Below are positions 1 to 64,000 of a DNA stretch of 64,000 bases, piece after piece (positions within the stretch are counted from its first letter, which is position 1; every line of letters starts with the position of its first letter). The notes under the pieces are model-generated. The model was given only the letters and a program-made list of their open reading frames with translations. It was not told the origin of the DNA and searched no databases. Position numbers and translations under genes: made by a program. The stretch is from an uncultured Bacteroidia bacterium (GTDB taxonomy: Bacteria > Bacteroidota > Bacteroidia > Bacteroidales > UBA932): assembly GCA_902780935.1 (NCBI GenBank), contig CACZHP010000009.1:1-64000 (forward strand), given 5' to 3'.

Positions 1-210
<210 letters not shown>

Positions 211-278
211 TTATTGTTTTCAAAAAGTCGGAAAAAGAATAACGAATGTTGTGCCAAGAGCGGAAGGCTGACAAATTG

Positions 279-737
279 TCACTCGTGGGTGGCGAAACGC
301 TGCTTGGCGAGTGCCTCATAGTCAGTTCCGGGGCGCCCGTAATTGGCATAAGGATGGATGGATATGCCACCCCTGGGGGTGAAGAGTCCGAGCACTTCGA
401 TGTACTTCGGATCCATCAGCTTGACCAGGTCATTGAGGATAATATTCACGCAATCCTCATGGAAACCGCCGTGGTTGCGGAAACTGAAGAGATACAGTTT
501 CAGGCTCTTGCTCTCCACCATCCTGATGTCGGGAATATAACTGATCCTTATCTCCGCGAAATCCGGCTGCCCCGTGATCGGGCAAAGGGTCGTGAACTCC
601 GGGCAGTTGAACTTCACCCAATAATCCCTCCCGGGATGCATGTTCTCGAAGGTCTCAAGAACCTCCGGAGCGTAATCCATTTTGTAGCGGGTCTCATGGC
701 CAAGGGCCGACAGACCTTCTTTCTTCCTGTCTTCCAT
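279..737 (-). CDS. queF: NADPH-dependent 7-cyano-7-deazaguanine reductase QueF
   Basis: QueF reduces the nitrile preQ0 to the amine preQ1, the last soluble step before the queuosine precursor is inserted into tRNA. The 152-residue length fits the short, single-domain QueF type. The signature [10 protein letters not shown] contains the catalytic cysteine (about residue 52) that forms a thioimide with substrate and the following aspartate. The later ESKSLKLY stretch is the family's NADPH/substrate-binding signature. The gene lies 6 bases downstream of a queuosine-precursor transporter gene on the same strand, which itself follows a probable preQ1 riboswitch, so both genes are likely controlled by preQ1 level. 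Identification is firm; substrate flow between the pair is inference. Confidence 0.96.
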
Positions 738-743
738 ATATTC

Positions 744-1424
744 TTAAAAATCCAAAATCTTGAAGGGGTTGTATCGCACGTCCGTATCGAAGGCATCTTC
801 CCCTTCCACAGCCTTCAACTTGCGAACTACGGTGTTCGTCACCGGAAGAATCAAAATCTCATATAGCACCTTGAAGGTGACCTGGCAGAGCATCATCCAA
901 GCCAAGTTCTTCAAAGGAGTACCCCAGAACGCTATCGGCATGAATATCAGCGAGTCCAGGCATTCCCCGGCGAGGGAGGAAGCTATCGCCCTGAGTGAGA
1001 AACCTTTGCCGCCTTGAGCGACCTTCATCTTGCTCAACACGTAAGCGTTGAAGGTGGAACCGGCGAGGAAGGCCAGCAGAGAAGCCAGCAGCACCCTCGG
1101 AGCCATCTTGAACACGAAGTCGAAATGTTCTCCTCCAGTCCAGAAAGGAGCCGCCGGAAGCGCCACGGCCACCATGGCCATAAGTGCCACAAAAAGGTTC
1201 ATGGCGAACCCTATCCAGATCACCAGGCGGGCTTTCCGATATCCCCAGACCTCAGTGAAACAATCATTGAGGATGTAGGACACCGGGAATATCAGCACGG
1301 CGCAAGGCAGGGCTATCTTCCCGATGGAGAAGATTTTCGCGGCGAAGAGATTAGACGTGATAAGGCAGACCGTGAAAAGCACGGCCATCAGCACAAAGGC
1401 TGGTGAAAAAGTTGTTTTACGCAT
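744..1424 (-). CDS. yhhQ: Queuosine precursor transporter (YhhQ/QPTR family, DUF165)
   Basis: A 226-residue inner-membrane protein with about six hydrophobic segments. The YhhQ/DUF165 hallmarks are visible: an N-terminal helix followed by TSNLFAAKI, then PVSYILNDCFTEVWGY, and later SLAGECLDSLIFMPIAF. Characterised members import queuosine precursors such as preQ0 and preQ1. The gene sits directly upstream of queF, so the cell probably takes up preQ0 and then reduces it. The leader between the prfA stop and this ATG carries a preQ1-I riboswitch-like fold whose pseudoknot strand ends 2 bases before the start codon. That suggests control of translation initiation. Confidence 0.93.
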   Translation of the reverse strand: MRKTTFSPAFVLMAVLFTVCLITSNLFAAKIFSIGKIALPCAVLIFPVSYILNDCFTEVWGYRKARLVIWIGFAMNLFVALMAMVAVALPAAPFWTGGEHFDFVFKMAPRVLLASLLAFLAGSTFNAYVLSKMKVAQGGKGFSLRAIASSLAGECLDSLIFMPIAFWGTPLKNLAWMMLCQVTFKVLYEILILPVTNTVVRKLKAVEGEDAFDTDVRYNPFKILDF

Positions 1425-1426
1425 TT

Positions 1427-1457
1427 CTAGTTTTTTAAGTGGTTCCCTAGTACACTG
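1427..1457 (-). promoter_or_regulatory. Probable preQ1-I riboswitch controlling the queuosine-precursor transporter
   Basis: Reading the minus strand from 1457, stem P1 is AGUG (1456-1453) paired with CACU (1441-1438). L1 is UACUAG, close to the UUCUAG of the Bacillus subtilis aptamer. The stretch before the 3' P1 strand ends in AAC, with the C where the ligand-binding cytosine lies in known class I aptamers. The tail is A-rich and ends in CUAG (1430-1427), able to pair with the CUAG in L1 as pseudoknot P2. P2 would lie 2 bases before the transporter ATG, so ligand binding should hide the start. P1 is only 4 base pairs, shorter than usual. There was no covariance-model search; the call rests on pattern and gene context. 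Confidence 0.72.
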
Positions 1458-1466
1458 TTATGAATA

Positions 1467-2558
1467 TCAATCGCCGGCTTCTTTGAGACGCTCGGCGTTC
1501 TCGGCTATCTGGAGTTGGTTGATGCACTCCTGGATGTCCCCGTCCATGAAGACAGGCAGGTTATACATGGACCAGTTGATCCTGTGATCGGTGACACGGC
1601 CTTGGGGATAGTTATAGGTACGGATCTTAGCCGAGCGGTCGCCTGTAGAGACCATGGTCTTGCGCTTGGCGCCGATCTCGTCGAGATACTTCTGGTGCTC
1701 GAGATTATAAAGACGGGTCCTGAGCTCCTCAAAAGCCCTGTCCTTATTCTTAAGCTGGGAGCGTTCCTCCTGGCACTGGACCACGAGGCCGGTCGGGAGG
1801 TGGGTCAGACGGACGGCGGAATATGTCGTGTTGACACCCTGACCACCAGGGCCGGACGCGCAGAAAAGATCCAGGCGGATATCTTCCCACTTGAGGTCCA
1901 CATCGAACTCTCCCGCCTCGGGGAAAACGGCCACGGAAGCCGCTGAGGTCTGGATCCTGCCTTGGGTCTCCGTCTGCGGGACACGCTGGACACGGTGGAC
2001 TCCGGACTCATATTTCATTATGCCATAGACTCCCTCGTCATTGGAAGAGAGCTTGAAAACAATCATCTTGAATCCGCCGGAAGTGCCTGGAGTAGAGTCA
2101 TTGACCTCGAGTTTCCAACCCTTCTTCTCAGCGAATTTGGAATACATCCTGAAGAGGTCTCCGGCAAAGATGGCCGCCTCGTCACCGCCGGTGCCGCCAC
2201 GGATCTCAACGATGGCGTTCTTTCCGTCATCGGGGTCAGCCGGGATGAGCAAGATTTTTATCTGCTCCTCAAGCTGAGGGAGAAGCGGCTCTATCTCAGC
2301 CACTTCCGCACGAGCCATTTCCCTCAGGTCTTCATCTTTCTCATTGATGAGGATATCCTTCGCGTCAGCCAGCTCCTCAACCTTACGCTTATAGTCAAGG
2401 CCAGTCTTCACGATTGGTTCAAGCTGCTTGTAATCCTTGTTGAGCTGGACATATTTCTTCATGTCAGCTATCACCGCGGGATCCGAGAGCTGGGCCTGCA
2501 GTGAGTTGTATTTGTCCTGGAGGGCCAGGATCTTGTCAATCAGAGTGTTCTCTGCCAT
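1467..2558 (-). CDS. prfA: Peptide chain release factor 1
   Basis: RF1 recognises UAA and UAG in the ribosomal A site and triggers release of the finished peptide. The 363-residue length is normal. The GGQ loop (SGPGGQGVNTT) is present, as is the codon-recognition loop in the PxT form (RVPQTETQGR). The middle residue of that loop is Q rather than the A of Escherichia coli. The final region with the conserved HRINWSMYNL stretch is intact. The start is the first ATG after the preceding gene, 9 bases downstream of it. The gene probably shares a transcript with mazG and the GNAT-like gene upstream. The queuosine transporter leader begins about 10 bases after its stop. Confidence 0.97.
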   Translation of the reverse strand: MAENTLIDKILALQDKYNSLQAQLSDPAVIADMKKYVQLNKDYKQLEPIVKTGLDYKRKVEELADAKDILINEKDEDLREMARAEVAEIEPLLPQLEEQIKILLIPADPDDGKNAIVEIRGGTGGDEAAIFAGDLFRMYSKFAEKKGWKLEVNDSTPGTSGGFKMIVFKLSSNDEGVYGIMKYESGVHRVQRVPQTETQGRIQTSAASVAVFPEAGEFDVDLKWEDIRLDLFCASGPGGQGVNTTYSAVRLTHLPTGLVVQCQEERSQLKNKDRAFEELRTRLYNLEHQKYLDEIGAKRKTMVSTGDRSAKIRTYNYPQGRVTDHRINWSMYNLPVFMDGDIQECINQLQIAENAERLKEAGD

Positions 2559-2567
2559 ATTCCTTTT

Positions 2568-3686
2568 CTAAAGTTCTTTCACGAAGCATCTGCGCCTCAT
2601 GAAAAGCTCGCTATCATATTTCCCCCACACGTTGGCGGCGGAGTTGGACTCGATCTGGGGGTTTGTGATCGCCCACTTCGTCCCCGAGGCGCGGTACTTC
2701 GCCGACATCGTGCAATGATAGATCGACGAGACCCCTGTATTCTGCCATTTCGGCACAGCTCCATTTATCATCAGATCGACGGTGTCGTTCTTGCGGATCG
2801 CCCTCAGGAGATAGATCCATCCGAACGGAAACAGATGACCCTTTGCCTTTTGCAGCGCCTTGGAGATGCTTGGGAAAGTTATCCCGAAGCCAACCAGTTC
2901 CTCGTTCTCATCAAATATTATGCTGCTGGTCTTGTCAGTGACAAAACGCAGCACCTCTGACGCTTCCTCGTCAATCTCCTCTTTGGTGAAGGGGATGAAG
3001 TTATAGACGGACTTGGCGAAACTCTCATTGTAAACGTCGAAGAAATACCGGACCATCGCCTTGTCCTTTTTCAACTTGTTCAGACTGCCTTCATGGAGGT
3101 TATACCTCTCTTTCAGCAGATTGGCTATCCTGACGATCTTATCCTGCGGAGGCTGGTCAGCCGGAACCTTGTACTGCACCCAATCGCACTCTTTCACGAA
3201 GCCGAGAGCGTTCATGAAATCAACATAGTACGGGTAATTATAAATGCAGTTGAAAGGAGGAATATTCTGGAACCCCTCAATGAGCATTCCCTGCTTTCCA
3301 AGGGTGTTGTAATAGAGCGGACCATGGATCTCGGTCATTCCGTTCTCCTTCGCCCAGGCCTCAGCGGTCTCTATCAGCAGCCGGGCGACCTCGAAGTCGT
3401 TGATTGTGTCGAACCAACCGAAACGAGCTCTTTTCTTATCGTATAACGCGTTGTACCGCGGATTAATCATCCCACAGATCCTTCCGACTACCTTGTCCCC
3501 GTCAAGGACCATCCACATCTTGCGCCTGCAATATGACAGGTTGGAAACCTTTGTCAGGGACTTGACCTGGTCAGAATGGAGAGCCGGGACATATTGTGGA
3601 CAGTCTTTATACAACTGATCCGGGAACTTGATAAACTTCCTCAAGTCCCTTTTACCCAAAACCTCAACTATTCTATATTGTGGCAT
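2568..3686 (-). CDS. GNAT-like acyltransferase-fold protein of unknown substrate
   Basis: A 372-residue soluble protein without a signal peptide. Its middle part (VVGRICGMINPRYN, then GWFDTINDFEVARLLIETAEAW) resembles the beta-strand and helix pattern of GNAT N-acetyltransferases. The following EIHGPLYYN and LGF segments are typical of the large Bacteroidetes family usually annotated as an acetyltransferase or of unknown function. No substrate can be named from sequence. It sits between mazG (30 bases upstream) and prfA (10 bases downstream) on the same strand, so it is probably expressed with housekeeping genes. The start is the first ATG, with MPQYRIVEV as a plausible N-terminal beta strand. 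Confidence 0.7.
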   Translation of the reverse strand: MPQYRIVEVLGKRDLRKFIKFPDQLYKDCPQYVPALHSDQVKSLTKVSNLSYCRRKMWMVLDGDKVVGRICGMINPRYNALYDKKRARFGWFDTINDFEVARLLIETAEAWAKENGMTEIHGPLYYNTLGKQGMLIEGFQNIPPFNCIYNYPYYVDFMNALGFVKECDWVQYKVPADQPPQDKIVRIANLLKERYNLHEGSLNKLKKDKAMVRYFFDVYNESFAKSVYNFIPFTKEEIDEEASEVLRFVTDKTSSIIFDENEELVGFGITFPSISKALQKAKGHLFPFGWIYLLRAIRKNDTVDLMINGAVPKWQNTGVSSIYHCTMSAKYRASGTKWAITNPQIESNSAANVWGKYDSELFMRRRCFVKEL

Positions 3687-3715
3687 CCCGCGAATTTAAC
3701 AACTATCCGTCACTT

Positions 3716-4534
3716 TTACAACCCCTTGGCCTTTCCCTCATCCCAGATCTCGTCCATCTCGGCGAGAGTCATGTCATGGAGGTCGCGCCCCTGGCGGATC
3801 GTGTGCTCCTCGAGGTAGGTGAAACGCCTCCGGAATTTGTCACAAGCCTTGTTCAGCGCAGTGTCCGGATCAATACCGTACAACCTGGCAGCATTGACAG
3901 TGGCGAACATGAAGTCGCCGAGTTCCTCCTCGGCGCGCTCGTAAGCAGCCCGTTTCTCCTCTTCCGTACAGGCGTTATCCATGGCCTCAAACTCTGTCTG
4001 GAGTTCTCCTTGCTCTTCCTTGACTTTGTCCCAGACCTGGCTCTTCTCCTCCCAGTCGAAGCCGACTCCCCTCGCCTTGTCCTGCATTGAATATGCCTTT
4101 AAAATGGGAGGAAGAGAATCCGGGATTCCTGACAGGATCCTCTTGTTGCCACCTTTCTCCTTGGCCTTAAGCATCTCCCAGTTTGTGGAGACCTCTTCCG
4201 CGTCAGCGACTTTGGTTGTCGAGAAAACATGAGGGTGGCGGTAGATCATCTTCTCGCAGAGTTTGTTCATCACATCGGCTATGTCGTAGCGTCCCTCCTC
4301 CTCGGCTATCTTGGCGTAAAAAATGACATGTAGGAAAACGTCCCCCAGCTCTTTCTCAAGAGCTTTCTCATCTTTCTTCAGAACAGCGTCGCTAAGCTCG
4401 TACACCTCCTCTATCGTCATCGGACGGAGGGTGTCGATCGTCTGCGCGTGGTTCCAAGGACAGTCCGAGCGCAGCCTGTCCATCACATCCAAAGCGCGCT
4501 CAAACGCTTCCAGTTTCTTCTCTTTGTTCACCAT
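3716..4534 (-). CDS. mazG: Nucleoside triphosphate pyrophosphohydrolase MazG
   Basis: MazG hydrolyses (d)NTPs to monophosphates and pyrophosphate, cleaning abnormal nucleotides from the pool. The 272-residue protein has the usual tandem MazG domains. The first has the metal-binding EExxE and ELGDVF helix pairs (IEEVYELSDAV, LEKELGDVFLHV). The second repeats the pattern (ERAEEELGDFMFA). The segment RDCPWN-like SDCPWNHAQTIDTLRP near the N-terminus is the family signature. A TAnnTTTG-type box (minus strand, 4546-4539) lies only a few bases upstream of the ATG. The GNAT-like gene and prfA follow closely, suggesting one transcript. Confidence 0.94.
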   Translation of the reverse strand: MVNKEKKLEAFERALDVMDRLRSDCPWNHAQTIDTLRPMTIEEVYELSDAVLKKDEKALEKELGDVFLHVIFYAKIAEEEGRYDIADVMNKLCEKMIYRHPHVFSTTKVADAEEVSTNWEMLKAKEKGGNKRILSGIPDSLPPILKAYSMQDKARGVGFDWEEKSQVWDKVKEEQGELQTEFEAMDNACTEEEKRAAYERAEEELGDFMFATVNAARLYGIDPDTALNKACDKFRRRFTYLEEHTIRQGRDLHDMTLAEMDEIWDEGKAKGL

Positions 4535-4538
4535 GACG

Positions 4539-4546
4539 CAAAGGTA
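4539..4546 (-). promoter_or_regulatory. Candidate promoter -7 box (TACCTTTG) for mazG
   Basis: The minus strand reads TACCTTTG, a full match to the TAnnTTTG -7 consensus of the Bacteroidetes primary sigma factor, 5 bases upstream of the mazG ATG. No TTTG -33 element was found at the expected spacing, and a transcript from here would be almost leaderless, so confidence is limited. Confidence 0.35.
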
Positions 4547-4558
4547 GGAATTTTTAAT

Positions 4559-4566
4559 TATATTTG
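4559..4566 (+). promoter_or_regulatory. Candidate promoter -7 box (TATATTTG) for the CoA-transferase gene
   Basis: TATATTTG matches the TAnnTTTG -7 consensus 30 bases upstream of the ATG at 4597, inside the divergent mazG/CoA-transferase gap. The only nearby TTTG lies too far upstream (4523-4526) to be a standard -33 element. Confidence 0.5.
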
Positions 4567-4596
4567 TGGGATTGAACGAACTGGCAAAGGAGATAA

Positions 4597-5895
4597 ATGA
4601 AAGAGATCCATTACGTATCGGCTGATGAGGCGGTAAGTGCCGTCAGGTCCGGGGACCATATCCACCTGGGGAGCGTGGCGAGCGTTCCTCATGTACTTAT
4701 AGACGCCCTGGTCCGGAGGGCTGACGCCGGGGAGATAGAGGACCTGCATTTCCACCATTTCCACACTGAAGGAGAGGCTCCATATTCCGATCCGAAATAC
4801 TCGGGAATATTCTTCGAGCAGGGTTTCTTCGTGGGGCCTAACGTCCGGGCGAATGTCAATGCTGGCTACGCCGACTATCTGCCTGTGCATCTGTTTGACA
4901 CTCAGCGGCTTTACCGCAGCGGTGCGATCAAGCTCGGGGCCGCTTTCGTCCAAGTCTCCCTCCCTGACGGGAACGGCATGGTCTCGCTCGGAACCTCTGT
5001 TGACTGTTCCCCCGCCGCTATAGAGACAGCAAGAGTCAAGGTCGCCGTCGTCAACCCCAACGTACCTTTCGCTTACGGAGAATTAATACCTGTCAACCGG
5101 TTCGATTACCTTGTCAGCGACGACACTCCCCTTTTCACGAAGGAATACACGGAACCAACTCAGACTGACATACTTATCGGCAAGAATTGCGCCGGGTTAG
5201 TCCAGGATGGAGCCTGCCTCCAGATGGGTATAGGGAGCCTGCCTAACGCCCTCGCCGCCCAGCTTGGAGATCATAAGGATCTGGGAATTCACACTGAGAT
5301 GTTCGCCGACGGCGTGCTTGGCCTCATCAAAAGCGGAGTCATCACTGGCCGGAACAAGAAGATAGACCAAGGGAAGATTGTCGCGTCTTTCCTCCTGGGT
5401 TCCAAGGATGTATATTCATTCATCGACCGGAATCCCGATGTGCTGATGAGGGAAATCGGTTACGTGAACGATCCTTGGGTGATATCTCGCAACCCCAAGG
5501 TGACTTCCATCAACTCAGCGACCGAGATCGATCTCACGGGACAAGTCTGCGCAGACTCCATCGGAACGAGGATATTCTCCGGCACCGGTGGACAGCTTGA
5601 CTTTGTCAGAGGCGCGGCGATGAGTGAGGGAGGAGTCTCGATGATCGCCCTCGCGTCCAGGACCAACAAGGGAATGTCCAAAATAGTCCCGACTCTCCAT
5701 CCCGGCGCCGGTGTGGTCACGCCAAGGGCTGATGTTCACTGGGTTGTCACTGAATATGGTGTCGTGGATCTTCGCGGGAAATCGCTCCAGGAGCGTGCGA
5801 AGCTGCTGATCTCAATCGCTCATCCGGACGACCGGGAGGCTCTTGACAAGGCCGCGTTCGAGCGCTTCGGCCCGCACTGGAAGATCCTTCGCTGA
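4597..5895 (+). CDS. Acetyl-CoA hydrolase/CoA-transferase family protein (family I CoA-transferase)
   Basis: A 432-residue enzyme of the acetyl-CoA hydrolase/4-hydroxybutyrate or butyryl-CoA:acetate CoA-transferase family, which moves CoA between short-chain acids. Visible signatures are GIGSLPNALAAQLGDHKDLG followed by HTEMFADG, where Glu 234 is the likely covalent CoA-binding glutamate. Later come FSGTGGQLDFVRGA and the C-terminal VVTEYGVVDLRGKSLQERA. The start is supported by AAAGGAGAT just upstream. Its last codons and stop (KILR, then TGA) lie inside a degenerate copy of a short dispersed repeat (5882-5910). It is convergent with the UvrA-like gene. Acid specificity (acetate, propionate, butyrate or succinate) cannot be read from sequence. 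Confidence 0.9.
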   Translation: MKEIHYVSADEAVSAVRSGDHIHLGSVASVPHVLIDALVRRADAGEIEDLHFHHFHTEGEAPYSDPKYSGIFFEQGFFVGPNVRANVNAGYADYLPVHLFDTQRLYRSGAIKLGAAFVQVSLPDGNGMVSLGTSVDCSPAAIETARVKVAVVNPNVPFAYGELIPVNRFDYLVSDDTPLFTKEYTEPTQTDILIGKNCAGLVQDGACLQMGIGSLPNALAAQLGDHKDLGIHTEMFADGVLGLIKSGVITGRNKKIDQGKIVASFLLGSKDVYSFIDRNPDVLMREIGYVNDPWVISRNPKVTSINSATEIDLTGQVCADSIGTRIFSGTGGQLDFVRGAAMSEGGVSMIALASRTNKGMSKIVPTLHPGAGVVTPRADVHWVVTEYGVVDLRGKSLQERAKLLISIAHPDDREALDKAAFERFGPHWKILR

Positions 5896-5910
5896 CGCTC
5901 AGGATGACAG
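5882..5910 (+). repeat. Short dispersed GATCCTTCGCT...AGGATGACA repeat, copy 1 (degenerate)
   Basis: A hairpin-forming repeat of about 27 bp in which GATCCT and AGGATGACA flank a TTCGC-rich centre. This copy has a changed centre. It covers the last codons and the stop of the CoA-transferase gene. Other copies are at 55450-55477, 57371-57396 and 62957-62985. Confidence 0.65.
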
Positions 5911-5925
5911 GGGCTTCCGTAACCA

Positions 5926-8388
5926 CTAAAGATACCGGCCGGTAAGGCTATCAGCTGAACGGGCGATCTCCGCGGGAGCGCCACAAGCGACGACCCGGCC
6001 TCCATCAAGGCCACCACCAGGCCCCATATCAACCACATAATCAGCGTTCCTGATCACATCCAGGTCGTGCTCTATAACAATCACCGTAGCTCCGTTCCCT
6101 ATCAGATGGCGTAACACGCCCATAAGGGTTTTCACATCAAGCGGATGGAGTCCAATAGTCGGCTCATCAAAGACAAAAAGAGAATCCCCCTGCCCACGGC
6201 CCATCTCACTAGCAAGTTTCAGTCTCTGTGCCTCACCGCCGGAGAGACTCGGAGTCGCCTCGCCCAAGGTCAGATACCCGAGACCGAGGTCATGTAGCAC
6301 TTGCAACCTACTCTTTACCAATGATATATCAGAGCAAACCTGCAGAGCTTCATCCACACTCATAGCCATAATCTCAGGCAGCGAGAATCCACCCTTACGC
6401 TTTATCTCATAGGCGATCCGGGCATACCTTGAACCATGGCAATCAGGACAAGGGATATCCACATCCGGCAGGAACTGCACGTCCAGGCTTATGCTACCGG
6501 TTCCGTCACAAACGGGGCAGCGGAGACGTCCCGTGTTGTAGGAGAAATCGCCGGCCTTCCATCCTCCAGCCTTGGCTGCCTCAGTCTTGGCGAAGACCTT
6601 TCTCAACTCGTCATGAATATTGGCGTATGTCGCCACGGTCGAACGGACGTTAATGCCGATGGGAGTGGCATCGATCAACTTGACCTGACGTATTCCTTCA
6701 GCTTCTGCGGAGACCACATGAGCCGGCAGATGCCGCCCTTCTATCGACGCTTTCAAACCGGGAATCAAACTCTCCAGTATCAGCGTTGTCTTGCCGGAGC
6801 CGGAGACTCCTGTCACGACAGAAAGCCTCCCTTTCGGGAACTCCACGGACAGCGGTTTTACCGTGTGTATCTGGCTTGTGGTCATATTAATGCGCCCAAG
6901 GTCGAAGAGATCCGGCTTTCTTTCCGCGACTCCAGGAGAATCCTTCAGGAAAGCCCCGATCCGGGAAGAAGGAGAGTCTTCTATCTCCTGGACAGTCCCC
7001 TGTGCTATCACATTACCCCCTTTTGCCCCGGCCTCCGGGCCAAGCTCTATAATCCAGTCCGAATGAGCCAGGACCTGGGTGTCATGATCTACAAGAACCA
7101 CCGTGTTCCCATCTGCCACAAGATCGTCCATAACCCCAGTAAGTCCTTCAAGATTAGAAGGATGCAGGCCTATTGACGGCTCATCCAGAACATATAGCAC
7201 GCCCGTGGTGCGGTTGCGGACAGAGCGGGCCAACTGTACCCTCTGCCTCTCCCCCGTTGACAAAGTGGATGCGGCGCGATCCAGAGACAAGTAAGACAAC
7301 CCGAGATCCACAAGCCTGCGAGCCGTGTCGTTAAAGGACTCGCATATTCTCTCCGCCATAGGTCTCATAGGCTCAGGGAGGGAGGCAGGGACTCCAGCCA
7401 CCCAATCAATAAGCTCAGAGAGGGTCATCTTGCACGCTTCCGCCAGATTGATTCCCCTAAGTAAAGGGGCCCTTGCCTCATCAGAGAGTCTCGTGCCGCA
7501 ACAGTCCGGGCAAGGTTCCTCCTTAAGGAACTTCTCGACCCTCTTCATTCCGGTCTCATCCTTCACCTTCGCCAACGCGTTCTCAACCGAGTACACAGCG
7601 TTGTAGTAGGTGAAGTCCATCTCCGCGAAATTGTTGGTCTTCTCGTTGTGGTAAAGGATGTGCTTTTTCTCGGCCGGTCCATGATAGACGATTTCCTTCT
7701 CCTCCGGCGTCAGATCCTTAAAGGGCACATCTGTACGGACACCCATCTCACGGGCTATATCCTTCATCAATGACCACATCAAAGAACCCCAAGGAGCCAC
7801 GGCCCCCTGATCGATAGTCAGGGTGTCATCAGGGACCAAGGTGGATTCATCGACCGTACGGATCGTACCGGTGCCTCCGCATCTGCGACAGGCTCCCTCG
7901 CTGTTGAAAGCGAGTTGTTCCGCCCCTGGAGCATAGAACGTCTCCCCGCAGACCGGACACCTTAGCGGACGCTCCGCGGCGACATCCAGTGTAGGCTCAA
8001 GATAGTGGCCGTTCGGACAGCGATGAGAAGCCAAACGGGAAAACATAAGTCTCAGACTGTTAAGAAGTTCCGACATAGTGCCAAAGGTACTTCTTATTCC
8101 AGGCACACCAGGTCTCTGGTGCAGCGCTAGCGCGGCAGGGACATAACGGACCTCATCGACCATGGCCCTTGAGGCTTGTGTCATCCGCCTGCGGGTATAT
8201 GTGGAGAGAGACTCAAGATAACGCCTGGATCCTTCAGCGTAAAGGACACCCAAAGCCAGGGAAGACTTTCCGGAACCAGAAACTCCCGCTATCCCCACTA
8301 TTTTCCCAAGAGGGATGTCAACGTCAATGTTTTTGAGATTATGGGCTCTGGCGCCCCGGATTTCTATCTTATCTGGTTTCGTTATCAT
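5926..8388 (-). CDS. UvrA2-type excinuclease ATPase paralog (lacks the UvrB-binding insertion)
   Basis: The 820 residues contain two ABC ATPase halves. The first has Walker [10 protein letters not shown] near residue 35 and signature [13 protein letters not shown]. The second has Walker [10 protein letters not shown] and signature [14 protein letters not shown] with the DEPTIGLHP Walker B. Two UvrA zinc modules are visible (CRRCGGTG, and CPVCDGTG with CPDCHGSRY), plus an extra pair ([13 protein letters not shown]). It is about 120 residues shorter than true UvrA. The region normally holding the UvrB-binding domain, between the first Walker A and the first zinc module, is reduced. This fits class II UvrA2, linked to drug or DNA-damage tolerance, rather than UvrABC repair. 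Its first 20 bases overlap the end of the GH92 gene. Confidence 0.88.
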
Positions 8389-10696
8389 GTCTGTTAGGTT
8401 CCGCGCCCATCTTCAGCACTAATGTTCCCCCGGAAGCTATCTGGCTGAAAAGCAGGAATGGCTCATCTATTGGTTTCCCGTCCAAAGTGGCGGATTGGAT
8501 GTAAATATTCTGGGGACTATTGTTAATAGCTTTGATTATGAATGGTTTCCCGGAAGCATAAGTAGGATCCGTGTGGATAACTATCTCGTCGAAAACCGGA
8601 CTTGTCAGCTGCATCTTGCCGTCGCCGGGGCAAAGAGGATGAATACCTGAAGCCGCGAGAACATACCAGGCCGACATCTGACCGACATCATCATTCCCGA
8701 CAAGGCCGGTCATCGGGTCGTCGGAATATGCGTGGGAGCAGATGAAGCGAGTCCACTTCTGTGTTTCCCAAGGTTGGCCTAAAGCGTTGAAAAGGAAAGG
8801 AATATGATGAACCGGTTCATTGGCGTGGTTATAATAGCTGTTCCACATAAGATTGTCCGGAGCGTTCTCGAAGAAGTTCTCAAGGTCAGAAAGGACTTTC
8901 TCACGGCCGCCCATCAGCTCCACCATCCCATCCACATCATGCGGCACGAACCAGCCCTGCTGGTAAGGGTTGCTTTCGACGCAGCCGAAGTCGTCCTTCA
9001 GTCTTCCTTTCTCAGGCCATTCCCACCAGGTGCCGTCGGCGTTCCTGGGTCTGAACCAGCCTACCTCAGGATCGAACACGTTCTTGTAGGCCTGTGAACG
9101 GGTATAATACTCCTCCGCGGTAGCCTTGTCTCCTATTCCCTCTGCCAGGACGGCGATGCACCAGTCGGAATATGCGTGCTCAAGTGTCTCGGAGATCGAA
9201 GAACCATTCGGATTCCATCCGAGAGGGTAATTGCCGAATCTGGCGGAGGAGTTGATCGCATATTCCAAGGCCTTTTCGGCATCGAAGCCCCTGATTCCCT
9301 TAACGAAAGCGTCAGCGGCTACCGAGGCGGCGGGGTTGCCGAGCATGCAGCCGGAATAGGCGTTAAGAAACTCCCAGCGCTCGAGATACTCCTTGCCGCT
9401 CTCCTGGGCCAGTGTCACCAAGGAGGACATCATGTCATCCACGACCTTGGGATTGATCAGCGTCTGGAGAGGCATCTGGCTACGGAACACGTCCCATCCG
9501 CTGAAGATTGTCCTCTTGTCGAACTTTCCTCCGGAGCTGTGGGGCTTATGGTCTCCACCATAATACCGGCCGTCAACATCAGCGAAGAGCCTGGGATCTA
9601 TCAGGGTGTGGTAGAGGCATGTATAGAACACGACCTTGTCGGCCTCGGTGCCGCCCTTGACAGAGATCTTGGACAGTTCCCGGTTCCAGGAATCGACCGC
9701 CTGACGATGGACCTTGTCAAAACTATTATCCGCTATCTCAGCCTCGTAGTTTTTCCTCGCGCCCTCAATATCGACAAATGAGATGCCGACCTTAAGGGTC
9801 GAGCTCTCCCCTGCCTTGGTCGGAAACTCAGTGAAGAAACCGAGATGCTTGCCCTGAATCTCCTTGACATCCTTGATGACAGGAGCCTGGGCGACACGCT
9901 CAAGATATTCCTTACTCGTCACGTCCCAGTTCTTACGAGGCCAGTCATCGGGGATGTCAGCGCTCCAGAAACCGCTGTTTTTCAGAGGTTTGTCAAATTC
10001 AGCGTGAAAATAAACAGTATAGAAGGCCTGCCCTGATCCATTCCCCCAGCCACCGGTCTCGGGAGTGCAACGCATCCATCCCTCGATGACGTTGTCACCT
10101 ATTATCTTGACATATTGTTCCTCCGAAGTGCCGCCTACCCTTCTTGCAAGGTCAACCTGGATCCTGGATTGGTCGCTCTCCGGCCAGGTGAAGCGAAGTA
10201 TGCCGCAACGGGGCGTGGCGGAACATTCCACCTTGATGTCATAGTCCGTCAGATTAACCGAATAGTAGCCAGGCGAAGCGGTCTCAGTGGCCTTGTCGTA
10301 GAAAGAACGCCATCCGTCAAGGCTGCCATCTTCTTTCCCTGATATTTTTTTGAGGGGGCCGGTTGTCGGCATCACAAGGAAATTGCCGAGGTCACCATAC
10401 CAGCCTATACCGCTCATCTGGGTCATCGCGAAGCCTTCGATAGTCTTCATCTCATAGCTGTAGCCGGGGCCGTTGTCTCCTCCTGTGATCGTGTTGGGGC
10501 TGACCTGAACCATCCCGAAAGGAGTAGTCGCGCCAGGGAAAGTCTTCCCAAGGCCATGGGCTACCCCGGCGACATCGGTGTTAGTGCTGGCACCGATAAA
10601 AGGATTGACATAGCAGGTCAGGTCTTCAGATTGGTTCCCGACGCATGAAACGAACGCCAGTGAGACCAACGCCATTAGGAAAAGAGGCTTTCTCAT
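8369..10696 (-). CDS. GH92 family exo-alpha-mannosidase, lipoprotein
   Basis: GH92 enzymes are calcium-dependent exo-alpha-mannosidases that trim mannose from N-glycans or yeast mannan. This 775-residue protein starts with a lipoprotein signal (LVSLAFVSC), so it is probably anchored in the periplasm or outer membrane. Family motifs run in order: YVNPFIGAS and [15 protein letters not shown] near the N-terminus, [17 protein letters not shown], and [14 protein letters not shown] at about residues 664-677. The last carries the conserved aspartates. Length is typical. Its ATG overlaps the stop of the GH38-like gene by 1 base (TAATG), implying coupled translation. Linkage specificity within alpha-1,2, -1,3, -1,4 or -1,6 is not readable. 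Confidence 0.95.
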
Positions 10697-13218
10697 TATT
10701 TGTTTATCTTGAATGTCTTTATTCCGAATCTGGGGATGGACACTTCCATAATGATGCCATCCTGGCTACCGCTGAAGGAAGGTGTGGCTATTTCCTGGCC
10801 GAGGAGATTCACCTCACGGACATTTGCAGCGGGTATCCCCAACCTTATCTTACGAGGAGATGAGTCACCACCAGCGTTATAAAGCCTGAGCAAGTAACCA
10901 TCTTCCGAGCTCTGGAGAGCACTGAGCAACAATCCTGTGTCTCCAAGGTCCATGACTCCTGACCTTGGACCGGCACCGGGAATCGCTCGGAGAGGCTCGT
11001 TCCAAGACTGGTTCTCTTCCTGGATTCCCGCCTCATCCCACTTCCCGGCATGAGGCACAATGGCGAACCTCATCTCAGTGGGACGTGTGATGCTGTAGTT
11101 CCTTCCCCAAAGACCGTTTCCGGAGAACTGGACAGTGAGCGCAAGAGGAAAATCGGGGCCGTAGGTGTAGGATGTGGTGTGGTCTGACAGAAGTGCCAGA
11201 CTCTTGCCATTCTTACCGCACAAGTCAACCCAATCGAGGATAACATTGTGCTTGATATCATCCCACATGTCGAAATAGGTGTTCTCAAGCGCACTCTCGC
11301 ACACGTCAAAAGGAGCGTCTTTGAACAATGTCGGATTCTCGCAGGTGACGGGGAACAGAACATTCAGGTCGTAACGGGAATCGTAAAATGCCCTATGGCG
11401 GTTATTGTAGGCATCCTTCTGGGCGAACTTACCTATCCTTTTATTTTCTTTCCAGTCTATCTTAAGGTCGAAATCGATCCTCCGGCTCCCATCGCCTACG
11501 GTGATTATCTGCGAAAATGGCACGGAAGCTATTGTCCCACGGACAGTTATCTTTGTCAATATACCATCCGCACGGCTCACTTCCACGGTGGCGGGCTCAT
11601 CCGTCGAGGAATGCCAACACCCATCATCCATGAACCATCCCACCAATTGGCCAAGCGCCTGACCGGATCTTAAGTCGACATATTCAACGCCCTCCTTGGA
11701 CCTGAGGCTAGTGATCACACCACCGTCAGACGGAGAGAATGTAAGGATATAAGCACCCACATTGACCTTCACGGGACCGTCTGAGGCTCCACTGGTCTTG
11801 ACTATTGGCGTGACCAGAGTGCTCTTTCCCTGGCGGCTGAAGGTGTAGGACGCGATCCCGAGAGCGGGAGCTGAAGCCTTGAAAACGGCTTTCCCGCCTT
11901 CAACGATATAAGGGACGGCGGCGCCATCAGGTCCAGTGATTCTGAAGGCCTCAGGCCATCCTTCTGGAATATCAGCACTAACCGTCTCCTGGCGAGGGAA
12001 GGCAGCCGTATTCACAACTCCAAACTGCCTTAATGAGGATCCATCGATCCCATCTACCGCAAGCATACGGGATATAGCCTCCCCACAATTATCCAACGAG
12101 GCCCCGGTCCAAAGGGCAACATTCTCAGCCCAGTTCCCCCTTTTGTTGAGCCTATTGTAAGGTACAATCCAGCAATCGTGGTGCTGAGAAAGCAGAAGAG
12201 TACGCCAAGCCTCGTCAATCAGGGACTGGTCAAGCCTTTGTCCAGTGGAAAGGCCGAGAAGCGCTCCTGTCTTCTCTGTCATCACAATCTCGTTTTCAGC
12301 TCTACGGACCTGTCGGGCAAGTCTCTGAAGTATCTGAGAGCCCCATACAAGCCCTCCCAGGACATCTTCCTGAGACATATGGTAGACATCATGGACAGCA
12401 CCATCGGGCTCTCCCTCAAAATACTGTCTCCAAGTCAGGTAGCTGACACCAGGATGAGAGGCTCCACCATAGTCGAGCCATGGCCCGTTTGTCCAACCCG
12501 CATCTTGGAAACACATTCCGACCGGCCGCTGGACTCCGGCCGCCTCACAATCATCAATATAACTGGGATAACGTCCATTAGCCTCGGTTTCCCATACATT
12601 TTTTCCTAGTTTCTCGAAAGAATATCTCGGGACGGCGAGGATATGGCTGCCATCAGCGGAAGTCCACTCCACCACTCCATTGCCGAATCCTGCGGAGTAA
12701 CCACCCCAACAAGTGTTTGGACATTTAATGGAGGCGTACTTGAAACCGAACTGGCTTAGAACCATCGGGAGAGCTGAAGTGAAACAAGGCTCCTCAACCG
12801 CATAGGTAAGGAACTCAGCCTGAGGGAAATGCTTCCACACCTTATCCATTCCGTAACGGAACTGGCGGATTATGCTTTCTCCGGAGATGGTGTACATATA
12901 CGACTGGGCATACGAAGGGTTGGTGAACTCCACCCGAGGTGTCATGGCAAGTGCCTTGAGCCTTTCCAGGCCTCCGGGGTTGTGAACAGCCACGGAATCC
13001 CATGTCTCCGGCTCAATCTCAAGGCAGATGCTCCATTCAGGATGGGCCTCCAACTGGTCTGCCATGTAATCAGTGTAGGTCTTCAACGGATAGTGGCCAT
13101 AAACACCGCCATGAAAGCCATCCACGAAATACATCCTGTCCTGGGCATTTACAGAAATCGTCACACAAACAGCTGCCAAAACTGCCGTGAAAGCTGAATA
13201 AAACCTCGCTAGCATCAT
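10696..13218 (-). CDS. GH38-like alpha-mannosidase, secreted, divergent active site
   Basis: The 840-residue protein starts with a signal peptide ending near VSVNAQD. It has the arrangement of GH38: an N-terminal catalytic fold, the alpha-mannosidase middle domain (EAWRTLLLSQHHDCWIVPYN, near residue 350) and C-terminal beta domains. The usual GH38 start (a His-x-Asp zinc pair) is replaced by FVDGFHGGVYGHYP, and the nucleophile region reads AVEEPCFTSALP. It therefore belongs to a divergent branch, and its mannosidase activity is inferred from domain order and from GH92 next door. It overlaps the SGNH gene upstream by 4 bases (ATGA) and GH92 downstream by 1 base, a tightly coupled operon. Confidence 0.82.
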   Translation of the reverse strand: MMLARFYSAFTAVLAAVCVTISVNAQDRMYFVDGFHGGVYGHYPLKTYTDYMADQLEAHPEWSICLEIEPETWDSVAVHNPGGLERLKALAMTPRVEFTNPSYAQSYMYTISGESIIRQFRYGMDKVWKHFPQAEFLTYAVEEPCFTSALPMVLSQFGFKYASIKCPNTCWGGYSAGFGNGVVEWTSADGSHILAVPRYSFEKLGKNVWETEANGRYPSYIDDCEAAGVQRPVGMCFQDAGWTNGPWLDYGGASHPGVSYLTWRQYFEGEPDGAVHDVYHMSQEDVLGGLVWGSQILQRLARQVRRAENEIVMTEKTGALLGLSTGQRLDQSLIDEAWRTLLLSQHHDCWIVPYNRLNKRGNWAENVALWTGASLDNCGEAISRMLAVDGIDGSSLRQFGVVNTAAFPRQETVSADIPEGWPEAFRITGPDGAAVPYIVEGGKAVFKASAPALGIASYTFSRQGKSTLVTPIVKTSGASDGPVKVNVGAYILTFSPSDGGVITSLRSKEGVEYVDLRSGQALGQLVGWFMDDGCWHSSTDEPATVEVSRADGILTKITVRGTIASVPFSQIITVGDGSRRIDFDLKIDWKENKRIGKFAQKDAYNNRHRAFYDSRYDLNVLFPVTCENPTLFKDAPFDVCESALENTYFDMWDDIKHNVILDWVDLCGKNGKSLALLSDHTTSYTYGPDFPLALTVQFSGNGLWGRNYSITRPTEMRFAIVPHAGKWDEAGIQEENQSWNEPLRAIPGAGPRSGVMDLGDTGLLLSALQSSEDGYLLRLYNAGGDSSPRKIRLGIPAANVREVNLLGQEIATPSFSGSQDGIIMEVSIPRFGIKTFKINK

Positions 13219-14609
13219 ATCTTCTCCAATGTTATTCTCCTGGTCACAGGCTTATTAATTGTGTAGATCCGTTCGACAAGATCCGATGACAGTTTCTCCC
13301 ATGTCTCCCTAACCTCGGGAATGGAACTCTTCCTGAACCAATATGCGGAATATCCCACAAAGGGATTTTTCTTAGCCTCGGCCTCAACCATTTCTAAAGA
13401 CTTCCAGTCATCCTTGAACATCTGATCCGTACCGCCGAACATGTTAGACTCCATCCAGACATATTCCCTAAGGCGCTTGTCATTCTCGAAACGCTCCTCA
13501 TTGAGGTACATGACAGCGGAAGCCTGACGATACTGGGGTGTGTTGGTCAACTCGGCCATATTGATTCCAGCAGACAGGTCAGACGAAGTGAACTCGGCGA
13601 TGCATTGGCCGTCTATCAATAGCCTGTAATTGCCCTCAGCAAGTCTCCTGACCTTCAATGTCTCCTGGTTGAATTCCTCAGTGAAAGGGATCATTGCCAA
13701 AGCATCCCTCTGGGAGTGGATATTCCCCCAACCGTGCTCTGAGACAGAATCGCACGGATAAGGCAGAGCTCCGGCGAGATAGTCGAAGGAAATAATCCCG
13801 CCTGTTTTTGTGATATTCGTGATCTTACAGTTATCTGCCTCAAGGACTTTCTTCTTTGAAGCGTCTATGTCTATCCCGGCGACCTTTTTCCCTGCTAATC
13901 CTTGAGCCTTGAGGAACAGATAAGCCATGACCATCTGGCCATCTTTATCCGGATGGATCCTGTCCTGGGGGCAGAAAGAATATACGGGATCGGTAGACTG
14001 TGCCTTCGCAGCCAGAGCCAACATCGGTTTGTTCAAGTCCACGAAGCCCCACCCGTGCTCACTGGCGGTTGATTCCTGTACGGAGATGATTTTCTGTATA
14101 GCTGCGTTCTTTCCAGGAAGCACCGCGTTATTAAACGTTGAGGTCTCGTCATAAGGCGAGCCACCTATCATGACAACCTCCACATCCGAAGGCAGTTCCT
14201 CAAGCCTTGAGGTTATCTTTGAGAAGTACTCCAGCGACCGGTTAACCTTCTCTTGGGAAAGCGTCTCCACATCCTCCTTGTCATAGACTCCCCAGTATCC
14301 GGTGTCGTTCATTCCGAAAGTCAGGGTAATGTAAGTCGGATTCTCCTTCAACACATCCCAATCCCAACGATTGAGGATACTCCTCGCCTCGTCACCCCCG
14401 ACGCCCCGGTTCATTATCGTCAATGGCATGTCCGGGAAACGGGTCATGTAATACAGCCAGATGTATGAATGATAATGTCCCCCATGGGTGATGCTGTCCC
14501 CTACCAGCGCCACTCGGTCACCAGCCTTGAAAGCCGGAATCAAAGATTGGGAAAAAGTGAGTGGCAAAGCCAGGAGGAACAGCGACACTGTCGCCAGAAA
14601 TCGTCTCAT
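13215..14609 (-). CDS. SGNH/GDSL-family hydrolase, secreted
   Basis: A 464-residue protein with a signal peptide (MRRFLATVSLFLLALPLTFS). It has the four SGNH blocks: GDSITHGGHYHSY with the nucleophile serine, the glycine of block II in NRGVGGDEAR, TFGMNDTGYW for block III, and DRIHPDKDGQ with the catalytic Asp/His pair. Such enzymes often deacetylate or de-esterify glycans, which would expose mannosides to the GH38 and GH92 enzymes encoded next. The C-terminal 200 residues are not recognised. An upstream in-frame ATG would add 14 residues before the signal peptide; the ATG at 14609 is preferred because the signal peptide starts there. It is the first gene of the operon. Confidence 0.88.
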   Translation of the reverse strand: MRRFLATVSLFLLALPLTFSQSLIPAFKAGDRVALVGDSITHGGHYHSYIWLYYMTRFPDMPLTIMNRGVGGDEARSILNRWDWDVLKENPTYITLTFGMNDTGYWGVYDKEDVETLSQEKVNRSLEYFSKITSRLEELPSDVEVVMIGGSPYDETSTFNNAVLPGKNAAIQKIISVQESTASEHGWGFVDLNKPMLALAAKAQSTDPVYSFCPQDRIHPDKDGQMVMAYLFLKAQGLAGKKVAGIDIDASKKKVLEADNCKITNITKTGGIISFDYLAGALPYPCDSVSEHGWGNIHSQRDALAMIPFTEEFNQETLKVRRLAEGNYRLLIDGQCIAEFTSSDLSAGINMAELTNTPQYRQASAVMYLNEERFENDKRLREYVWMESNMFGGTDQMFKDDWKSLEMVEAEAKKNPFVGYSAYWFRKSSIPEVRETWEKLSSDLVERIYTINKPVTRRITLEKI

Positions 14610-14626
14610 TTCGTTCTCGTTTTTGA

Positions 14627-14634
14627 CAAAACTA
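14627..14634 (-). promoter_or_regulatory. Candidate promoter -7 box (TAGTTTTG) for the SGNH-GH38-GH92 operon
   Basis: The minus strand reads TAGTTTTG, matching TAnnTTTG, 18 bases upstream of the SGNH ATG. It lies in the 149-base divergent gap, which also holds AT-rich partly symmetric sequence (about 14655-14690) that could be an operator for the neighbouring hybrid regulator. The operator idea is speculation. Confidence 0.4.
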
Positions 14635-14758
14635 CTTAAGAATGGGCTCATAAAGTTATACTATACCGCAAAAAAAGTATATTATAAGCCCGATGGCCTG
14701 ACCTTGAATGTGTTTTCATCAATATAATTGGTTATATTGCGACAGTTATAATCAAATC

Positions 14759-15895
14759 ATGATGGAAATCAAGTTATTAAGAGGGATAAGAGTTTCTCTT
14801 GCCAGCCTGGCTGTTCTCGCCGTCATATGCTCTTGCGGGAAAAGAGGGTTATCAAGGGGAGAAGGAAACGAGAACGATGACCAGACGATCACCTTGGACA
14901 ACGAGATCGCCAAAAAGATAATCCAGGATGATGCCGGTGTGACTGCGGGTGACGGCATGTACTCAATCGCCCTGCCTGATGGCAGAAGCATATTCCTGAT
15001 GGGAGACTCTTACACCGGGAAGGTGACATCGGGGCAAAGGAGCACGAGCGACCACATGTTCAGGAACACCTATCAAGTGTACAACAACGGCAAGGTGAGC
15101 GCCATCACCACTGGAAGCGACCATTCAGCAGCCATTCCTCCCGGATTTCCTGACGAGCAGAGATGGTACTGGCCTGGCCACGGCTTCGTGGCGGGAAACA
15201 CGTTGTACATATTCCAGTTCGTGATGTATCAGGCAAGTGCGGGTGCCTGGGGGTTCAAGTACCTGGAGACTCACGTGCTGGAATACAGTCTTCCTGAGAT
15301 AAAACTGATTAAAGACTACAGGATACCTTACATGGGGACTCCTGAGGCGGTTTATGGAGCGGCAGCCCTCTACGACGGTGGGAAGGTCTATGTCTACGCC
15401 CAATACGAGAAGGCAAACCAAGACCCTTTCAACGTGGTCTCGCAGGTGCTTTGCGCTAGGACGACCGTTGAGAATCTGGGAACGGAATGGGAGTATTACA
15501 CTGGTTCAGACTGGAGCAAAGACAGCTCAAAGGCGGCCCCGCTTACGGGCCTTTCGGCTTTCCCTGTCTCCTCACAGTTCAACGTGTTCAAACTAAGGGA
15601 CAAATATGTGCTTCTAAGCCAGCACAAGATGCTGGGTGACGGAAGGATATTCACTGCCGTCTCCGACACTCCCCAAGGACCATGGCACAATGTGAGACAG
15701 ATATTCAAGACGCCCTATCTGGGTAACCAGAACTGGTTCACTTACAATGCGATGGGGCATCCGCAATTCGAGAAGGACGGTAAACTCCTGGTCTCATTCA
15801 ATGTCAATACAAATGATTTCTCGGAGCAATTCACGAATGTGGAGAGCTACCGTCCGAGGTTCTTCTGGTATCCGATAGACAAAATCATCCAATGA
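14759..15895 (+). CDS. Lipoprotein with DUF4185/DUF5005-like beta-propeller fold
   Basis: A 378-residue protein with a lipoprotein signal (ASLAVLAVICSCG). The body resembles five-bladed propeller families around GH43/GH117 (annotated DUF4185 or DUF5005): IFLMGDSYTGKV, RWYWPGHGFV, GTPEAVYGAAALYDGGKVYVY and GPWHNVRQIF are regularly spaced strand motifs. No catalytic triad could be assigned. The start codon is ATG-ATG at 14759/14762, because an upstream in-frame ATG at 14708 would put 17 residues before the signal. Its stop overlaps the ATG of the hybrid sensor gene (ATGA), so the two proteins are made together. The lipoprotein may bind or sense the glycan. Confidence 0.75.
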   Translation: MMEIKLLRGIRVSLASLAVLAVICSCGKRGLSRGEGNENDDQTITLDNEIAKKIIQDDAGVTAGDGMYSIALPDGRSIFLMGDSYTGKVTSGQRSTSDHMFRNTYQVYNNGKVSAITTGSDHSAAIPPGFPDEQRWYWPGHGFVAGNTLYIFQFVMYQASAGAWGFKYLETHVLEYSLPEIKLIKDYRIPYMGTPEAVYGAAALYDGGKVYVYAQYEKANQDPFNVVSQVLCARTTVENLGTEWEYYTGSDWSKDSSKAAPLTGLSAFPVSSQFNVFKLRDKYVLLSQHKMLGDGRIFTAVSDTPQGPWHNVRQIFKTPYLGNQNWFTYNAMGHPQFEKDGKLLVSFNVNTNDFSEQFTNVESYRPRFFWYPIDKIIQ

Positions 15896-18800
15896 GACTC
15901 GCCAAAGCCTTAGCCTCGTCCATTTTGGCGGTTATGGCGGCTATTTCCAGCCAGGCCATCGAGAGAGTACGCTCATACACGATCAAAGACGGTCTCGCCG
16001 ACAGTTCTCCCAGATTCATTACGCAAGATTCAGAGGGTATCCTCTGGATATGCACATGGGGTGGCGTCAGCAGGTTTGACGGTGGATCTTTCGAGTCTGT
16101 CGACAACAAATTAGGTACGTTTTTCGGGACTACCAGAAGTGTGTTCGAGGCTGGCGACGGGGTGTATTGGATATGTAATCATAGCGGCATAAATAGGATT
16201 AACTTGCTCACCGGAGAGTGCGATTCGTTCAAACTCGGATATGATAAAGTGCAGCAGAGCGTTGATGCCTTCCTGCTGGCGGTTTCCGGGAATGGTTCTG
16301 TTTTCTGCACCTTGCAGAATTGGGGAATCTGCCACTTCAATGAGGAAAGAAGTGAGATGGTTCCTATCAACATCAAGGATGTCAACACAGGGCAGATCGC
16401 GGAGTTGCTCTGTGTCGGCGAGGGCAGGTTGATGGTGCGGGAGAATTCCGGGATCACATCCCTGATTCGATATGTATCCGGACCTGAAGGGATCACTGTC
16501 GTATCCTCCGAATTCATTCTTGGACGCGGTATTGTCTCAGGCATATTCAAATTGGATCAGGGGATCGGACTGGTGACTCCTGAAGGCAAACTGCACATCT
16601 GGGATGAGGCTGCCGAGACTGTAACAAAATCATTTGACATTCCTGCAGGGATATATGCTACAGGTGCCTCCAAAGGCGATGTTGCTTCGATATCATACAG
16701 GGATTCAAAGTCATACGAGATCAATCTCCATGATGGTTCCATAAAGGAAATCACAGCACTTACAGGGAAGAATGTCGGCTGCCTGCATTACGGCACAGAG
16801 GGAATTCTTTGGGCTGGAGTTAACGGAGGAGGCCTTTTGGCTATTTGGGACGACTCCTCTGGGATGAATCTGTTTCTCAACAAAGATATTACCGGAGATA
16901 GGGTCGCGAATGTCTCATCATTTATGGAAATGCCTGAAGGAGAATTACTTGTCGGTACCGAAGGCAACGGATTCTATCTCTTGAGACCAGACGGCTCATC
17001 AAAGACATACGGTAAAGGCGAGGGACTGAGCAATGAGAAAGTTTATGTCTTTGAGAAGGCTCTTGGTAGTGATATCTTCATAGGCCATGAAGGAGACGGC
17101 ATCAATGTCCTGTCAGGTGGAAAACTCATGGATTTCCTCAAAGACGAGGATGAGATCCGCAACATTTACACTATCCGCCGTGATGACAAGGAGGACTGCT
17201 GGTACTTGGGTGCTTTTGAGCACGGAATCGCGAGACTCAAGGCAAGAAAAGGGCCTGGAGGCAACTACATCAAAACAGGGTTGGATTATTGGTATTCAGA
17301 TGATCCTGACCATTTCTCGGCGAAATCAGTAACAGACATCATCCCGACTAACGATGGTAAACTTATCGTAGGTACACTTTCAGAGGGTTGCCTTGTCTTC
17401 GACATCAAGAGCGAGTCTTTCATGGATCGCCAACTCTGCGAGGAGACTGTTCTATGCCTCTTTTTAGAGAACGACTATTCCTTGTGGATCGGAACAGGTG
17501 GCTTCGGTCTGCGACATATCACAAGAGACGAATCAGGAAACCTATCCTCGAAGATCTTTGACCGCGAAAGTGGTCTTAGAGACCTTTCTATCCATGGAAT
17601 CCTCAAGGATAGCGAAGGGCATATCTGGGTAAGCACCAATCTGGGTCTGTCAAAACTCACACCTGATACGGGTGAAATCGTGAATTACTTTGGCAATGAT
17701 GACCTCCAGAGCGACGAGTTTTCCAACTCCGCATGCTTGATGGCATCAGACGGTACTTTGCTATTTGGCGGTGTAGACGGGTTCAACAGGTTCGATCCCC
17801 TCAAGGTCTCCAAGAGAGACTTCGAGCCAGATCCTCACATCATCCGGTTCTCGCTGATGAGAGAGCCCGGGAGGCTATTCCCCACCAATGAGGAAATTGT
17901 TCTGAAACACAATGAGAACTACTTCAGCATCAGCTTCTCTGCCATAGAATTCATCGAGAATTCCAGTTGTGAGTATGCCTACAGGCTCGTCGGGTTCGAC
18001 GATCAGTGGATACACCAGCCCAAGGCCACTCCTGTCACATACACCAACCTGCACCATGGAAAGTACAGTTTCCAGGTCAGGTGCACGAATGGAGACAAGA
18101 AATGGGGATCCAAAACGGCCTCACTTGCCATAACCGTGAGAAGGCCTTGGTGGAACACGCCATGGGCATGGCTCATTTACACATTCCTGATTGGAGGAGC
18201 GATATATGCGATAAATCTGGTCGCGAGGATAAGGACCAGGCGCAAGCAAGAGATGGAGCTTGAGATCCTCAACAAAGAGCATGAGAATGAGACATACGAG
18301 GCCAAATTGAGGTTCTTCACCAACATCGCTCATGAGTTCGGCACTCCCCTCACCTTGATTAGCGGTGCCGGTGAGCGCCTGATGGACACAGGCCAGTTAT
18401 CCAGCAAGCCCGCGAAGTACGTTAACATCATCAAGGATAACGCAGACAGGATGCTCCGTCTGATTAAGGAACTGATGGATTTCCGAAAGGTGGACACTGG
18501 CAACTATCCATTGACATACAGCAGGTTCGATATCGCAAAGATGACCAGGGATCTTGTTCTGGGCTACTCTGGTCAAGGAGAGTCAGGGAATATAAGCATA
18601 GAACTGGATGTCCCGGAAGAGGAGACATTGATAGTCAGCGACTACGGAGCCGTGGAAAAAATTCTCCATAATCTGGTATCCAACGCATACAAATACACCC
18701 CTGAGCAAGGTAATATCAAGGTTTCACTAATTCCTCTAGAGAACTCATCTGTCAAGCTCACAGTGACCAACTCCGGAAAAGGAATCAAACCTGAGGACCT

Positions 18801-19854
18801 GCCGAAGGTGTTTGACCGCTTCGTTGTCCTGGAGAACCTCGAGAGCGAGGCCAGGGAGGGAAGAATAGAGCGGAATGGCATAGGGCTGGCCCTTGTCAGC
18901 TCACTGGTCAACACTTTGGGAGGTGAGATCAATGTGTCCAGCGAACGTAAGAAGTTCACCGAGTTCACTGTGACCCTGCCGTCAGCCGAAGACCAGACAA
19001 TCAAAGAGGACGACAACGTCTTGACACCGGAGCTATACGACATTCAGAATGCTGAGAGAGAAGATATTTACCCGAAGGGCTCATCAAACGCTAGAATTCT
19101 TATCGTCGATGACGAGAAAGCGATCCGGGATCTCGTGTCTGATATTCTCGGGGATAGATATGAGGTGCTCCAGGCAAGTGACGGGAAGGATGCCGTGGAG
19201 ATTATCAGTCACGGACTTCCCGACTTGGTCATCACAGATATAGCCATGCCGGGAATGAACGGAATTGAGCTTTGCCGATACCTCAAGGAGAATGAGATCA
19301 CCCGTAACATCCCGATAATCTTCCTGTCATTCCTTTCTGACATCCAGAACGAAATCAGCACATTCGAGACAGGTGGAGAGGCTTTTATCCCGAAGCCATT
19401 CTATCCCAGGCACTTGAATGCGGTTGTTAATAAGATTCTCTCTGGCAGGGAATCCCTTAAGTCGTACTATAGCTCAGCTATTTCCAACTCCGATTTACTC
19501 AATGAGAAAGTCGTCAGCAAGACAGACAAAGACTTTATCATGAAGGTGACTGGATTGATAGAGGCCGATCTATCCAACGAGGAAATATCTCCGGCATTCC
19601 TCGCCGAGGAGATGAATATCAGCAAATCTCAACTTTACCGCAAGCTTAAGGAACTCGTTGATTTATCTCCTGTGGAGTTTGTCCGCTCCATCAGGCTTGA
19701 GAAGGCCGCGCACTCGCTGAAGACCACAAACTTGACTGTCCAGGAGATAATGTACTCTGTAGGATTCAACAACAAATCATACTTTTACAGGGAATTCGGG
19801 AAGAAGTACGGAATGTCTCCGAAGGAATTCAGGACAATGGACAAGTCCAAATAA
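15892..19854 (+). CDS. Hybrid two-component system sensor/AraC-type regulator (HTCS)
   Basis: A 1320-residue one-protein signalling system typical of Bacteroidetes PULs. In order: signal peptide; about 14 periplasmic propeller repeats (Reg_prop, for example GLADSSPRFITQDSEGILWI); a Y_Y_Y domain (about 677-752); one membrane helix (about 754-780); histidine kinase with phospho-acceptor His 814 in NIAHEFGTPLTL; an ATPase with N box HNLVSNAYKYTP and G2 box ERNGIGLALV; receiver domain with Asp 1116 (VITDIAMPGMNG) and Lys in KPFYP; and an AraC DNA-binding domain (about 1220-1320). All key residues are present. It sits between the divergent enzyme operon and the convergent SusCD operon and is the probable activator of both. 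The ligand is presumably a mannooligosaccharide. Confidence 0.96.
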   Translation: MRLAKALASSILAVMAAISSQAIERVRSYTIKDGLADSSPRFITQDSEGILWICTWGGVSRFDGGSFESVDNKLGTFFGTTRSVFEAGDGVYWICNHSGINRINLLTGECDSFKLGYDKVQQSVDAFLLAVSGNGSVFCTLQNWGICHFNEERSEMVPINIKDVNTGQIAELLCVGEGRLMVRENSGITSLIRYVSGPEGITVVSSEFILGRGIVSGIFKLDQGIGLVTPEGKLHIWDEAAETVTKSFDIPAGIYATGASKGDVASISYRDSKSYEINLHDGSIKEITALTGKNVGCLHYGTEGILWAGVNGGGLLAIWDDSSGMNLFLNKDITGDRVANVSSFMEMPEGELLVGTEGNGFYLLRPDGSSKTYGKGEGLSNEKVYVFEKALGSDIFIGHEGDGINVLSGGKLMDFLKDEDEIRNIYTIRRDDKEDCWYLGAFEHGIARLKARKGPGGNYIKTGLDYWYSDDPDHFSAKSVTDIIPTNDGKLIVGTLSEGCLVFDIKSESFMDRQLCEETVLCLFLENDYSLWIGTGGFGLRHITRDESGNLSSKIFDRESGLRDLSIHGILKDSEGHIWVSTNLGLSKLTPDTGEIVNYFGNDDLQSDEFSNSACLMASDGTLLFGGVDGFNRFDPLKVSKRDFEPDPHIIRFSLMREPGRLFPTNEEIVLKHNENYFSISFSAIEFIENSSCEYAYRLVGFDDQWIHQPKATPVTYTNLHHGKYSFQVRCTNGDKKWGSKTASLAITVRRPWWNTPWAWLIYTFLIGGAIYAINLVARIRTRRKQEMELEILNKEHENETYEAKLRFFTNIAHEFGTPLTLISGAGERLMDTGQLSSKPAKYVNIIKDNADRMLRLIKELMDFRKVDTGNYPLTYSRFDIAKMTRDLVLGYSGQGESGNISIELDVPEEETLIVSDYGAVEKILHNLVSNAYKYTPEQGNIKVSLIPLENSSVKLTVTNSGKGIKPEDLPKVFDRFVVLENLESEAREGRIERNGIGLALVSSLVNTLGGEINVSSERKKFTEFTVTLPSAEDQTIKEDDNVLTPELYDIQNAEREDIYPKGSSNARILIVDDEKAIRDLVSDILGDRYEVLQASDGKDAVEIISHGLPDLVITDIAMPGMNGIELCRYLKENEITRNIPIIFLSFLSDIQNEISTFETGGEAFIPKPFYPRHLNAVVNKILSGRESLKSYYSSAISNSDLLNEKVVSKTDKDFIMKVTGLIEADLSNEEISPAFLAEEMNISKSQLYRKLKELVDLSPVEFVRSIRLEKAAHSLKTTNLTVQEIMYSVGFNNKSYFYREFGKKYGMSPKEFRTMDKSK

Positions 19855-19881
19855 AAATGCTCTCCGGATATCCGGAGAGCA
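19853..19881 (-). terminator. Rho-independent terminator of the SusC/SusD operon (minus strand)
   Basis: A perfect 24-base palindrome, TGCTCTCCGGAT and its complement (19858-19881), forms a strong GC hairpin. On the minus strand it is followed at once by TTTTT, the standard intrinsic terminator form, 35 bases after the stop of the last gene of that operon. On the plus strand no T-run follows. The T-run overlaps the stop codon of the HTCS gene on the other strand. Confidence 0.88.
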
Positions 19882-19915
19882 CAAACCAAACCCATTATAA
19901 TAGTTTTAACAAAGT

Positions 19916-20896
19916 TTACTCTGAAGCTTGGGATACCTCAAAGCCCTCAGTTCCATCTGTCACCACTATTGATCCGTCCGCGTTAGTGAACCAAACGTGC
20001 ATGTCGACTATCTCAGCGTTCTGTCCGACGCCAAAGAATGACTTCGGATATATATACTTGAAATAGGTCTCGTCACCACTGCGGGTCATCAAAGTCTTAG
20101 GACCTTCTTTAACTGTTCCGTCAGCCAAAGTGCAGGTAGCGTTGAGGTAAACCTGACTCTCGCCATAAAGAGCCGTGTCATTGCCGTCAATGGAAGACAC
20201 GAACTCGATGGAGACATAGTCACCATAACGGAACGTTTGTGGAGTCGTGGAGACATAATGCAGGACAGTGAAGTCATCGTTGCCGCTACCGCCAGTCACC
20301 TTGATCATCTGCGTGTCGGAGATGATGAACTCGCCATCGTGATCAGTGTTGAAACCGTTGTCAGAGAGGCAGGTGACGAAGGCGCTGAAGAACTTGATGT
20401 TATTAGGCCCGGTCTTGAACTTGACCTTGACATCAGCGGTGGTAGTCGGATGAGTTCCACTACCGTCGAGATTGAGATAAGTCGTTCCCCTAAGGACAAT
20501 CCACTCCACAGGACCGGTGTTGCCAAGCACGCCATACTGCGAAAGCATAGCTGAGCTGTAAGGCATCGTGGTCGTGGGCTCGGTGTAATCGTTTGCGAGA
20601 ACCATAGCCTCGTCGGTGATGGTGATCAGTTGGCCACCAACCTGGGCATTTGTCGCTGAATATGTAGCCTGAACGGTCTCAGAGACCTTCCAGCTCTTAG
20701 GAGCCACGAAAGCCAGCACGAAATGTCCATTATGCTCCGTCTCAGGGACGAGTTGGACTTGGATAGTAACCTCCATCTCGGAATTGGCCTTAGGATCTGA
20801 CGGCCATATCACCGACTTGAACTCTATACAGGAGAATACCATGGCGGCGACAGCCGCGAGAGCCAGGAAGATTGTTATGAATCTATTCTTTCTCAT
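19916..20896 (-). CDS. PUL surface lipoprotein, DUF4961-like (SusE-position)
   Basis: A 326-residue lipoprotein (signal ending AAVAAMVFSC). The body has an N-terminal Ig-like strand region (SEMEVTIQVQLVP), then repeated beta-rich blocks (VKVKFKTGPNNIKFFSAFVTCLSDN, and later DMHVWFTNADGSIVVTDGT). This resembles the Bacteroidetes lipoproteins annotated DUF4961, often encoded after SusC, SusD and a DUF5004 protein. By position it fills the SusE/F role, probably a cell-surface glycan-binding protein. It is the last gene of the operon and is followed by an intrinsic terminator. The domain assignment is from memory of the family and is tentative; the lipoprotein and operon calls are firm. Confidence 0.7.
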   Translation of the reverse strand: MRKNRFITIFLALAAVAAMVFSCIEFKSVIWPSDPKANSEMEVTIQVQLVPETEHNGHFVLAFVAPKSWKVSETVQATYSATNAQVGGQLITITDEAMVLANDYTEPTTTMPYSSAMLSQYGVLGNTGPVEWIVLRGTTYLNLDGSGTHPTTTADVKVKFKTGPNNIKFFSAFVTCLSDNGFNTDHDGEFIISDTQMIKVTGGSGNDDFTVLHYVSTTPQTFRYGDYVSIEFVSSIDGNDTALYGESQVYLNATCTLADGTVKEGPKTLMTRSGDETYFKYIYPKSFFGVGQNAEIVDMHVWFTNADGSIVVTDGTEGFEVSQASE

Positions 20897-20908
20897 TTTA
20901 TCCCCTCC

Positions 20909-21397
20909 TTAGTTGTTTTTACCACTAAACATAAACCTGTAGCTGACGGTCTTGCAGTCCATATTGAACTCCATGCAGACGACTCCCTTGCGGAATACGG
21001 CCACAATCTGGTCATCGGACTTGCGCCTGATAGCGTTAGGCTGAACAGAGTTGTCGAAGTAGCATTCGACCTCCTCTGTGGGAAGATTGAATCCATACAT
21101 ATCGTGAGGAATATTACCGTTGTTCATCTTGATCCCGGTAATCTTCCCGTCGGTACGACGGATCTCGAGCTGGAAGGAATCGAACCAGTCGAAATAAGGC
21201 TTGATGTCGATACCATTCACGTTCACATCATCGATCTGGAGAGCCTTCCAAAGGTAATAAGTGGAGACCTTGTCGGGCTCATATTCCGAATCCATCGTGG
21301 TGTCGTGGAGGTTGAGCGTCTTGACGCAACCGCAGGCCAATGCCGCGGCAGCCATAAGGCTCAGGAATACTCGTATTTTGTTTCTCATTTCTTGCAT
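20909..21397 (-). CDS. Small PUL lipoprotein, DUF5004-like
   Basis: A 162-residue lipoprotein with signal MAAAALACGC. The mature part is small and beta-rich (YYLWKALQIDDVNVNG, FQLEIRRTDGKITGIK, VCMEFNMDCKTVSYRFMF), matching the size and pattern of lipocalin-like DUF5004 proteins that follow SusD in some PULs. The start could instead be the ATG at 21388, giving MRNKIRVFLSLMAA. Both starts leave an intact lipobox. The gene lies 3 bases after the SusD stop and 12 bases before the next lipoprotein gene, so it is cotranscribed. Function is unknown; surface location is likely. Confidence 0.66.
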   Translation of the reverse strand: MQEMRNKIRVFLSLMAAAALACGCVKTLNLHDTTMDSEYEPDKVSTYYLWKALQIDDVNVNGIDIKPYFDWFDSFQLEIRRTDGKITGIKMNNGNIPHDMYGFNLPTEEVECYFDNSVQPNAIRRKSDDQIVAVFRKGVVCMEFNMDCKTVSYRFMFSGKNN

Positions 21398-21400
21398 CTT

Positions 21401-22903
21401 TTATAAAGCCAATCTCTGGGCCACCGTGATGGAGGCGATATTCTCATTCAACCGTTTCTCAGCCACGGGATAAGGGAAGAGAAGGCATTCCTCCGTGAAC
21501 GGGACACCGGGGTGCTCCTGAGGAGTGAATCCTATCATATCCACGACTCGTTTGTTTGAGACGTTGAATACCTTACGGGTACGAAGCATGTCGAACCAGT
21601 TCTGGCCCTCGAAGCAAAGCTCCCATACACGCTCTTTGTACACATCCTCAAAGCTGATGGAAGAAGGCTTGACAATCGGGCACCAGCGGTTCCTAACTTG
21701 ATAATAAGCATCGATAGCGGCGGCGTCCGTGGTGCTTCCACCGGCGCATGCGGCCTCAGCCAAAGTCAGAAGGACATCAGAGTACCTAAGCATCGGGAAC
21801 TGGACATCGCTGGTGTTGCTGGTCACAGCATCCGCATCGAAGTACTTGTAGATGAAAGGCTGGGGGAAGTCAACACCATTGTAGGAATTATAGAACCAAC
21901 CCTTCTCCCTGGCGCGCTTGTCACCATCCTCATAAGAGTCAATGAACGTCTGGCTGGGTACTATCGCACCACCGAAAGCCTGATTCTCCGCGAATTGCTC
22001 AGCATCCCAACCGGCATAGTAAGGAAGGAATATGTTGTGCATCGGAGAGCCACCGTCTTTCTTGTTATACTGGGCAGTATAAATGGCCTCCTCCTTGTTT
22101 CTCTTGTCAGGGTTCACAAGGTCAGCGACATCAGTGTAAAGCGAGAAAGCTCCACTCCCGATGACTTCCTTTGCCTTGGTGACAGCCTGGGCATAATGGT
22201 CAGACTGCCTCAGAGGGTAACCAGCCATAGCAAGGTGGACTTTAGCGAGCAACGCCTTCACAGCGCCAAGACCCACGTGTCCGTCACCAGGATTCCAGAC
22301 AGTCAAAAGACTCTCGGCCTGAGTGAGATCATCAAGGATCTGCTGATAAACTCCGCTGATAGGAGTCAACTCGGTCACAATGTCAGACTTACCCTTGACA
22401 GGGGTCGTGGTCACAGGCACGGGGCCATAACACTGGACAAGGAAGAAATATGCGTAAGCCCTGATGAAGTGGGCCTCACCAAGGAACTTTTTCTTGGTGG
22501 CGTCAGGAACAGGGGCCTCAGAGTTCTCAATTCCTTCCAATGCGTAGTTGGCGCGGCTGATGGCCTGGTACATGTCGTTCCAGTTATTGTCCAGCAAACC
22601 GTTATCATCAGCGAGAGGAAGGTTATAACCCAAGGTACGGGAATCATATGCATGGTTGCGCTTGTGGTATCCGGTCAGGGTCTCAAGCATAATGAAAGTC
22701 GTGTGGTTCGGAGCCACGAGACCGTCCATATAAGCAGCCACTATCCTGGGATACAAGCCATTCACGGCATCCTGCATCTGCGCCTCTGAGACATAGTAGT
22801 TCTCTGGCGTTAGGAAGGTCTTGGTCTCCTCGGTCAGGAACTTCGTGCAACCAGTGGAAAGCAGTATGACTGCCACTCCAAGTATATTGATTATCTTTTT
22901 CAT
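21401..22903 (-). CDS. SusD/RagB family nutrient-binding outer-membrane lipoprotein
   Basis: A 500-residue SusD-like lipoprotein (signal ILLSTGC) that caps a SusC barrel and captures glycans on the cell surface. The N-terminal TPR-like helices are visible (LTPENYYVSEAQMQDAVNGLY, EAHFIRAYAYFFLVQCYGPVPV), as is the family C-terminus (FPMLRYSDVLLTLAEAA, then DVYKERVWELCFEGQNWFDMLRT). The final LFPYPVAEKRLN is the usual C-terminal block. It lies 5 bases downstream of the first SusC gene and upstream of two small lipoproteins. The substrate is inferred from the mannosidase genes nearby. Confidence 0.96.
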   Translation of the reverse strand: MKKIINILGVAVILLSTGCTKFLTEETKTFLTPENYYVSEAQMQDAVNGLYPRIVAAYMDGLVAPNHTTFIMLETLTGYHKRNHAYDSRTLGYNLPLADDNGLLDNNWNDMYQAISRANYALEGIENSEAPVPDATKKKFLGEAHFIRAYAYFFLVQCYGPVPVTTTPVKGKSDIVTELTPISGVYQQILDDLTQAESLLTVWNPGDGHVGLGAVKALLAKVHLAMAGYPLRQSDHYAQAVTKAKEVIGSGAFSLYTDVADLVNPDKRNKEEAIYTAQYNKKDGGSPMHNIFLPYYAGWDAEQFAENQAFGGAIVPSQTFIDSYEDGDKRAREKGWFYNSYNGVDFPQPFIYKYFDADAVTSNTSDVQFPMLRYSDVLLTLAEAACAGGSTTDAAAIDAYYQVRNRWCPIVKPSSISFEDVYKERVWELCFEGQNWFDMLRTRKVFNVSNKRVVDMIGFTPQEHPGVPFTEECLLFPYPVAEKRLNENIASITVAQRLAL

Positions 22904-22908
22904 AGCGC

Positions 22909-25900
22909 CTAGAATGAGATTTTGATGTTACCGGTGATCGTGGTCGGTTTAGGGTAAGCGAGCCAGTCGTAGCTGATCTGGCCGTTACCTGTGCCCCAAC
23001 CAACCTCAGGATCGAAGCCTGTGTACTTGGTCCAGAGGAAAGGATTCTCGATGCTGACACCGAGGAGCATTCCCTTTATGGACTTCATGTTCTTGAGCAG
23101 GTCGCGCTTGAGATCGTAGGACAAGACGATATTCCTCACTCGGATGAAATCGCCGTCCTCAAGGAAGAAGGTTCCCATACTGCCGTTTCCGAAATACGCG
23201 TCGGTAGGGAGACGGAGCTGGGCGAGGGTCGTGTTCTGGTTGTCCGGAGTCCATGAAGAGGTGAGCAGGTCACTGAGACTGTTGGTGTAGATAGCCTGAC
23301 CGACATAAAGGCTCTGGGCCACATTGGACACCTTGAATCCCCATGCGGAACCGATATCAACCATGAGGTTGAATCCGCCCCAGGTGAAGTTGTTGACGAT
23401 CGAGATCTCACCCTTAGGCGTGGCCATTCCCACATACTGGGTGTCACCGTCGTCATATTCACCGTTCTGGTTGACATCCTCAAGCTTGTAGTCTCCCGGG
23501 GAGCGTCCGTAGACAGCGGCCTCGGCGGCCTCCTCCGTGCTCCAAGTACCAAGGAGTTTCTTCATTCCCCAACGCATGTAGGGCTGTCCCTCCTCGACCT
23601 GTCCGCCATGAGTGGACAGCGAGCCGTACAGCTTGTCGATGATACACTGGTTAGTGGAATAAATGAAGTCAAGATCCCAAGCGAATTTGCGGGTGGCGAT
23701 AGGATGAGTGTTCAATGTTACCTCGAAACCGGTGTTGTGCAGAACTCCGAGATTGGAGGTTATGCTGCCGTAACCGGAGGAATGGGGTATCGCTTCAGCG
23801 AACAGAAGGTCGAGCGACTTCTTGTAGTACCAGTCAGCGATAAGCTGTATCCTATCCTTGAAGAAAGCGATGTCCAGTCCGGCGTCAACCTGCCTTGTGG
23901 TCTCCCATGAGAGATCGGTATTACCGAGCGTGCTCACGGATGACTGGGACACGATCTGATCGTTCATGATCATGGTGTCAGCGGAGATCTGAGACATTGT
24001 AGCGTAGTTTCCGATGGAAGCGTTACCGACCTCTCCGAAGCTGGCGCGCAGTTTCAGATGGTTGATGAAGTTCTTGTCGGTCCCGAACCAAGGCTCCTCA
24101 GACACTGTCCAACCAGCTGATACTGAAGGGAAGAAACCATACTTGCGCTTTGCTCCGAAGTTGGATGCGCCATCCACACGGACAGTGACTCCAAGCATGT
24201 AGCGTCCATCCCATATCTGGTTGGTACGGAAGTAATAAGAGTTCATCGTGTTCTTGCTCCACCCTGATGAAGGCTGGACTTTCTTCGTGCCAGAGCCAAG
24301 GTCGTGATATTCGAACACGTTATCAGGCAGCAACTGCGAACCGGCATAGCTGTTCTCGGCCTGGGAATAATACCAGGAAGCACCGAGAGTGAAATTGGAC
24401 TTGAGCCTTTCGTTGAAGAACAACTTATCGTAAGTGAAGTAGTCTTCATTTGACCAACGGTTCGACAAATTATTGGAGATGTAGGCCTGGGTTCCGGAAT
24501 CTGACTTTGACCAGTCTGCCATACCAGCGATACGGAAATCCGTGTCCTTGCTATTGGTTGTTTGGTAGTTGCCCTTAACAGTGAAGGTCAGCCCATCAAG
24601 CAGATGGAAGTCAAGGCCAATATTTCCGAGGAAATAGTTTCTGCGGTTGATCTGCTTCCAAGCATTGAGCTGATGGACAGGGTTGGAAGCGGTTTCTGAG
24701 AGAGGATAGTCCTGCTTCGCTCCCCAAGTCCCGTCAGGATACTTCACAGGAACCACAGGGGGCATCTCATAAGTGTTACGCACAGCGCCCTGCTGCATCG
24801 TGCCTTCCTGGTCAGCCGAGTTGCTCTCAGTCTTGGAATATGAAACCATGGCGTTGAGATCCAACCACTTGTTGATCTGAGTGGTAGCGTTGATGGTAGC
24901 GCTGAGACGCTTTCCATAAGTTGTCTTGACAAGACCCTGGACATCCTGCCAACCAAGGTTGGCGTATACAGAGGACTTGCCGCCCCTCTGAGCGAAGGAT
25001 ACGTTATGGTCCTGGGTGATAGCCTTCCTGGTAACTTCACTCCACCAGTCTGTGTTGTATTTCGGAGTCGCTATAAGAAGGCCCTTCTCATCACGGGCGT
25101 ATTCGGAGCCGTTCATCTGGTAGTTGAACAGGCTTTCGATAGGAGTCACAAGATGAGGCATATTCTGGCCGCTATAGCCGTAAGCCAGCTGCTGCATCTG
25201 GATGTACTCGTCAGAATTCATGAGGTGAAGCTTACGGGAGAGGTATCCCACACCGTACTTACCGTCGTAAGTGATTGTGCCCTGACCTGAACCTTGGCCG
25301 CTCTTGGTAGTGATGAGAACGACACCGTTAGCGCCCTTGGCTCCGTACATGGCCGCTGAGGCGGCATCCTTCAGGACAGAGACAGACTCAATGTCGTTGG
25401 AGTTAATCATATCAGGATTGACATCCACAGCGCCATCCACGACATATAGAGGTGTAGTACTGGCATTGATTGATCCGATTCCTCGAATAAGGATAGCGGT
25501 GTTACCACCAGGACGTCCGGAAGTCGACTTGATCTGGACTCCAGCCATCTTACCCGCCATATTCTGGAGGACGTTGAGACCGGTGGCACGCTCGGTGAGA
25601 GCCTCGCCACCAACCTGAGAGATTGATGCGGTCAATTCCCGCTTGATCATTGTACCATATCCAACCACGACAGTTTCCTCAAGCATCGTGGTGTCTTCCT
25701 TCATTATCACATTGTACAAGGACTGTCCGCCGATTGGAATCTCCTGCTCAGCCATACCCATCATGGAGAACACGAGGGTTCCTGAGGTAGCGTTTGTCCT
25801 TAGTGTGAAATTACCGTCGGCATCGGTGCTGGTGGCGTTCTGTGTCCCCTTGACAGCGACATAGACACCTGGCATGGGATCACCATTCTCATCTGTCACA

Positions 25901-25998
25901 CGGCCCGAAAGCGTATTCTGGGCAAATGCCTGGAACACGAAAGCGAGCATCATGACGACAGCCACGGCAAGTTTTGTAATTATATATTTTATATTCAT
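22909..25998 (-). CDS. SusC/RagA family TonB-dependent outer-membrane transporter
   Basis: A 1029-residue SusC-type receptor. After the signal peptide (VFQAFAQN) comes a carboxypeptidase-like regulatory domain (LSGRVTDENGDPMPGVYVAV), the TonB box region (LEETVVVGYGT), the plug (LQNMAGKMAGVQIKSTSGRP; SINASTTPLYVVDG; DIESVSVLKDAASAAMYGAKGANGV) and a full-length beta barrel ending in ITGNIKISF. Together with the SusD protein encoded 5 bases downstream it should form the active glycan import pair. A second, shorter SusC gene lies 25 bases upstream in the same operon. Confidence 0.97.
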   Translation of the reverse strand: MNIKYIITKLAVAVVMMLAFVFQAFAQNTLSGRVTDENGDPMPGVYVAVKGTQNATSTDADGNFTLRTNATSGTLVFSMMGMAEQEIPIGGQSLYNVIMKEDTTMLEETVVVGYGTMIKRELTASISQVGGEALTERATGLNVLQNMAGKMAGVQIKSTSGRPGGNTAILIRGIGSINASTTPLYVVDGAVDVNPDMINSNDIESVSVLKDAASAAMYGAKGANGVVLITTKSGQGSGQGTITYDGKYGVGYLSRKLHLMNSDEYIQMQQLAYGYSGQNMPHLVTPIESLFNYQMNGSEYARDEKGLLIATPKYNTDWWSEVTRKAITQDHNVSFAQRGGKSSVYANLGWQDVQGLVKTTYGKRLSATINATTQINKWLDLNAMVSYSKTESNSADQEGTMQQGAVRNTYEMPPVVPVKYPDGTWGAKQDYPLSETASNPVHQLNAWKQINRRNYFLGNIGLDFHLLDGLTFTVKGNYQTTNSKDTDFRIAGMADWSKSDSGTQAYISNNLSNRWSNEDYFTYDKLFFNERLKSNFTLGASWYYSQAENSYAGSQLLPDNVFEYHDLGSGTKKVQPSSGWSKNTMNSYYFRTNQIWDGRYMLGVTVRVDGASNFGAKRKYGFFPSVSAGWTVSEEPWFGTDKNFINHLKLRASFGEVGNASIGNYATMSQISADTMIMNDQIVSQSSVSTLGNTDLSWETTRQVDAGLDIAFFKDRIQLIADWYYKKSLDLLFAEAIPHSSGYGSITSNLGVLHNTGFEVTLNTHPIATRKFAWDLDFIYSTNQCIIDKLYGSLSTHGGQVEEGQPYMRWGMKKLLGTWSTEEAAEAAVYGRSPGDYKLEDVNQNGEYDDGDTQYVGMATPKGEISIVNNFTWGGFNLMVDIGSAWGFKVSNVAQSLYVGQAIYTNSLSDLLTSSWTPDNQNTTLAQLRLPTDAYFGNGSMGTFFLEDGDFIRVRNIVLSYDLKRDLLKNMKSIKGMLLGVSIENPFLWTKYTGFDPEVGWGTGNGQISYDWLAYPKPTTITGNIKISF

Positions 25999-26023
25999 AC
26001 GTATAAACTCTTGAGGTTAGGAA

Positions 26024-28576
26024 TTAGAAAGTGAGTTTCAACGTACCCGATATGGTCCTGGGACGAGGATAGGCACCTCCAGCGACGCCAACCTTGCCGT
26101 CCCAGATGAAATCTTCGGGGTCAATGGAAGGAACTCCGGTGGAAGTGAACAGGTTCTCGGCCTGGACACCCAACTTCATACCACGGAAGAAACCGTCTTT
26201 CTTCAAGACATCGCGTCCAAAGTCGTAAGTCAAGGAGACATTCCTCAATCTCAGGTAATTGCCCTTGAAAGCGAACTTATCATCGAAAGGTTCCTTCGTG
26301 TTCCATGCGTCACAATAAGTCCAGAATCCGGCCTTGGCCATGAGGTCGACGAGAAGAGTGAACCCTTTCAGGTTGAAACTGTTCACAAAGTTGATCTCAT
26401 GATGAGGAGTAGTGCCGCCGGCATTGAGAAGAGTATTCAGTTCCTCCCCTTCCACAGATGAAACAGGACTCATTGAATAATCTACCTTGCCGCCAATCTC
26501 AACGGCCTTGGATGTGTTCAGGGAATACAATAAAGTGGCATCCCACTGGAAGTCGCTGTTAGCGACCGGACGGGCATTAAGAGTGACATCAAGTCCGCTG
26601 TTGCGGATAAGCCCCAAATTCGAATATAGAGGAACAGCTGAGATAAGATTAGACTTCAGGAAAGGATCATGGGTGTCGATCATGTAGAAGTCCGTGGATA
26701 GATTGAGCCTGCTTCCCCAGAAGGAAAGATCGAGACCAAGGTCAAGCTGACGGGCTTCCTCCCACTTCAGATCACTGTTTTGTCCAGCGCTCACACTTCT
26801 CATGGGGACAGCTGAATTGCCAGCGAATCCATAGCTCGCGCGAACCTTGAACAGATTCACCGCGTTCTTGGCGGAATCAAACCACGGCTCCTCAGAAATA
26901 ACCCAACCGGCGGACAGGGCGGGATAGATTCCGCTCATGTCATCATAACCATAAATAGAGGCAGAGTCATAACGAAGCGTGACTCCGAACAGGTATCTGT
27001 TGGAAACAGCCCAATTTGACCTGAAGAATACCGAACGGGTTGAATTATTGTAATATCCCGAAGTTGACTGATCATAAACGGTTCCGGCCTGCATCCTGTA
27101 AAACTCATACTGGTTGTCAGAGAAATCCGTTGAACCGCTGTATGAGTTCTCAAGACGGAGGTTAGAGAATGAGACACCGAGGACGGACGAGCTCTTGACA
27201 TCGCCAAAATCCTTGTCGTATGTCAGGTAATCCTCGTTAGACCAACGGTGTGTATCGGAATTGGCGATATTAGCGAAACCATTGCCAGTGACAGTGGCAC
27301 CCTCGATGCCACCGGGAGCTGACTGACCGAAAGTATAGTTATTCGTGCGATAATCTCCTCTAATGGTAAGCATCAAGCCCTTCGCCAGATGGACATCTCC
27401 GGCACCATTTAACAGCATCTGCTGGTCCTTCTGGCGGTACACCGCCTTATCCAACATGGTGGTGTAGTCGTACCCGCTCAGCGTAGCGAGATGGTCCGGA
27501 CTGCCGGAAGTGCCTGCTGACGTGTTGTTTACGATAGTCTTGTAAGCCAGATCGTCGAAAACAAGATCGCCACGCATCTCAGTGCGGGTGCTGAAATCAG
27601 CTCCGAATCTGACATCAAGCCAATCATTTATCTTGGACTTGAAATTGAGGGCGGTGTTCAGACGGTCAGCATCTGTCTTGGGAACAATACCACCGAAATC
27701 CTTGTAGCCCAAAGAAGCGTAGACAGTGTTCCTTTCATTCGCCTTCGAGAAGGAAAGGTTATGCCCGTGGGAAATGGCGTTCTCATAAACGGGCTCTAAC
27801 TCCTTGTAACCATGAGTGAGCTGGCTGAGGCCAACGGAACCTGAATAAGTGAAAGCTCCGCTCTTGTCCTTCCCGGACTTTGTCGTGACAAGGACAACCC
27901 CATTGGCTCCGTTAGCTCCATAGATAGCGGTAGAGGCGGCATCCTTCAGAACCACGACAGATTCGATGTCAGCAGAATTAATCATGTCAATGTCGACACC
28001 GGCGACACCGTCCACAACATAAAGGGGTGTGACGTCAACACCATTGTTCCCTCGGCCACGAATATACACCGTGTTTGTGCCTCCAGGGCGACCGGAAGTG
28101 TTATGCACCGAATAGCCGGCGACCTTTCCAGCCAGAGCCTGAGTAACATTGAAGGCGGACGTGCGGTCATTGAGCGCCTCACCACAGACCGTTGAGATGG
28201 AAGTGGACAAATCCCGCCTGTCCAGTGTGCCATAGCCGATAGCGACAGACTCAACCAGGGTCTTCGTATCTTCGGCCATAGTGACATCGTACCAGGTCGT
28301 TTCCTCGACCAGCGGGATCTCAACGTCCAGAAGGCCAAGCATTGAAACAAATAGCACCTTAGTTCCGGACGGCACATCCAGCCGGAATCCACCGTCAGCG
28401 TCAGTGACAGTGGTTGCCGTTGTGCCTTGCACGGAAACAGAAGCGCCAACTAGAGGATTCCCTTCCGCATCGAGCACTCGGCCTGAGACACTGGAAGGAA
28501 GCGCGTGAAGCGTTGCCATCGACACCAGGGTCGACAGCAGCGCGAGCGCGATTCGCGATAGTTTCTTGCTTCTCAT
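26024..28576 (-). CDS. Second, shortened SusC-like TonB-dependent receptor without its own SusD
   Basis: An 850-residue paralog of the SusC gene downstream. It keeps the signal peptide, regulatory domain (VSGRVLDAEGNPLVGASVSV), plug with DIESVVVLKDAASTAIYGANGANGV, and a barrel ending ISGTLKLTF. It is about 180 residues shorter. After the plug it goes from LTHGYKELEPVYENAISHGH straight to the strand that in the other SusC follows about 55 more residues, and later loops are also trimmed. No SusD gene follows it directly. It may share the single SusD, work alone like a classical TonB receptor, or act in signalling. It is the first gene of the operon, with a candidate -7 box about 45 bases upstream. 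Confidence 0.9.
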   Translation of the reverse strand: MRSKKLSRIALALLSTLVSMATLHALPSSVSGRVLDAEGNPLVGASVSVQGTTATTVTDADGGFRLDVPSGTKVLFVSMLGLLDVEIPLVEETTWYDVTMAEDTKTLVESVAIGYGTLDRRDLSTSISTVCGEALNDRTSAFNVTQALAGKVAGYSVHNTSGRPGGTNTVYIRGRGNNGVDVTPLYVVDGVAGVDIDMINSADIESVVVLKDAASTAIYGANGANGVVLVTTKSGKDKSGAFTYSGSVGLSQLTHGYKELEPVYENAISHGHNLSFSKANERNTVYASLGYKDFGGIVPKTDADRLNTALNFKSKINDWLDVRFGADFSTRTEMRGDLVFDDLAYKTIVNNTSAGTSGSPDHLATLSGYDYTTMLDKAVYRQKDQQMLLNGAGDVHLAKGLMLTIRGDYRTNNYTFGQSAPGGIEGATVTGNGFANIANSDTHRWSNEDYLTYDKDFGDVKSSSVLGVSFSNLRLENSYSGSTDFSDNQYEFYRMQAGTVYDQSTSGYYNNSTRSVFFRSNWAVSNRYLFGVTLRYDSASIYGYDDMSGIYPALSAGWVISEEPWFDSAKNAVNLFKVRASYGFAGNSAVPMRSVSAGQNSDLKWEEARQLDLGLDLSFWGSRLNLSTDFYMIDTHDPFLKSNLISAVPLYSNLGLIRNSGLDVTLNARPVANSDFQWDATLLYSLNTSKAVEIGGKVDYSMSPVSSVEGEELNTLLNAGGTTPHHEINFVNSFNLKGFTLLVDLMAKAGFWTYCDAWNTKEPFDDKFAFKGNYLRLRNVSLTYDFGRDVLKKDGFFRGMKLGVQAENLFTSTGVPSIDPEDFIWDGKVGVAGGAYPRPRTISGTLKLTF

Positions 28577-28620
28577 TAAAAAATATGTTTGAAAATAAAA
28601 TGATTACATTTTACAGCATG

Positions 28621-28628
28621 CAAAAATA
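28621..28628 (-). promoter_or_regulatory. Candidate promoter -7 box (TATTTTTG) for the SusC/SusD operon
   Basis: The minus strand reads TATTTTTG, matching TAnnTTTG, 45 bases upstream of the ATG of the first SusC gene. It overlaps the T-run of the terminator that ends the EamA gene. No -33 TTTG at standard spacing was found. Confidence 0.4.
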
Positions 28629-28651
28629 CTCACACCTGTCAAGGCGTGAGT
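28622..28651 (-). terminator. Rho-independent terminator of the EamA transporter gene
   Basis: On the minus strand ACTCACGCC pairs with GGTGTGAGT (9 pairs including one G-U) around a six-base loop, followed by ATTTTTG. It lies 35 bases after the EamA stop and separates that gene from the SusC operon. Confidence 0.75.
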
Positions 28652-28686
28652 ACACAATTAAATCAATTAAGTATGTTATAAGTATA

Positions 28687-29595
28687 CTACCGTGGCCAGC
28701 TCAACGCACGGCTGCGACTCACCATTATCACACCTCCTACTATAAGGATTGTGGCTAATAGTTTCTGCCATGTGAGTACATCCATGCCGGACAAGATACT
28801 GACGACGGCGGCGATGACCGGTTGAAGATAGGTGTACATGCTCACAAGAGTCGGTCTCAGACGCTTCTGTCCCAGAGGAATCAGAAAATACGCCACAAAA
28901 GTCGCGAAAACGATCAAATAACCTATCTCCCAACGAACGTCCACAGGTACCGCCGCGAAATCCGTCGTCAGGAGGCCTTTAATGGAAAAGGGCAGTGAGA
29001 TCAGAAGGGAGAAAAGGAACATCCACTTCATGAATGTGACGACATTGTACTTCGAGATCAACGGGCGGAAAGCTCCGAGGTACAGGGCGAAACTCAGACT
29101 GTTTATCAGAAGAAGGACTATTCCGAACGGAGTGGTATTAGATGCTCCCCCCTGATGGACGGAATTGAATATCAGGAATATGACTCCAGCGAAACTCAAG
29201 GCCACACCTCCCGCCTTCTTGCCGGTGATCGGTTCACCGAGGAAAAAGAAAGCGAAAAACATGGTGAATATAGGTCCCAGCGTGCTCAGGATGGCCGTGT
29301 CAATCGAGGTTGACATGGTAATCGCCTTAAGGAAGGTGAACTGAGGAACGAAAAGCCCCACACAGGAGGCCAGGAATATCTTCGGGAAATCCCTCTTGTC
29401 CACTTTTTCCTTGGGCATGAATAAAGATATGAGCCAGAACAGAAGCGAGGCTCCTATCGCCCTAAGAGTGAAAAGAACTATCGGGGAGACCGCTTGGGCA
29501 TTAGCTATATCCTTGCAAAAGACTATGTTGAGCCCGAATATCGTATAGGCTCCGGCTATGGCCAGATGGCCGCCCATTTTGTCAGGATAGCTCAT
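28687..29595 (-). CDS. EamA/DMT family transporter
   Basis: A 302-residue inner-membrane protein with about ten hydrophobic segments in two EamA repeats, the drug/metabolite transporter layout. The first repeat starts LAIAGAYTIFGLNIVFCKDI and includes RAIGASLLFWLISLF. The inter-repeat feature LGPIFTMFFAFFFLGEPITG is the usual helix-4 signature, repeated in the second half near YTYLQPVIAAVVSIL. Substrate cannot be inferred. Its start overlaps the end of the HAD phosphatase gene upstream by 14 bases, suggesting coupled expression. An intrinsic terminator follows. Confidence 0.9.
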   Translation of the reverse strand: MSYPDKMGGHLAIAGAYTIFGLNIVFCKDIANAQAVSPIVLFTLRAIGASLLFWLISLFMPKEKVDKRDFPKIFLASCVGLFVPQFTFLKAITMSTSIDTAILSTLGPIFTMFFAFFFLGEPITGKKAGGVALSFAGVIFLIFNSVHQGGASNTTPFGIVLLLINSLSFALYLGAFRPLISKYNVVTFMKWMFLFSLLISLPFSIKGLLTTDFAAVPVDVRWEIGYLIVFATFVAYFLIPLGQKRLRPTLVSMYTYLQPVIAAVVSILSGMDVLTWQKLLATILIVGGVIMVSRSRALSWPR

Positions 29596-30229
29596 TTAGC
29601 AGCTCGGAAAAATTGTCAATAATCATATCCGCTCCAGCGGCGGACAAATCCTCCCGGCAGGAGTTTCCGTAGGTCACCCCGCAAGTTCTCGTCCCCGCAC
29701 CTTTGCCCATAAGTATATCCACCGGCATGTCACCGACGACTATCGCCTCCTCTGGAGAGAATCCAAGGGCGGACAGAGTCTTCAACACAGGTTCAGGATG
29801 GGGTTTGGCGTTCGTGACTCCGTCAGCGCCAAGGACATAGGAGATAAGACCGGATATTCCCATGTCAGTAAGGAAGCCGCTCAAAGAAGCGAAGTGCCTT
29901 GAAGACGCGACTGTCAGGACATAACCTTTCTTCACAAGGGTCTCCAAAGTCTCTTTCACCTCAGGGAACAGTTTGGGAACCAGATTTTTACGGTTAATCT
30001 CGAATATATCCCTATATGTGGCGGCGCAATGGAGGGCCTCATCTTCAGAGATCCCGGGAATCAACTGACGGAAACCTTCCTCAAGAGGGAGACCTATCGT
30101 CGCAGCGATGGACTCCTCGCTGGCGACCGGACACCCCGTCTTCTCCATCGTCTGGCGCATCGTCAGGACAATATTGGCCCTGGTGTCGCCAAGGGTACCG
30201 TCGAAATCAAGTATAATCAAACGTATCAT
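29582..30229 (-). CDS. HAD-superfamily phosphatase (phosphoglycolate phosphatase/beta-phosphoglucomutase-like)
   Basis: A 215-residue HAD hydrolase of subfamily IA. Motif I is LDFDGTLGDT (Asp 8 nucleophile and Asp 10), motif II is TVASSRHF, the motif III lysine lies in GVTNAKPHPEPV, and motif IV is EAIVVGDMPVDILMGKGAG. The helical cap lies between motifs I and II. The chosen start is the ATG at 30229, preceded by AAAAGGCGG; a TTG 12 bases upstream is the only reason for a longer frame. Likely substrates are phosphoglycolate or sugar phosphates, but the family is too broad to decide. It overlaps the EamA gene by 14 bases. Confidence 0.9.
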   Translation of the reverse strand: MIRLIILDFDGTLGDTRANIVLTMRQTMEKTGCPVASEESIAATIGLPLEEGFRQLIPGISEDEALHCAATYRDIFEINRKNLVPKLFPEVKETLETLVKKGYVLTVASSRHFASLSGFLTDMGISGLISYVLGADGVTNAKPHPEPVLKTLSALGFSPEEAIVVGDMPVDILMGKGAGTRTCGVTYGNSCREDLSAAGADMIIDNFSELLNELS

Positions 30230-30261
30230 CCGCCTTTTCAAATAACAGGCGCGAATATACT

Positions 30262-31464
30262 CTATTTTTGACGAAACTTGTGATATTCATGGACAAGGCT
30301 GCGGTAGCCGAGAGACTTGAGATCCTCGTAACTGGCCCGGTAGTTGGCTTTGTTATGCTTCCCGGTCGATAGGAAACGGATGTTGTCCTGAAGATAGTGG
30401 TCGATTTCCCCCAGGCCTTCCGCAGAGTTGATCACAGGGAAGAACCATCTCGACCATGAGAGTGTCTCCGGATCATCGCCTTCGAAGAACTTGGCGTTGA
30501 AGCAATTGATCATGGCCTTCATGGCCTGGATCCTGGGTATTCCTTTTTTTGAAGCCCAACGATCAAGGGATCTCGCTTTACGACTGATCTTCCCTTTCAT
30601 CTTTTTGATCGTCACTGTTGAAACCCCTATCTTCTTCCCGTCGCTCCGGAAGCCTAGGAACTCATACGGCTCTCCGGGTCGGTAAACATGCTCCTTTTCG
30701 GGATTGACCTCCAGGCGAAAACGGGAAAAGAAGTCCAACAACAATGATTTATATTTCAGAAGTTCTTCATAATCAGAGGCGAACAGGATAATGTCATCGG
30801 AATAACGCGCATAAAGGACACCTTCCCTTTCGAAGAAATGATCGACCTCCATCAGATAGACATCGGCCAGGAACGGAGCGGTGGGCGTCCCTGCCATCAC
30901 TCCCCTGTTCTCCCTGATAACCGCACCTCCACTCAAAGCACGGTCATCCTCCAAAAGCCTCCCGAAAAACGAATACAACTCCGGATCATCTCCGAGTACG
31001 TCCTTGAGGATGGGCATCAGGATGGGGATGGAGATAGAGTTGAAATAATCATGGATATCGACCTTGTATGCCCATAAACTCTTCCCGCCCAATGACTTGT
31101 TTATCTTGAAAATGGCGTCGCAGGCCCGCATTCCACGGCGGAATGAGTAGCAATTCGAGGCGAAACGGTCGTCATAGCGATAAAGGAGATAGGAAATCAG
31201 CTTCAAGACAGCCTTCTCGCCCGGTGGAAACTGATAGACAACGCGTTTCTTTCCCGAACCCATCTTGTTGATGACGGTCCTGACCGGGATTCCGAGGCCT
31301 CCTTCGCCGCAAGCGCGCCTTGCGGCTGGCAGATAGCTCTCCTCCTCGACGAACTCATCCGCCTCCTCGAAAGAATGCCAAGTGAAACGACCCTTACGCA
31401 GACGATGAGCCAGGAAGTCGTCCCAGACTCCCTGACTCATAATCTGGCCCATTATGCTTTCCAT
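30262..31464 (-). CDS. Stand-alone RNA-directed DNA polymerase (reverse transcriptase), unclassified
   Basis: About 400 residues with the ordered RT blocks. There is a fingers region (VVYQFPPGEKAVLKLISYLL; CYSFRRGMRACDAI); catalytic block KVDIHDYFNSI with Asp 136; block 4 VMAGTPTAPFLADVYLMEVD; block 5 YARYSDDIILFA with YSDD and Asp 223/224; block 6 LEVNPEKEHVY; block 7 YEFLGFRSDG; and a thumb-like C-terminus. All catalytic aspartates are intact. It lacks the endonuclease and maturase parts of a group II intron, the SQ motif of diversity-generating RTs, and an obvious retron VTG block. ATGs at 31464 and 31452 are both possible starts. The 150 bases upstream are rich in hairpins. RTs of this kind can be phage-defence enzymes; that is inference here. 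Confidence 0.9.
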   Translation of the reverse strand: MESIMGQIMSQGVWDDFLAHRLRKGRFTWHSFEEADEFVEEESYLPAARRACGEGGLGIPVRTVINKMGSGKKRVVYQFPPGEKAVLKLISYLLYRYDDRFASNCYSFRRGMRACDAIFKINKSLGGKSLWAYKVDIHDYFNSISIPILMPILKDVLGDDPELYSFFGRLLEDDRALSGGAVIRENRGVMAGTPTAPFLADVYLMEVDHFFEREGVLYARYSDDIILFASDYEELLKYKSLLLDFFSRFRLEVNPEKEHVYRPGEPYEFLGFRSDGKKIGVSTVTIKKMKGKISRKARSLDRWASKKGIPRIQAMKAMINCFNAKFFEGDDPETLSWSRWFFPVINSAEGLGEIDHYLQDNIRFLSTGKHNKANYRASYEDLKSLGYRSLVHEYHKFRQK

Positions 31465-31614
31465 CCGATAAAAGGAAAAAGGGGAATGATTTTGAATCAG
31501 CAAAATTGCTGATCACGAGACCGTACAACGCCCTGCAGCCCGTAATGCCTTCAATGGGCGATGCTGGATCCTCCACGGGCGCGGCTCCAAAGGCCGCATC
31601 CCCTTTTCCCTGGA
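31465..31614 (-). other. Hairpin-rich gap upstream of the reverse transcriptase (possible structured RNA)
   Basis: The 150 bases between a small unknown gene and the RT contain several self-complementary segments. There is an 18-base near-perfect palindrome (31496-31513, ATCAGCAA and its complement), GCGGC/GCCGC (31581-31597) inside a closing GATGC/GCATC pair (31560-31600), and GCCC/GGGC (31538-31559). CTGGATC occurs twice, at 31564 and 31610. No convincing protein is encoded. The place and size would suit a leader or a noncoding RNA used by the RT, but a plain structured 5' leader is equally possible. Confidence 0.4.
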
Positions 31615-32157
31615 TCAGATATTACCCATAAACCTGCGGATGCGACCCACGACATACTCTTCCTCGTTGGGCATCTGCGTGTAGAAATTGATGTACGGAA
31701 GGCCGAGTTTCTTGGCGTACATCCTGGAAATCAAATACTTCACCTTGGCGTCATGGCTGTGTCCGGAGCCAAGCATGACGATTCCCTTCGGGACTCCGCC
31801 TTCGGAAAGGACGAAGGTGTAAGGCTCTCCCCATTCCGCTTTGTAGGCCTGCGTGGGACGGGTCGAGTAAAGCTGGAAGGAATCCGTCGCGTCTCCGGCA
31901 AGTTCAGTGACCGGCACGTTACGCCGGACAGAGTACTGAGGGAAACGGGAAGCCAGGATCCCGGAGAAGTAGCTCACGCTCTCGGCCTCGCTCCGAACGG
32001 GAGCCTCAGCGGCCGGAGCCACGAAAGAGCCCCGACCTCCGGAATGGGGTTGGGATGATTCGGAAGTGGTGCCGGACATGGCGGCATTAGCGGCTTGCTG
32101 GACCTTGGCTACAAGGTCACCGGCGACGCCTTTCAGAAGGTCTTTGAATAGTCCCAT
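31615..32157 (-). CDS. Hypothetical protein upstream of the RT, possible degenerate nuclease-like fold
   Basis: A 180-residue soluble protein from the ATG at 32157; the longer frame upstream reads through low-complexity cysteine-rich sequence and is not credible. The N-terminus is amphipathic (MGLFKDLLKGVAGDLVAKVQ), then comes an Ala/Ser/Gly-rich linker. From about residue 65 there is a compact alpha/beta domain: FSGILASRFPQYSVRRNVPV, EPYTFVLSEGGVPKGIVML, KYLISRMYAKKLGLPYINFY, and YVVGRIRRFM. This pattern resembles PD-(D/E)xK-type families such as DUF2726, but no clear catalytic D-ExK set is seen. I do not recognise the family. A TATATTTG box lies 29 bases upstream, so it and the RT may form one transcript. 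Confidence 0.6.
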   Translation of the reverse strand: MGLFKDLLKGVAGDLVAKVQQAANAAMSGTTSESSQPHSGGRGSFVAPAAEAPVRSEAESVSYFSGILASRFPQYSVRRNVPVTELAGDATDSFQLYSTRPTQAYKAEWGEPYTFVLSEGGVPKGIVMLGSGHSHDAKVKYLISRMYAKKLGLPYINFYTQMPNEEEYVVGRIRRFMGNI

Positions 32158-32185
32158 GGTATAAAATTGTGTATCAAGTGTTTCC

Positions 32186-32193
32186 CAAATATA
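32186..32193 (-). promoter_or_regulatory. Candidate promoter -7 box (TATATTTG) for the unknown gene and RT
   Basis: The minus strand reads TATATTTG, a full TAnnTTTG match 29 bases upstream of the ATG at 32157, after the stop of the DUF486 gene. It could drive both the 180-residue protein and the RT. Confidence 0.5.
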
Positions 32194-32212
32194 GACATTA
32201 ATTTGGAAAAAC

Positions 32213-32581
32213 CTACTTGAGGAACACGAAAAACACGGCGAGGACAAGGCAGATGAAGGCGACGATGTGGTTCCATTGTATTGTCTGACCCTTGAAAACG
32301 AACATGACTATGATCGTGAATATCGTCAGCGAGATCACTTCCTGGATGACTTTCAGCTGAAGGAGGTTGAAAGGGCCTCCATTGGCCTGGAAGCCTATCC
32401 TGTTGGCGGGGACCGTCAGGCAGTACTCGAAGAACGCTATTCCCCAGGAGAAAAGGATGACCAGGACCAAAGGCCAGCCGGTGGAGATTTTCATCTCGCT
32501 TAATTTGAGGTGACCATACCAAGCGAATGTCATGAAGACATTTGAGAAGACAAGCATCAGGACAGTCCAAAATCCACGCAT
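32213..32581 (-). CDS. DUF486 family small membrane protein (DMT-like)
   Basis: A 122-residue protein with four hydrophobic helices, the size and pattern of DUF486, a one-repeat relative of the drug/metabolite transporters. Typical segments are VFMTFAWYGHLK near the N-terminus, LFSWGIAFFEYCLTVPANRIG in the middle, and a final AFICLVLAVFFVFLK. Such proteins probably work as dimers; the substrate is unknown. The gene starts 4 bases after the stop of the MFS transporter gene and is presumably cotranscribed with it. Confidence 0.88.
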   Translation of the reverse strand: MRGFWTVLMLVFSNVFMTFAWYGHLKLSEMKISTGWPLVLVILFSWGIAFFEYCLTVPANRIGFQANGGPFNLLQLKVIQEVISLTIFTIIVMFVFKGQTIQWNHIVAFICLVLAVFFVFLK

Positions 32582-32585
32582 CTTA

Positions 32586-33941
32586 CTATCTGATTGATTG
32601 AATTTTAAGAAGTCGCCATGTCAATACGGGGATAAGGAATGACAGCAGGCAGGCCGCCATCCAGAACATCGAGACCGGCAAGAAATTGAAATCTCCCCCG
32701 GCACCGATCATGAAACCGCTGACGACATTCTGGATACCGGCGGCCCCGTAGCTCGCCAGTCCCACCATGCCGAGGGCTGAGCCGGTGGCTTTCCGGGGAA
32801 CGATGTCCAAAGCCATCAGACCAGCCACAGTACAATAGACGACACCTATGGACAGGCTGAAAACAGCGACATAGACGATATTCAAAACATAACTACCCTT
32901 GCTGAAAAGGAAAGCTCCCAACGACAGCAGGCAGACGACTCCAGACAAAAGGACCGGGATGAGACGGTTGCCCTTGAATACCCTGTCCGAAAGCCATCCC
33001 GCCAGGACGGTGCCGGCTATTCCGAAAGCCTCGGAGAATGCGATTATCTCGGTCGCTGAGACAAGGGAATATTCCTTCCCTTTCTGAAGGAAGAGGACTC
33101 CCCACTCACTGACAGCGTGTTGGGTGATATACACGAAGGCGCTCGAAAGGGCGATTATCCATATTCCAGGGTGGCGGACCACCATTTTCTGAAGTTCCTT
33201 GGTGGGGAGGGTATCGGTCTTCAGGACTTCTTCTCCAGAGAGTTCCTGCACCGACGGAAGTCCCTTGCTTTCAGGAGTATCCGAGACAAAGACGAGGATT
33301 ATTACTGATCCGATGACACCCGCGATGGCGGAGAAGATGAAGCCATATTCCCATCCGATCCAGGCCACAACCAGGCCGAGGGCGAAGACCGAGATGGATT
33401 TGCCCAAATAAGGAGTGGCGCTGAGGATGCTATAAAAAGTTCCCCTGCGGTTAAGCGGGAACCACCTTGAAAGGCTTATCACTCCAGGAGGCGCTCCCAT
33501 TGATTGGCAATATCCATTGATTCCCCAGACAACGGCGAAGACTATGAACAACAGGGCCGAGGAGAAACCCCACCAGCCATGGGCAAGGCCCAGAACCCCC
33601 ATAAGAAGGTTCACGACGGTGGAGACGAGAAGCCCTGTCGCCATGAAACGACGGATATTGCAATAGTCGGCTATGAAGCCATTGGCGAACTTGCCGGCGG
33701 CATAGACGAAATAGAAAGCGGAGCCGATAATTCCCAGTTGGGCGGCACTCAGGATATTCCCGTCGATGAGCGGTTGCTTCACCACGGCCATCGCCATACG
33801 GCAGACGTAATAGAGCGCGTAAGCCGCCGTCACGCCCCAGAAAGTGCGGTTCCTCAGGCGGCGATACTCCCCCTGAACCTCCTCCGACGGAACTTTCGAC
33901 GACGACGGTTTGGAAATCCTGAAATATGAATATAGGCTCAT
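32586..33941 (-). CDS. MFS transporter of the organophosphate:phosphate antiporter (GlpT/UhpC) family
   Basis: A 451-residue, 12-helix inner-membrane transporter. OPA-family features are ALYYVCRMAMAVVKQPLIDG in helix 1, the loop FVYAAGKFANGFIADYCNIRRFM, and GYCQSMGAPPGVISLSRWF before helix 5. Relatives exchange glycerol-3-phosphate or hexose phosphates for phosphate, or act as UhpC-like sensors. No matching two-component system is nearby, so transport is more likely. The ATG at 33941 is preferred, because the longer frame upstream starts with GTG and adds 48 residues that overlap the divergent prenyl synthase gene. A TATTTTTG box lies 8 bases upstream. Confidence 0.88.
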   Translation of the reverse strand: MSLYSYFRISKPSSSKVPSEEVQGEYRRLRNRTFWGVTAAYALYYVCRMAMAVVKQPLIDGNILSAAQLGIIGSAFYFVYAAGKFANGFIADYCNIRRFMATGLLVSTVVNLLMGVLGLAHGWWGFSSALLFIVFAVVWGINGYCQSMGAPPGVISLSRWFPLNRRGTFYSILSATPYLGKSISVFALGLVVAWIGWEYGFIFSAIAGVIGSVIILVFVSDTPESKGLPSVQELSGEEVLKTDTLPTKELQKMVVRHPGIWIIALSSAFVYITQHAVSEWGVLFLQKGKEYSLVSATEIIAFSEAFGIAGTVLAGWLSDRVFKGNRLIPVLLSGVVCLLSLGAFLFSKGSYVLNIVYVAVFSLSIGVVYCTVAGLMALDIVPRKATGSALGMVGLASYGAAGIQNVVSGFMIGAGGDFNFLPVSMFWMAACLLSFLIPVLTWRLLKIQSIR

Positions 33942-33948
33942 ACGGCTG

Positions 33949-33956
33949 CAAAAATA
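33949..33956 (-). promoter_or_regulatory. Candidate promoter -7 box (TATTTTTG) for the OPA transporter gene
   Basis: The minus strand reads TATTTTTG, matching TAnnTTTG, only 8 bases upstream of the ATG at 33941. A transcript from here would have a very short leader or none. Confidence 0.35.
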
Positions 33957-34023
33957 GCTAATTCCGGGGTTTTTGACTAACTTTACGCGAAATATAAGGG
34001 ACACACAAAGCAATTCCACTAAT

Positions 34024-35007
34024 ATGATAAGACAGAATACCATAGACGAGGCCATCAAGACCCTGTTTGAGAATATCAATTTCACAAATGATCCGAAAGG
34101 TCTTTATGATCCGCTTAGATACATGATCGAGATCGGCGGGAAACGCCTGAGACCCAGGCTTTGCCTGACGACATATTCCCTTTACAAGGACAGGATCGGC
34201 GCAGGCATACTTGAGCCTGCCGCCGGACTCGAGGTGTTCCACAGTTTTACCCTGATCCATGACGACATCATGGATCGCTCGCCCCTGCGCAGGGGCGTGG
34301 ACACTGTCTGGAAGAAGTGGAACTCCGACACGGCCATCCTCTCCGGCGACGTGATGTGCATCGACAGCTATTCCAGAATCATGAAGGCTCCAAGGAAGGT
34401 CCAGGGGGAAGTCCTGACCCTTTTCTCCAGAACCGCCGCACAGGTGTGTGAGGGGCAGCAGTACGACATGGAGTTCGAGTCCAGGGACGATGTGACCATG
34501 GAGGAGTACATGAATATGATCGGACTCAAGACCGGTGTCCTGATTGCCTGCGCATCGAAGATGGGAGCCTTGATCGGAGGGGCCCCGAAGCGGGATTGCG
34601 ACACTCTGTATGGCTACGGGTTCAACCTTGGGCTGGCCTTCCAGGTCGCTGATGACTATCTCGACGCTTTCGGAGACGAGAAGGTCTTCGGGAAACCTAT
34701 CGGAGGTGACATCGTCAACTCAAAGAAGAGTTGGCTGACTATCCGGGCGTACGAGAAGGCTTCACCGGAGCAGGCGGAAAGGCTCACGAAAGCCATGTCC
34801 ATGCCTGCCGGGACGGACCAGGAAAAAGCCGCGAAAATAGCCGCTGTCAAGGAGATATATTCAGAGCTCGGTGTCGCCGAGGATGCCCAGGCTACCATTC
34901 TGGAACTGAACGAGAAGGCCCTTGAGGCCGCTGCGAAGGCCTGCAAAGGCGTCCGCTACGAGCGCCTCCGCCGCTTCGCCGACAAGCTCATCGGCCGAAC
35001 GAAGTAA
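34024..35007 (+). CDS. Polyprenyl diphosphate synthase (short/medium-chain type)
   Basis: A 327-residue trans-prenyltransferase that joins isopentenyl diphosphate units onto allylic primers. The GGKRLRPRL substrate-binding block is at the N-terminus. The first aspartate-rich motif is DDIMDRSPLRRG from Asp 80, the second is DDYLDAFGDE from Asp 210. The residue five before the first motif is Phe (FTLIHDD), which in this family tends to block long products. There is no two-residue insertion as in Escherichia coli IspA. Product (farnesyl or geranylgeranyl diphosphate) is therefore only inferred. The ATG at 34024 is used; the longer frame starts with TTG. A structured repeat element begins 9 bases after the stop. 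Confidence 0.92.
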   Translation: MIRQNTIDEAIKTLFENINFTNDPKGLYDPLRYMIEIGGKRLRPRLCLTTYSLYKDRIGAGILEPAAGLEVFHSFTLIHDDIMDRSPLRRGVDTVWKKWNSDTAILSGDVMCIDSYSRIMKAPRKVQGEVLTLFSRTAAQVCEGQQYDMEFESRDDVTMEEYMNMIGLKTGVLIACASKMGALIGGAPKRDCDTLYGYGFNLGLAFQVADDYLDAFGDEKVFGKPIGGDIVNSKKSWLTIRAYEKASPEQAERLTKAMSMPAGTDQEKAAKIAAVKEIYSELGVAEDAQATILELNEKALEAAAKACKGVRYERLRRFADKLIGRTK

Positions 35008-35015
35008 TAATCCCA

Positions 35016-35152
35016 TAGCTGAAGGAACCTGTCACCACCAGGAACCACTGCCACCCTCGGCACGTTAAGAGGGGGGACCGGAGCGTCGCTTGCGACGCGA
35101 GCGGTGGGGCCGCGAAGCGGCGGTTCTCGGTGGTGACAGGTTCCTTCAGCTA
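35016..35152 (+). repeat. Structured intergenic element, copy A (137 bp, perfect 24-bp outer stem)
   Basis: The arms at 35016-35039 and 35129-35152 are perfect inverted repeats of 24 bases. The interior holds GAACC/GGTTC, the conserved block CCACCCTCGGCAC, TAAGAGGGGGGACC, an inner hairpin CGTCGC/GCGACG and GCCGCGAAGCGGC. The core is shared with copy B (38203-38328, minus) and copy C (53973-54085, minus), but the outer stems are different sequences. It starts 9 bases after the prenyl synthase stop and ends 6 bases before the end of the GH13 gene on the other strand, so it may end both transcripts. Confidence 0.88.
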
Positions 35153-35158
35153 GTGATG

Positions 35159-38100
35159 TCAGTATTCGACGACCAGGGCGGTGCAGGGAGGGACAATCGT
35201 CTTGTCGGTGATGGTGACCTTCTCGCCAGTGAGGACATTGGTGCCGGCGCCGAGGCCTGAGGCGATCTCAGCGTAATGCGACCAAGGGATGGTCTTCTCC
35301 TCTGGAGAGTTGTTGACGTACACAAACACCTTGTCAGTATCGTTGTACCTGAAGAAGGCGTAAGTGTTGTCCCTACCCATGAAATGGACGGTCTTGCCGT
35401 TGTGTATCACGTCTTTAGTCTTACGCCACTGGAAAATGGTCTTGACATAATCGTGAAGCTCAGCCTCAACCCCGGTGCGGCCCTCTGCTGAGAACAGATC
35501 CACCGGATCGCCTGCCCAGCCGCCAGGGAAGTCCATGCGTAACTCGCCGTCGCTCTTATAGTTCTTTCCAGTAGCGAACATCATCTCGTCGCCATAGAAC
35601 AGCTGCGGAATACCCCTGACCGTTGCCAAAAGAGTGTAGCCGATCTTCATCTTGTCAGGATCTTGATGCCAGGCGTCAGCGACACGGTAATGGTCGTGGT
35701 TCGACAGGAATATCATCATCTTGGAAAGGTCGTGGTAAGTGGCGTCATGGGCAAGAGCATGATAAACCCTGAACATTCCCTGGTTCCAACCGGGATTGTT
35801 CTCAGCCAAAGCGGCATTGATGGCCTCCTGGAGCGGGAAATCCATGATGGAAGGAAGGTGTGAGTCGAAGCCGTCAGCATTGACGTTGCCGCCCTGCCAG
35901 TAGGCCAGTTGGTCGAAATTGGAGTCCCAGCACTCCCCTACAATATTCAGGTTCGGATATTCATTGAGAACCGCCTCGCACCATTTGCTCATAGGGACTT
36001 TCTCGTTGTAGGGATATGTGTCCACACGAAGGCCGTCCTGGCCGGAATACTCCGTCCACCAGATTGCCCACTGCTGGAAATATTTCAGCATGAAGGGATT
36101 ATCTAGATTCATATCCGGCATCATCGGCACGAACCAGCCGCTGACGAGAAGGTTCCTGTCGTACTCCGAGGCGTTCGGGTCCATGGCCGAAGGGAAAATG
36201 TAGTTCGTGTTGGTATATTCAGGGAACTGATGGACCCAGTCCTTGAAAGGAAGGTCGCTCATCCACCAGTGGTCTGTGCCGCAGTGGTTGGTAACGATGT
36301 CCATAATGACCTTCAGTCCCTTCTCGTGGGCTTTGGCGACATATTCCTTGTACTGGGCGTTGCTGCCGAAGCGGGGATCGATGCGATAATAGTCCCCGCA
36401 AGCGTAGCCGTGGTAGGACTCCCAGGTCTGGTTATCCATCAGGAGCGGAGTGCACCAGATGGCCGTGGCGCCGAGGTCGGAGATATAGTCAAGATGGTCG
36501 ATAATTCCCTGAAGGTCACCGCCATGGCGGCCGAAAGGCTCTTTGCGATTCGCCTTCTCAAAGGTATCATCCGTGTTGTCGTTGCCGGGATCGGCATTGG
36601 CGAAACGGTCCGGATTGATCAGATAGATGAAGTCGGAGGTCGTGAAACTCGTCCTTTCGGCGGAACCCGGCTCCCTCTCCCCAATGACATAAGGCTTTTT
36701 GAAAGACTCTTCGCCCTTTGTGAACACGAGATCGTAAGTCCCAGGCTTCGCTGAAGGGCTCACAGCCACATCGACAAAAAGGTAATTCGGGCTGTCAGCC
36801 TTATGAATATCAGTGACTTTCAATCCGTTCCCGGCGATGGAGACGTTCCACTGGGAGATATCCTTTCCATAAACCATGAGCTGCAGGTCGGTCTTCATCC
36901 CGGTCCACCAGCACGGAGGCTCAACCCTTGCCACCCTTGAGTCAGCGGTCTCCACAGACCAGGTCCAAGGAGCCTTAAGGAGCACATTGACAGTCACCTC
37001 ATCTCCTTCCGCGGTTCTCTTGAAGCAAATGCTGGTATCGGTCGCCGCAAGAACCTGGAATCCCGGATTGTCGCTCCATAGAGCCGGATGAGCGTGCCTC
37101 AGGGCGTTCAAACCCGCATAGAAATCAGTAGCGGCGTTGTAGTGCCAGTCTGGCATGGGGTCCTTCTCGAAGAACTCAAAGCGGTGATTATAACCAACTT
37201 CCTGGCCGGTGTAGATCAGCGGCTGGGCATTCGGCAGGGTCCAGCACAGGACCGCCATCGCCTTCCACGCATCTCCCATCCTCTCGAACTCAGTCCCGTT
37301 CCAGGAATTCTCGTCATGGTTGGTGATGAACATCAGGCGGTGGGCCTGGCCGTACTCCCCGGCGTTCCACCCGACATATTTCACAAGGCTGTCGGCGTTA
37401 GCCTTACCCTGGGCGATGTCGTTCAGAAGGTGGTGGAGTTTCCAGGCGTAGGTGCAGTCGAATCCGGCCTCGTGAAGCCAGGCTTCCTCGCCTTCAGCAA
37501 GGAAGAACAGCCTACGGGAATATTCATTCCTGAACTTGGTGAAGACATCTGTCCAGAAGTCCTGAGGCACCCGGAATGCCACATCGCAACGGAATCCGTC
37601 GATCCCGCGGTCAAGCCAGAAGCGCATGCACTTCTCCATCTCGGAGCGCATGTCCTTATTGGCGTAGTTGAGCTTGGCGATATCGGTCCAGTCATATTCC
37701 ACAATAGTATTGCCTTTCTCGTCACGGACATACCATGAAGGATCCTTTCCGGTGACCCATGGATGGTCCGGGGAAGTGTGGTTGGCGACCCAGTCGATAA
37801 TAACCTTAAGTCCTTGGTTATGCGCGGCTTCCAAGAAATGGTCAAAGTCCGCGAGCGTACCGAACTCCGGGTTCACGTCGCAGTAGTCCTTGATGGCATA
37901 GTATGAGCCGAGAGTGCCTTTGCGGCCTTTCTCGCCGATCGGGTAAAGAGGCATCAGCCACACGACATCTGCGCCAAGTTCCTTCAACTCAGGCAACTTA
38001 GCCTCAGCAGCCTTTAGGGTACCTTCCGCTGTGGCTTGACGGATGTTCAGCTCATAGATGACGGCATCTTCGGTCCAGTCACCTGTCTCGACCGTGGCCT

Positions 38101-38167
38101 TCTTTCCTTTATCGCCACAAGCCACCGCTGCCGCGACAATCGCCAATAACAATACTATTCTTTTCAT
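35159..38167 (-). CDS. Lipoprotein with two GH13 alpha-amylase domains (amylase plus SusA-like neopullulanase)
   Basis: A 1002-residue lipoprotein (signal IVAAAVACG) with two complete GH13 catalytic barrels. Domain 1 (about 30-400) has WVANHTS, nucleophile DGFRCDVAF (Asp near 195), acid LAEGE (Glu near 224) and ITNHDE. A beta domain follows (about 405-510; CWWTGMKTDLQLMVYG), like the N-terminal domain of cyclomaltodextrinases and SusA. Domain 2 (about 520-930) has IVTNHCG, DGLRVDTYPYN (Asp near 715), VGECWD (Glu near 745) and LSNHDHYR, then the C-terminal beta domain. Both sites look active. It is the last gene of the starch locus and probably cuts maltooligosaccharides in the periplasm. The double-barrel fusion is unusual. 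Confidence 0.93.
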   Translation of the reverse strand: MKRIVLLLAIVAAAVACGDKGKKATVETGDWTEDAVIYELNIRQATAEGTLKAAEAKLPELKELGADVVWLMPLYPIGEKGRKGTLGSYYAIKDYCDVNPEFGTLADFDHFLEAAHNQGLKVIIDWVANHTSPDHPWVTGKDPSWYVRDEKGNTIVEYDWTDIAKLNYANKDMRSEMEKCMRFWLDRGIDGFRCDVAFRVPQDFWTDVFTKFRNEYSRRLFFLAEGEEAWLHEAGFDCTYAWKLHHLLNDIAQGKANADSLVKYVGWNAGEYGQAHRLMFITNHDENSWNGTEFERMGDAWKAMAVLCWTLPNAQPLIYTGQEVGYNHRFEFFEKDPMPDWHYNAATDFYAGLNALRHAHPALWSDNPGFQVLAATDTSICFKRTAEGDEVTVNVLLKAPWTWSVETADSRVARVEPPCWWTGMKTDLQLMVYGKDISQWNVSIAGNGLKVTDIHKADSPNYLFVDVAVSPSAKPGTYDLVFTKGEESFKKPYVIGEREPGSAERTSFTTSDFIYLINPDRFANADPGNDNTDDTFEKANRKEPFGRHGGDLQGIIDHLDYISDLGATAIWCTPLLMDNQTWESYHGYACGDYYRIDPRFGSNAQYKEYVAKAHEKGLKVIMDIVTNHCGTDHWWMSDLPFKDWVHQFPEYTNTNYIFPSAMDPNASEYDRNLLVSGWFVPMMPDMNLDNPFMLKYFQQWAIWWTEYSGQDGLRVDTYPYNEKVPMSKWCEAVLNEYPNLNIVGECWDSNFDQLAYWQGGNVNADGFDSHLPSIMDFPLQEAINAALAENNPGWNQGMFRVYHALAHDATYHDLSKMMIFLSNHDHYRVADAWHQDPDKMKIGYTLLATVRGIPQLFYGDEMMFATGKNYKSDGELRMDFPGGWAGDPVDLFSAEGRTGVEAELHDYVKTIFQWRKTKDVIHNGKTVHFMGRDNTYAFFRYNDTDKVFVYVNNSPEEKTIPWSHYAEIASGLGAGTNVLTGEKVTITDKTIVPPCTALVVEY

Positions 38168-38202
38168 ATCATGTTAATATTCAATTATTCCAATACTCCA
38201 GA

Positions 38203-38328
38203 GGCAGGACACTTCATCCCCGGACCGCCGCTTCGCGGCCCCACCGCTCGCGTCGCTTCGCTCCGCTCCGGTCCCCCCTCTTACAGTGCCGAGGGTGGCA
38301 TGGGTCCGGGCGACGAAGTGTCCATGCC
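38203..38328 (-). repeat. Structured intergenic element, copy B (126 bp)
   Basis: Same core as copy A but on the minus strand. The outer stem is built from GGACACTTC/GAAGTGTCC and CCCGGACC/GGTCCGGG with a small internal loop, plus GGCA/TGCC. It starts 25 bases after the stop of the SusG-like gene and lies 36 bases before the ATG of the GH13 double-domain gene. It may therefore reduce or tune transcription between these two enzymes. Confidence 0.85.
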
Positions 38329-38352
38329 CCTTGCGATAATATCATAATCCCA

Positions 38353-40605
38353 TCATTTCAATTGGAAAATGACGGAAGAATTGGCTCCGAGGGTCAAGTT
38401 AGTGCCTTCGTAGGAAGCTGTTCCGAGCAGGGCTATGGGCTTGGACATATCGTCGGAGACGGTAGTGGTCCGGGAAGCCCCAGCAACATTATGGATCACC
38501 AGAAGTTTCTGACCGTCAGAGGAAGTCATGTACCACGAAGCTATCGCCGCGCCGGAAAGGTTGGCGTTCGTGATCTCACCATCCGCAAGAGCGGGATAAG
38601 TGTTACGGAGCTGGGAGAACGTCTTGTACGTGTTCAGCAAAGAGGCGCTGTTCGCTTCTTGAGCCTCGACTGAGATCGAGGAAGTCAGCATGCTGTTGTC
38701 CACCTTGTTGTTAACCCCTTTCTTCGCGCAATCCTTCCCGGCCTTGTTCCAGAGGATCGGAGTCCGGACATATTCATCGCCGCCGGCCTTTGCGCCCCAG
38801 TAGCCGAGCTCCTCACCCTGGTAGATGAAAGGCTTGCCGGGAGTCGTCAGCAGCAGGGCCGCGGCCTGTTTTTCCTTCTGGATGCTACGTCCGAGATCCT
38901 CGGCAATCCTGTCCTGATCGTGGTTGGACAGGAAGATGGAAGTGATGGCGTCGCTTCTCTGGGTCTTATGATCTTTGATGTAGGTATTCACTGAATTAAC
39001 GTAGCCGGAGGCGTTTCCCCCAAGTGTGGCCTTGACAAGACCAGGATAATCGAACTCGAAGCAAGAGGTAAGGCTCTTGTAGTAGTTTTTCTCGACATCG
39101 TGGCTGTCCCACTCTTCCGCCACCATGAATATGTTGTCCGTGTGTCCCGCCGCCTGGTAAGTGGCATTGCAGTGCTCATACCATTTCTTCAGCAGGATAT
39201 GGTTGGAGGTATGGCTGAAGGAAGCGATACCACCGCAGATGTGCTTGACAGCATCCAGGCGGAATCCGTCAACGCCCAGATTAATCCACTTATCGGCAGA
39301 GCCAGCCAGATCCAGGAAAGTGGGGTTGGTCTCAACCGACGAAGGATCGCCGTAGTTCAAGTCCGGCATCCAGTCGCTGAAGCAGCCCATGTAGTACAGG
39401 GTTTCCGTGTACACATTCGAGAGCTCTATCTTATAATAGCCGTTACCGGTGAATGTCATGTCTCCACCCTCACCGACCAGGTCCATCGGAGCTCCCTCCG
39501 TCAGCTTCCCGTTTCCGGAAGTGCCGAACTTGGATCCCGCATTCCAATTCATGTATTTGCGGATCAGCAAGCCGCTGGTTCCGTTGAGTTGCAAGACGAG
39601 GTACATCGTGCCATCGCCGCGGTCCACGAACCGGAGTTCCCGAGTGGACGAACCATCTTGCCAGGTGTAGAGATTCCAGTCAGAAGTGCCGAAGGTCTCC
39701 GGACCTTCAGTCTTTGTAATCGTTATCCGGGGTGAACCGGAAGTCGCCTGTTTCCACTCGCTCTGCTCGTATCTAGTCCCCTTCAGCATCGGGAATTTGG
39801 AATAGTCCGCTTTCGGGTCGGACGAGAGGAAATAGTAGTCGCGATATTTGGAAGATGGATCGGCCAGAGCTTGTTTGAACCAGTCATTGCCCTTGCCGGA
39901 ATGGTTCAGGACATAGTCCATGTAGATTTTGATTCCCTTGGCATGGGCGGCGTCGATAAGGTTCTTGAAGTCCTGCTCAGTGCCGTACAGCGGGTTCACG
40001 GTGTAATAATCGGTCACGTCATAGGCATGGTAGCTGTCGGACGGATGAGCCGGTGACAGCCAGATACCAGTGACTCCTAGACCATCCAGATAATCCAGCT
40101 TATTCTGAATACCCTTGAAATCGCCTATCCCGTCCCCGTCGCTGTCGGCGAATGAATAAATCAATAGCTGATAAGTAGTTGATGATCTTTTATTTCCATC
40201 AAATGAAGCCGGAGCGGGGACAATGTTGACCACATGTTTTCCTCTCTGGCTGACCTGAACGGTCACGTCCGTGGCGGCCTTCACGTTCGCCGAGGACATT
40301 CCCTTTATGATGATAGTCCCCGCGCGGTCCTCACCGGTGTTGGCCTTTACTTTCACAGTGACCGAGCCGTTTCCGTCGCCGGATCCCTTGTCCACGATGA
40401 TCCAGTCCGCCGAGGGCGCGACGCCCCAGGTCGAGTTGGAGGAGACGTTCAGCAATTTGGCCGAAGCGTCCTCCGGCTCAAAAGACAGGCTCGTTGGAGA
40501 GACTGACAGGGTCTGCTGGACGATCTCAGGCTCTTTTTCCTTGCATGAGAAGGCTTGCAGAGCTACAGCGAGCACACAAGCCAAAGGGAATATGGCTTTC
40601 CTCAT
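38353..40605 (-). CDS. SusG-like GH13 alpha-amylase with N-terminal BACON domain, lipoprotein
   Basis: A 750-residue lipoprotein (signal AVALQAFSC) that should cut starch at the cell surface. A BACON domain comes first (about 30-120; LSVSPTSLSFEPEDAS, then WIIVDKGSGDGNGSVTVKV). The GH13 barrel follows: GIWLSPAHPSDSYHAYDVTDY, nucleophile DGFRLDAVKH (Asp near 451), acid MVAEEWD (Glu near 496) and FLSNHDQDR (near 561). Between the B-domain region and the nucleophile lies an insertion of about 110 residues (DWNLYTWQDGSSTRELRFVD), in the position of the CBM58 starch-binding module of Bacteroides SusG. The ATG at 40605 is chosen for the signal peptide; the longer frame starts with TTG. Confidence 0.94.
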   Translation of the reverse strand: MRKAIFPLACVLAVALQAFSCKEKEPEIVQQTLSVSPTSLSFEPEDASAKLLNVSSNSTWGVAPSADWIIVDKGSGDGNGSVTVKVKANTGEDRAGTIIIKGMSSANVKAATDVTVQVSQRGKHVVNIVPAPASFDGNKRSSTTYQLLIYSFADSDGDGIGDFKGIQNKLDYLDGLGVTGIWLSPAHPSDSYHAYDVTDYYTVNPLYGTEQDFKNLIDAAHAKGIKIYMDYVLNHSGKGNDWFKQALADPSSKYRDYYFLSSDPKADYSKFPMLKGTRYEQSEWKQATSGSPRITITKTEGPETFGTSDWNLYTWQDGSSTRELRFVDRGDGTMYLVLQLNGTSGLLIRKYMNWNAGSKFGTSGNGKLTEGAPMDLVGEGGDMTFTGNGYYKIELSNVYTETLYYMGCFSDWMPDLNYGDPSSVETNPTFLDLAGSADKWINLGVDGFRLDAVKHICGGIASFSHTSNHILLKKWYEHCNATYQAAGHTDNIFMVAEEWDSHDVEKNYYKSLTSCFEFDYPGLVKATLGGNASGYVNSVNTYIKDHKTQRSDAITSIFLSNHDQDRIAEDLGRSIQKEKQAAALLLTTPGKPFIYQGEELGYWGAKAGGDEYVRTPILWNKAGKDCAKKGVNNKVDNSMLTSSISVEAQEANSASLLNTYKTFSQLRNTYPALADGEITNANLSGAAIASWYMTSSDGQKLLVIHNVAGASRTTTVSDDMSKPIALLGTASYEGTNLTLGANSSVIFQLK

Positions 40606-40664
40606 GGTTATCAGCATAATTGGCAAGCCGGAGCCCGGTCAGGGGCTCCGGCCCGTAAGCAAGA

Positions 40665-43600
40665 CTAGAGGGCGGTCACAACAGCCTTCTGGGTCTTGGG
40701 ATTGTAAGTAAGCTTGACGTGACCCGCGGCATCGAACACCGCATCAACCTTATCGCCGTCGATACTGAACTCTGTGCCGAGGACGACATGGAACTTCCCG
40801 TCCTCTCCCTTTCCGGAAGCGGCGGCGCCGAACCAAGAGCTCTCGTCGGCGGTCTTGAGGACGAAGCCGTATCCGGCCTCAACCTCGAGGATCACATAGT
40901 ACTCCTCGTCAGAGACCTTCTCAAACGGGATAGCGCCCCAATTCGGAGTCCTCTTGGACTGTCCATGGTAGTAATATTCGGGCTCCGCGGTAGCTATGAC
41001 GGCTTTCATTTCCTTAGGATAGAAAGTCATCTTATACTTGCCCGCCTTCTCGATCACACCATCGACCTTATCGCCGGAGATCTCGAACTCCATGCCGGAA
41101 GTGACATGGTACTTGCCATCCTCACCCTTCAGGGAAGCGGCGGCGCCGATCCACTGGGAGGCGTCACCATTCTTAAGTACGAAACCAGAATTGTCGTTCA
41201 CATCAAGGATGACATAATACTCGTCATCAGACACCTTGACAAACGGAGTCTCGCCCCAGTCAGGAGTGGCGACACTCTGGCCATGATAATACCAGTCAGC
41301 CCTGGCGTTGTTGAGGACAGCGGTCATGGCCACAGGATTGAATGTGAGCACATAATCACCAGGAACGGCGATGACACCATCGACCTTCTCTCCGGAAATC
41401 TTGAACTCCTCACCAACTTTGACGACAAACTTGCCGTCAGTAAGCTCCTGGGTCTTGTCAGGGCCGATCCACTGGGACTCGTCACCGTTCTTCAGCACGA
41501 AGCCGGAGTTCTCGGACACGGTCTTGAGTTTGAGGACATATTCAGTGTCGGAGACTTTCTCGAAAGGAAGCTCGCCCCAATCGGGAGTCAGCTCGCTCTG
41601 GCCATGATAGTACCAATCCTCACGGGCATTCTTGATTCGGGCTGTCATAGCCACAGGATTGAAGATGAAGATATAGTCACCAGGTTTGGCGATAATGCCG
41701 TCAACCTTGTCACCGGAGATCTTGAACTCCTCACCGATGGTGACAACGAACTTGCCGTCAGTGAGTTCCTGAGTCTTGTCCGCTCCGATCCACTGGGACT
41801 CGTCACCGTTCTTCAGCACGAAGCCGGAGTTCTCGGAAACAGTCTTGAGATTGAGCCTGTACTCGGTGTCGGAAACCTTTTCGAAAGGAAGCTCGCCCCA
41901 GTCGGGAGTCTGCTCGCTCTGGCCATGGTAGTACCAGTCGGCGCGGAGAGTCCTGATCACGGCTGTCATCGCGACAGGATTGAAGGTGAATACATATTTG
42001 CCGGGTTCGGCGATGATGCCATCAACCTTGTCGCCGGAGATCTTGAATTCCTCACCGATCTTGACAACGAACTTGTCATCAGTGAGTTCCTGAGTCTTGT
42101 CGGCGCCGATCCACTGGGACTCGTCACCGTTCTTCAGCACGAAGCCGGAGTTCTCAGCAACAGTCGTGAGCGTCAGCACATATTCCTCGTCGGAAACCTT
42201 CTCGAAAGGAAGCTCACCCCAATTGGGGGTCTGCTCGCTCTGGCCGTGGTAGTACCAGTCAGCGCGCACGGCCAGCTCAACCTTGATGGTCTTGGCGGCA
42301 TAGTCGAAGGTGATGTCGTAGTTGCCGGCCTCAGCGATACGGATATTCTTGGCTCCGGCCTCGAAAGCGGTACCAAGTTCGGGAGCATAGACGCCATAGA
42401 CATCATCAGGATTGATCGTGCTCTGGGCGTTCTCTTCAGGACCACCCAGATCACCGCCCCAATCATGGGCGTAACGGATCTTGAACTCGTCACCCGCGGC
42501 GAAAGCCTGACCCTTGAGAACCCAGATGTCACCTTCAGTGTTGGTCATGTCGAAATCGGTATCCCAACTGGTCTCTCCAATATGACCGATAACAGACCAT
42601 ACCTTTGGTTTGTCATCGCCAGGAGTGTCAGAGCCACCCTCGCCCACGAGCGGGCTGAAGCCGCCGAGGGTCGGAGTGATCTTGAACAGGCCAGCGGTCG
42701 GGTTGAAGAGGATGTCATAGACACCGGCCTCAGCGACAGCGATGTCCTTGCCTTTCTCGGCGCCGGTGATCTCCTCGTCGATAGCGGCGATGTATTTCTC
42801 ATCACCAGGACCACCGAAATCACCCTCATTCCATGTGCCGGGAGTACGGAACTTGAAGGCGTCCTCAGTCGTAAGCTCAACGCCCTCAGCGACATGCCAC
42901 TCACCGTCTGTGATCATGGAAATATCCTTGTCCCAATTGAGACCGCGGCTGGCGACAGAACCGGTAATACCCCAATCACTCTTCTGGTCATAGCCCGGAT
43001 AGGTCTGGTAAGCCTCAGAGATTGTGATGGTTCCGTCGTTAGAGTCATAGAGGATATCGTAAGCTCCGTCAGCGGGGACAGCGATATTCTTACCCTTGGC
43101 CACAGCCTCAAATGAAGAGCCTATCTCAGCGACGTATTTCTCATCCCCAGGACCACCCAGGTCAATATTGTCCCAAGAGCCTGCAGTACGAACCTTAAAC
43201 TCGTCCGCCGCAGTCAGAACGATGTTCTTGGCCACATGCTTTGTCCCGTCCAGAGTCATGAACATCGGCTCGTCAGCGTTCCAGCCGTTGCCGGTGCTGG
43301 CGATGGAACCGATGAGTCCTAGAGGGCTCTTCTCAGTGAAATCGACCCAAGGATTGCCCTGGACGACAGGAATAACAACCTCGAAACCGCTCAGGGTGAT
43401 ATGTCCCTGGGAATCAACATGGCCGTTGCGGCCATTATCAAGACTGGGGGCCTGCATCGAGGCGCGGATGAACATATCAACCGAGACTTGGGTTCCCTCA
43501 GGGTATCCGAGAGAAATGAGCGTCTTGGCCAGATTGGTGACAGAGATTGAAATCTCACCATCCTTGGCGGATGATGGCAGGGCCTTGTTGACCGGATTGC

Positions 43601-43832
43601 CGTTAACAGATGCCAGGATCAAAGAATGATTCACCGGGATCTTGTCATTGAAGCCCATATTGAAGGCACCGGGAGTGAAGGTCGCGGTGATGGCTTTCTC
43701 ACCAACCTCGTAGCTCCCGAGGACAGGAGCCGTTGCCCTCGTCTCGTCGAAGGTCGCGAACTCCTCTTTCACGCAGGAGAATGTCGCCAGAGCGACCAAT
43801 CCTACAGTTAGTATTGAAAATATCTTTTTCAT
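40665..43832 (-). CDS. Giant SusE/SusF-like starch-binding lipoprotein with tandem modules
   Basis: A 1055-residue surface lipoprotein (signal ALATFSC). After an N-terminal Ig-like domain (about 30-165) come three SusE/F-type modules (near 170, 290 and 410; for example WGITGSVASRGLNWDKDISM, ending in NYDITFDYAAKTIKVEL). Then come five repeats of about 107 residues, each starting WYYHGQS (near 524, 631, 738, 845 and 951) and carrying PFEKVSDEEY, SGFVLKNGDESQWIG and FNPVAMTAVI. The first three repeats are nearly identical. SusE and SusF of Bacteroides have two and three binding modules, so eight is exceptional. Conserved Trp and Tyr residues are suited to alpha-glucan stacking. It lies between SusD and the SusG-like amylase genes. 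Confidence 0.92.
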   Translation of the reverse strand: MKKIFSILTVGLVALATFSCVKEEFATFDETRATAPVLGSYEVGEKAITATFTPGAFNMGFNDKIPVNHSLILASVNGNPVNKALPSSAKDGEISISVTNLAKTLISLGYPEGTQVSVDMFIRASMQAPSLDNGRNGHVDSQGHITLSGFEVVIPVVQGNPWVDFTEKSPLGLIGSIASTGNGWNADEPMFMTLDGTKHVAKNIVLTAADEFKVRTAGSWDNIDLGGPGDEKYVAEIGSSFEAVAKGKNIAVPADGAYDILYDSNDGTITISEAYQTYPGYDQKSDWGITGSVASRGLNWDKDISMITDGEWHVAEGVELTTEDAFKFRTPGTWNEGDFGGPGDEKYIAAIDEEITGAEKGKDIAVAEAGVYDILFNPTAGLFKITPTLGGFSPLVGEGGSDTPGDDKPKVWSVIGHIGETSWDTDFDMTNTEGDIWVLKGQAFAAGDEFKIRYAHDWGGDLGGPEENAQSTINPDDVYGVYAPELGTAFEAGAKNIRIAEAGNYDITFDYAAKTIKVELAVRADWYYHGQSEQTPNWGELPFEKVSDEEYVLTLTTVAENSGFVLKNGDESQWIGADKTQELTDDKFVVKIGEEFKISGDKVDGIIAEPGKYVFTFNPVAMTAVIRTLRADWYYHGQSEQTPDWGELPFEKVSDTEYRLNLKTVSENSGFVLKNGDESQWIGADKTQELTDGKFVVTIGEEFKISGDKVDGIIAKPGDYIFIFNPVAMTARIKNAREDWYYHGQSELTPDWGELPFEKVSDTEYVLKLKTVSENSGFVLKNGDESQWIGPDKTQELTDGKFVVKVGEEFKISGEKVDGVIAVPGDYVLTFNPVAMTAVLNNARADWYYHGQSVATPDWGETPFVKVSDDEYYVILDVNDNSGFVLKNGDASQWIGAAASLKGEDGKYHVTSGMEFEISGDKVDGVIEKAGKYKMTFYPKEMKAVIATAEPEYYYHGQSKRTPNWGAIPFEKVSDEEYYVILEVEAGYGFVLKTADESSWFGAAASGKGEDGKFHVVLGTEFSIDGDKVDAVFDAAGHVKLTYNPKTQKAVVTAL
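40668..42263 (-). repeat. Five tandem DNA repeats (period 321, 321, 321, 318 bp) in the SusE/F-like gene
   Basis: The codons for WYYHGQS recur at about 42263, 41942, 41621, 41300 and 40982 on the minus strand. Long stretches, such as the codons for ESQWIG and the preceding KNGD, are nearly identical in the first three units, suggesting recent duplication or gene conversion. The last two units are more divergent. Confidence 0.88.
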
Positions 43833-43844
43833 TGTAGTGATCTG

Positions 43845-45572
43845 TTAATAGCCGGGGTTCTGCTCAAGTTTCGTGTTGGCCTGACGATCGCTTTCAGGAA
43901 TCGGGAACAGGGCCCTGTAGGCCTCGACATCCCTTCCATCCTTCGTCTCACCCTTCCACTGCCAGTTGTAACCGGAAGTGAATTTGCCGAAACGGATAAG
44001 GTCGCTGCGTCTCCAGCACTCTTGATAGAGCTCACGGGCTCTCTCATCCAAGATCTGGTCAAGAGTAGGATTGGAGATCGCGGGGACACCGGCACGCGCG
44101 CGCACCTGATTGAAAGCCGAGAATCCATCGATGGAAGCTCCACGCGCCTGGCACTCAGCGGCCATAAGGAGAACATCAGCGTAGCGCATCATCGGGAAGT
44201 CTGTGTTGACGAAACCAGGGTTGCTCCAAGTGTCATTATCAGGATCATAAACCCGGTTGGGAATCTCTCCCGCGCTTGTGACATTGCGGAATTTCTGGAA
44301 GCCGTAGCCATACTTGAAATTACCGATGTCGTCGATACTCTTCTCCTGGATGTTGTCTTTCCTTGCGGCATCCTTGGTCTCACGAAGCTTCTTGCATTCG
44401 TCAGCGTAAGTGCCATTATCCTTCATTTCCTTAATGGCTTTCTCAGAGTCTCCCCTATCTTCAGGAGTCTCAGGCATAGCGTCCACATCAGCGGTGCTCC
44501 TGGCTGTGTCATAAATGAGATAACGGGCGTCACCAGCGGTGAACTTGTCCACAAATTCCGGAGTCGTGCGAAGACCGCCCCAACCGGAAGATATACCCAA
44601 ATGATTGACATTCATTGTTCCACCTGTGGAAGCGAAGACCAGATAATTGGTCACTCCATAGCTCTGGGTGTAGACACCGTCCTGCTCGACAGCGAAGATA
44701 ATCTCGTCAGTGCATTTGTTATTGTCAGCGAGGAAGAGATCCTGATAAGCGTTGTAGATGTTCCCGTTGGGAGTGGTGTGGAGGCTGTAGCCGTCATCCA
44801 TAAGGTCTTTCAGGACGGTGGCGCAGTCATTCCAGCGGGCGGTGCCAGTGTACACCTCAGCGCCGATATACAGCTTGGCGAGAAGGAATTTGGCGGCGCC
44901 CATTCCGACGTGGCCATAAGCGACCGCATTCTTCTCAGGAAGTTTCCCGTTGGAAATGATGTCCTTCAGCTCGGTCTCGAGCCAAGCGAAGAGATCAGCT
45001 CTTGACATCTGCTCAGGTGTCACTCCGACAATACTATTCTCATCGGAGAACGGGACACTGCCGAAATTGTCAAGGGCGTGGAAGTAAGCTATCGCCCTGA
45101 GGACTCGGGCCTCGTCGATGTAACGAGCGGAATCATAGTCAAGATTCTTCGCTTCACGGATGAACTCGTTGGCGGTGGCCACCTGCATGAATATACGTGA
45201 GTAGAACGCATAGATGAAGGTGTCGTCCGTGGTCCAGTTCATATAGTGGAAATTCTTGATAGTCTGGTCGTTCCAACCGCAGACACTCTCATCGGTAGTG
45301 AGTTCGCTGTGATGGTAAAGTCCGCGGATGTACTGTGACGCTCCACCGTCAAGTCCGGAAATGGAAGGTCCACCGCTAGGACCATAATAACCTGATGTGG
45401 CAAAACCGAGATAAACACCGGAAATATAGGCGTCGAGTGCTTTCTGGCTTGTCAAGACCTTCTCTACGGTGTTGGCATTAGGGTCGATCGGAGTAACGTT
45501 AAGGTCACCCACGCAGGAAGTCATAACCGCGGCAGCGGCGATGGTTCCGAGAATATAATTTATCTTTTTCAT
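43845..45572 (-). CDS. SusD-family starch-binding outer-membrane lipoprotein
   Basis: A 575-residue SusD-like protein (signal AAAAVMTSC). Features of the starch SusD branch include PIDPNANTVEKVLTSQKALD, the N-terminal helices with YIDEARVLRAIAYFHALDNFG and SVPFSDEN, and the C-terminal NTDFPMMRYADVLLMAAECQARG then ERARELYQECWRRSDLIRFG. It caps the SusC barrel encoded 14 bases upstream. With SusC, the SusE/F-like protein and the SusG-like amylase it makes a classical starch import and degradation complex. Confidence 0.96.
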   Translation of the reverse strand: MKKINYILGTIAAAAVMTSCVGDLNVTPIDPNANTVEKVLTSQKALDAYISGVYLGFATSGYYGPSGGPSISGLDGGASQYIRGLYHHSELTTDESVCGWNDQTIKNFHYMNWTTDDTFIYAFYSRIFMQVATANEFIREAKNLDYDSARYIDEARVLRAIAYFHALDNFGSVPFSDENSIVGVTPEQMSRADLFAWLETELKDIISNGKLPEKNAVAYGHVGMGAAKFLLAKLYIGAEVYTGTARWNDCATVLKDLMDDGYSLHTTPNGNIYNAYQDLFLADNNKCTDEIIFAVEQDGVYTQSYGVTNYLVFASTGGTMNVNHLGISSGWGGLRTTPEFVDKFTAGDARYLIYDTARSTADVDAMPETPEDRGDSEKAIKEMKDNGTYADECKKLRETKDAARKDNIQEKSIDDIGNFKYGYGFQKFRNVTSAGEIPNRVYDPDNDTWSNPGFVNTDFPMMRYADVLLMAAECQARGASIDGFSAFNQVRARAGVPAISNPTLDQILDERARELYQECWRRSDLIRFGKFTSGYNWQWKGETKDGRDVEAYRALFPIPESDRQANTKLEQNPGY

Positions 45573-45586
45573 ATTCCTGCCCTTTA

Positions 45587-48559
45587 TTAGAAGTTAAGCT
45601 TGATACCGCACACATAAGTCCTTGGACGAGGGTACAGAGTCTTGTCGAGCCCGTTATGGATTTCCGGGTCCACACCATTGTATTTAGTGAAGGTGTGGAT
45701 GTTCTGCACAGTGCCGAAGATGTTAAGGGAAGCGCTGCGGTCAGCGTTGATGTTGAAGAGTTTCGGGAAGGTGTATCCTAAAGTGAAGTTGTCAAGCTTC
45801 AGGAAAGAACCGTCACGAAGATAGTAATCGGAATTGTATTGAGCCTGAGTGAACATAGACTCCGTGGCGGAAGACACCCTGTTGCTGACGAACTGGTTGG
45901 TCCAGAGGTCAGCGAGCATCTCAGTGTCAGAAGCGACATTGTTGTAAACCCAGTTACCGACAGATGCGTGGCCTGAAAGGGCCGCGGTCCAATTCTTATA
46001 AGTGAAATTGGTGTTGAAACCGAAGGTGTAGTCCGGAGCGGGCTTATGGGTAAGATACTTGTCGTCAGCGTTGATCTGCCCGTCATTGTTCCTGTCCACA
46101 TAGACACCGTTAATAGGCTTGCCATCAGTGTCATAGACCTGCTGGTAGAGATAATAGACAAGCATCGGATGGCCTACCTCGAACCTCTGCACCTTGTTAC
46201 CGGTACCACCTCCGACATCATCACCAGCGTCAATGCCGGTGGCGTTCTCGTCAGAAGCGGTCAGCTTGGTGATCTTGTTGTTGTTGTACGCCATATTGAT
46301 TCCGGCGGTCCAGCTCATATCACGGGTCTCGATCAGGATTCCGTTGAGGTCGATCTCAAAACCCTTGTTTGTCATCGTTCCGATGTTGGAGTTGAGATAG
46401 TTAGTGAGGTTGGAAAGGGCCGGGACAGGAATATAGTTAAGAATGTCGCGGGTGTCCCTCTTGTAGACATCGGCGCTGAGTCTCAACCTGTCATTCCACA
46501 AACCGAAGTCGATACCGGCGTTGTAGGTCGTCGTGGTCTCCCACTTAAGGTCGGCGCTGTAACCGAGGGCCACGATAGGAGCCGTGTAGTCACCGCCGTT
46601 GACGAAATAGTAGGATCCGGGAGAATTGATCATCAGGAACTGGGCGAAGGTGTCGTAGTAACCTCCCACTTCCTGCTGACCGGTCTCACCCCAGCTCAAA
46701 CGCACCTTGGCGGTTGAGAGCTTCTCTACACCTTTCATAAAAGGCTCGTTCTTGACGTTCCAAGCGAAAGCCACGGAAGGGAATATACCCCATTTGTGGT
46801 TCTGGAAACGTGAAGTACCGTCAGCTCGGAGGGTCGCGGTCAGGAGATACCTGTCAGCGAAACCATAATTGGCGCGGCCGAAGAAGGAGATCAGATAGAG
46901 CTCACCCTTGCCTTCGTGGTTGGCCATCTCCAGCTTGTCAGAAAGCCTGTACTTGTAGTTGTGGTCGTTGCTCCAGAAATGCTGCCAGGAATAACCCGCC
47001 ATCAGATCCACATTGTGGTTCTTGGCGAAAGTCTTGTTGTAGTCAGCGTAGAACTCAAGGGTTGTGTTGCGACGGGCATAGTCATAATCCTCGTGATGTC
47101 CGCCACCAGCCTCATCAGTCACATGGAGCGATTTCTCAGAACCTTTAGCCCTCTCCCTGAAACCGTCGGAAGTGGCCCAGTCGATACCGAGATTGAGGTT
47201 GAGCCTCAGGTCCTCGAGACCGTGGACTTTGTAGTCGAACTGAGCGTTCCCGATAAAACGCTTCGACTCCGCCTCGTCCTGCCAATCGTTAAGGAGGGCA
47301 ACAGGGTTGCACGTGGCCATCGAATTGATGACCCCGGCAGCGTCGTACCAAGCGGTGTAGCCGTTCAAGCCGTTGCTATCATAAACAGGCTTGGTGGGAT
47401 CATAGTGGTTGGCGGCGCCGATCGCCTCCTGGTTGGCATAGATATTCTTGGCATAAGTGCCCTTTCCGTTAAGGTTGACGGTAAGGTGATTGTCGAAGAA
47501 AGTCGGCGAGAGGTTGACAGACAAAGTTCCGCGGTCCATCTTCGAACCCTTGAGCGTACCGTTCTGATCCATATAGCCTAACGAAACACGGTAAGGAAGG
47601 AATGAACCGACACGGCCGTTCACACTGACGTTGCCGTCATAAGTGTAGGCGTTGTGATAGATCTCCCTTTGCCAATCGGTGTTGGCGTTGCCAAGAGCAG
47701 CCTCGGCAGCTGAGTTGGCGCCGTAGAAATCCCTGATGAGGCTACGGATGCCGTCAGCGTCAAGCAGGTCGTTGTACTTGGCAATCGTGTTGACGGAGGT
47801 CGTGAAATCCACAGCGACATTAGGAAGCTTCGAAGCGGTCTTGGAACCCTTCTTGGTCGTGATCACGATAACACCGTTGGAAGCCCTGGAACCGTAAATG
47901 GCGGTCGCGGAGGCGTCCTTCAGAACAGAGAAGCTCTCGATGTCCTCGGGGTTGATCGACGACAGAGGGTCTGACATTCCACCGATGCCGTCATTGGAGA
48001 CAGGCAGGCCATCGATAACGATCAGAGGGTCGTTGGATGCGTTGATTGAGGAGCCTCCACGAATACGGATGGTGGCTCCGGAACCCGGCATACCGCTACC
48101 CTGTGTGACGACGACACCGGCGCTCTTACCCCTAAGGAGGTCGGCCGGGGTCGTGATGACACCCTTGTTGATCTCATCAGCCTTCACGGTCGAGACCGAT
48201 CCGGTCATGTCACTCTTTTTCACGGTACCATAACCGATGACCACGACCTCGTCGAGGAATTCTCCATCCTCAGCGAGGGTGACCTTGGCAGGGACCTCTG
48301 AAGCCTTGAATGTCTGGGTGGCGTAGCCGATGCAGCTGATGACAACTGTAGCGTCCGGACCACTGACATTCAGGAGGAAGTCACCGTCGAGACCTGTGGA
48401 GGTTCCGTTCGTCGTGCCCTGCTCCATGACAGTGGCTCCGATAACCGGTCCCAAGGCATCGACCACGACTCCCTTGACCTGGTATCCGCCCTGGGCGAAT
48501 ACGGTTGTGCCGGTGAGGCATAGCAGCATCACCGCCACGGCAGTCATAATCCTTTTCAT
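45587..48559 (-). CDS. SusC-family TonB-dependent receptor of the starch locus
   Basis: A 990-residue SusC-type receptor from the ATG at 48559 (MKRIMTAVAVMLLCLTGTTV, signal ending VFAQG). The longer frame starts with TTG and adds residues before the signal. It has the regulatory domain (VKGVVVDALGPVIGATVME), the TonB box region (LDEVVVIGYGTVKKSDMTGS), plug blocks (SINASNDPLIVIDGLP; DIESFSVLKDASATAIYGSR) and a full barrel ending YVCGIKLNF. The gene lies 35 bases after the MFS gene and 14 bases before SusD. Confidence 0.97.
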   Translation of the reverse strand: MKRIMTAVAVMLLCLTGTTVFAQGGYQVKGVVVDALGPVIGATVMEQGTTNGTSTGLDGDFLLNVSGPDATVVISCIGYATQTFKASEVPAKVTLAEDGEFLDEVVVIGYGTVKKSDMTGSVSTVKADEINKGVITTPADLLRGKSAGVVVTQGSGMPGSGATIRIRGGSSINASNDPLIVIDGLPVSNDGIGGMSDPLSSINPEDIESFSVLKDASATAIYGSRASNGVIVITTKKGSKTASKLPNVAVDFTTSVNTIAKYNDLLDADGIRSLIRDFYGANSAAEAALGNANTDWQREIYHNAYTYDGNVSVNGRVGSFLPYRVSLGYMDQNGTLKGSKMDRGTLSVNLSPTFFDNHLTVNLNGKGTYAKNIYANQEAIGAANHYDPTKPVYDSNGLNGYTAWYDAAGVINSMATCNPVALLNDWQDEAESKRFIGNAQFDYKVHGLEDLRLNLNLGIDWATSDGFRERAKGSEKSLHVTDEAGGGHHEDYDYARRNTTLEFYADYNKTFAKNHNVDLMAGYSWQHFWSNDHNYKYRLSDKLEMANHEGKGELYLISFFGRANYGFADRYLLTATLRADGTSRFQNHKWGIFPSVAFAWNVKNEPFMKGVEKLSTAKVRLSWGETGQQEVGGYYDTFAQFLMINSPGSYYFVNGGDYTAPIVALGYSADLKWETTTTYNAGIDFGLWNDRLRLSADVYKRDTRDILNYIPVPALSNLTNYLNSNIGTMTNKGFEIDLNGILIETRDMSWTAGINMAYNNNKITKLTASDENATGIDAGDDVGGGTGNKVQRFEVGHPMLVYYLYQQVYDTDGKPINGVYVDRNNDGQINADDKYLTHKPAPDYTFGFNTNFTYKNWTAALSGHASVGNWVYNNVASDTEMLADLWTNQFVSNRVSSATESMFTQAQYNSDYYLRDGSFLKLDNFTLGYTFPKLFNINADRSASLNIFGTVQNIHTFTKYNGVDPEIHNGLDKTLYPRPRTYVCGIKLNF

Positions 48560-48594
48560 TACTTTGTGTGTATTGTTGTGTATAGTCATATAAG

Positions 48595-49935
48595 TCAACT
48601 ATTTACCTTCTTCTCTGAGACAAACCTTACACTGATGGCGCCAAGGACCAGAAGGACTCCGGCGATGATCATCATGTTCGCCTGAACTCCGCCGCAGAGC
48701 TTCAGGACCACACCGCCAAGGGCGGCCGCCACGATCTGCGGCAGGCAGATGGTGCAGTTGAAAAGGCCCAGGTAGCTTCCCATGTGCTCGCCATGGAGGG
48801 AGTTTGTCAGAAGGGTGAACGGAAGAGCGAGCATGGCCGCCCAGGCCGCTCCGATCAGGAAGTACGACAAGAAGAGGACGTACTGGTTGTGGACGAAGGC
48901 CACAGATATGAAACCGATGGCTCCGAGGAGAAGACTGACCACATAGGCCAGTTTCAGCGACTTGAATTTGGGGATCACGATGGCCCAGAGGATGGAGCCG
49001 ACGGCCTGGATTGCGAAGACTACTCCTACCCAGTTGCCAGCGGCCTGATAGCCCTCTGAGGCTGTGTCGGTAGCATTCCAGCAGTTGGCGGCGATGGTGC
49101 CGTTGGAATATGTCCACATGTACATGAAAGCGGCCCAGCAGAAGAACTGCACTAGACCGACAGTCCAGAAGGTCTTGGGAGCGTGGAGAAGGAGCTTAAA
49201 CAGTCCTTCCTTGTTTGCCGTATCGTCAGATGCTTTGGCAGGGTCAATTCCGTGGAACTCAGCATATTCCTGAGGATCCATCTCCTTGACTTTCAGGAAG
49301 GTGTACATCACGCAGATGATCAGGATCGCGGCTCCACAATAGAAGCTCCAAATCACGGACGGAGGAATCTGGCCCTTCGGGGCGATATTCGCTATTCCGA
49401 TCCAGGTGAAGAAGATCGGGAAAAGATAGCCAACGAGGCTTCCGGCGTTGCACAGCAGGGACTGGATCGAGTAGGCCTGGGCCTTCTGCTTCTCGGTGAC
49501 CATGTCTCCGACCATCATCTTGAACGGCTGCATGGCGACATTGATCGAAGTGTCAAGAAATATCAGGGAGAAAAGCCCGAACCACATCGCTCCATTGAGC
49601 CCAAGGATCAGCCTCGAGGAGAAACTAAGGCTCCCCGCGTTGGGAAGGAATATCATGACCAGCACAGCCACAATGGCTCCCACGAGGAGATAAGGTTTCC
49701 GGCGTCCCATCTTGCACCAGGTCCTGTCGGAATATTTCCCGATCAGAGGCTGGACGATCATGCCCATCAACGGGGGCAGGATCCAGAAGAAACTCAGCTG
49801 ATGCGGGTCAGCTCCAAGGGTCGCGAAAATGCGGCTGATATTGGCGCTCTGGAGGGCGTACGCAATCTGAACACCGAAGAACCCGAAGCTCAGGTTCCAC
49901 ATATCCCAGAAAGACAATTCTCGCTTGTTAGACAT
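48595..49935 (-). CDS. MFS sugar transporter (maltose/maltooligosaccharide type, GPH/SLC45-like)
   Basis: A 446-residue, 12-helix inner-membrane transporter. Signature segments are SFWDMWNLSFGFFGVQIAYALQ in helix 1, PLMGMIVQPLIGKYSDRTWCKMGRRKPYLL in the first cytoplasmic loop, and AWAAMLALPFTLLTNSL in the second half. These are typical of maltose or sucrose carriers of the GPH/SLC45 type. It is the first gene of the starch operon and would carry oligosaccharides released in the periplasm into the cytoplasm. The candidate -7 box lies 36 bases upstream. Substrate is inferred from context. Confidence 0.9.
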   Translation of the reverse strand: MSNKRELSFWDMWNLSFGFFGVQIAYALQSANISRIFATLGADPHQLSFFWILPPLMGMIVQPLIGKYSDRTWCKMGRRKPYLLVGAIVAVLVMIFLPNAGSLSFSSRLILGLNGAMWFGLFSLIFLDTSINVAMQPFKMMVGDMVTEKQKAQAYSIQSLLCNAGSLVGYLFPIFFTWIGIANIAPKGQIPPSVIWSFYCGAAILIICVMYTFLKVKEMDPQEYAEFHGIDPAKASDDTANKEGLFKLLLHAPKTFWTVGLVQFFCWAAFMYMWTYSNGTIAANCWNATDTASEGYQAAGNWVGVVFAIQAVGSILWAIVIPKFKSLKLAYVVSLLLGAIGFISVAFVHNQYVLFLSYFLIGAAWAAMLALPFTLLTNSLHGEHMGSYLGLFNCTICLPQIVAAALGGVVLKLCGGVQANMMIIAGVLLVLGAISVRFVSEKKVNS

Positions 49936-49970
49936 ATCGTTTGATTATTCGTTTCGTGTCATTTAACGTT

Positions 49971-49978
49971 CAAATTTA
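49971..49978 (-). promoter_or_regulatory. Candidate promoter -7 box (TAAATTTG) for the starch locus operon
   Basis: The minus strand reads TAAATTTG, matching TAnnTTTG, 36 bases upstream of the MFS ATG in the divergent gap shared with the LytS/LytTR genes. No -33 TTTG element at standard spacing was found. Confidence 0.45.
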
Positions 49979-50089
49979 TATGAAAAATACTTATATTTAT
50001 ATTAGACGGCAGACGAGTTGTTAAGAAAAGACGACGAATTGACTGGATTTGTTGATGAATTGAAAGTATTTTTTCATAAATTGCAGACA

Positions 50090-50878
50090 ATGAAGATAAA
50101 GCTCAGGACAGCTACGATCATCCATGGCTTCGCGCTCTTGCACGTGGCCGCTGCCGTGCTATGCCGCCTGGGAGGGATTAGCGACGACCTGTTGCTGACT
50201 TCCCTGACGATTTTCCTGATCGTCATCCTGTGCCAAAGATACCGCCAGAGCGTCGAGTTCAGCGCCATCGTCATCATAATCGCCAACATCGTAGGATACC
50301 TGATGGGAACAGGTATCGCTTCTTTCGTCAATATATTCATAAGTCATCCTCTGCTTTCACCAGCCATTGCGACTTTCATCACCACCGAGACCATCGGATG
50401 GGCCCTCCTTCTCTTCCTGAAGCAATACTCCAGCCGGTACAGTTCCGCTGACAAGGTTTCACCCATGGAAGTCACATGGCTTGTTATAGCCATAGGTATA
50501 GTGCTGGCCCTGAGATTCTTGATAAAGCTGTTCAGGAATACCATATTCAGCGGCGAGTTCCTTCTGGGGTCGGTGGCCTTGATGGCCGCCATACTGATAT
50601 ATTCAGTCATCTACATGGTCGAGTACGCCATAGCCGCGAAGCGCGAGGCGGAAAAGGAGAAAGACCGCGCCGACCTCGCCAAATTCCAGTACCTCAACCT
50701 CAAGCAACAGGTGAATCCCCATTTCCTGTTCAACTCCCTGAATATACTCGACGCCCTGGTGCTGGACGGCAAGGACAAGGAAGCGAGCACCTACATCCAC
50801 AAACTGGCCGGACTGTACAGGTACATGCTGAAAAACGAGGAGGAGAGCACCGTGTCCCTGAGGGACGAGATGACCTAA
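50090..50878 (+). CDS. LytS-type sensor histidine kinase, N-terminal fragment (premature in-frame stop)
   Basis: The first 262 residues of a LytS/YehU-type kinase: about six hydrophobic helices (1-190), a linker helix (AAKREAEKEKDRADLAKFQYL) and the His_kinase box NPHFLFNSLNILDALV with His 211. The frame meets TAA at 50876-50878 after LRDEMT. Two codons later the same frame continues in a normal kinase sequence (50885-51232), where intact relatives read straight through (LREEL-x-aromatic-x-x-MY). One base change from a tyrosine or leucine codon would give this stop. The ATG at 50090 is used; an upstream TTG extends the frame without homology. It is divergent from the starch operon. Confidence 0.85.
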   Translation: MKIKLRTATIIHGFALLHVAAAVLCRLGGISDDLLLTSLTIFLIVILCQRYRQSVEFSAIVIIIANIVGYLMGTGIASFVNIFISHPLLSPAIATFITTETIGWALLLFLKQYSSRYSSADKVSPMEVTWLVIAIGIVLALRFLIKLFRNTIFSGEFLLGSVALMAAILIYSVIYMVEYAIAAKREAEKEKDRADLAKFQYLNLKQQVNPHFLFNSLNILDALVLDGKDKEASTYIHKLAGLYRYMLKNEEESTVSLRDEMT

Positions 50879-50884
50879 GTCGAG

Positions 50885-51232
50885 ATGTACAGCGATCTGC
50901 TGAAAGTACGTTTCCAGGAAGGACTCAGGGTGGAATCCTCCATCCCGGAGGAAGACCTAAGGAAATCCGTCATTCCCTGCTCGGTCCAGCTGCTGGTTGA
51001 GAACGCCACGAAACACAACGCCGTGAGCCCCGAAAAGCCGCTGCTGGTCTCTATTTCCTCTGACGGAGAGACCTTGACCGTCACCAACAACAGGATTCCA
51101 AGACTGACTCCATCACAGTCCAGCGGGCTGGGTCTCAACTACATAAGGGAACAATACAAGGCGCGTTCCGACCGTGGGATAGAAGTATCCGCCGATGGAG
51201 ATAACTACACAGTCAAACTGCCTCTGCTATGA
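50885..51232 (+). CDS. LytS-type sensor histidine kinase, C-terminal ATPase fragment
   Basis: In frame with the preceding fragment and separated from it by a TAA codon and two further codons. It contains the remainder of the kinase: MYSDLLKVRFQEGLRVE, the N box PCSVQLLVENATKHN and the G box SSGLGLNYIREQYKA of the HATPase domain. Residues for ATP binding look intact. Translation could restart at the ATG at 50885, 6 bases after the stop, giving a split kinase. Otherwise the locus is a recent pseudogene or the stop is a sequencing error. Its stop overlaps the response regulator ATG (ATGA). Confidence 0.8.
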   Translation: MYSDLLKVRFQEGLRVESSIPEEDLRKSVIPCSVQLLVENATKHNAVSPEKPLLVSISSDGETLTVTNNRIPRLTPSQSSGLGLNYIREQYKARSDRGIEVSADGDNYTVKLPLL

Positions 51233-52002
51233 GAGTACTGATTATAGAAGACGAGATTATGGCCCGCAGGAGCCTTGAGAAAATGCTGGAAAGCAATTTC
51301 CCAGACATCGAGGTGGTCGCCGAGCTTGGTTCCGTAAGCGACGCGGTCGCATGGCTCAAAGCCCGGCCGGAGGCTGTAGACACGATTTTCATGGATGTGG
51401 AACTATCTGACGGAGAATGCTTTGAGATATTCCGTCAGGTAGAAGTGAAGGCCAATGTCGTGATGACCACCGCCTACGACAACTACGCCGTCAAGGCTTT
51501 CGAGGCCGGGAGCGTCGATTACCTTCTCAAACCTATTGACATAGTTCCTCTCGGAAGGGCCGTCGAACGCTGCAGGCATGCGGGAGGTGGCACCGATGTA
51601 GAGAGGATCCTGGCCGCCCTGGACAAAAACAGACGGGACAAGGAATACAAGGAGCGCTTCCTGGTCCATCTCAACGACAGGATAGTTCCGGTGAAAACGA
51701 GTGAAGTGGCATTCTTCTTCTCGGAGGACAAGAACAACCACGCCGTCACCAGGGACGGCACGGTTTACATCGTGGACAGCACGATGGACAGCATAATCAC
51801 CGGACTTGATCCAGAGTGTTTTTTCAGGATATCAAGAAGTTGCATCATCTCGAAAGATGCGGTCGAGTCCGTCACCAAACTTCTAGGCGGGAGACTCAAG
51901 ATAGTCTCAAAAGTGAATCCATCGAGGAATATCGGTCCTGAGCCCGACCTTACCGTCAGCCGTTCACGCGGTGATGACTTTCTGGAATGGCTTGAGAAGT
52001 AA
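51229..52002 (+). CDS. LytTR-type response regulator
   Basis: A 257-residue regulator. The receiver domain (1-120) has the acidic pair in VLIIEDEIMAR, phospho-acceptor Asp 56 in IFMDVELSDG, the switch Thr in MTTAYDNYAV and Lys in LLKPIDI. A LytTR DNA-binding domain fills the C-terminus (about 145-250; FLVHLNDRIVPVKTSEVAFF, FRISRSCIISKDAV). It is translated with the kinase (ATGA overlap). Its 3' end overlaps the end of the convergent methyltransferase gene by 47 bases. Its position divergent from the starch operon suggests it controls that operon, in place of the SusR-type regulator usually found there. Confidence 0.95.
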   Translation: MRVLIIEDEIMARRSLEKMLESNFPDIEVVAELGSVSDAVAWLKARPEAVDTIFMDVELSDGECFEIFRQVEVKANVVMTTAYDNYAVKAFEAGSVDYLLKPIDIVPLGRAVERCRHAGGGTDVERILAALDKNRRDKEYKERFLVHLNDRIVPVKTSEVAFFFSEDKNNHAVTRDGTVYIVDSTMDSIITGLDPECFFRISRSCIISKDAVESVTKLLGGRLKIVSKVNPSRNIGPEPDLTVSRSRGDDFLEWLEK

Positions 52003-52534
52003 GCCTGGAATTCGTGAAGTGCCACAAGACCACTCCGATAGCGACAGACACGTTCAAAGAGTGTTTTGTGCCGAATTGAGGGATCTCCAGCGACATATCC
52101 GAGGCGTCCACAACCTCCTGGCTGACTCCGTCCACCTCATTCCCGAACACCAACGCATACTTTCCTGTCACTGAGCCTGGCGTGAATTTCTCCAGGCTGA
52201 CGGACTCTACCGTCTGTTCGACGCTGATCACAGTGAATCCATCCTCATGCAGCCGGGAGACAACCTCAAGCGTGTCTTTCGCATACTCCCAAGGCACGCT
52301 TTCCTCCGCACCGAGAGCGGATTTCCGAATCTCAGCGGAGGGCGGCGTCGCGCAGATGCCGCACAACCAGACCTTGTCAACCTTGAAAGAGTCGGACGAA
52401 CGGAAGGCCGAACCCACATTATGGGCGCTCCGGATGTTGTCCAGGACCACCACCAGCCCCGTTCCGGGAGCCTCCCGGTACTCCTCTGAGCTAAGCCGGC
52501 CCAACTCGATATTGAGCAATTTCCTGTCGCGCAT
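51956..52534 (-). CDS. SpoU/TrmH family RNA 2'-O-methyltransferase
   Basis: A 192-residue SPOUT methyltransferase that adds methyl groups to ribose in tRNA or rRNA using S-adenosylmethionine. The three family motifs are clear: LDNIRSAHNVGSAFRSSDSF (motif 1), GKYALVFGNEVDGVS (motif 2) and LEIPQFGTKHSLNVSVAIGVVLW (motif 3, the knotted cofactor site). The target nucleotide cannot be named. A TATATTTG box lies 24 bases upstream on the minus strand, back to back with the glyA box. The gene's 3' end overlaps the response regulator gene tail by 47 bases. Confidence 0.93.
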   Translation of the reverse strand: MRDRKLLNIELGRLSSEEYREAPGTGLVVVLDNIRSAHNVGSAFRSSDSFKVDKVWLCGICATPPSAEIRKSALGAEESVPWEYAKDTLEVVSRLHEDGFTVISVEQTVESVSLEKFTPGSVTGKYALVFGNEVDGVSQEVVDASDMSLEIPQFGTKHSLNVSVAIGVVLWHFTNSRLTSQAIPESHHRVNG

Positions 52535-52557
52535 GATAAAACAAAGAATATGCTCCG

Positions 52558-52565
52558 CAAATATA
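52558..52565 (-). promoter_or_regulatory. Candidate promoter -7 box (TATATTTG) for the SpoU methyltransferase gene
   Basis: The minus strand reads TATATTTG, a full TAnnTTTG match 24 bases upstream of the ATG at 52534. It mirrors the glyA box at 52587-52594 across a 21-base spacer, forming an inverted pair. Confidence 0.5.
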
Positions 52566-52586
52566 GCGAAAATGGGATTTTAATCG

Positions 52587-52594
52587 TATATTTG
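52587..52594 (+). promoter_or_regulatory. Candidate promoter -7 box (TATATTTG) for glyA
   Basis: TATATTTG matches TAnnTTTG 40 bases upstream of the glyA ATG, in the 99-base divergent gap shared with the methyltransferase gene. No clear -33 TTTG is visible. Confidence 0.5.
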
Positions 52595-52633
52595 CCTTTC
52601 AGAGAGCACTGAAATTATAATCTATCAATCCAT

Positions 52634-53962
52634 ATGAAACAGGATCTTCAGGTTTTCGATCTGATTAGAAATGAGAAGGAAAGGCAGTCTTCCGGACTTG
52701 AATTGATTGCGTCTGAGAATTATGTGAGCGACTATGTCCTCGAGGCCATGGGGTCCATCTGCACCAACAAATATGCGGAGGGATACCCTGGAAAAAGGTA
52801 CTATGGTGGATGCCAGGTGGTTGACCAGATCGAGAATCTGGCCATAGACCGTCTCAAGAAGATCTACAACGCCGAGTACGCCAATGTCCAGCCTCACTCA
52901 GGGGCGCAGGCTAACATGGCCGTGATCATGGCCTGTCTCAAACCTGGCGACACCTTCATGGGTCTCGACCTCTCCCAGGGAGGCCACCTTACCCACGGTT
53001 CCCCCGTTAACGCCTCCGGAATCCTTTATCACGCCGTGGCTTACGGCCTCAATGAGGAGACCGGGATGGTCGATTACGACAAGATGGAGCAGATCGCTCT
53101 CGAGTGCAAGCCGAAGCTCATCATCGGAGGAGCCTCAGCATATTCCCGCGAGTGGGACTATGAGAGAATGCGCGCCATAGCGGACAAGGTTGGTGCCCTC
53201 CTTTGGATCGACATGGCTCACACCGCCGGACTTATCGCCGCCGGGCTTTTGAAGAACCCTGTTGAATATGCCCATATCGTGACCTCCACAACTCACAAGA
53301 CTCTTCGCGGTCCCCGTGGCGGTATCATCCTGATGGGCAAGGACTTCGACAACCCTTGGGGTCTCACGACTCCAAAGGGTGAGATCAAGAAGATGAGCGC
53401 TATCCTGAATTCAAGCGTCTTCCCCGGTGTACAGGGTGGCCCTCTGGAGCACGTCATCGCCGCCAAGGCCGTGGCATTCTACGAGGCTATGCAGCCTGAG
53501 TTCGTGGAGTACCAGAAGCAGGTCATGGCCAACGCCAAAAAGATGGCGGAGGAGTTCGTCTCCAAGGGCTACAAGGTTGTCTCAGGCGGCACTGACAACC
53601 ACCTGATGCTCATCGACCTCAGGACCAAGTTCCCAGAGGTTACAGGGCGTATGGCCGAGAAAGAGCTCGAGAAGGCGGAGATCACCTTGAATAAGAATAT
53701 GGTCCCGTTCGATTCCCGCAGCCCGTTCAAGACTTCGGGTGTCAGGATCGGCACACCGGCCATCACTTCCCGCGGCTTCGTGGAGAAGGACATGGTGGAC
53801 ATTGTGGAACTCATTGACACAGTGCTGAATGCTGTGGCGAAATACGCTGATGTGGTCAATGGAGTCACCGAGGAGGGCAAGGCCGAGTATGAGGCCGTCC
53901 TCGCCAGCGTCCGCCAGAAGGTCCACTACATGACCGCCGGTCGTCCCCTCAACCGCTACTAA
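52634..53962 (+). CDS. glyA: Serine hydroxymethyltransferase
   Basis: GlyA converts serine and tetrahydrofolate to glycine and 5,10-methylenetetrahydrofolate, the main source of one-carbon units. The 442-residue length is usual for the Bacteroidetes enzyme. Motifs in order: [36 protein letters not shown], the cofactor-binding QPHSGAQAN, and the pyridoxal phosphate lysine at residue 222 in [14 protein letters not shown]. The C-terminal [17 protein letters not shown] block is intact. It has its own promoter-like box and is followed by the structured repeat element copy C. Confidence 0.98.
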
Positions 53963-53972
53963 TACACGACGG

Positions 53973-54085
53973 AAGTAAGCCCCTATCACTTTCCGAACCG
54001 CCGCTTCGCGGCCCCTCCCTAAAGGGTCCCTCCCTCTTAACGTGCCGAGGGTGGCAGTGGTTCTGAAAATGATAGGGGCTTACTT
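53973..54085 (-). repeat. Structured intergenic element, copy C (113 bp, shortened core)
   Basis: Arms AAGTAAGCCCCTATCA (53973-53988) and its exact complement (54070-54085) form a 16-bp outer stem unlike those of copies A and B. The core in minus orientation keeps GAACC...CCACCCTCGGCAC, TAAGAGGG and GCCGCGAAGCGGC. The middle arm around GGAGCG...CGAGCGGTG is lost and replaced by a short GGGACC...AGGGAGG hairpin. It lies 61 bases downstream of the GH2 stop and 11 bases from the glyA stop. Confidence 0.85.
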
Positions 54086-54093
54086 TATCCGAA

Positions 54094-54133
54094 ACATATC
54101 CTCCGGGAGGATGTCCCTTCCGGAGGATTCATA
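54094..54133 (-). terminator. Possible hairpin downstream of the GH2 gene
   Basis: CCTCCGG and CCGGAGG flank a 13-base loop, with ATAT-rich extensions on both sides, 13 bases after the GH2 stop. There is no clear T-run, so it may be only a stabilising 3' hairpin next to repeat copy C. Confidence 0.35.
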
Positions 54134-54145
54134 TGTTAATAGGGA

Positions 54146-57370
<3,225 letters not shown>

Positions 57371-57378
<8 letters not shown>

Positions 57379-57396
57379 TGAGCGAAGCGAAGAATC
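57371..57396 (+). repeat. Short dispersed repeat, copy 3, in the GH2/glycosidase intergenic gap
   Basis: TGTCATTCTGAGCGAAGCGA followed by AGAATC. It is the same family as copies 1, 2 and 4, and this copy is in a noncoding gap near the 5' end of GH2. Confidence 0.8.
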
Positions 57397-57403
57397 TATT
57401 TTT

Positions 57404-57411
57404 CAAATTTA
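57404..57411 (-). promoter_or_regulatory. Candidate promoter -7 box (TAAATTTG) for GH2
   Basis: The minus strand reads TAAATTTG, matching TAnnTTTG, 88 bases upstream of the preferred GH2 start. It lies back to back with the box at 57435-57442. Confidence 0.4.
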
Positions 57412-57434
57412 ATCAAAAAACGCCACATTTTAAT

Positions 57435-57442
57435 TATATTTG
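57435..57442 (+). promoter_or_regulatory. Candidate promoter -7 box (TATATTTG) for the six-hairpin glycosidase gene
   Basis: TATATTTG matches TAnnTTTG 29 bases upstream of the ATG at 57471. The surrounding sequence TTTTAATTATATTTGTTAGA is AT-rich, as expected for a promoter. Confidence 0.5.
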
Positions 57443-57470
57443 TTAGAATCAATCACATAATTCGTACCCC

Positions 57471-59471
57471 ATGAGACTTTTGCTCGCATCCCTTCTTCAG
57501 TCACTGGCCCTTTGGACACTATCCCCTTCAGGCAACGGTATTGTCCTGACCCCTTCCGAGGGCAATCTTCCTTATGAGGACCATATCGAGATGAGTGGGG
57601 AACAGATGGCCTTCGTGCTGCGATGGGGAGTTGGCGCGGACCTCTCGTTCCACAGCGAACGATCCCTTGTGTTCCCGATGCTCCGCACCGTGCCGAACAA
57701 CACCCACGCCAGCCTTATGCACCGGATGGGGGTTGATATACCCTCGCTGATCAGTGTCAATGGATATTCATTGACCCTGGAGAAAGTCGGGAAGGTCATG
57801 CTGGACGGCTACATGGAAGTCACAAGCACTTTCGCCGCCAGCAGGACAAGACCCGTGGTGGTTCCCCAGCCTTCAGTGCGGCTGACACGAAGGATATTCC
57901 CTTCGACCGACAAGCCTTTGATGGGGGAAATATATGAGATAGAGAATATTACAGATAAAGACATCACGGTTTACATTCCTTCCTTCTCGCAGGTGTTCAC
58001 CACCCCCGCAGAGAAAGGGGTCACAGGATCGTACATTATCCGTGGGGACATACTCGGGGACGGGACCTTCAAACTGGCCGCGGGAAACCGGCTGCGCTTC
58101 GGAGCTTGTTTCCAAGCCTACAGAGTCGGAGAGGAAATGACCCGGCCTGATCTCGAATCCGAACTTAAGGCCAGACTTGAATACCTTGCCTCCGTGGACG
58201 GGAATCTCGTCCTGGACACCCCCGACGACGTGATTGACAGGGAGTTCCGTTTCGCTAAGATAAGGGCGTCCGAGAGCATATTCAAAACCGCTGGAGGCTA
58301 CATGCACGGCCCTGGCGGAGAATCTTACTACGCCGCCATCTGGGCTAATGACCAGGCGGAGTATGTCAACCCGTTCTTCCCCTTCTTGGGCTACTGGAAG
58401 GGCGACGACTCGGCTCTTAATTCCTACATGCACTTCGCCCGTTTCATGAATCCGGAATATGAGCCCATTCCGAGCTCGATCATCGCTGAAGGAATCGATA
58501 TCTGGAACGGGGCTGGAGACAGAGGTGACGCCGCCATGATCGCCCACGGAGCCTCTCGCTACGCCCTTGAGAAAGGCGACAGGGCAGAGGCGATGAAGCT
58601 CTGGCCACTGATCGAGTGGTGCCTTGAATATTGCCACAGGAAGCTCAACGCCGACGGAGTCGTGCTCTCAGACTCCGACGAGCTTGAGGGGCGCTTCCCT
58701 GCCGGGGACGCCAATCTGTGTACTTCAACTCTTTATTACGACGGACTACGTTCCGCCGCATTTCTCGCCAAAGAGCTTGGTCTTAAGTCCTCTGTGTCAA
58801 AGCTTTATAATTCCAGAGCTGACAAACTGGCCAAGGCGATAGAGAGCTATTTCGGGGCTGAGGTACAGGGATTCCACACCTACCGTTATTACGACGGCAA
58901 CGACGTGCTGCGCTCGTGGATCTGTATGCCTTTGATCGTCGGTCTGCTTGACAGGGCGGAAGGAACGATCGCGGCCCTGACTTCCGATAAGCTGATGACA
59001 AAGGACGGGCTCCTGACCCAACAAGGGAGCGAGACTTTCTGGGACCGCTCGACACTTTATTCTCTAAGGGGAATGTACATCGCCGGCGACACCAAGACCG
59101 CAGGAGATTTCCTCCATTATTATTCAGGACGCAGGTTGCTGGGAGACCATGTTCCCTATCCTATCGAGGCCTGGCCGGAGGGATCGCAGAGACATCTTTC
59201 AGCCGAGAGCGGGCTTTACTGCCGTGTGATCACGGAAGGAATGTTCGGGATACGCCCGACCGGGTTCCGCTCGTTCACGGTGACTCCCCGCCTGGCCGAC
59301 GGATGGAACCAAATGGCCCTTAGGCACGTCCGTGCCTTCGGCGGAGACTTTGACCTGGAGGTCAGCCGTACGGCTGGAGACAAACTTGAGCTACGACTCA
59401 CAAACCACCTCAACGGAACTTCCAAGACCTACAAATTCACTTCTGGAGCCACAATTTCGGCCAAGCTATAA
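57471..59471 (+). CDS. Six-hairpin (alpha/alpha)6 glycosidase-like protein, probably secreted
   Basis: A 666-residue protein with a weak signal-like start (MRLLLASLLQSLALWTLSPS). The first third is a beta-sandwich (VLRWGVGADLSFHSERSLVF; FKLAAGNRLRFGACFQAYRV). From about 250 an (alpha/alpha)6 barrel follows, with FRFAKIRASESIFKTAGGYMHGPGGESYYAAIWANDQ, WNGAGDRGDAAMIAHGASRYAL and GDHVPYPIEAWPEGSQRHLSAESGLY. A C-terminal beta strand region ends it. This order matches six-hairpin glycosidases near GH78/GH95. The acidic pair WANDQAE and PIEAWPEG could be catalytic. Substrate is unknown. It is divergent from GH2, hinting at joint action on a galactose-containing glycan. Confidence 0.8.
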   Translation: MRLLLASLLQSLALWTLSPSGNGIVLTPSEGNLPYEDHIEMSGEQMAFVLRWGVGADLSFHSERSLVFPMLRTVPNNTHASLMHRMGVDIPSLISVNGYSLTLEKVGKVMLDGYMEVTSTFAASRTRPVVVPQPSVRLTRRIFPSTDKPLMGEIYEIENITDKDITVYIPSFSQVFTTPAEKGVTGSYIIRGDILGDGTFKLAAGNRLRFGACFQAYRVGEEMTRPDLESELKARLEYLASVDGNLVLDTPDDVIDREFRFAKIRASESIFKTAGGYMHGPGGESYYAAIWANDQAEYVNPFFPFLGYWKGDDSALNSYMHFARFMNPEYEPIPSSIIAEGIDIWNGAGDRGDAAMIAHGASRYALEKGDRAEAMKLWPLIEWCLEYCHRKLNADGVVLSDSDELEGRFPAGDANLCTSTLYYDGLRSAAFLAKELGLKSSVSKLYNSRADKLAKAIESYFGAEVQGFHTYRYYDGNDVLRSWICMPLIVGLLDRAEGTIAALTSDKLMTKDGLLTQQGSETFWDRSTLYSLRGMYIAGDTKTAGDFLHYYSGRRLLGDHVPYPIEAWPEGSQRHLSAESGLYCRVITEGMFGIRPTGFRSFTVTPRLADGWNQMALRHVRAFGGDFDLEVSRTAGDKLELRLTNHLNGTSKTYKFTSGATISAKL

Positions 59472-59505
59472 CCTTTTCCGAGCCGAAGGCGAGTTCAGGG
59501 AGTTT

Positions 59506-59545
59506 GAGGGGAACGCCCCTCAATGAATAATGGTGCCGTGGCACC
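59506..59545 (+). other. Two small hairpins after the six-hairpin glycosidase gene
   Basis: GAGGGG/CCCCTC (59506-59521) and GGTGCC/GGCACC (59532-59545) form adjacent hairpins between the glycosidase stop and the terminator. They may stabilise the 3' end of the transcript. Confidence 0.4.
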
Positions 59546-59546
59546 C

Positions 59547-59584
59547 AAAAAGAGAGACACGGCGGTCGCCGTGTCTCTCTTTTT
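59547..59584. terminator. Bidirectional Rho-independent terminator
   Basis: A 13-bp stem (AGAGAGACACGGC, 59551-59563, with its complement 59568-59580) around loop GGTC is flanked by AAAA on the left and TTTT on the right. It terminates the glycosidase gene on the plus strand and tRNA-Cys on the minus strand. Confidence 0.9.
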
Positions 59585-59585
59585 G

Positions 59586-59656
59586 AGGTGCCTAGCGGAA
59601 TCGAACCGCTGTCCCAGGTTTTGCAGACCTGTGCCTAACCGCTCGGCCAAAGCACC
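59586..59656 (-). tRNA. tRNA-Cys (anticodon GCA)
   Basis: A 71-base cloverleaf on the minus strand. The acceptor stem is GGTGCTT with AGGCACC (one G-U pair). The D arm is GCCGAGCGGTTAGGC. The anticodon arm is CAGGTCTGCAAAACCTG with GCA in the loop, and the T arm contains GGTTCGATTCC. The discriminator base is U, as expected for tRNA-Cys. CCA is not encoded. The bidirectional terminator follows after 1 base. Confidence 0.96.
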
Positions 59657-59705
59657 AGTTGGACTGCAAATATAAGAAGTTTTCCCTGCAAATCCAAAAG
59701 ATTTC

Positions 59706-60902
59706 TTATTCCACGTACAAAAGAAGCCCTTTGAGGTACTCGCCTTCGGGGTGGTAGATGTTGACCGAATGGTCGGCGGGCTGGTTCAGCCTGTCGAGAA
59801 TCCTCACCGAACGGCCGGTCTGGGCGGCTGCTGAGAAAACGGCCAGGGCGAAAGCCTCTTTGTCAACGACTTGCGAGCAGCTGAAAGTGAACACCAAGCC
59901 TCCAGGAGCCACCTTGGAGATCGCCGCCGCATTCAGTCTCTGATATGCCCTCAAGGCGTTGGACAAAGCTCCCCTGTGCTTGGCGAATGCCGGCGGATCG
60001 ACTATCATGAGGTCATATTTATCCTCCGGGACATCCCGCAGGAAATCAATAGCGTCAGCGCAGATGTCTTCATGGACCGATGGGTCATACCCGTTCAAGG
60101 TCATGTTCCTGCTGACCATGTCAACGGCTTTCCTGGAACTATCCACGGAATCAACCCGCAAAGCTCCCCCACGAAGCGCATAGACAGAGAATCCTCCCGT
60201 GTAGCAGAAGAGGTTCAGCACATTGCGGTCTTTTGAATACCTGCCCACAAGAGCCCGGTTCTCCTTCTGATCCAGAAAGAAGCCGGTCTTCTGACCCTCT
60301 GTCCAATTGACGAAAAACTTGTTCCCGTTCTCCAGGACAACCTGCTCGTCGTCGGAGAATCCATCCGCCTTAAACAAATACCCATCCACCAGGTCCAGCC
60401 CCGCCTTGAATGGAGCCGTCCCGGAACTCTTGTCATATACAGCCTTCAACCTCTCGCCAAAAACAGCCTTCAACGAGTCGCAGATCGCTCCTTTGGAGCG
60501 GAACATCCCGACGGAGTGAGCCTGCATGACGCAGACGCCGTCGTACCAATCGATGATAAGCCCAGGAAGGCCGTCCCCTTCCCCGTGGACAAGACGGAAA
60601 CAATTGGTCTCCAACCCATTGGCAAGTCCGGCAGCCTGACGGACCTTTAAAGCACGGCTGATCATATTCACCCAGAAATCAGGGCCGAGGACATCCTCGC
60701 CGGAGAAACTTAGAATCCTCACGGCGATAGACCCTATCTGGTAGTGGCCGTATGCGAGGAAAGAGCCGTCATGGGCGAAAACACCCACCACATCGCCCTC
60801 GGAAGGTTGCCCCACTATCTGGGCCACAGCTCCCGAGAACACCCATGGGTGAAAACGTCGCAGGGACTCATCCCTTCCTTTCTTGAGTATGATCTTTGTC
60901 AT
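59706..60902 (-). CDS. rlmI: Class I SAM-dependent rRNA methyltransferase, RlmI-like
   Basis: A 398-residue protein with an N-terminal PUA domain (ILKKGRDESLRRFHPWVFSGAV) and a Rossmann methyltransferase domain. The SAM-binding motif I is VLNLFCYTGGFSVYALRGG. The catalytic region has the NPPY-type motif as DLMIVDPPAFAKHRG, and the cysteine in TFSCSQVVDKEAF is the probable catalytic residue. This is the layout of RlmI, which makes 5-methylcytosine in 23S rRNA. The exact target is inferred. The start overlaps the exonuclease gene upstream by 35 bases. Confidence 0.93.
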   Translation of the reverse strand: MTKIILKKGRDESLRRFHPWVFSGAVAQIVGQPSEGDVVGVFAHDGSFLAYGHYQIGSIAVRILSFSGEDVLGPDFWVNMISRALKVRQAAGLANGLETNCFRLVHGEGDGLPGLIIDWYDGVCVMQAHSVGMFRSKGAICDSLKAVFGERLKAVYDKSSGTAPFKAGLDLVDGYLFKADGFSDDEQVVLENGNKFFVNWTEGQKTGFFLDQKENRALVGRYSKDRNVLNLFCYTGGFSVYALRGGALRVDSVDSSRKAVDMVSRNMTLNGYDPSVHEDICADAIDFLRDVPEDKYDLMIVDPPAFAKHRGALSNALRAYQRLNAAAISKVAPGGLVFTFSCSQVVDKEAFALAVFSAAAQTGRSVRILDRLNQPADHSVNIYHPEGEYLKGLLLYVE

Positions 60903-61542
60903 TCTTCTCTTGGTTCTTAGGGGGATTTGGCATCATCTGTTCCGGTGTAAGGGGATGCTTTTTCGAGGTCTGCAGCTTGAGATACATTTCCCTGCAGACC
61001 CAGGCGTCGGTGGCGGCGTAAGCCTGCTGGGCGTCTGAAAGAGTCTCTGCCTCCCAGTTGGAAAGCTGCTGGGTCTTGGATATCTTGATGCCGAGGATGA
61101 TGGCGGCCATCTTTTTCACGGCTTTGTCCTTGATCCCATATTCCCAGACAATCTTCTGGAGATCCACGAAGCCTCGGGGCGGGAAATCATGGTGCTTTTC
61201 AAGCCCGCGGACATCATCGTTAACAGCCGCCCCTACTTTTATGATATTCTGGTTAGAAAGGACAGCCCTCAATGGCTTCGGGATGCCTCCCATCAGCTTG
61301 ATCCTGAACAAGAACGCCTTTTCGGCTCCGGACAGCTGCAGCAGAGAGACTCCATAATGTGGCTGGTCGGGTGAAAACGAAGGCCGCGACTCTGTGTCGA
61401 ATCCGATTATTTTCTGTCTTTTAAGGTAGCGTACAGCGCTGAGGAACTCCAGCCCCACGCTGTCGATAACCTTGATCTTTCCAGGAAAGCTTACCAGCTC
61501 CAGTTTATCTATCTCTTCAGGGGTTATGCTTATTTTGTACAT
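60868..61542 (-). CDS. 3'-5' exonuclease, RNase D/DEDDy family
   Basis: A 224-residue protein from the ATG at 61542 (MYKISITPEEIDKL); the longer frame begins inside the upstream gene. The DEDDy active site is visible: IGFDTESRP (Asp 49, Glu 51), the second Asp in AAVNDDVRGL and the Tyr-Asp pair in AYAATDAWVC. Such enzymes trim RNA or DNA 3' ends. This is the stand-alone catalytic domain without an HRDC domain. The C-terminal tail is lysine- and proline-rich. It overlaps the lipoprotein gene upstream by 26 bases and the rlmI-like gene downstream by 35 bases, a tight operon. Confidence 0.9.
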   Translation of the reverse strand: MYKISITPEEIDKLELVSFPGKIKVIDSVGLEFLSAVRYLKRQKIIGFDTESRPSFSPDQPHYGVSLLQLSGAEKAFLFRIKLMGGIPKPLRAVLSNQNIIKVGAAVNDDVRGLEKHHDFPPRGFVDLQKIVWEYGIKDKAVKKMAAIILGIKISKTQQLSNWEAETLSDAQQAYAATDAWVCREMYLKLQTSKKHPLTPEQMMPNPPKNQEKNDKDHTQERKG

Positions 61543-62281
61543 GCGAGACGTAGGTGTTCGGCGCAAACACGCCGACAGTGTCCGCGAAAGAATCGGGGAC
61601 CTGATTATCATCGAACAACAAGGGGCGACGGGAGCTCTCCCCTCCGAGAACCATCATCAGCCTGGCCACTGGATAGGCTATGTCGTGGGTGAACAAATTC
61701 CTCTCCCTGAGCGTCTTATAGCAGGCCTTCGTGAAAGAGAAAGTTGTGTCGGCAGAAAAGATCACCGGCACGTCACAGCCGATCTTCCCGTAAAAATCGA
61801 CCACATCATTTCCCCCTTCAGGTGCAAGGGCAGGAGAGCAAATGACCAGCATCTTGCATCCGATAGTCGAATCCAGCGCCGCCAAAGCGCCACGGACGGC
61901 AATCTCGCGCAAAGCCAGGGAATCCTTCCCGGAAACGGATAGGGAATCGTAAGGAGGATTAGCGAAATCCAGTAGGGACACGATGGTCTCGCCCGAGAAA
62001 TCCGGGAGGCCGTCCTTGACAAGACGCGCGTCCACATTGTCGAACTCGTCGCCACCCATCATCCGCTCGCTAATAGCCAGGCATCGGAGCGGCTCTCCGA
62101 ACAGTACTATCGCCCCGGAAGGATCACCTGTCCGCTTAGCCAGAGCCTGAAGCTCGGAAAGTGAGTCCGAGACAAGCCTGTCAACAAGCGGGATTGAATA
62201 ATAACCTGTCTCAACGCGCCTGACGCACGAGGAGAGCAGCATGACAGCGGCCAAGATCAAAAACGAAAACTTGAGTCTCAA
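61517..62281 (-). CDS. Lipoprotein of unknown function (TTG start)
   Basis: A 254-residue protein with a lipoprotein signal (FLILAAVMLLSSC). I do not recognise the family. The mature part is an alpha/beta protein with strands IVLFGEPLRCLAISERM, GETIVSLLDF, KMLVICSPAL and VPVIFSADT, resembling a periplasmic binding or Rossmann-like fold. No catalytic motif is evident. The start codon appears to be TTG at 62281, since the only later ATG (residue 14) would destroy the signal peptide. It overlaps the exonuclease gene by 26 bases and follows the esterase gene by 37 bases. Confidence 0.7.
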   Translation of the reverse strand: MRLKFSFLILAAVMLLSSCVRRVETGYYSIPLVDRLVSDSLSELQALAKRTGDPSGAIVLFGEPLRCLAISERMMGGDEFDNVDARLVKDGLPDFSGETIVSLLDFANPPYDSLSVSGKDSLALREIAVRGALAALDSTIGCKMLVICSPALAPEGGNDVVDFYGKIGCDVPVIFSADTTFSFTKACYKTLRERNLFTHDIAYPVARLMMVLGGESSRRPLLFDDNQVPDSFADTVGVFAPNTYVSHVQNKHNP

Positions 62282-62318
62282 GGCACTAATGGATTGAATA
62301 TTCGCGAATTTAATAAAA

Positions 62319-62954
62319 TCAATCCAACAATGAAAGAATCTTCGGCACGAGCAGGATCCGGATATGTTCCTCTTCCATGAAATGGGAACCTTCGTACATC
62401 GTCCAGGACCCCTCTCCGAAATACTTCCGCCATGTCCTGACCATCACGACTCCGCTTCGGCGGAAATGGTCTCGAGTGCCGAAAAAAGCGTGGAAATAGT
62501 CTCCGCTGCCATTCATGGGGGTATTGTCCAACGCCTTTTTCCTTATGGCCGGCCATTTCAGAAGGGTCTTCCGGGCGAAATGAAGTGCCTGGCGATCCCC
62601 GGGCTTAGGGTGGTAGTACCAGTCGAAGAACCGCGTGACTCCGGGGATCCAAGCCAAGGCGGCGATGACACGGAAAAACAAAGGGGCGTTGAGGGATGGG
62701 GAAACGAACAGGTGGGGATAGCCTCGTAGTCCCACGGCATGGATCGCACCCATGCTCTCCCCTATCACCAGGTCGGGATGGACTTCAGCCGCCCAGGCAG
62801 CCAACTGCCCCGAGGCCACCTCCGGGTCGAAATCATAAGTCCGGATGACAACCGTATATCCCGGCCCGAGCAGGTCTTTCAAAAGGGAGGGGATACGGCT
62901 GTCTCCCCCGCCGCCCATGCCGTGGACGTATAGGATGGTCTTCACTTCGCTCAT
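62319..62954 (-). CDS. Alpha/beta-hydrolase, YqiA-like esterase
   Basis: A 211-residue cytoplasmic protein. It starts with the strand-loop ILYVHGMGGGGDSR (oxyanion region). The nucleophile elbow is GESMG with Ser 67, followed by a helix and the strand HLFVSPSLN. The catalytic histidine is probably in YEGSHFMEEEH near the C-terminus. The closest recognisable type is the small esterase family YqiA (UPF0227). Substrate is unknown. Its ATG overlaps the pssA stop (ATGA), and a copy of a dispersed repeat lies just upstream, inside pssA. Confidence 0.82.
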   Translation of the reverse strand: MSEVKTILYVHGMGGGGDSRIPSLLKDLLGPGYTVVIRTYDFDPEVASGQLAAWAAEVHPDLVIGESMGAIHAVGLRGYPHLFVSPSLNAPLFFRVIAALAWIPGVTRFFDWYYHPKPGDRQALHFARKTLLKWPAIRKKALDNTPMNGSGDYFHAFFGTRDHFRRSGVVMVRTWRKYFGEGSWTMYEGSHFMEEEHIRILLVPKILSLLD

Positions 62955-63706
62955 TTAGATTCTTCGCTTCGCTCAGAATGACAGGCAGAGGCGGAATGAC
63001 AGAGCGCGAAAGCGAGGTTGTCGAGGATATATCCGGTGAAAGCCAGAAGGACCGCAAACGACCAGTGGAGATGGAGGCATACGGTGAGAATCACAGCGGC
63101 AAGAGTGATGACCAGGAAGGCTATCCTCTTGACATTCTCGACTTTGGAAGCCTTTTCACCCACTCCGAATTTCATCGAGAACATAGGGATCTCGCTGACC
63201 AGCAGCAAGCTCAGGACAACCGCAAGCAAAGGCAGGAAGACCGGGCCAGCGCACCATGAGGCCAACAGGCTGTCCGGGGTCTTATAGACGAGGCAGGCCA
63301 AGGATCCGCAGACCATGGCAGAGGCCGGAGTCGGGAGCCCGAGAAAACTCGCGTGCTGCCTCTCATCCAGGTTGAACTTCGCCAGTCTCAAAGCCGAAAA
63401 AGCGGCTAAAACAATAGGGAAATACTTGAGGACGAGAATATCAGTCCTCCCGGTGACAAATAGCATGACAGAAGGGAGAACCCCGAAAGTGACCATGTCA
63501 GCCAAGGAGTCAAGCTCCTTCCCTATGCCTGAAGAGGCTTTCAGCATCCTCGCGGCGAATCCGTCGAAGAAGTCGAAGACGGCTCCCAGTATCATCAGGA
63601 TGAAACCTTGGTCGGGACGGCCTCCCAAAGTCAAAATCACCCCCACGACCCCGCAAAGGAGGTTCATGGAGGTGATAGAGTCCGGAATGTGCTTCCTGAT
63701 ATTCAT
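62951..63706 (-). CDS. pssA: CDP-diacylglycerol--serine O-phosphatidyltransferase
   Basis: PssA joins serine to CDP-diacylglycerol to form phosphatidylserine, precursor of phosphatidylethanolamine. The 251-residue membrane protein has the CDP-alcohol phosphatidyltransferase motif FDFFDGFAARMLKASSGIG followed by ELDSLADMVTFG, with all conserved aspartates. Six or seven hydrophobic helices follow. The last residues (ACHSERSEESK) are the translation of a dispersed DNA repeat, so the normal C-terminus was probably replaced or extended by it. The gene starts 1 base after the peptidase stop and overlaps the esterase start. Confidence 0.94.
   Translation of the reverse strand: MNIRKHIPDSITSMNLLCGVVGVILTLGGRPDQGFILMILGAVFDFFDGFAARMLKASSGIGKELDSLADMVTFGVLPSVMLFVTGRTDILVLKYFPIVLAAFSALRLAKFNLDERQHASFLGLPTPASAMVCGSLACLVYKTPDSLLASWCAGPVFLPLLAVVLSLLLVSEIPMFSMKFGVGEKASKVENVKRIAFLVITLAAVILTVCLHLHWSFAVLLAFTGYILDNLAFALCHSASACHSERSEESK
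62957..62985 (+). repeat. Short dispersed repeat, copy 4, at the 3' end of pssA
   Basis: AGATTCTTCGCTTCGCTCAG followed by AATGACAG. In the pssA frame (minus strand) it encodes HSERSEES before the stop. It belongs to the same family as copies 1-3. Confidence 0.8.
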
Positions 63707-64000
63707 TTAGTTGATTCCAAGCTTCTTCTTAAGATCCTTGGGGAGGGCTGACTTGTGGACCATGATATCCATGGACTTGCCGGCGACGAAGTTCTCGGAG
63801 ACATACCAGATGCCCTTGTACTTGCCGCTCTCACCCCAAGAGTTCTTAACCATGTAGTAGAGCGTGCCGTTTTGGTCTTTCGCTATACCGTAGATCTGCA
63901 TTCCGTGGTCGTCAGTTGTGGTCTTGTTGTCAAACCACTCCTGACGCATCTCCTGGGTGGGAACGATTTCCTTGGGGATCTCCACGGGAGCCTTCTGCGC
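63707..64000 (-). CDS. C1-family cysteine peptidase (PepC/bleomycin hydrolase type), C-terminal part
   Basis: The visible 97 residues are the C-terminus of a papain-like aminopeptidase. The catalytic histidine is in DHGMQIYGIAKDQNG and the catalytic asparagine in YYMVKNSWGE, as in PepC/bleomycin hydrolase. The C-terminus (ALPKDLKKKLGIN) lies where the self-processing tail is found in that family. The gene enters from the right edge and its catalytic cysteine lies outside the window. pssA starts 1 base after its stop, so the two are cotranscribed. Confidence 0.92.
   Translation of the reverse strand, partial: AQKAPVEIPKEIVPTQEMRQEWFDNKTTTDDHGMQIYGIAKDQNGTLYYMVKNSWGESGKYKGIWYVSENFVAGKSMDIMVHKSALPKDLKKKLGIN

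Follow-up and report, generated by a model that had tools for sequence, protein, structure and literature searches.

Rickettsia palindromic elements (RPEs) and related elements of Wolbachia are dispersed palindromes of about 105-150 bp that lie between genes and also in frame within conserved protein genes, where a peptide is encoded (PMC10969869, PMC2229807). The portions of these two reports on which we draw identify no agent that moves RPEs (PMC10969869, PMC2229807). Long inverted repeats are also subject to a replication process of their own. As described in the sections of the literature used here, polymerase switching between the arms of an inverted repeat homogenises the arms and inverts the spacer, also in coding genes (PMC8604942), and template switching can make and mend stems and invert loops (PMC8794818). 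The published spacer inversions in yeast, as given in the part of that report consulted here, involve changes of 2-5 bp, far shorter than the interior of the element described below (PMC8604942).

The window analysed here, a 64,000-nucleotide stretch from an uncultured Bacteroidia bacterium, contains three copies (A, B, and C) of a folded DNA repeat that has spread through one genus of gut Bacteroidales. The repeat is a dispersed palindrome of about 100-150 bp, and like the RPEs it occurs both between genes and in frame within conserved protein genes. On balance, we lean toward the view that A, B, and C are copies of a palindromic element of this genus that is dispersed, apparently mobile, and non-autonomous, that works like RPEs, and whose stems are probably regrown, kept complementary, and flipped by template switching. 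The element lacks the shared ends of RPEs and has a pseudoknot core, making it a variant of that kind and not a member.

Copies in the window and their distribution

An earlier note, made from the letters of the window alone, had described copies A, B, and C as intergenic elements with a conserved interior and self-complementary outer arms. All three were found at the positions and on the strands that it gave (Table 1), and the complementarity of the arms was confirmed from the letters: 24/24 in copy A, 17 pairs (9+8 flanking a small mismatch) plus 4 in copy B, and 16/16 in copy C (53973-53988 with 54070-54085). An inverted-repeat search on A, B, and C returned repeats of 36 nt (89%), 15 nt (87%), and 32 nt (88%). 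The fold of copy A was computed at -93.3 kcal/mol versus -54.3 +/- 4.0 in 200 shuffles (z -9.8); none of the shuffles was equally low, so the folding is not due to chance. Elsewhere in the window (30262-31584, minus strand), we observed a gene for a 413-aa reverse transcriptase (RVT_1), whose upstream end bears an RT-5 RNA (Rfam RF03026, 77.3 bits).

Table 1. Positions of the three copies in the window and of the structural parts of copy A
Feature	Position	Strand	Remarks
Copy A, whole element	35016..35152	+	between converging polyprenyl synthetase gene and GH13 gene
Copy A, left outer arm, 24 nt	35016..35039	+	pairs with 35129-35152
Copy A, right outer arm	35129..35152	+	pairs with 35016-35039
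Copy A, core	35041..35127	+	match to model R1; copy A is itself in the R1 alignment
Copy A, pseudoknot helix S1	35047..35065	+	35047-35052 ACTGCC with 35059-35065 (GGCA, bulged C, GT); first two pairs covary among copies
Copy A, pseudoknot helix S2	35054..35073	+	35054-35058 CCCTC with 35069-35073 GAGGG; invariant within main subfamily
Copy A, hairpin 2	35077..35105	+	ACCG..CGGT, inner part variable
Copy A, hairpin 3, short form GCCGCGAAGCGGC	35109..35121	+	
Copy B, whole element	38203..38328	-	core 38221-38308; between two same-strand GH13 genes
Copy C, whole element	53973..54085	-	core 53994-54064; between converging glyA (SHMT) and GH2 beta-galactosidase gene

The 13-mer CCACCCTCGGCAC occurred 29 times in the 3.05-Mb genome of the window versus once for the backwards pattern. 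A covariance model search that scored 150 of 862 first-look candidates found at least 36 copies in this genome; because the model searches scored 150 such candidates per genome, these copy numbers are lower bounds. Among 61 genomes examined, the 13-mer was present in 13 of 37 from the same genus and in 1 of 24 others. Single matches among these may be due to chance, as the backwards pattern matched 7 of the 37 same-genus genomes, and the match in G038 stood without the remaining core. A 25-letter core pattern found at least 114 stretches in the collection searched, and the 80 listed are from Bacteroidales or Bacteroidia genomes, many of them ruminant-derived. The same single pattern gave 0 matches in one viral collection, the IMG/VR viral contigs.

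A copy was defined by the presence of a TAAGAGGG-like stretch, with 60 bases upstream also needed in the analysis of arms and in later analyses. From 245 pooled copies, 235 had the flanks for an arm-swap test and 202 for an open reading frame (ORF) test; stem mismatches, the behavior of arms in flips, and clustering were analyzed in 150 copies with a stem score of at least 10.

The earlier statement that no named family fits was upheld as regards Rfam: at gathering score, none of A, B, C, and eight loci with further copies of both subfamilies described below matched any Rfam 15 family. Six weak Rfam matches on copy A at a relaxed threshold were all far under their cut-offs and were dismissed. 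The strand order of HDV-like and other known ribozymes presumably does not fit the element. In a scan of five host proteins against NCBIfam, which probably includes RPE models, no match to an RPE protein domain was detected at E values up to 1. Among the titles and abstracts seen in searches of open-licence papers, there was no Bacteroidales case of such an element.

Other repeats were also observed at or beside copies. At L278 (7870-7952), a different dispersed repeat of about 83 bp adjoins a copy and has many 80-95% matches in the relatives searched. A short REP-like repeat, GATYCTTCGCTTCGCTCAGRATGACA, and its variants lie at or near element sites, including the L277 site in G066 (L355), the left flank of L005, and the right flank of L019.

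Pseudoknot core and paired changes

The conserved interior reported for A, B, and C was confirmed, and it contains a pseudoknot that was absent from the earlier description. The core consists of an H-type pseudoknot and two hairpins, all inside a long closing stem, in the 5'-to-3' order of closing stem, two variable bases, TGCC, A, CCCTC, GGCA, C, two variable bases, TAA, GAGGG, two hairpins, and closing strand. The pseudoknot is formed by XXTGCC pairing with GGCA(C)X'X' (S1) and by CCCTC pairing with GAGGG (S2). The two leading X bases of S1 were complementary in 195 of 213 copies and comprised eight pair types, and seven copies in G033 have lost, in frame, three bases forming part of S1. S2 is invariant in the main subfamily and therefore gives no covariation there.

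The earlier note had suggested that a covariance model be built and covariation tested. In an alignment of 73 cores that we selected from 169 distinct ones, 210 cells were double-changed versus 74.4 +/- 6.5 in shuffled alignments, and controls with slid partners gave at most 32. Pairing was retained in 94.5% of the cells versus 81.8% after shuffling, and a measure of further pair types showed no excess in these 73 cores (22 versus 22.5 in shuffles). Template switching yields an identical pattern, and we consider it unsafe to take these paired changes alone as proof of selection on an RNA or on its structure.

A second subfamily, CGTGGCC-G-CCCGT-GGCCACG-TGA-ACGGG, has the identical order of parts and its own outer stems. 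Copies of it were present in 9 of 12 genomes, and G013 had 11 of them and none of the first kind; the background of this search was three unrelated-looking matches among 134 N-free matches in 2.2 Mb. S1 of this subfamily also shows paired changes (CG/CG, CC/GG, CA/TG, and TG/CA) and has a T.T mismatch in 17 of 36 rows, and one copy has a paired change in S2, with CCCAT opposite ATGGG. At the start of one contig (L404, first 700 bases of G013:C2), three second-subfamily copies stand in tandem about 305 bp apart.

We hold a broader proposal tentatively, as possible and somewhat doubtful. A genus-wide clan of mobile elements may have a folded single strand as its only fixed part, with the H-type pseudoknot and the two hairpins occurring in two or more sequence versions, and may be defined by this fold and not by terminal repeats. 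Such elements would spread via the fold and land in terminators or genes without breaking them, and they would be without fixed ends because replication would rebuild the ends from the flanks.

Outer stems, orientation, and empty sites

Across 235 copies, the helix formed by a copy's own arms had a median score of 16.1 versus 5.4 when the right half was taken from another copy, and 84% of these copies exceeded the 95th percentile of the swapped-arm set. The arms of A, B, and C had been described as unrelated sequences, which applies to most sites and not to all: the stems of the 150 copies with clear stems fell into 76 clusters, the largest of which contained 28. Members of this largest cluster have additional inverted repeats, specific to each site, outside the stem that they share. 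We found no family-wide terminal inverted repeat among the 150 copies, and the ends are the least conserved part of the element.

Flanking sequences defined 44 orthologous sites with two or more copies, covering 139 of the 245 copies. At 26 of the 44 sites, both orientations of the core were present, and comparisons within sites gave 110 pairs alike and 86 reversed with no inconsistency. For example, site A has the same orientation in G066 and the reverse in G017, and site B is reversed in G066. Among 15 reversed pairs with related stems, we asked whether positions that distinguish the two arms had turned together with the core. Within 18 bp, 32 had and none had not; at 18-24 bp the counts were 4 and 3, and farther out 0 and 4. 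What turns is the core plus the greater part of its arms, about 18-24 bp on the inner side. Homogenised arms and an inverted intervening segment, as produced by template switching, are both seen at orthologous sites.

Presence and absence at orthologous sites, including empty sites, bear out the earlier suggestion that the element is mobile. As a second idea, the earlier note had proposed a mobile element that goes into the loop of a hairpin already present and takes over the old stem as its ends, and had named a plain terminator hairpin with the same outer stem at an empty site as support. In the form considered here, the mobile part is the core alone, and the hairpins that it enters are chiefly terminators. 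At site C, the sister species G066 has just such a terminator hairpin, a stem-loop followed by a T tract, with the outer stem of copy C; at the L014 site, G066 has a perfect hairpin of 10 bp with a one-base loop, and the empty aroC site contains a weak TTGGT..ACCAA palindrome. However, a core in the same orientation, with a different stem, stands at site C in the more distant G017, so G066 may have lost it, and loss is as possible there as insertion. Furthermore, seven sites (A, B, L004, L229, L182, L222, and L277) have an empty ortholog without the stem, including A in G033, B in G017 and G073, and L277 in five genomes, and the inner arms flip along with the core. On this mixed evidence, we regard insertion into pre-existing hairpins as unlikely. 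The empty ortholog of L277 in G066 contains another short repeat, and the orthologs of L267, L226, and L231 retain one arm or a fragment.

Filled and empty sites indicate how stems may arise under the RPE-like reading that we favor. The empty aroC site reads TTTGGT-GGCGACC, and the left side of the filled site reads TTGGTCGCC, with a new CGCC that complements the right-hand GGCG. At L229, the flank GCTTCA is matched in the filled site by TGAAGC gained on the opposite side, and one pair position of this stem is T-A, A-T, or C-G in three species. After insertion, the stem would lengthen by the copying of one flank, inverted, to the opposite side. Switching of DNA polymerase between the arms during replication may then keep the stem perfect or flip it. 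With one such process, no selection on the stem itself would be needed to explain why arms are site-specific, why they change in pairs, and why copies flip. The nearly invariant core would be kept by selection on a folded single strand, either RNA or single-stranded DNA, or would be rewritten from other copies.

We also considered that the element could be a conventional MITE or REP-type repeat mobilised in trans by a host insertion-sequence or Y1 (RAYT-like) transposase. The size and palindromy of the element would suit such a repeat, as would candidate 4-bp target duplications (TGGT, GCTT, and CTAG) noted by eye at three sites, which are ambiguous because the flanks themselves are copied. 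All seven carriers examined had Y1 transposase genes. In the genome of the window, rsmA contains a variant copy situated about 1 kb upstream of a Y1-transposase-like gene, on one side only (L330 123-2334, G000:C17), a proximity that may be due to chance given some 36 copies and three Y1 genes. However, Y1 genes were also present in five of eight genomes without the 13-mer, and three of the four Y1 loci read, among 33 matches listed, had no copy nearby, giving no clear link to a Y1 mover in this examination of the Y1 family. Together with the lack of a shared terminal repeat and the poor conservation of the ends, these findings make this alternative very unlikely in our estimation.

A further alternative is a functional structured RNA (or single-strand DNA) family that host selection keeps at each site, e.g., for messenger stability or termination, and that spreads only rarely. 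The 23-nt core averaged about 97% identity where flanks were 75-85% identical, with 119 of 149 pairs identical, a conservation that is partly an artefact of finding copies by core letters. Decayed copies were few: when three mismatches were allowed in four carrier genomes, 76 of 97 matches were exact. Mismatches in the stems, read on the strand of the element, were G.T more often than A.C (126 versus 66, in 38 versus 11 stem clusters), and this lean was the same whether copies lay outside genes or in host genes of one direction or the other. This lean hints at a folded strand of element sense, with mutation bias as an alternative source. Against selection at each site, the flips at 26 of 44 sites mean that one-sided transcription cannot require one strand, presence differs among species, about half of the copies lie in ORFs of unrelated genes, and the G.T excess may be mutational. 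We thus judge this alternative distinctly unlikely. The earlier suggestion of a structured RNA under selection is borne out in its conserved structure, to which both the double changes and the core identity point; the folded molecule may be RNA or single-stranded DNA, and the paired changes can also stem from template switching.

Copies within genes and comparison with known systems

The description of the element as intergenic is correct for A, B, and C and fails for about half of all copies. In the set of 202 copies with 1 kb on either side, analyzed with no control set, 107 were inside a spanning ORF of at least 250 codons that ran at least 30 codons past the element; some of these 107 may be spurious, 15 of them being in other frames than the main two. 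One frame per strand was used by 92 of the 107 (51 of 58 forward and 41 of 49 reverse), and by site, 33 forward and 26 reverse were in these main frames versus 7 and 8 in other frames. Pfam domains were detected in 13 of 14 host ORFs scanned from the genome of the window. Host genes identified by Pfam included those for chorismate synthase, LytB/IspH, PurH, RsmF, 2-oxoacid dehydrogenase E2, GH3 glucosidase, methionine synthase (MetH), TrmO, and GHMP kinase, as well as FtsK, a periplasmic binding protein, and a MATE transporter.

In aroC, the filled gene of the window's genome encodes 42 in-frame residues more than the empty gene of G066, which reads PLVATKRP at this point, with flanks 92-96% identical. 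In the MATE transporter gene (L024 in G000 and L268 in G066), the right half of the element has been lost and the frame is still open. Copies in coding and noncoding locations also differ in structure, as the short form of hairpin 3 was found in 44 of 95 copies outside long ORFs versus 4 of 107 inside. Loop length modulo 3 favored one class in coding copies (30 of 46, with 33, 26, and 25 for the others), which is no proof since the arms vary. These data suggest that core enzymes of these gut bacteria may contain insertions of some 40 amino acids, 42 in the case of AroC, that originated in a mobile hairpin and are read in one of two possible frames.

Two gene sites have a more complex organization. 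In aroC of G017 (L239), a copy lies beside an apparent remnant of an older, turned-round copy, and by eye the copies seem to be nested. In purH of G066 (L264), a different repeat occupies the place where the window's genome has the element, suggesting that some sites within genes are hot spots for several different repeats.

The dozens of orthologous sites in present, absent, same-way, and turned-round states provide a natural, many-copy test of how long hairpins originate and persist, and a tree would allow events of arm rewriting and inversion to be located and counted. They also warn against taking paired changes alone as proof of selection for structure. The pseudoknot core is a new target for the study of structured nucleic acids in mobility.

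Among known systems, palindromic repeats of Volvox organelles differ in that they are plain hairpins of lesser length, have a motif in common, and reside in organelle genomes. The coding palindromes of Nematomorpha mitochondria, in the part of the report considered here, are like our element in that long inverted repeats are kept in translated genes, and differ in that both arms are host protein sequence with no mobile core (PMC6649704). The small MITEs ERIC/RU-1, RUP, and Correia/NEMIS share its size and hairpin transcripts, and some have ORFs fused in genes; however, as far as the portion of the source used here describes them, they have family-wide terminal inverted repeats, several with TA ends, whereas our element has none (PMC2229807). 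RPEs reside in another phylum and, in the passages drawn upon, have a terminal repeat of 12 bp, in contrast to the element, which is without a fixed terminal repeat (PMC2229807). The pseudoknot core, the flips at orthologous sites, and the two coding frames, one per strand, may also set the element apart from RPEs. Quasipalindrome template switching is a mutation process and not a mobile element, and the spacer inversions reported for it, in the sections of the work consulted, are much shorter (PMC8604942). Yet, to the extent that these sources describe it, template switching is like the element in homogenising arms, inverting the spacer, and creating stems, also in coding DNA (PMC8604942, PMC8794818).
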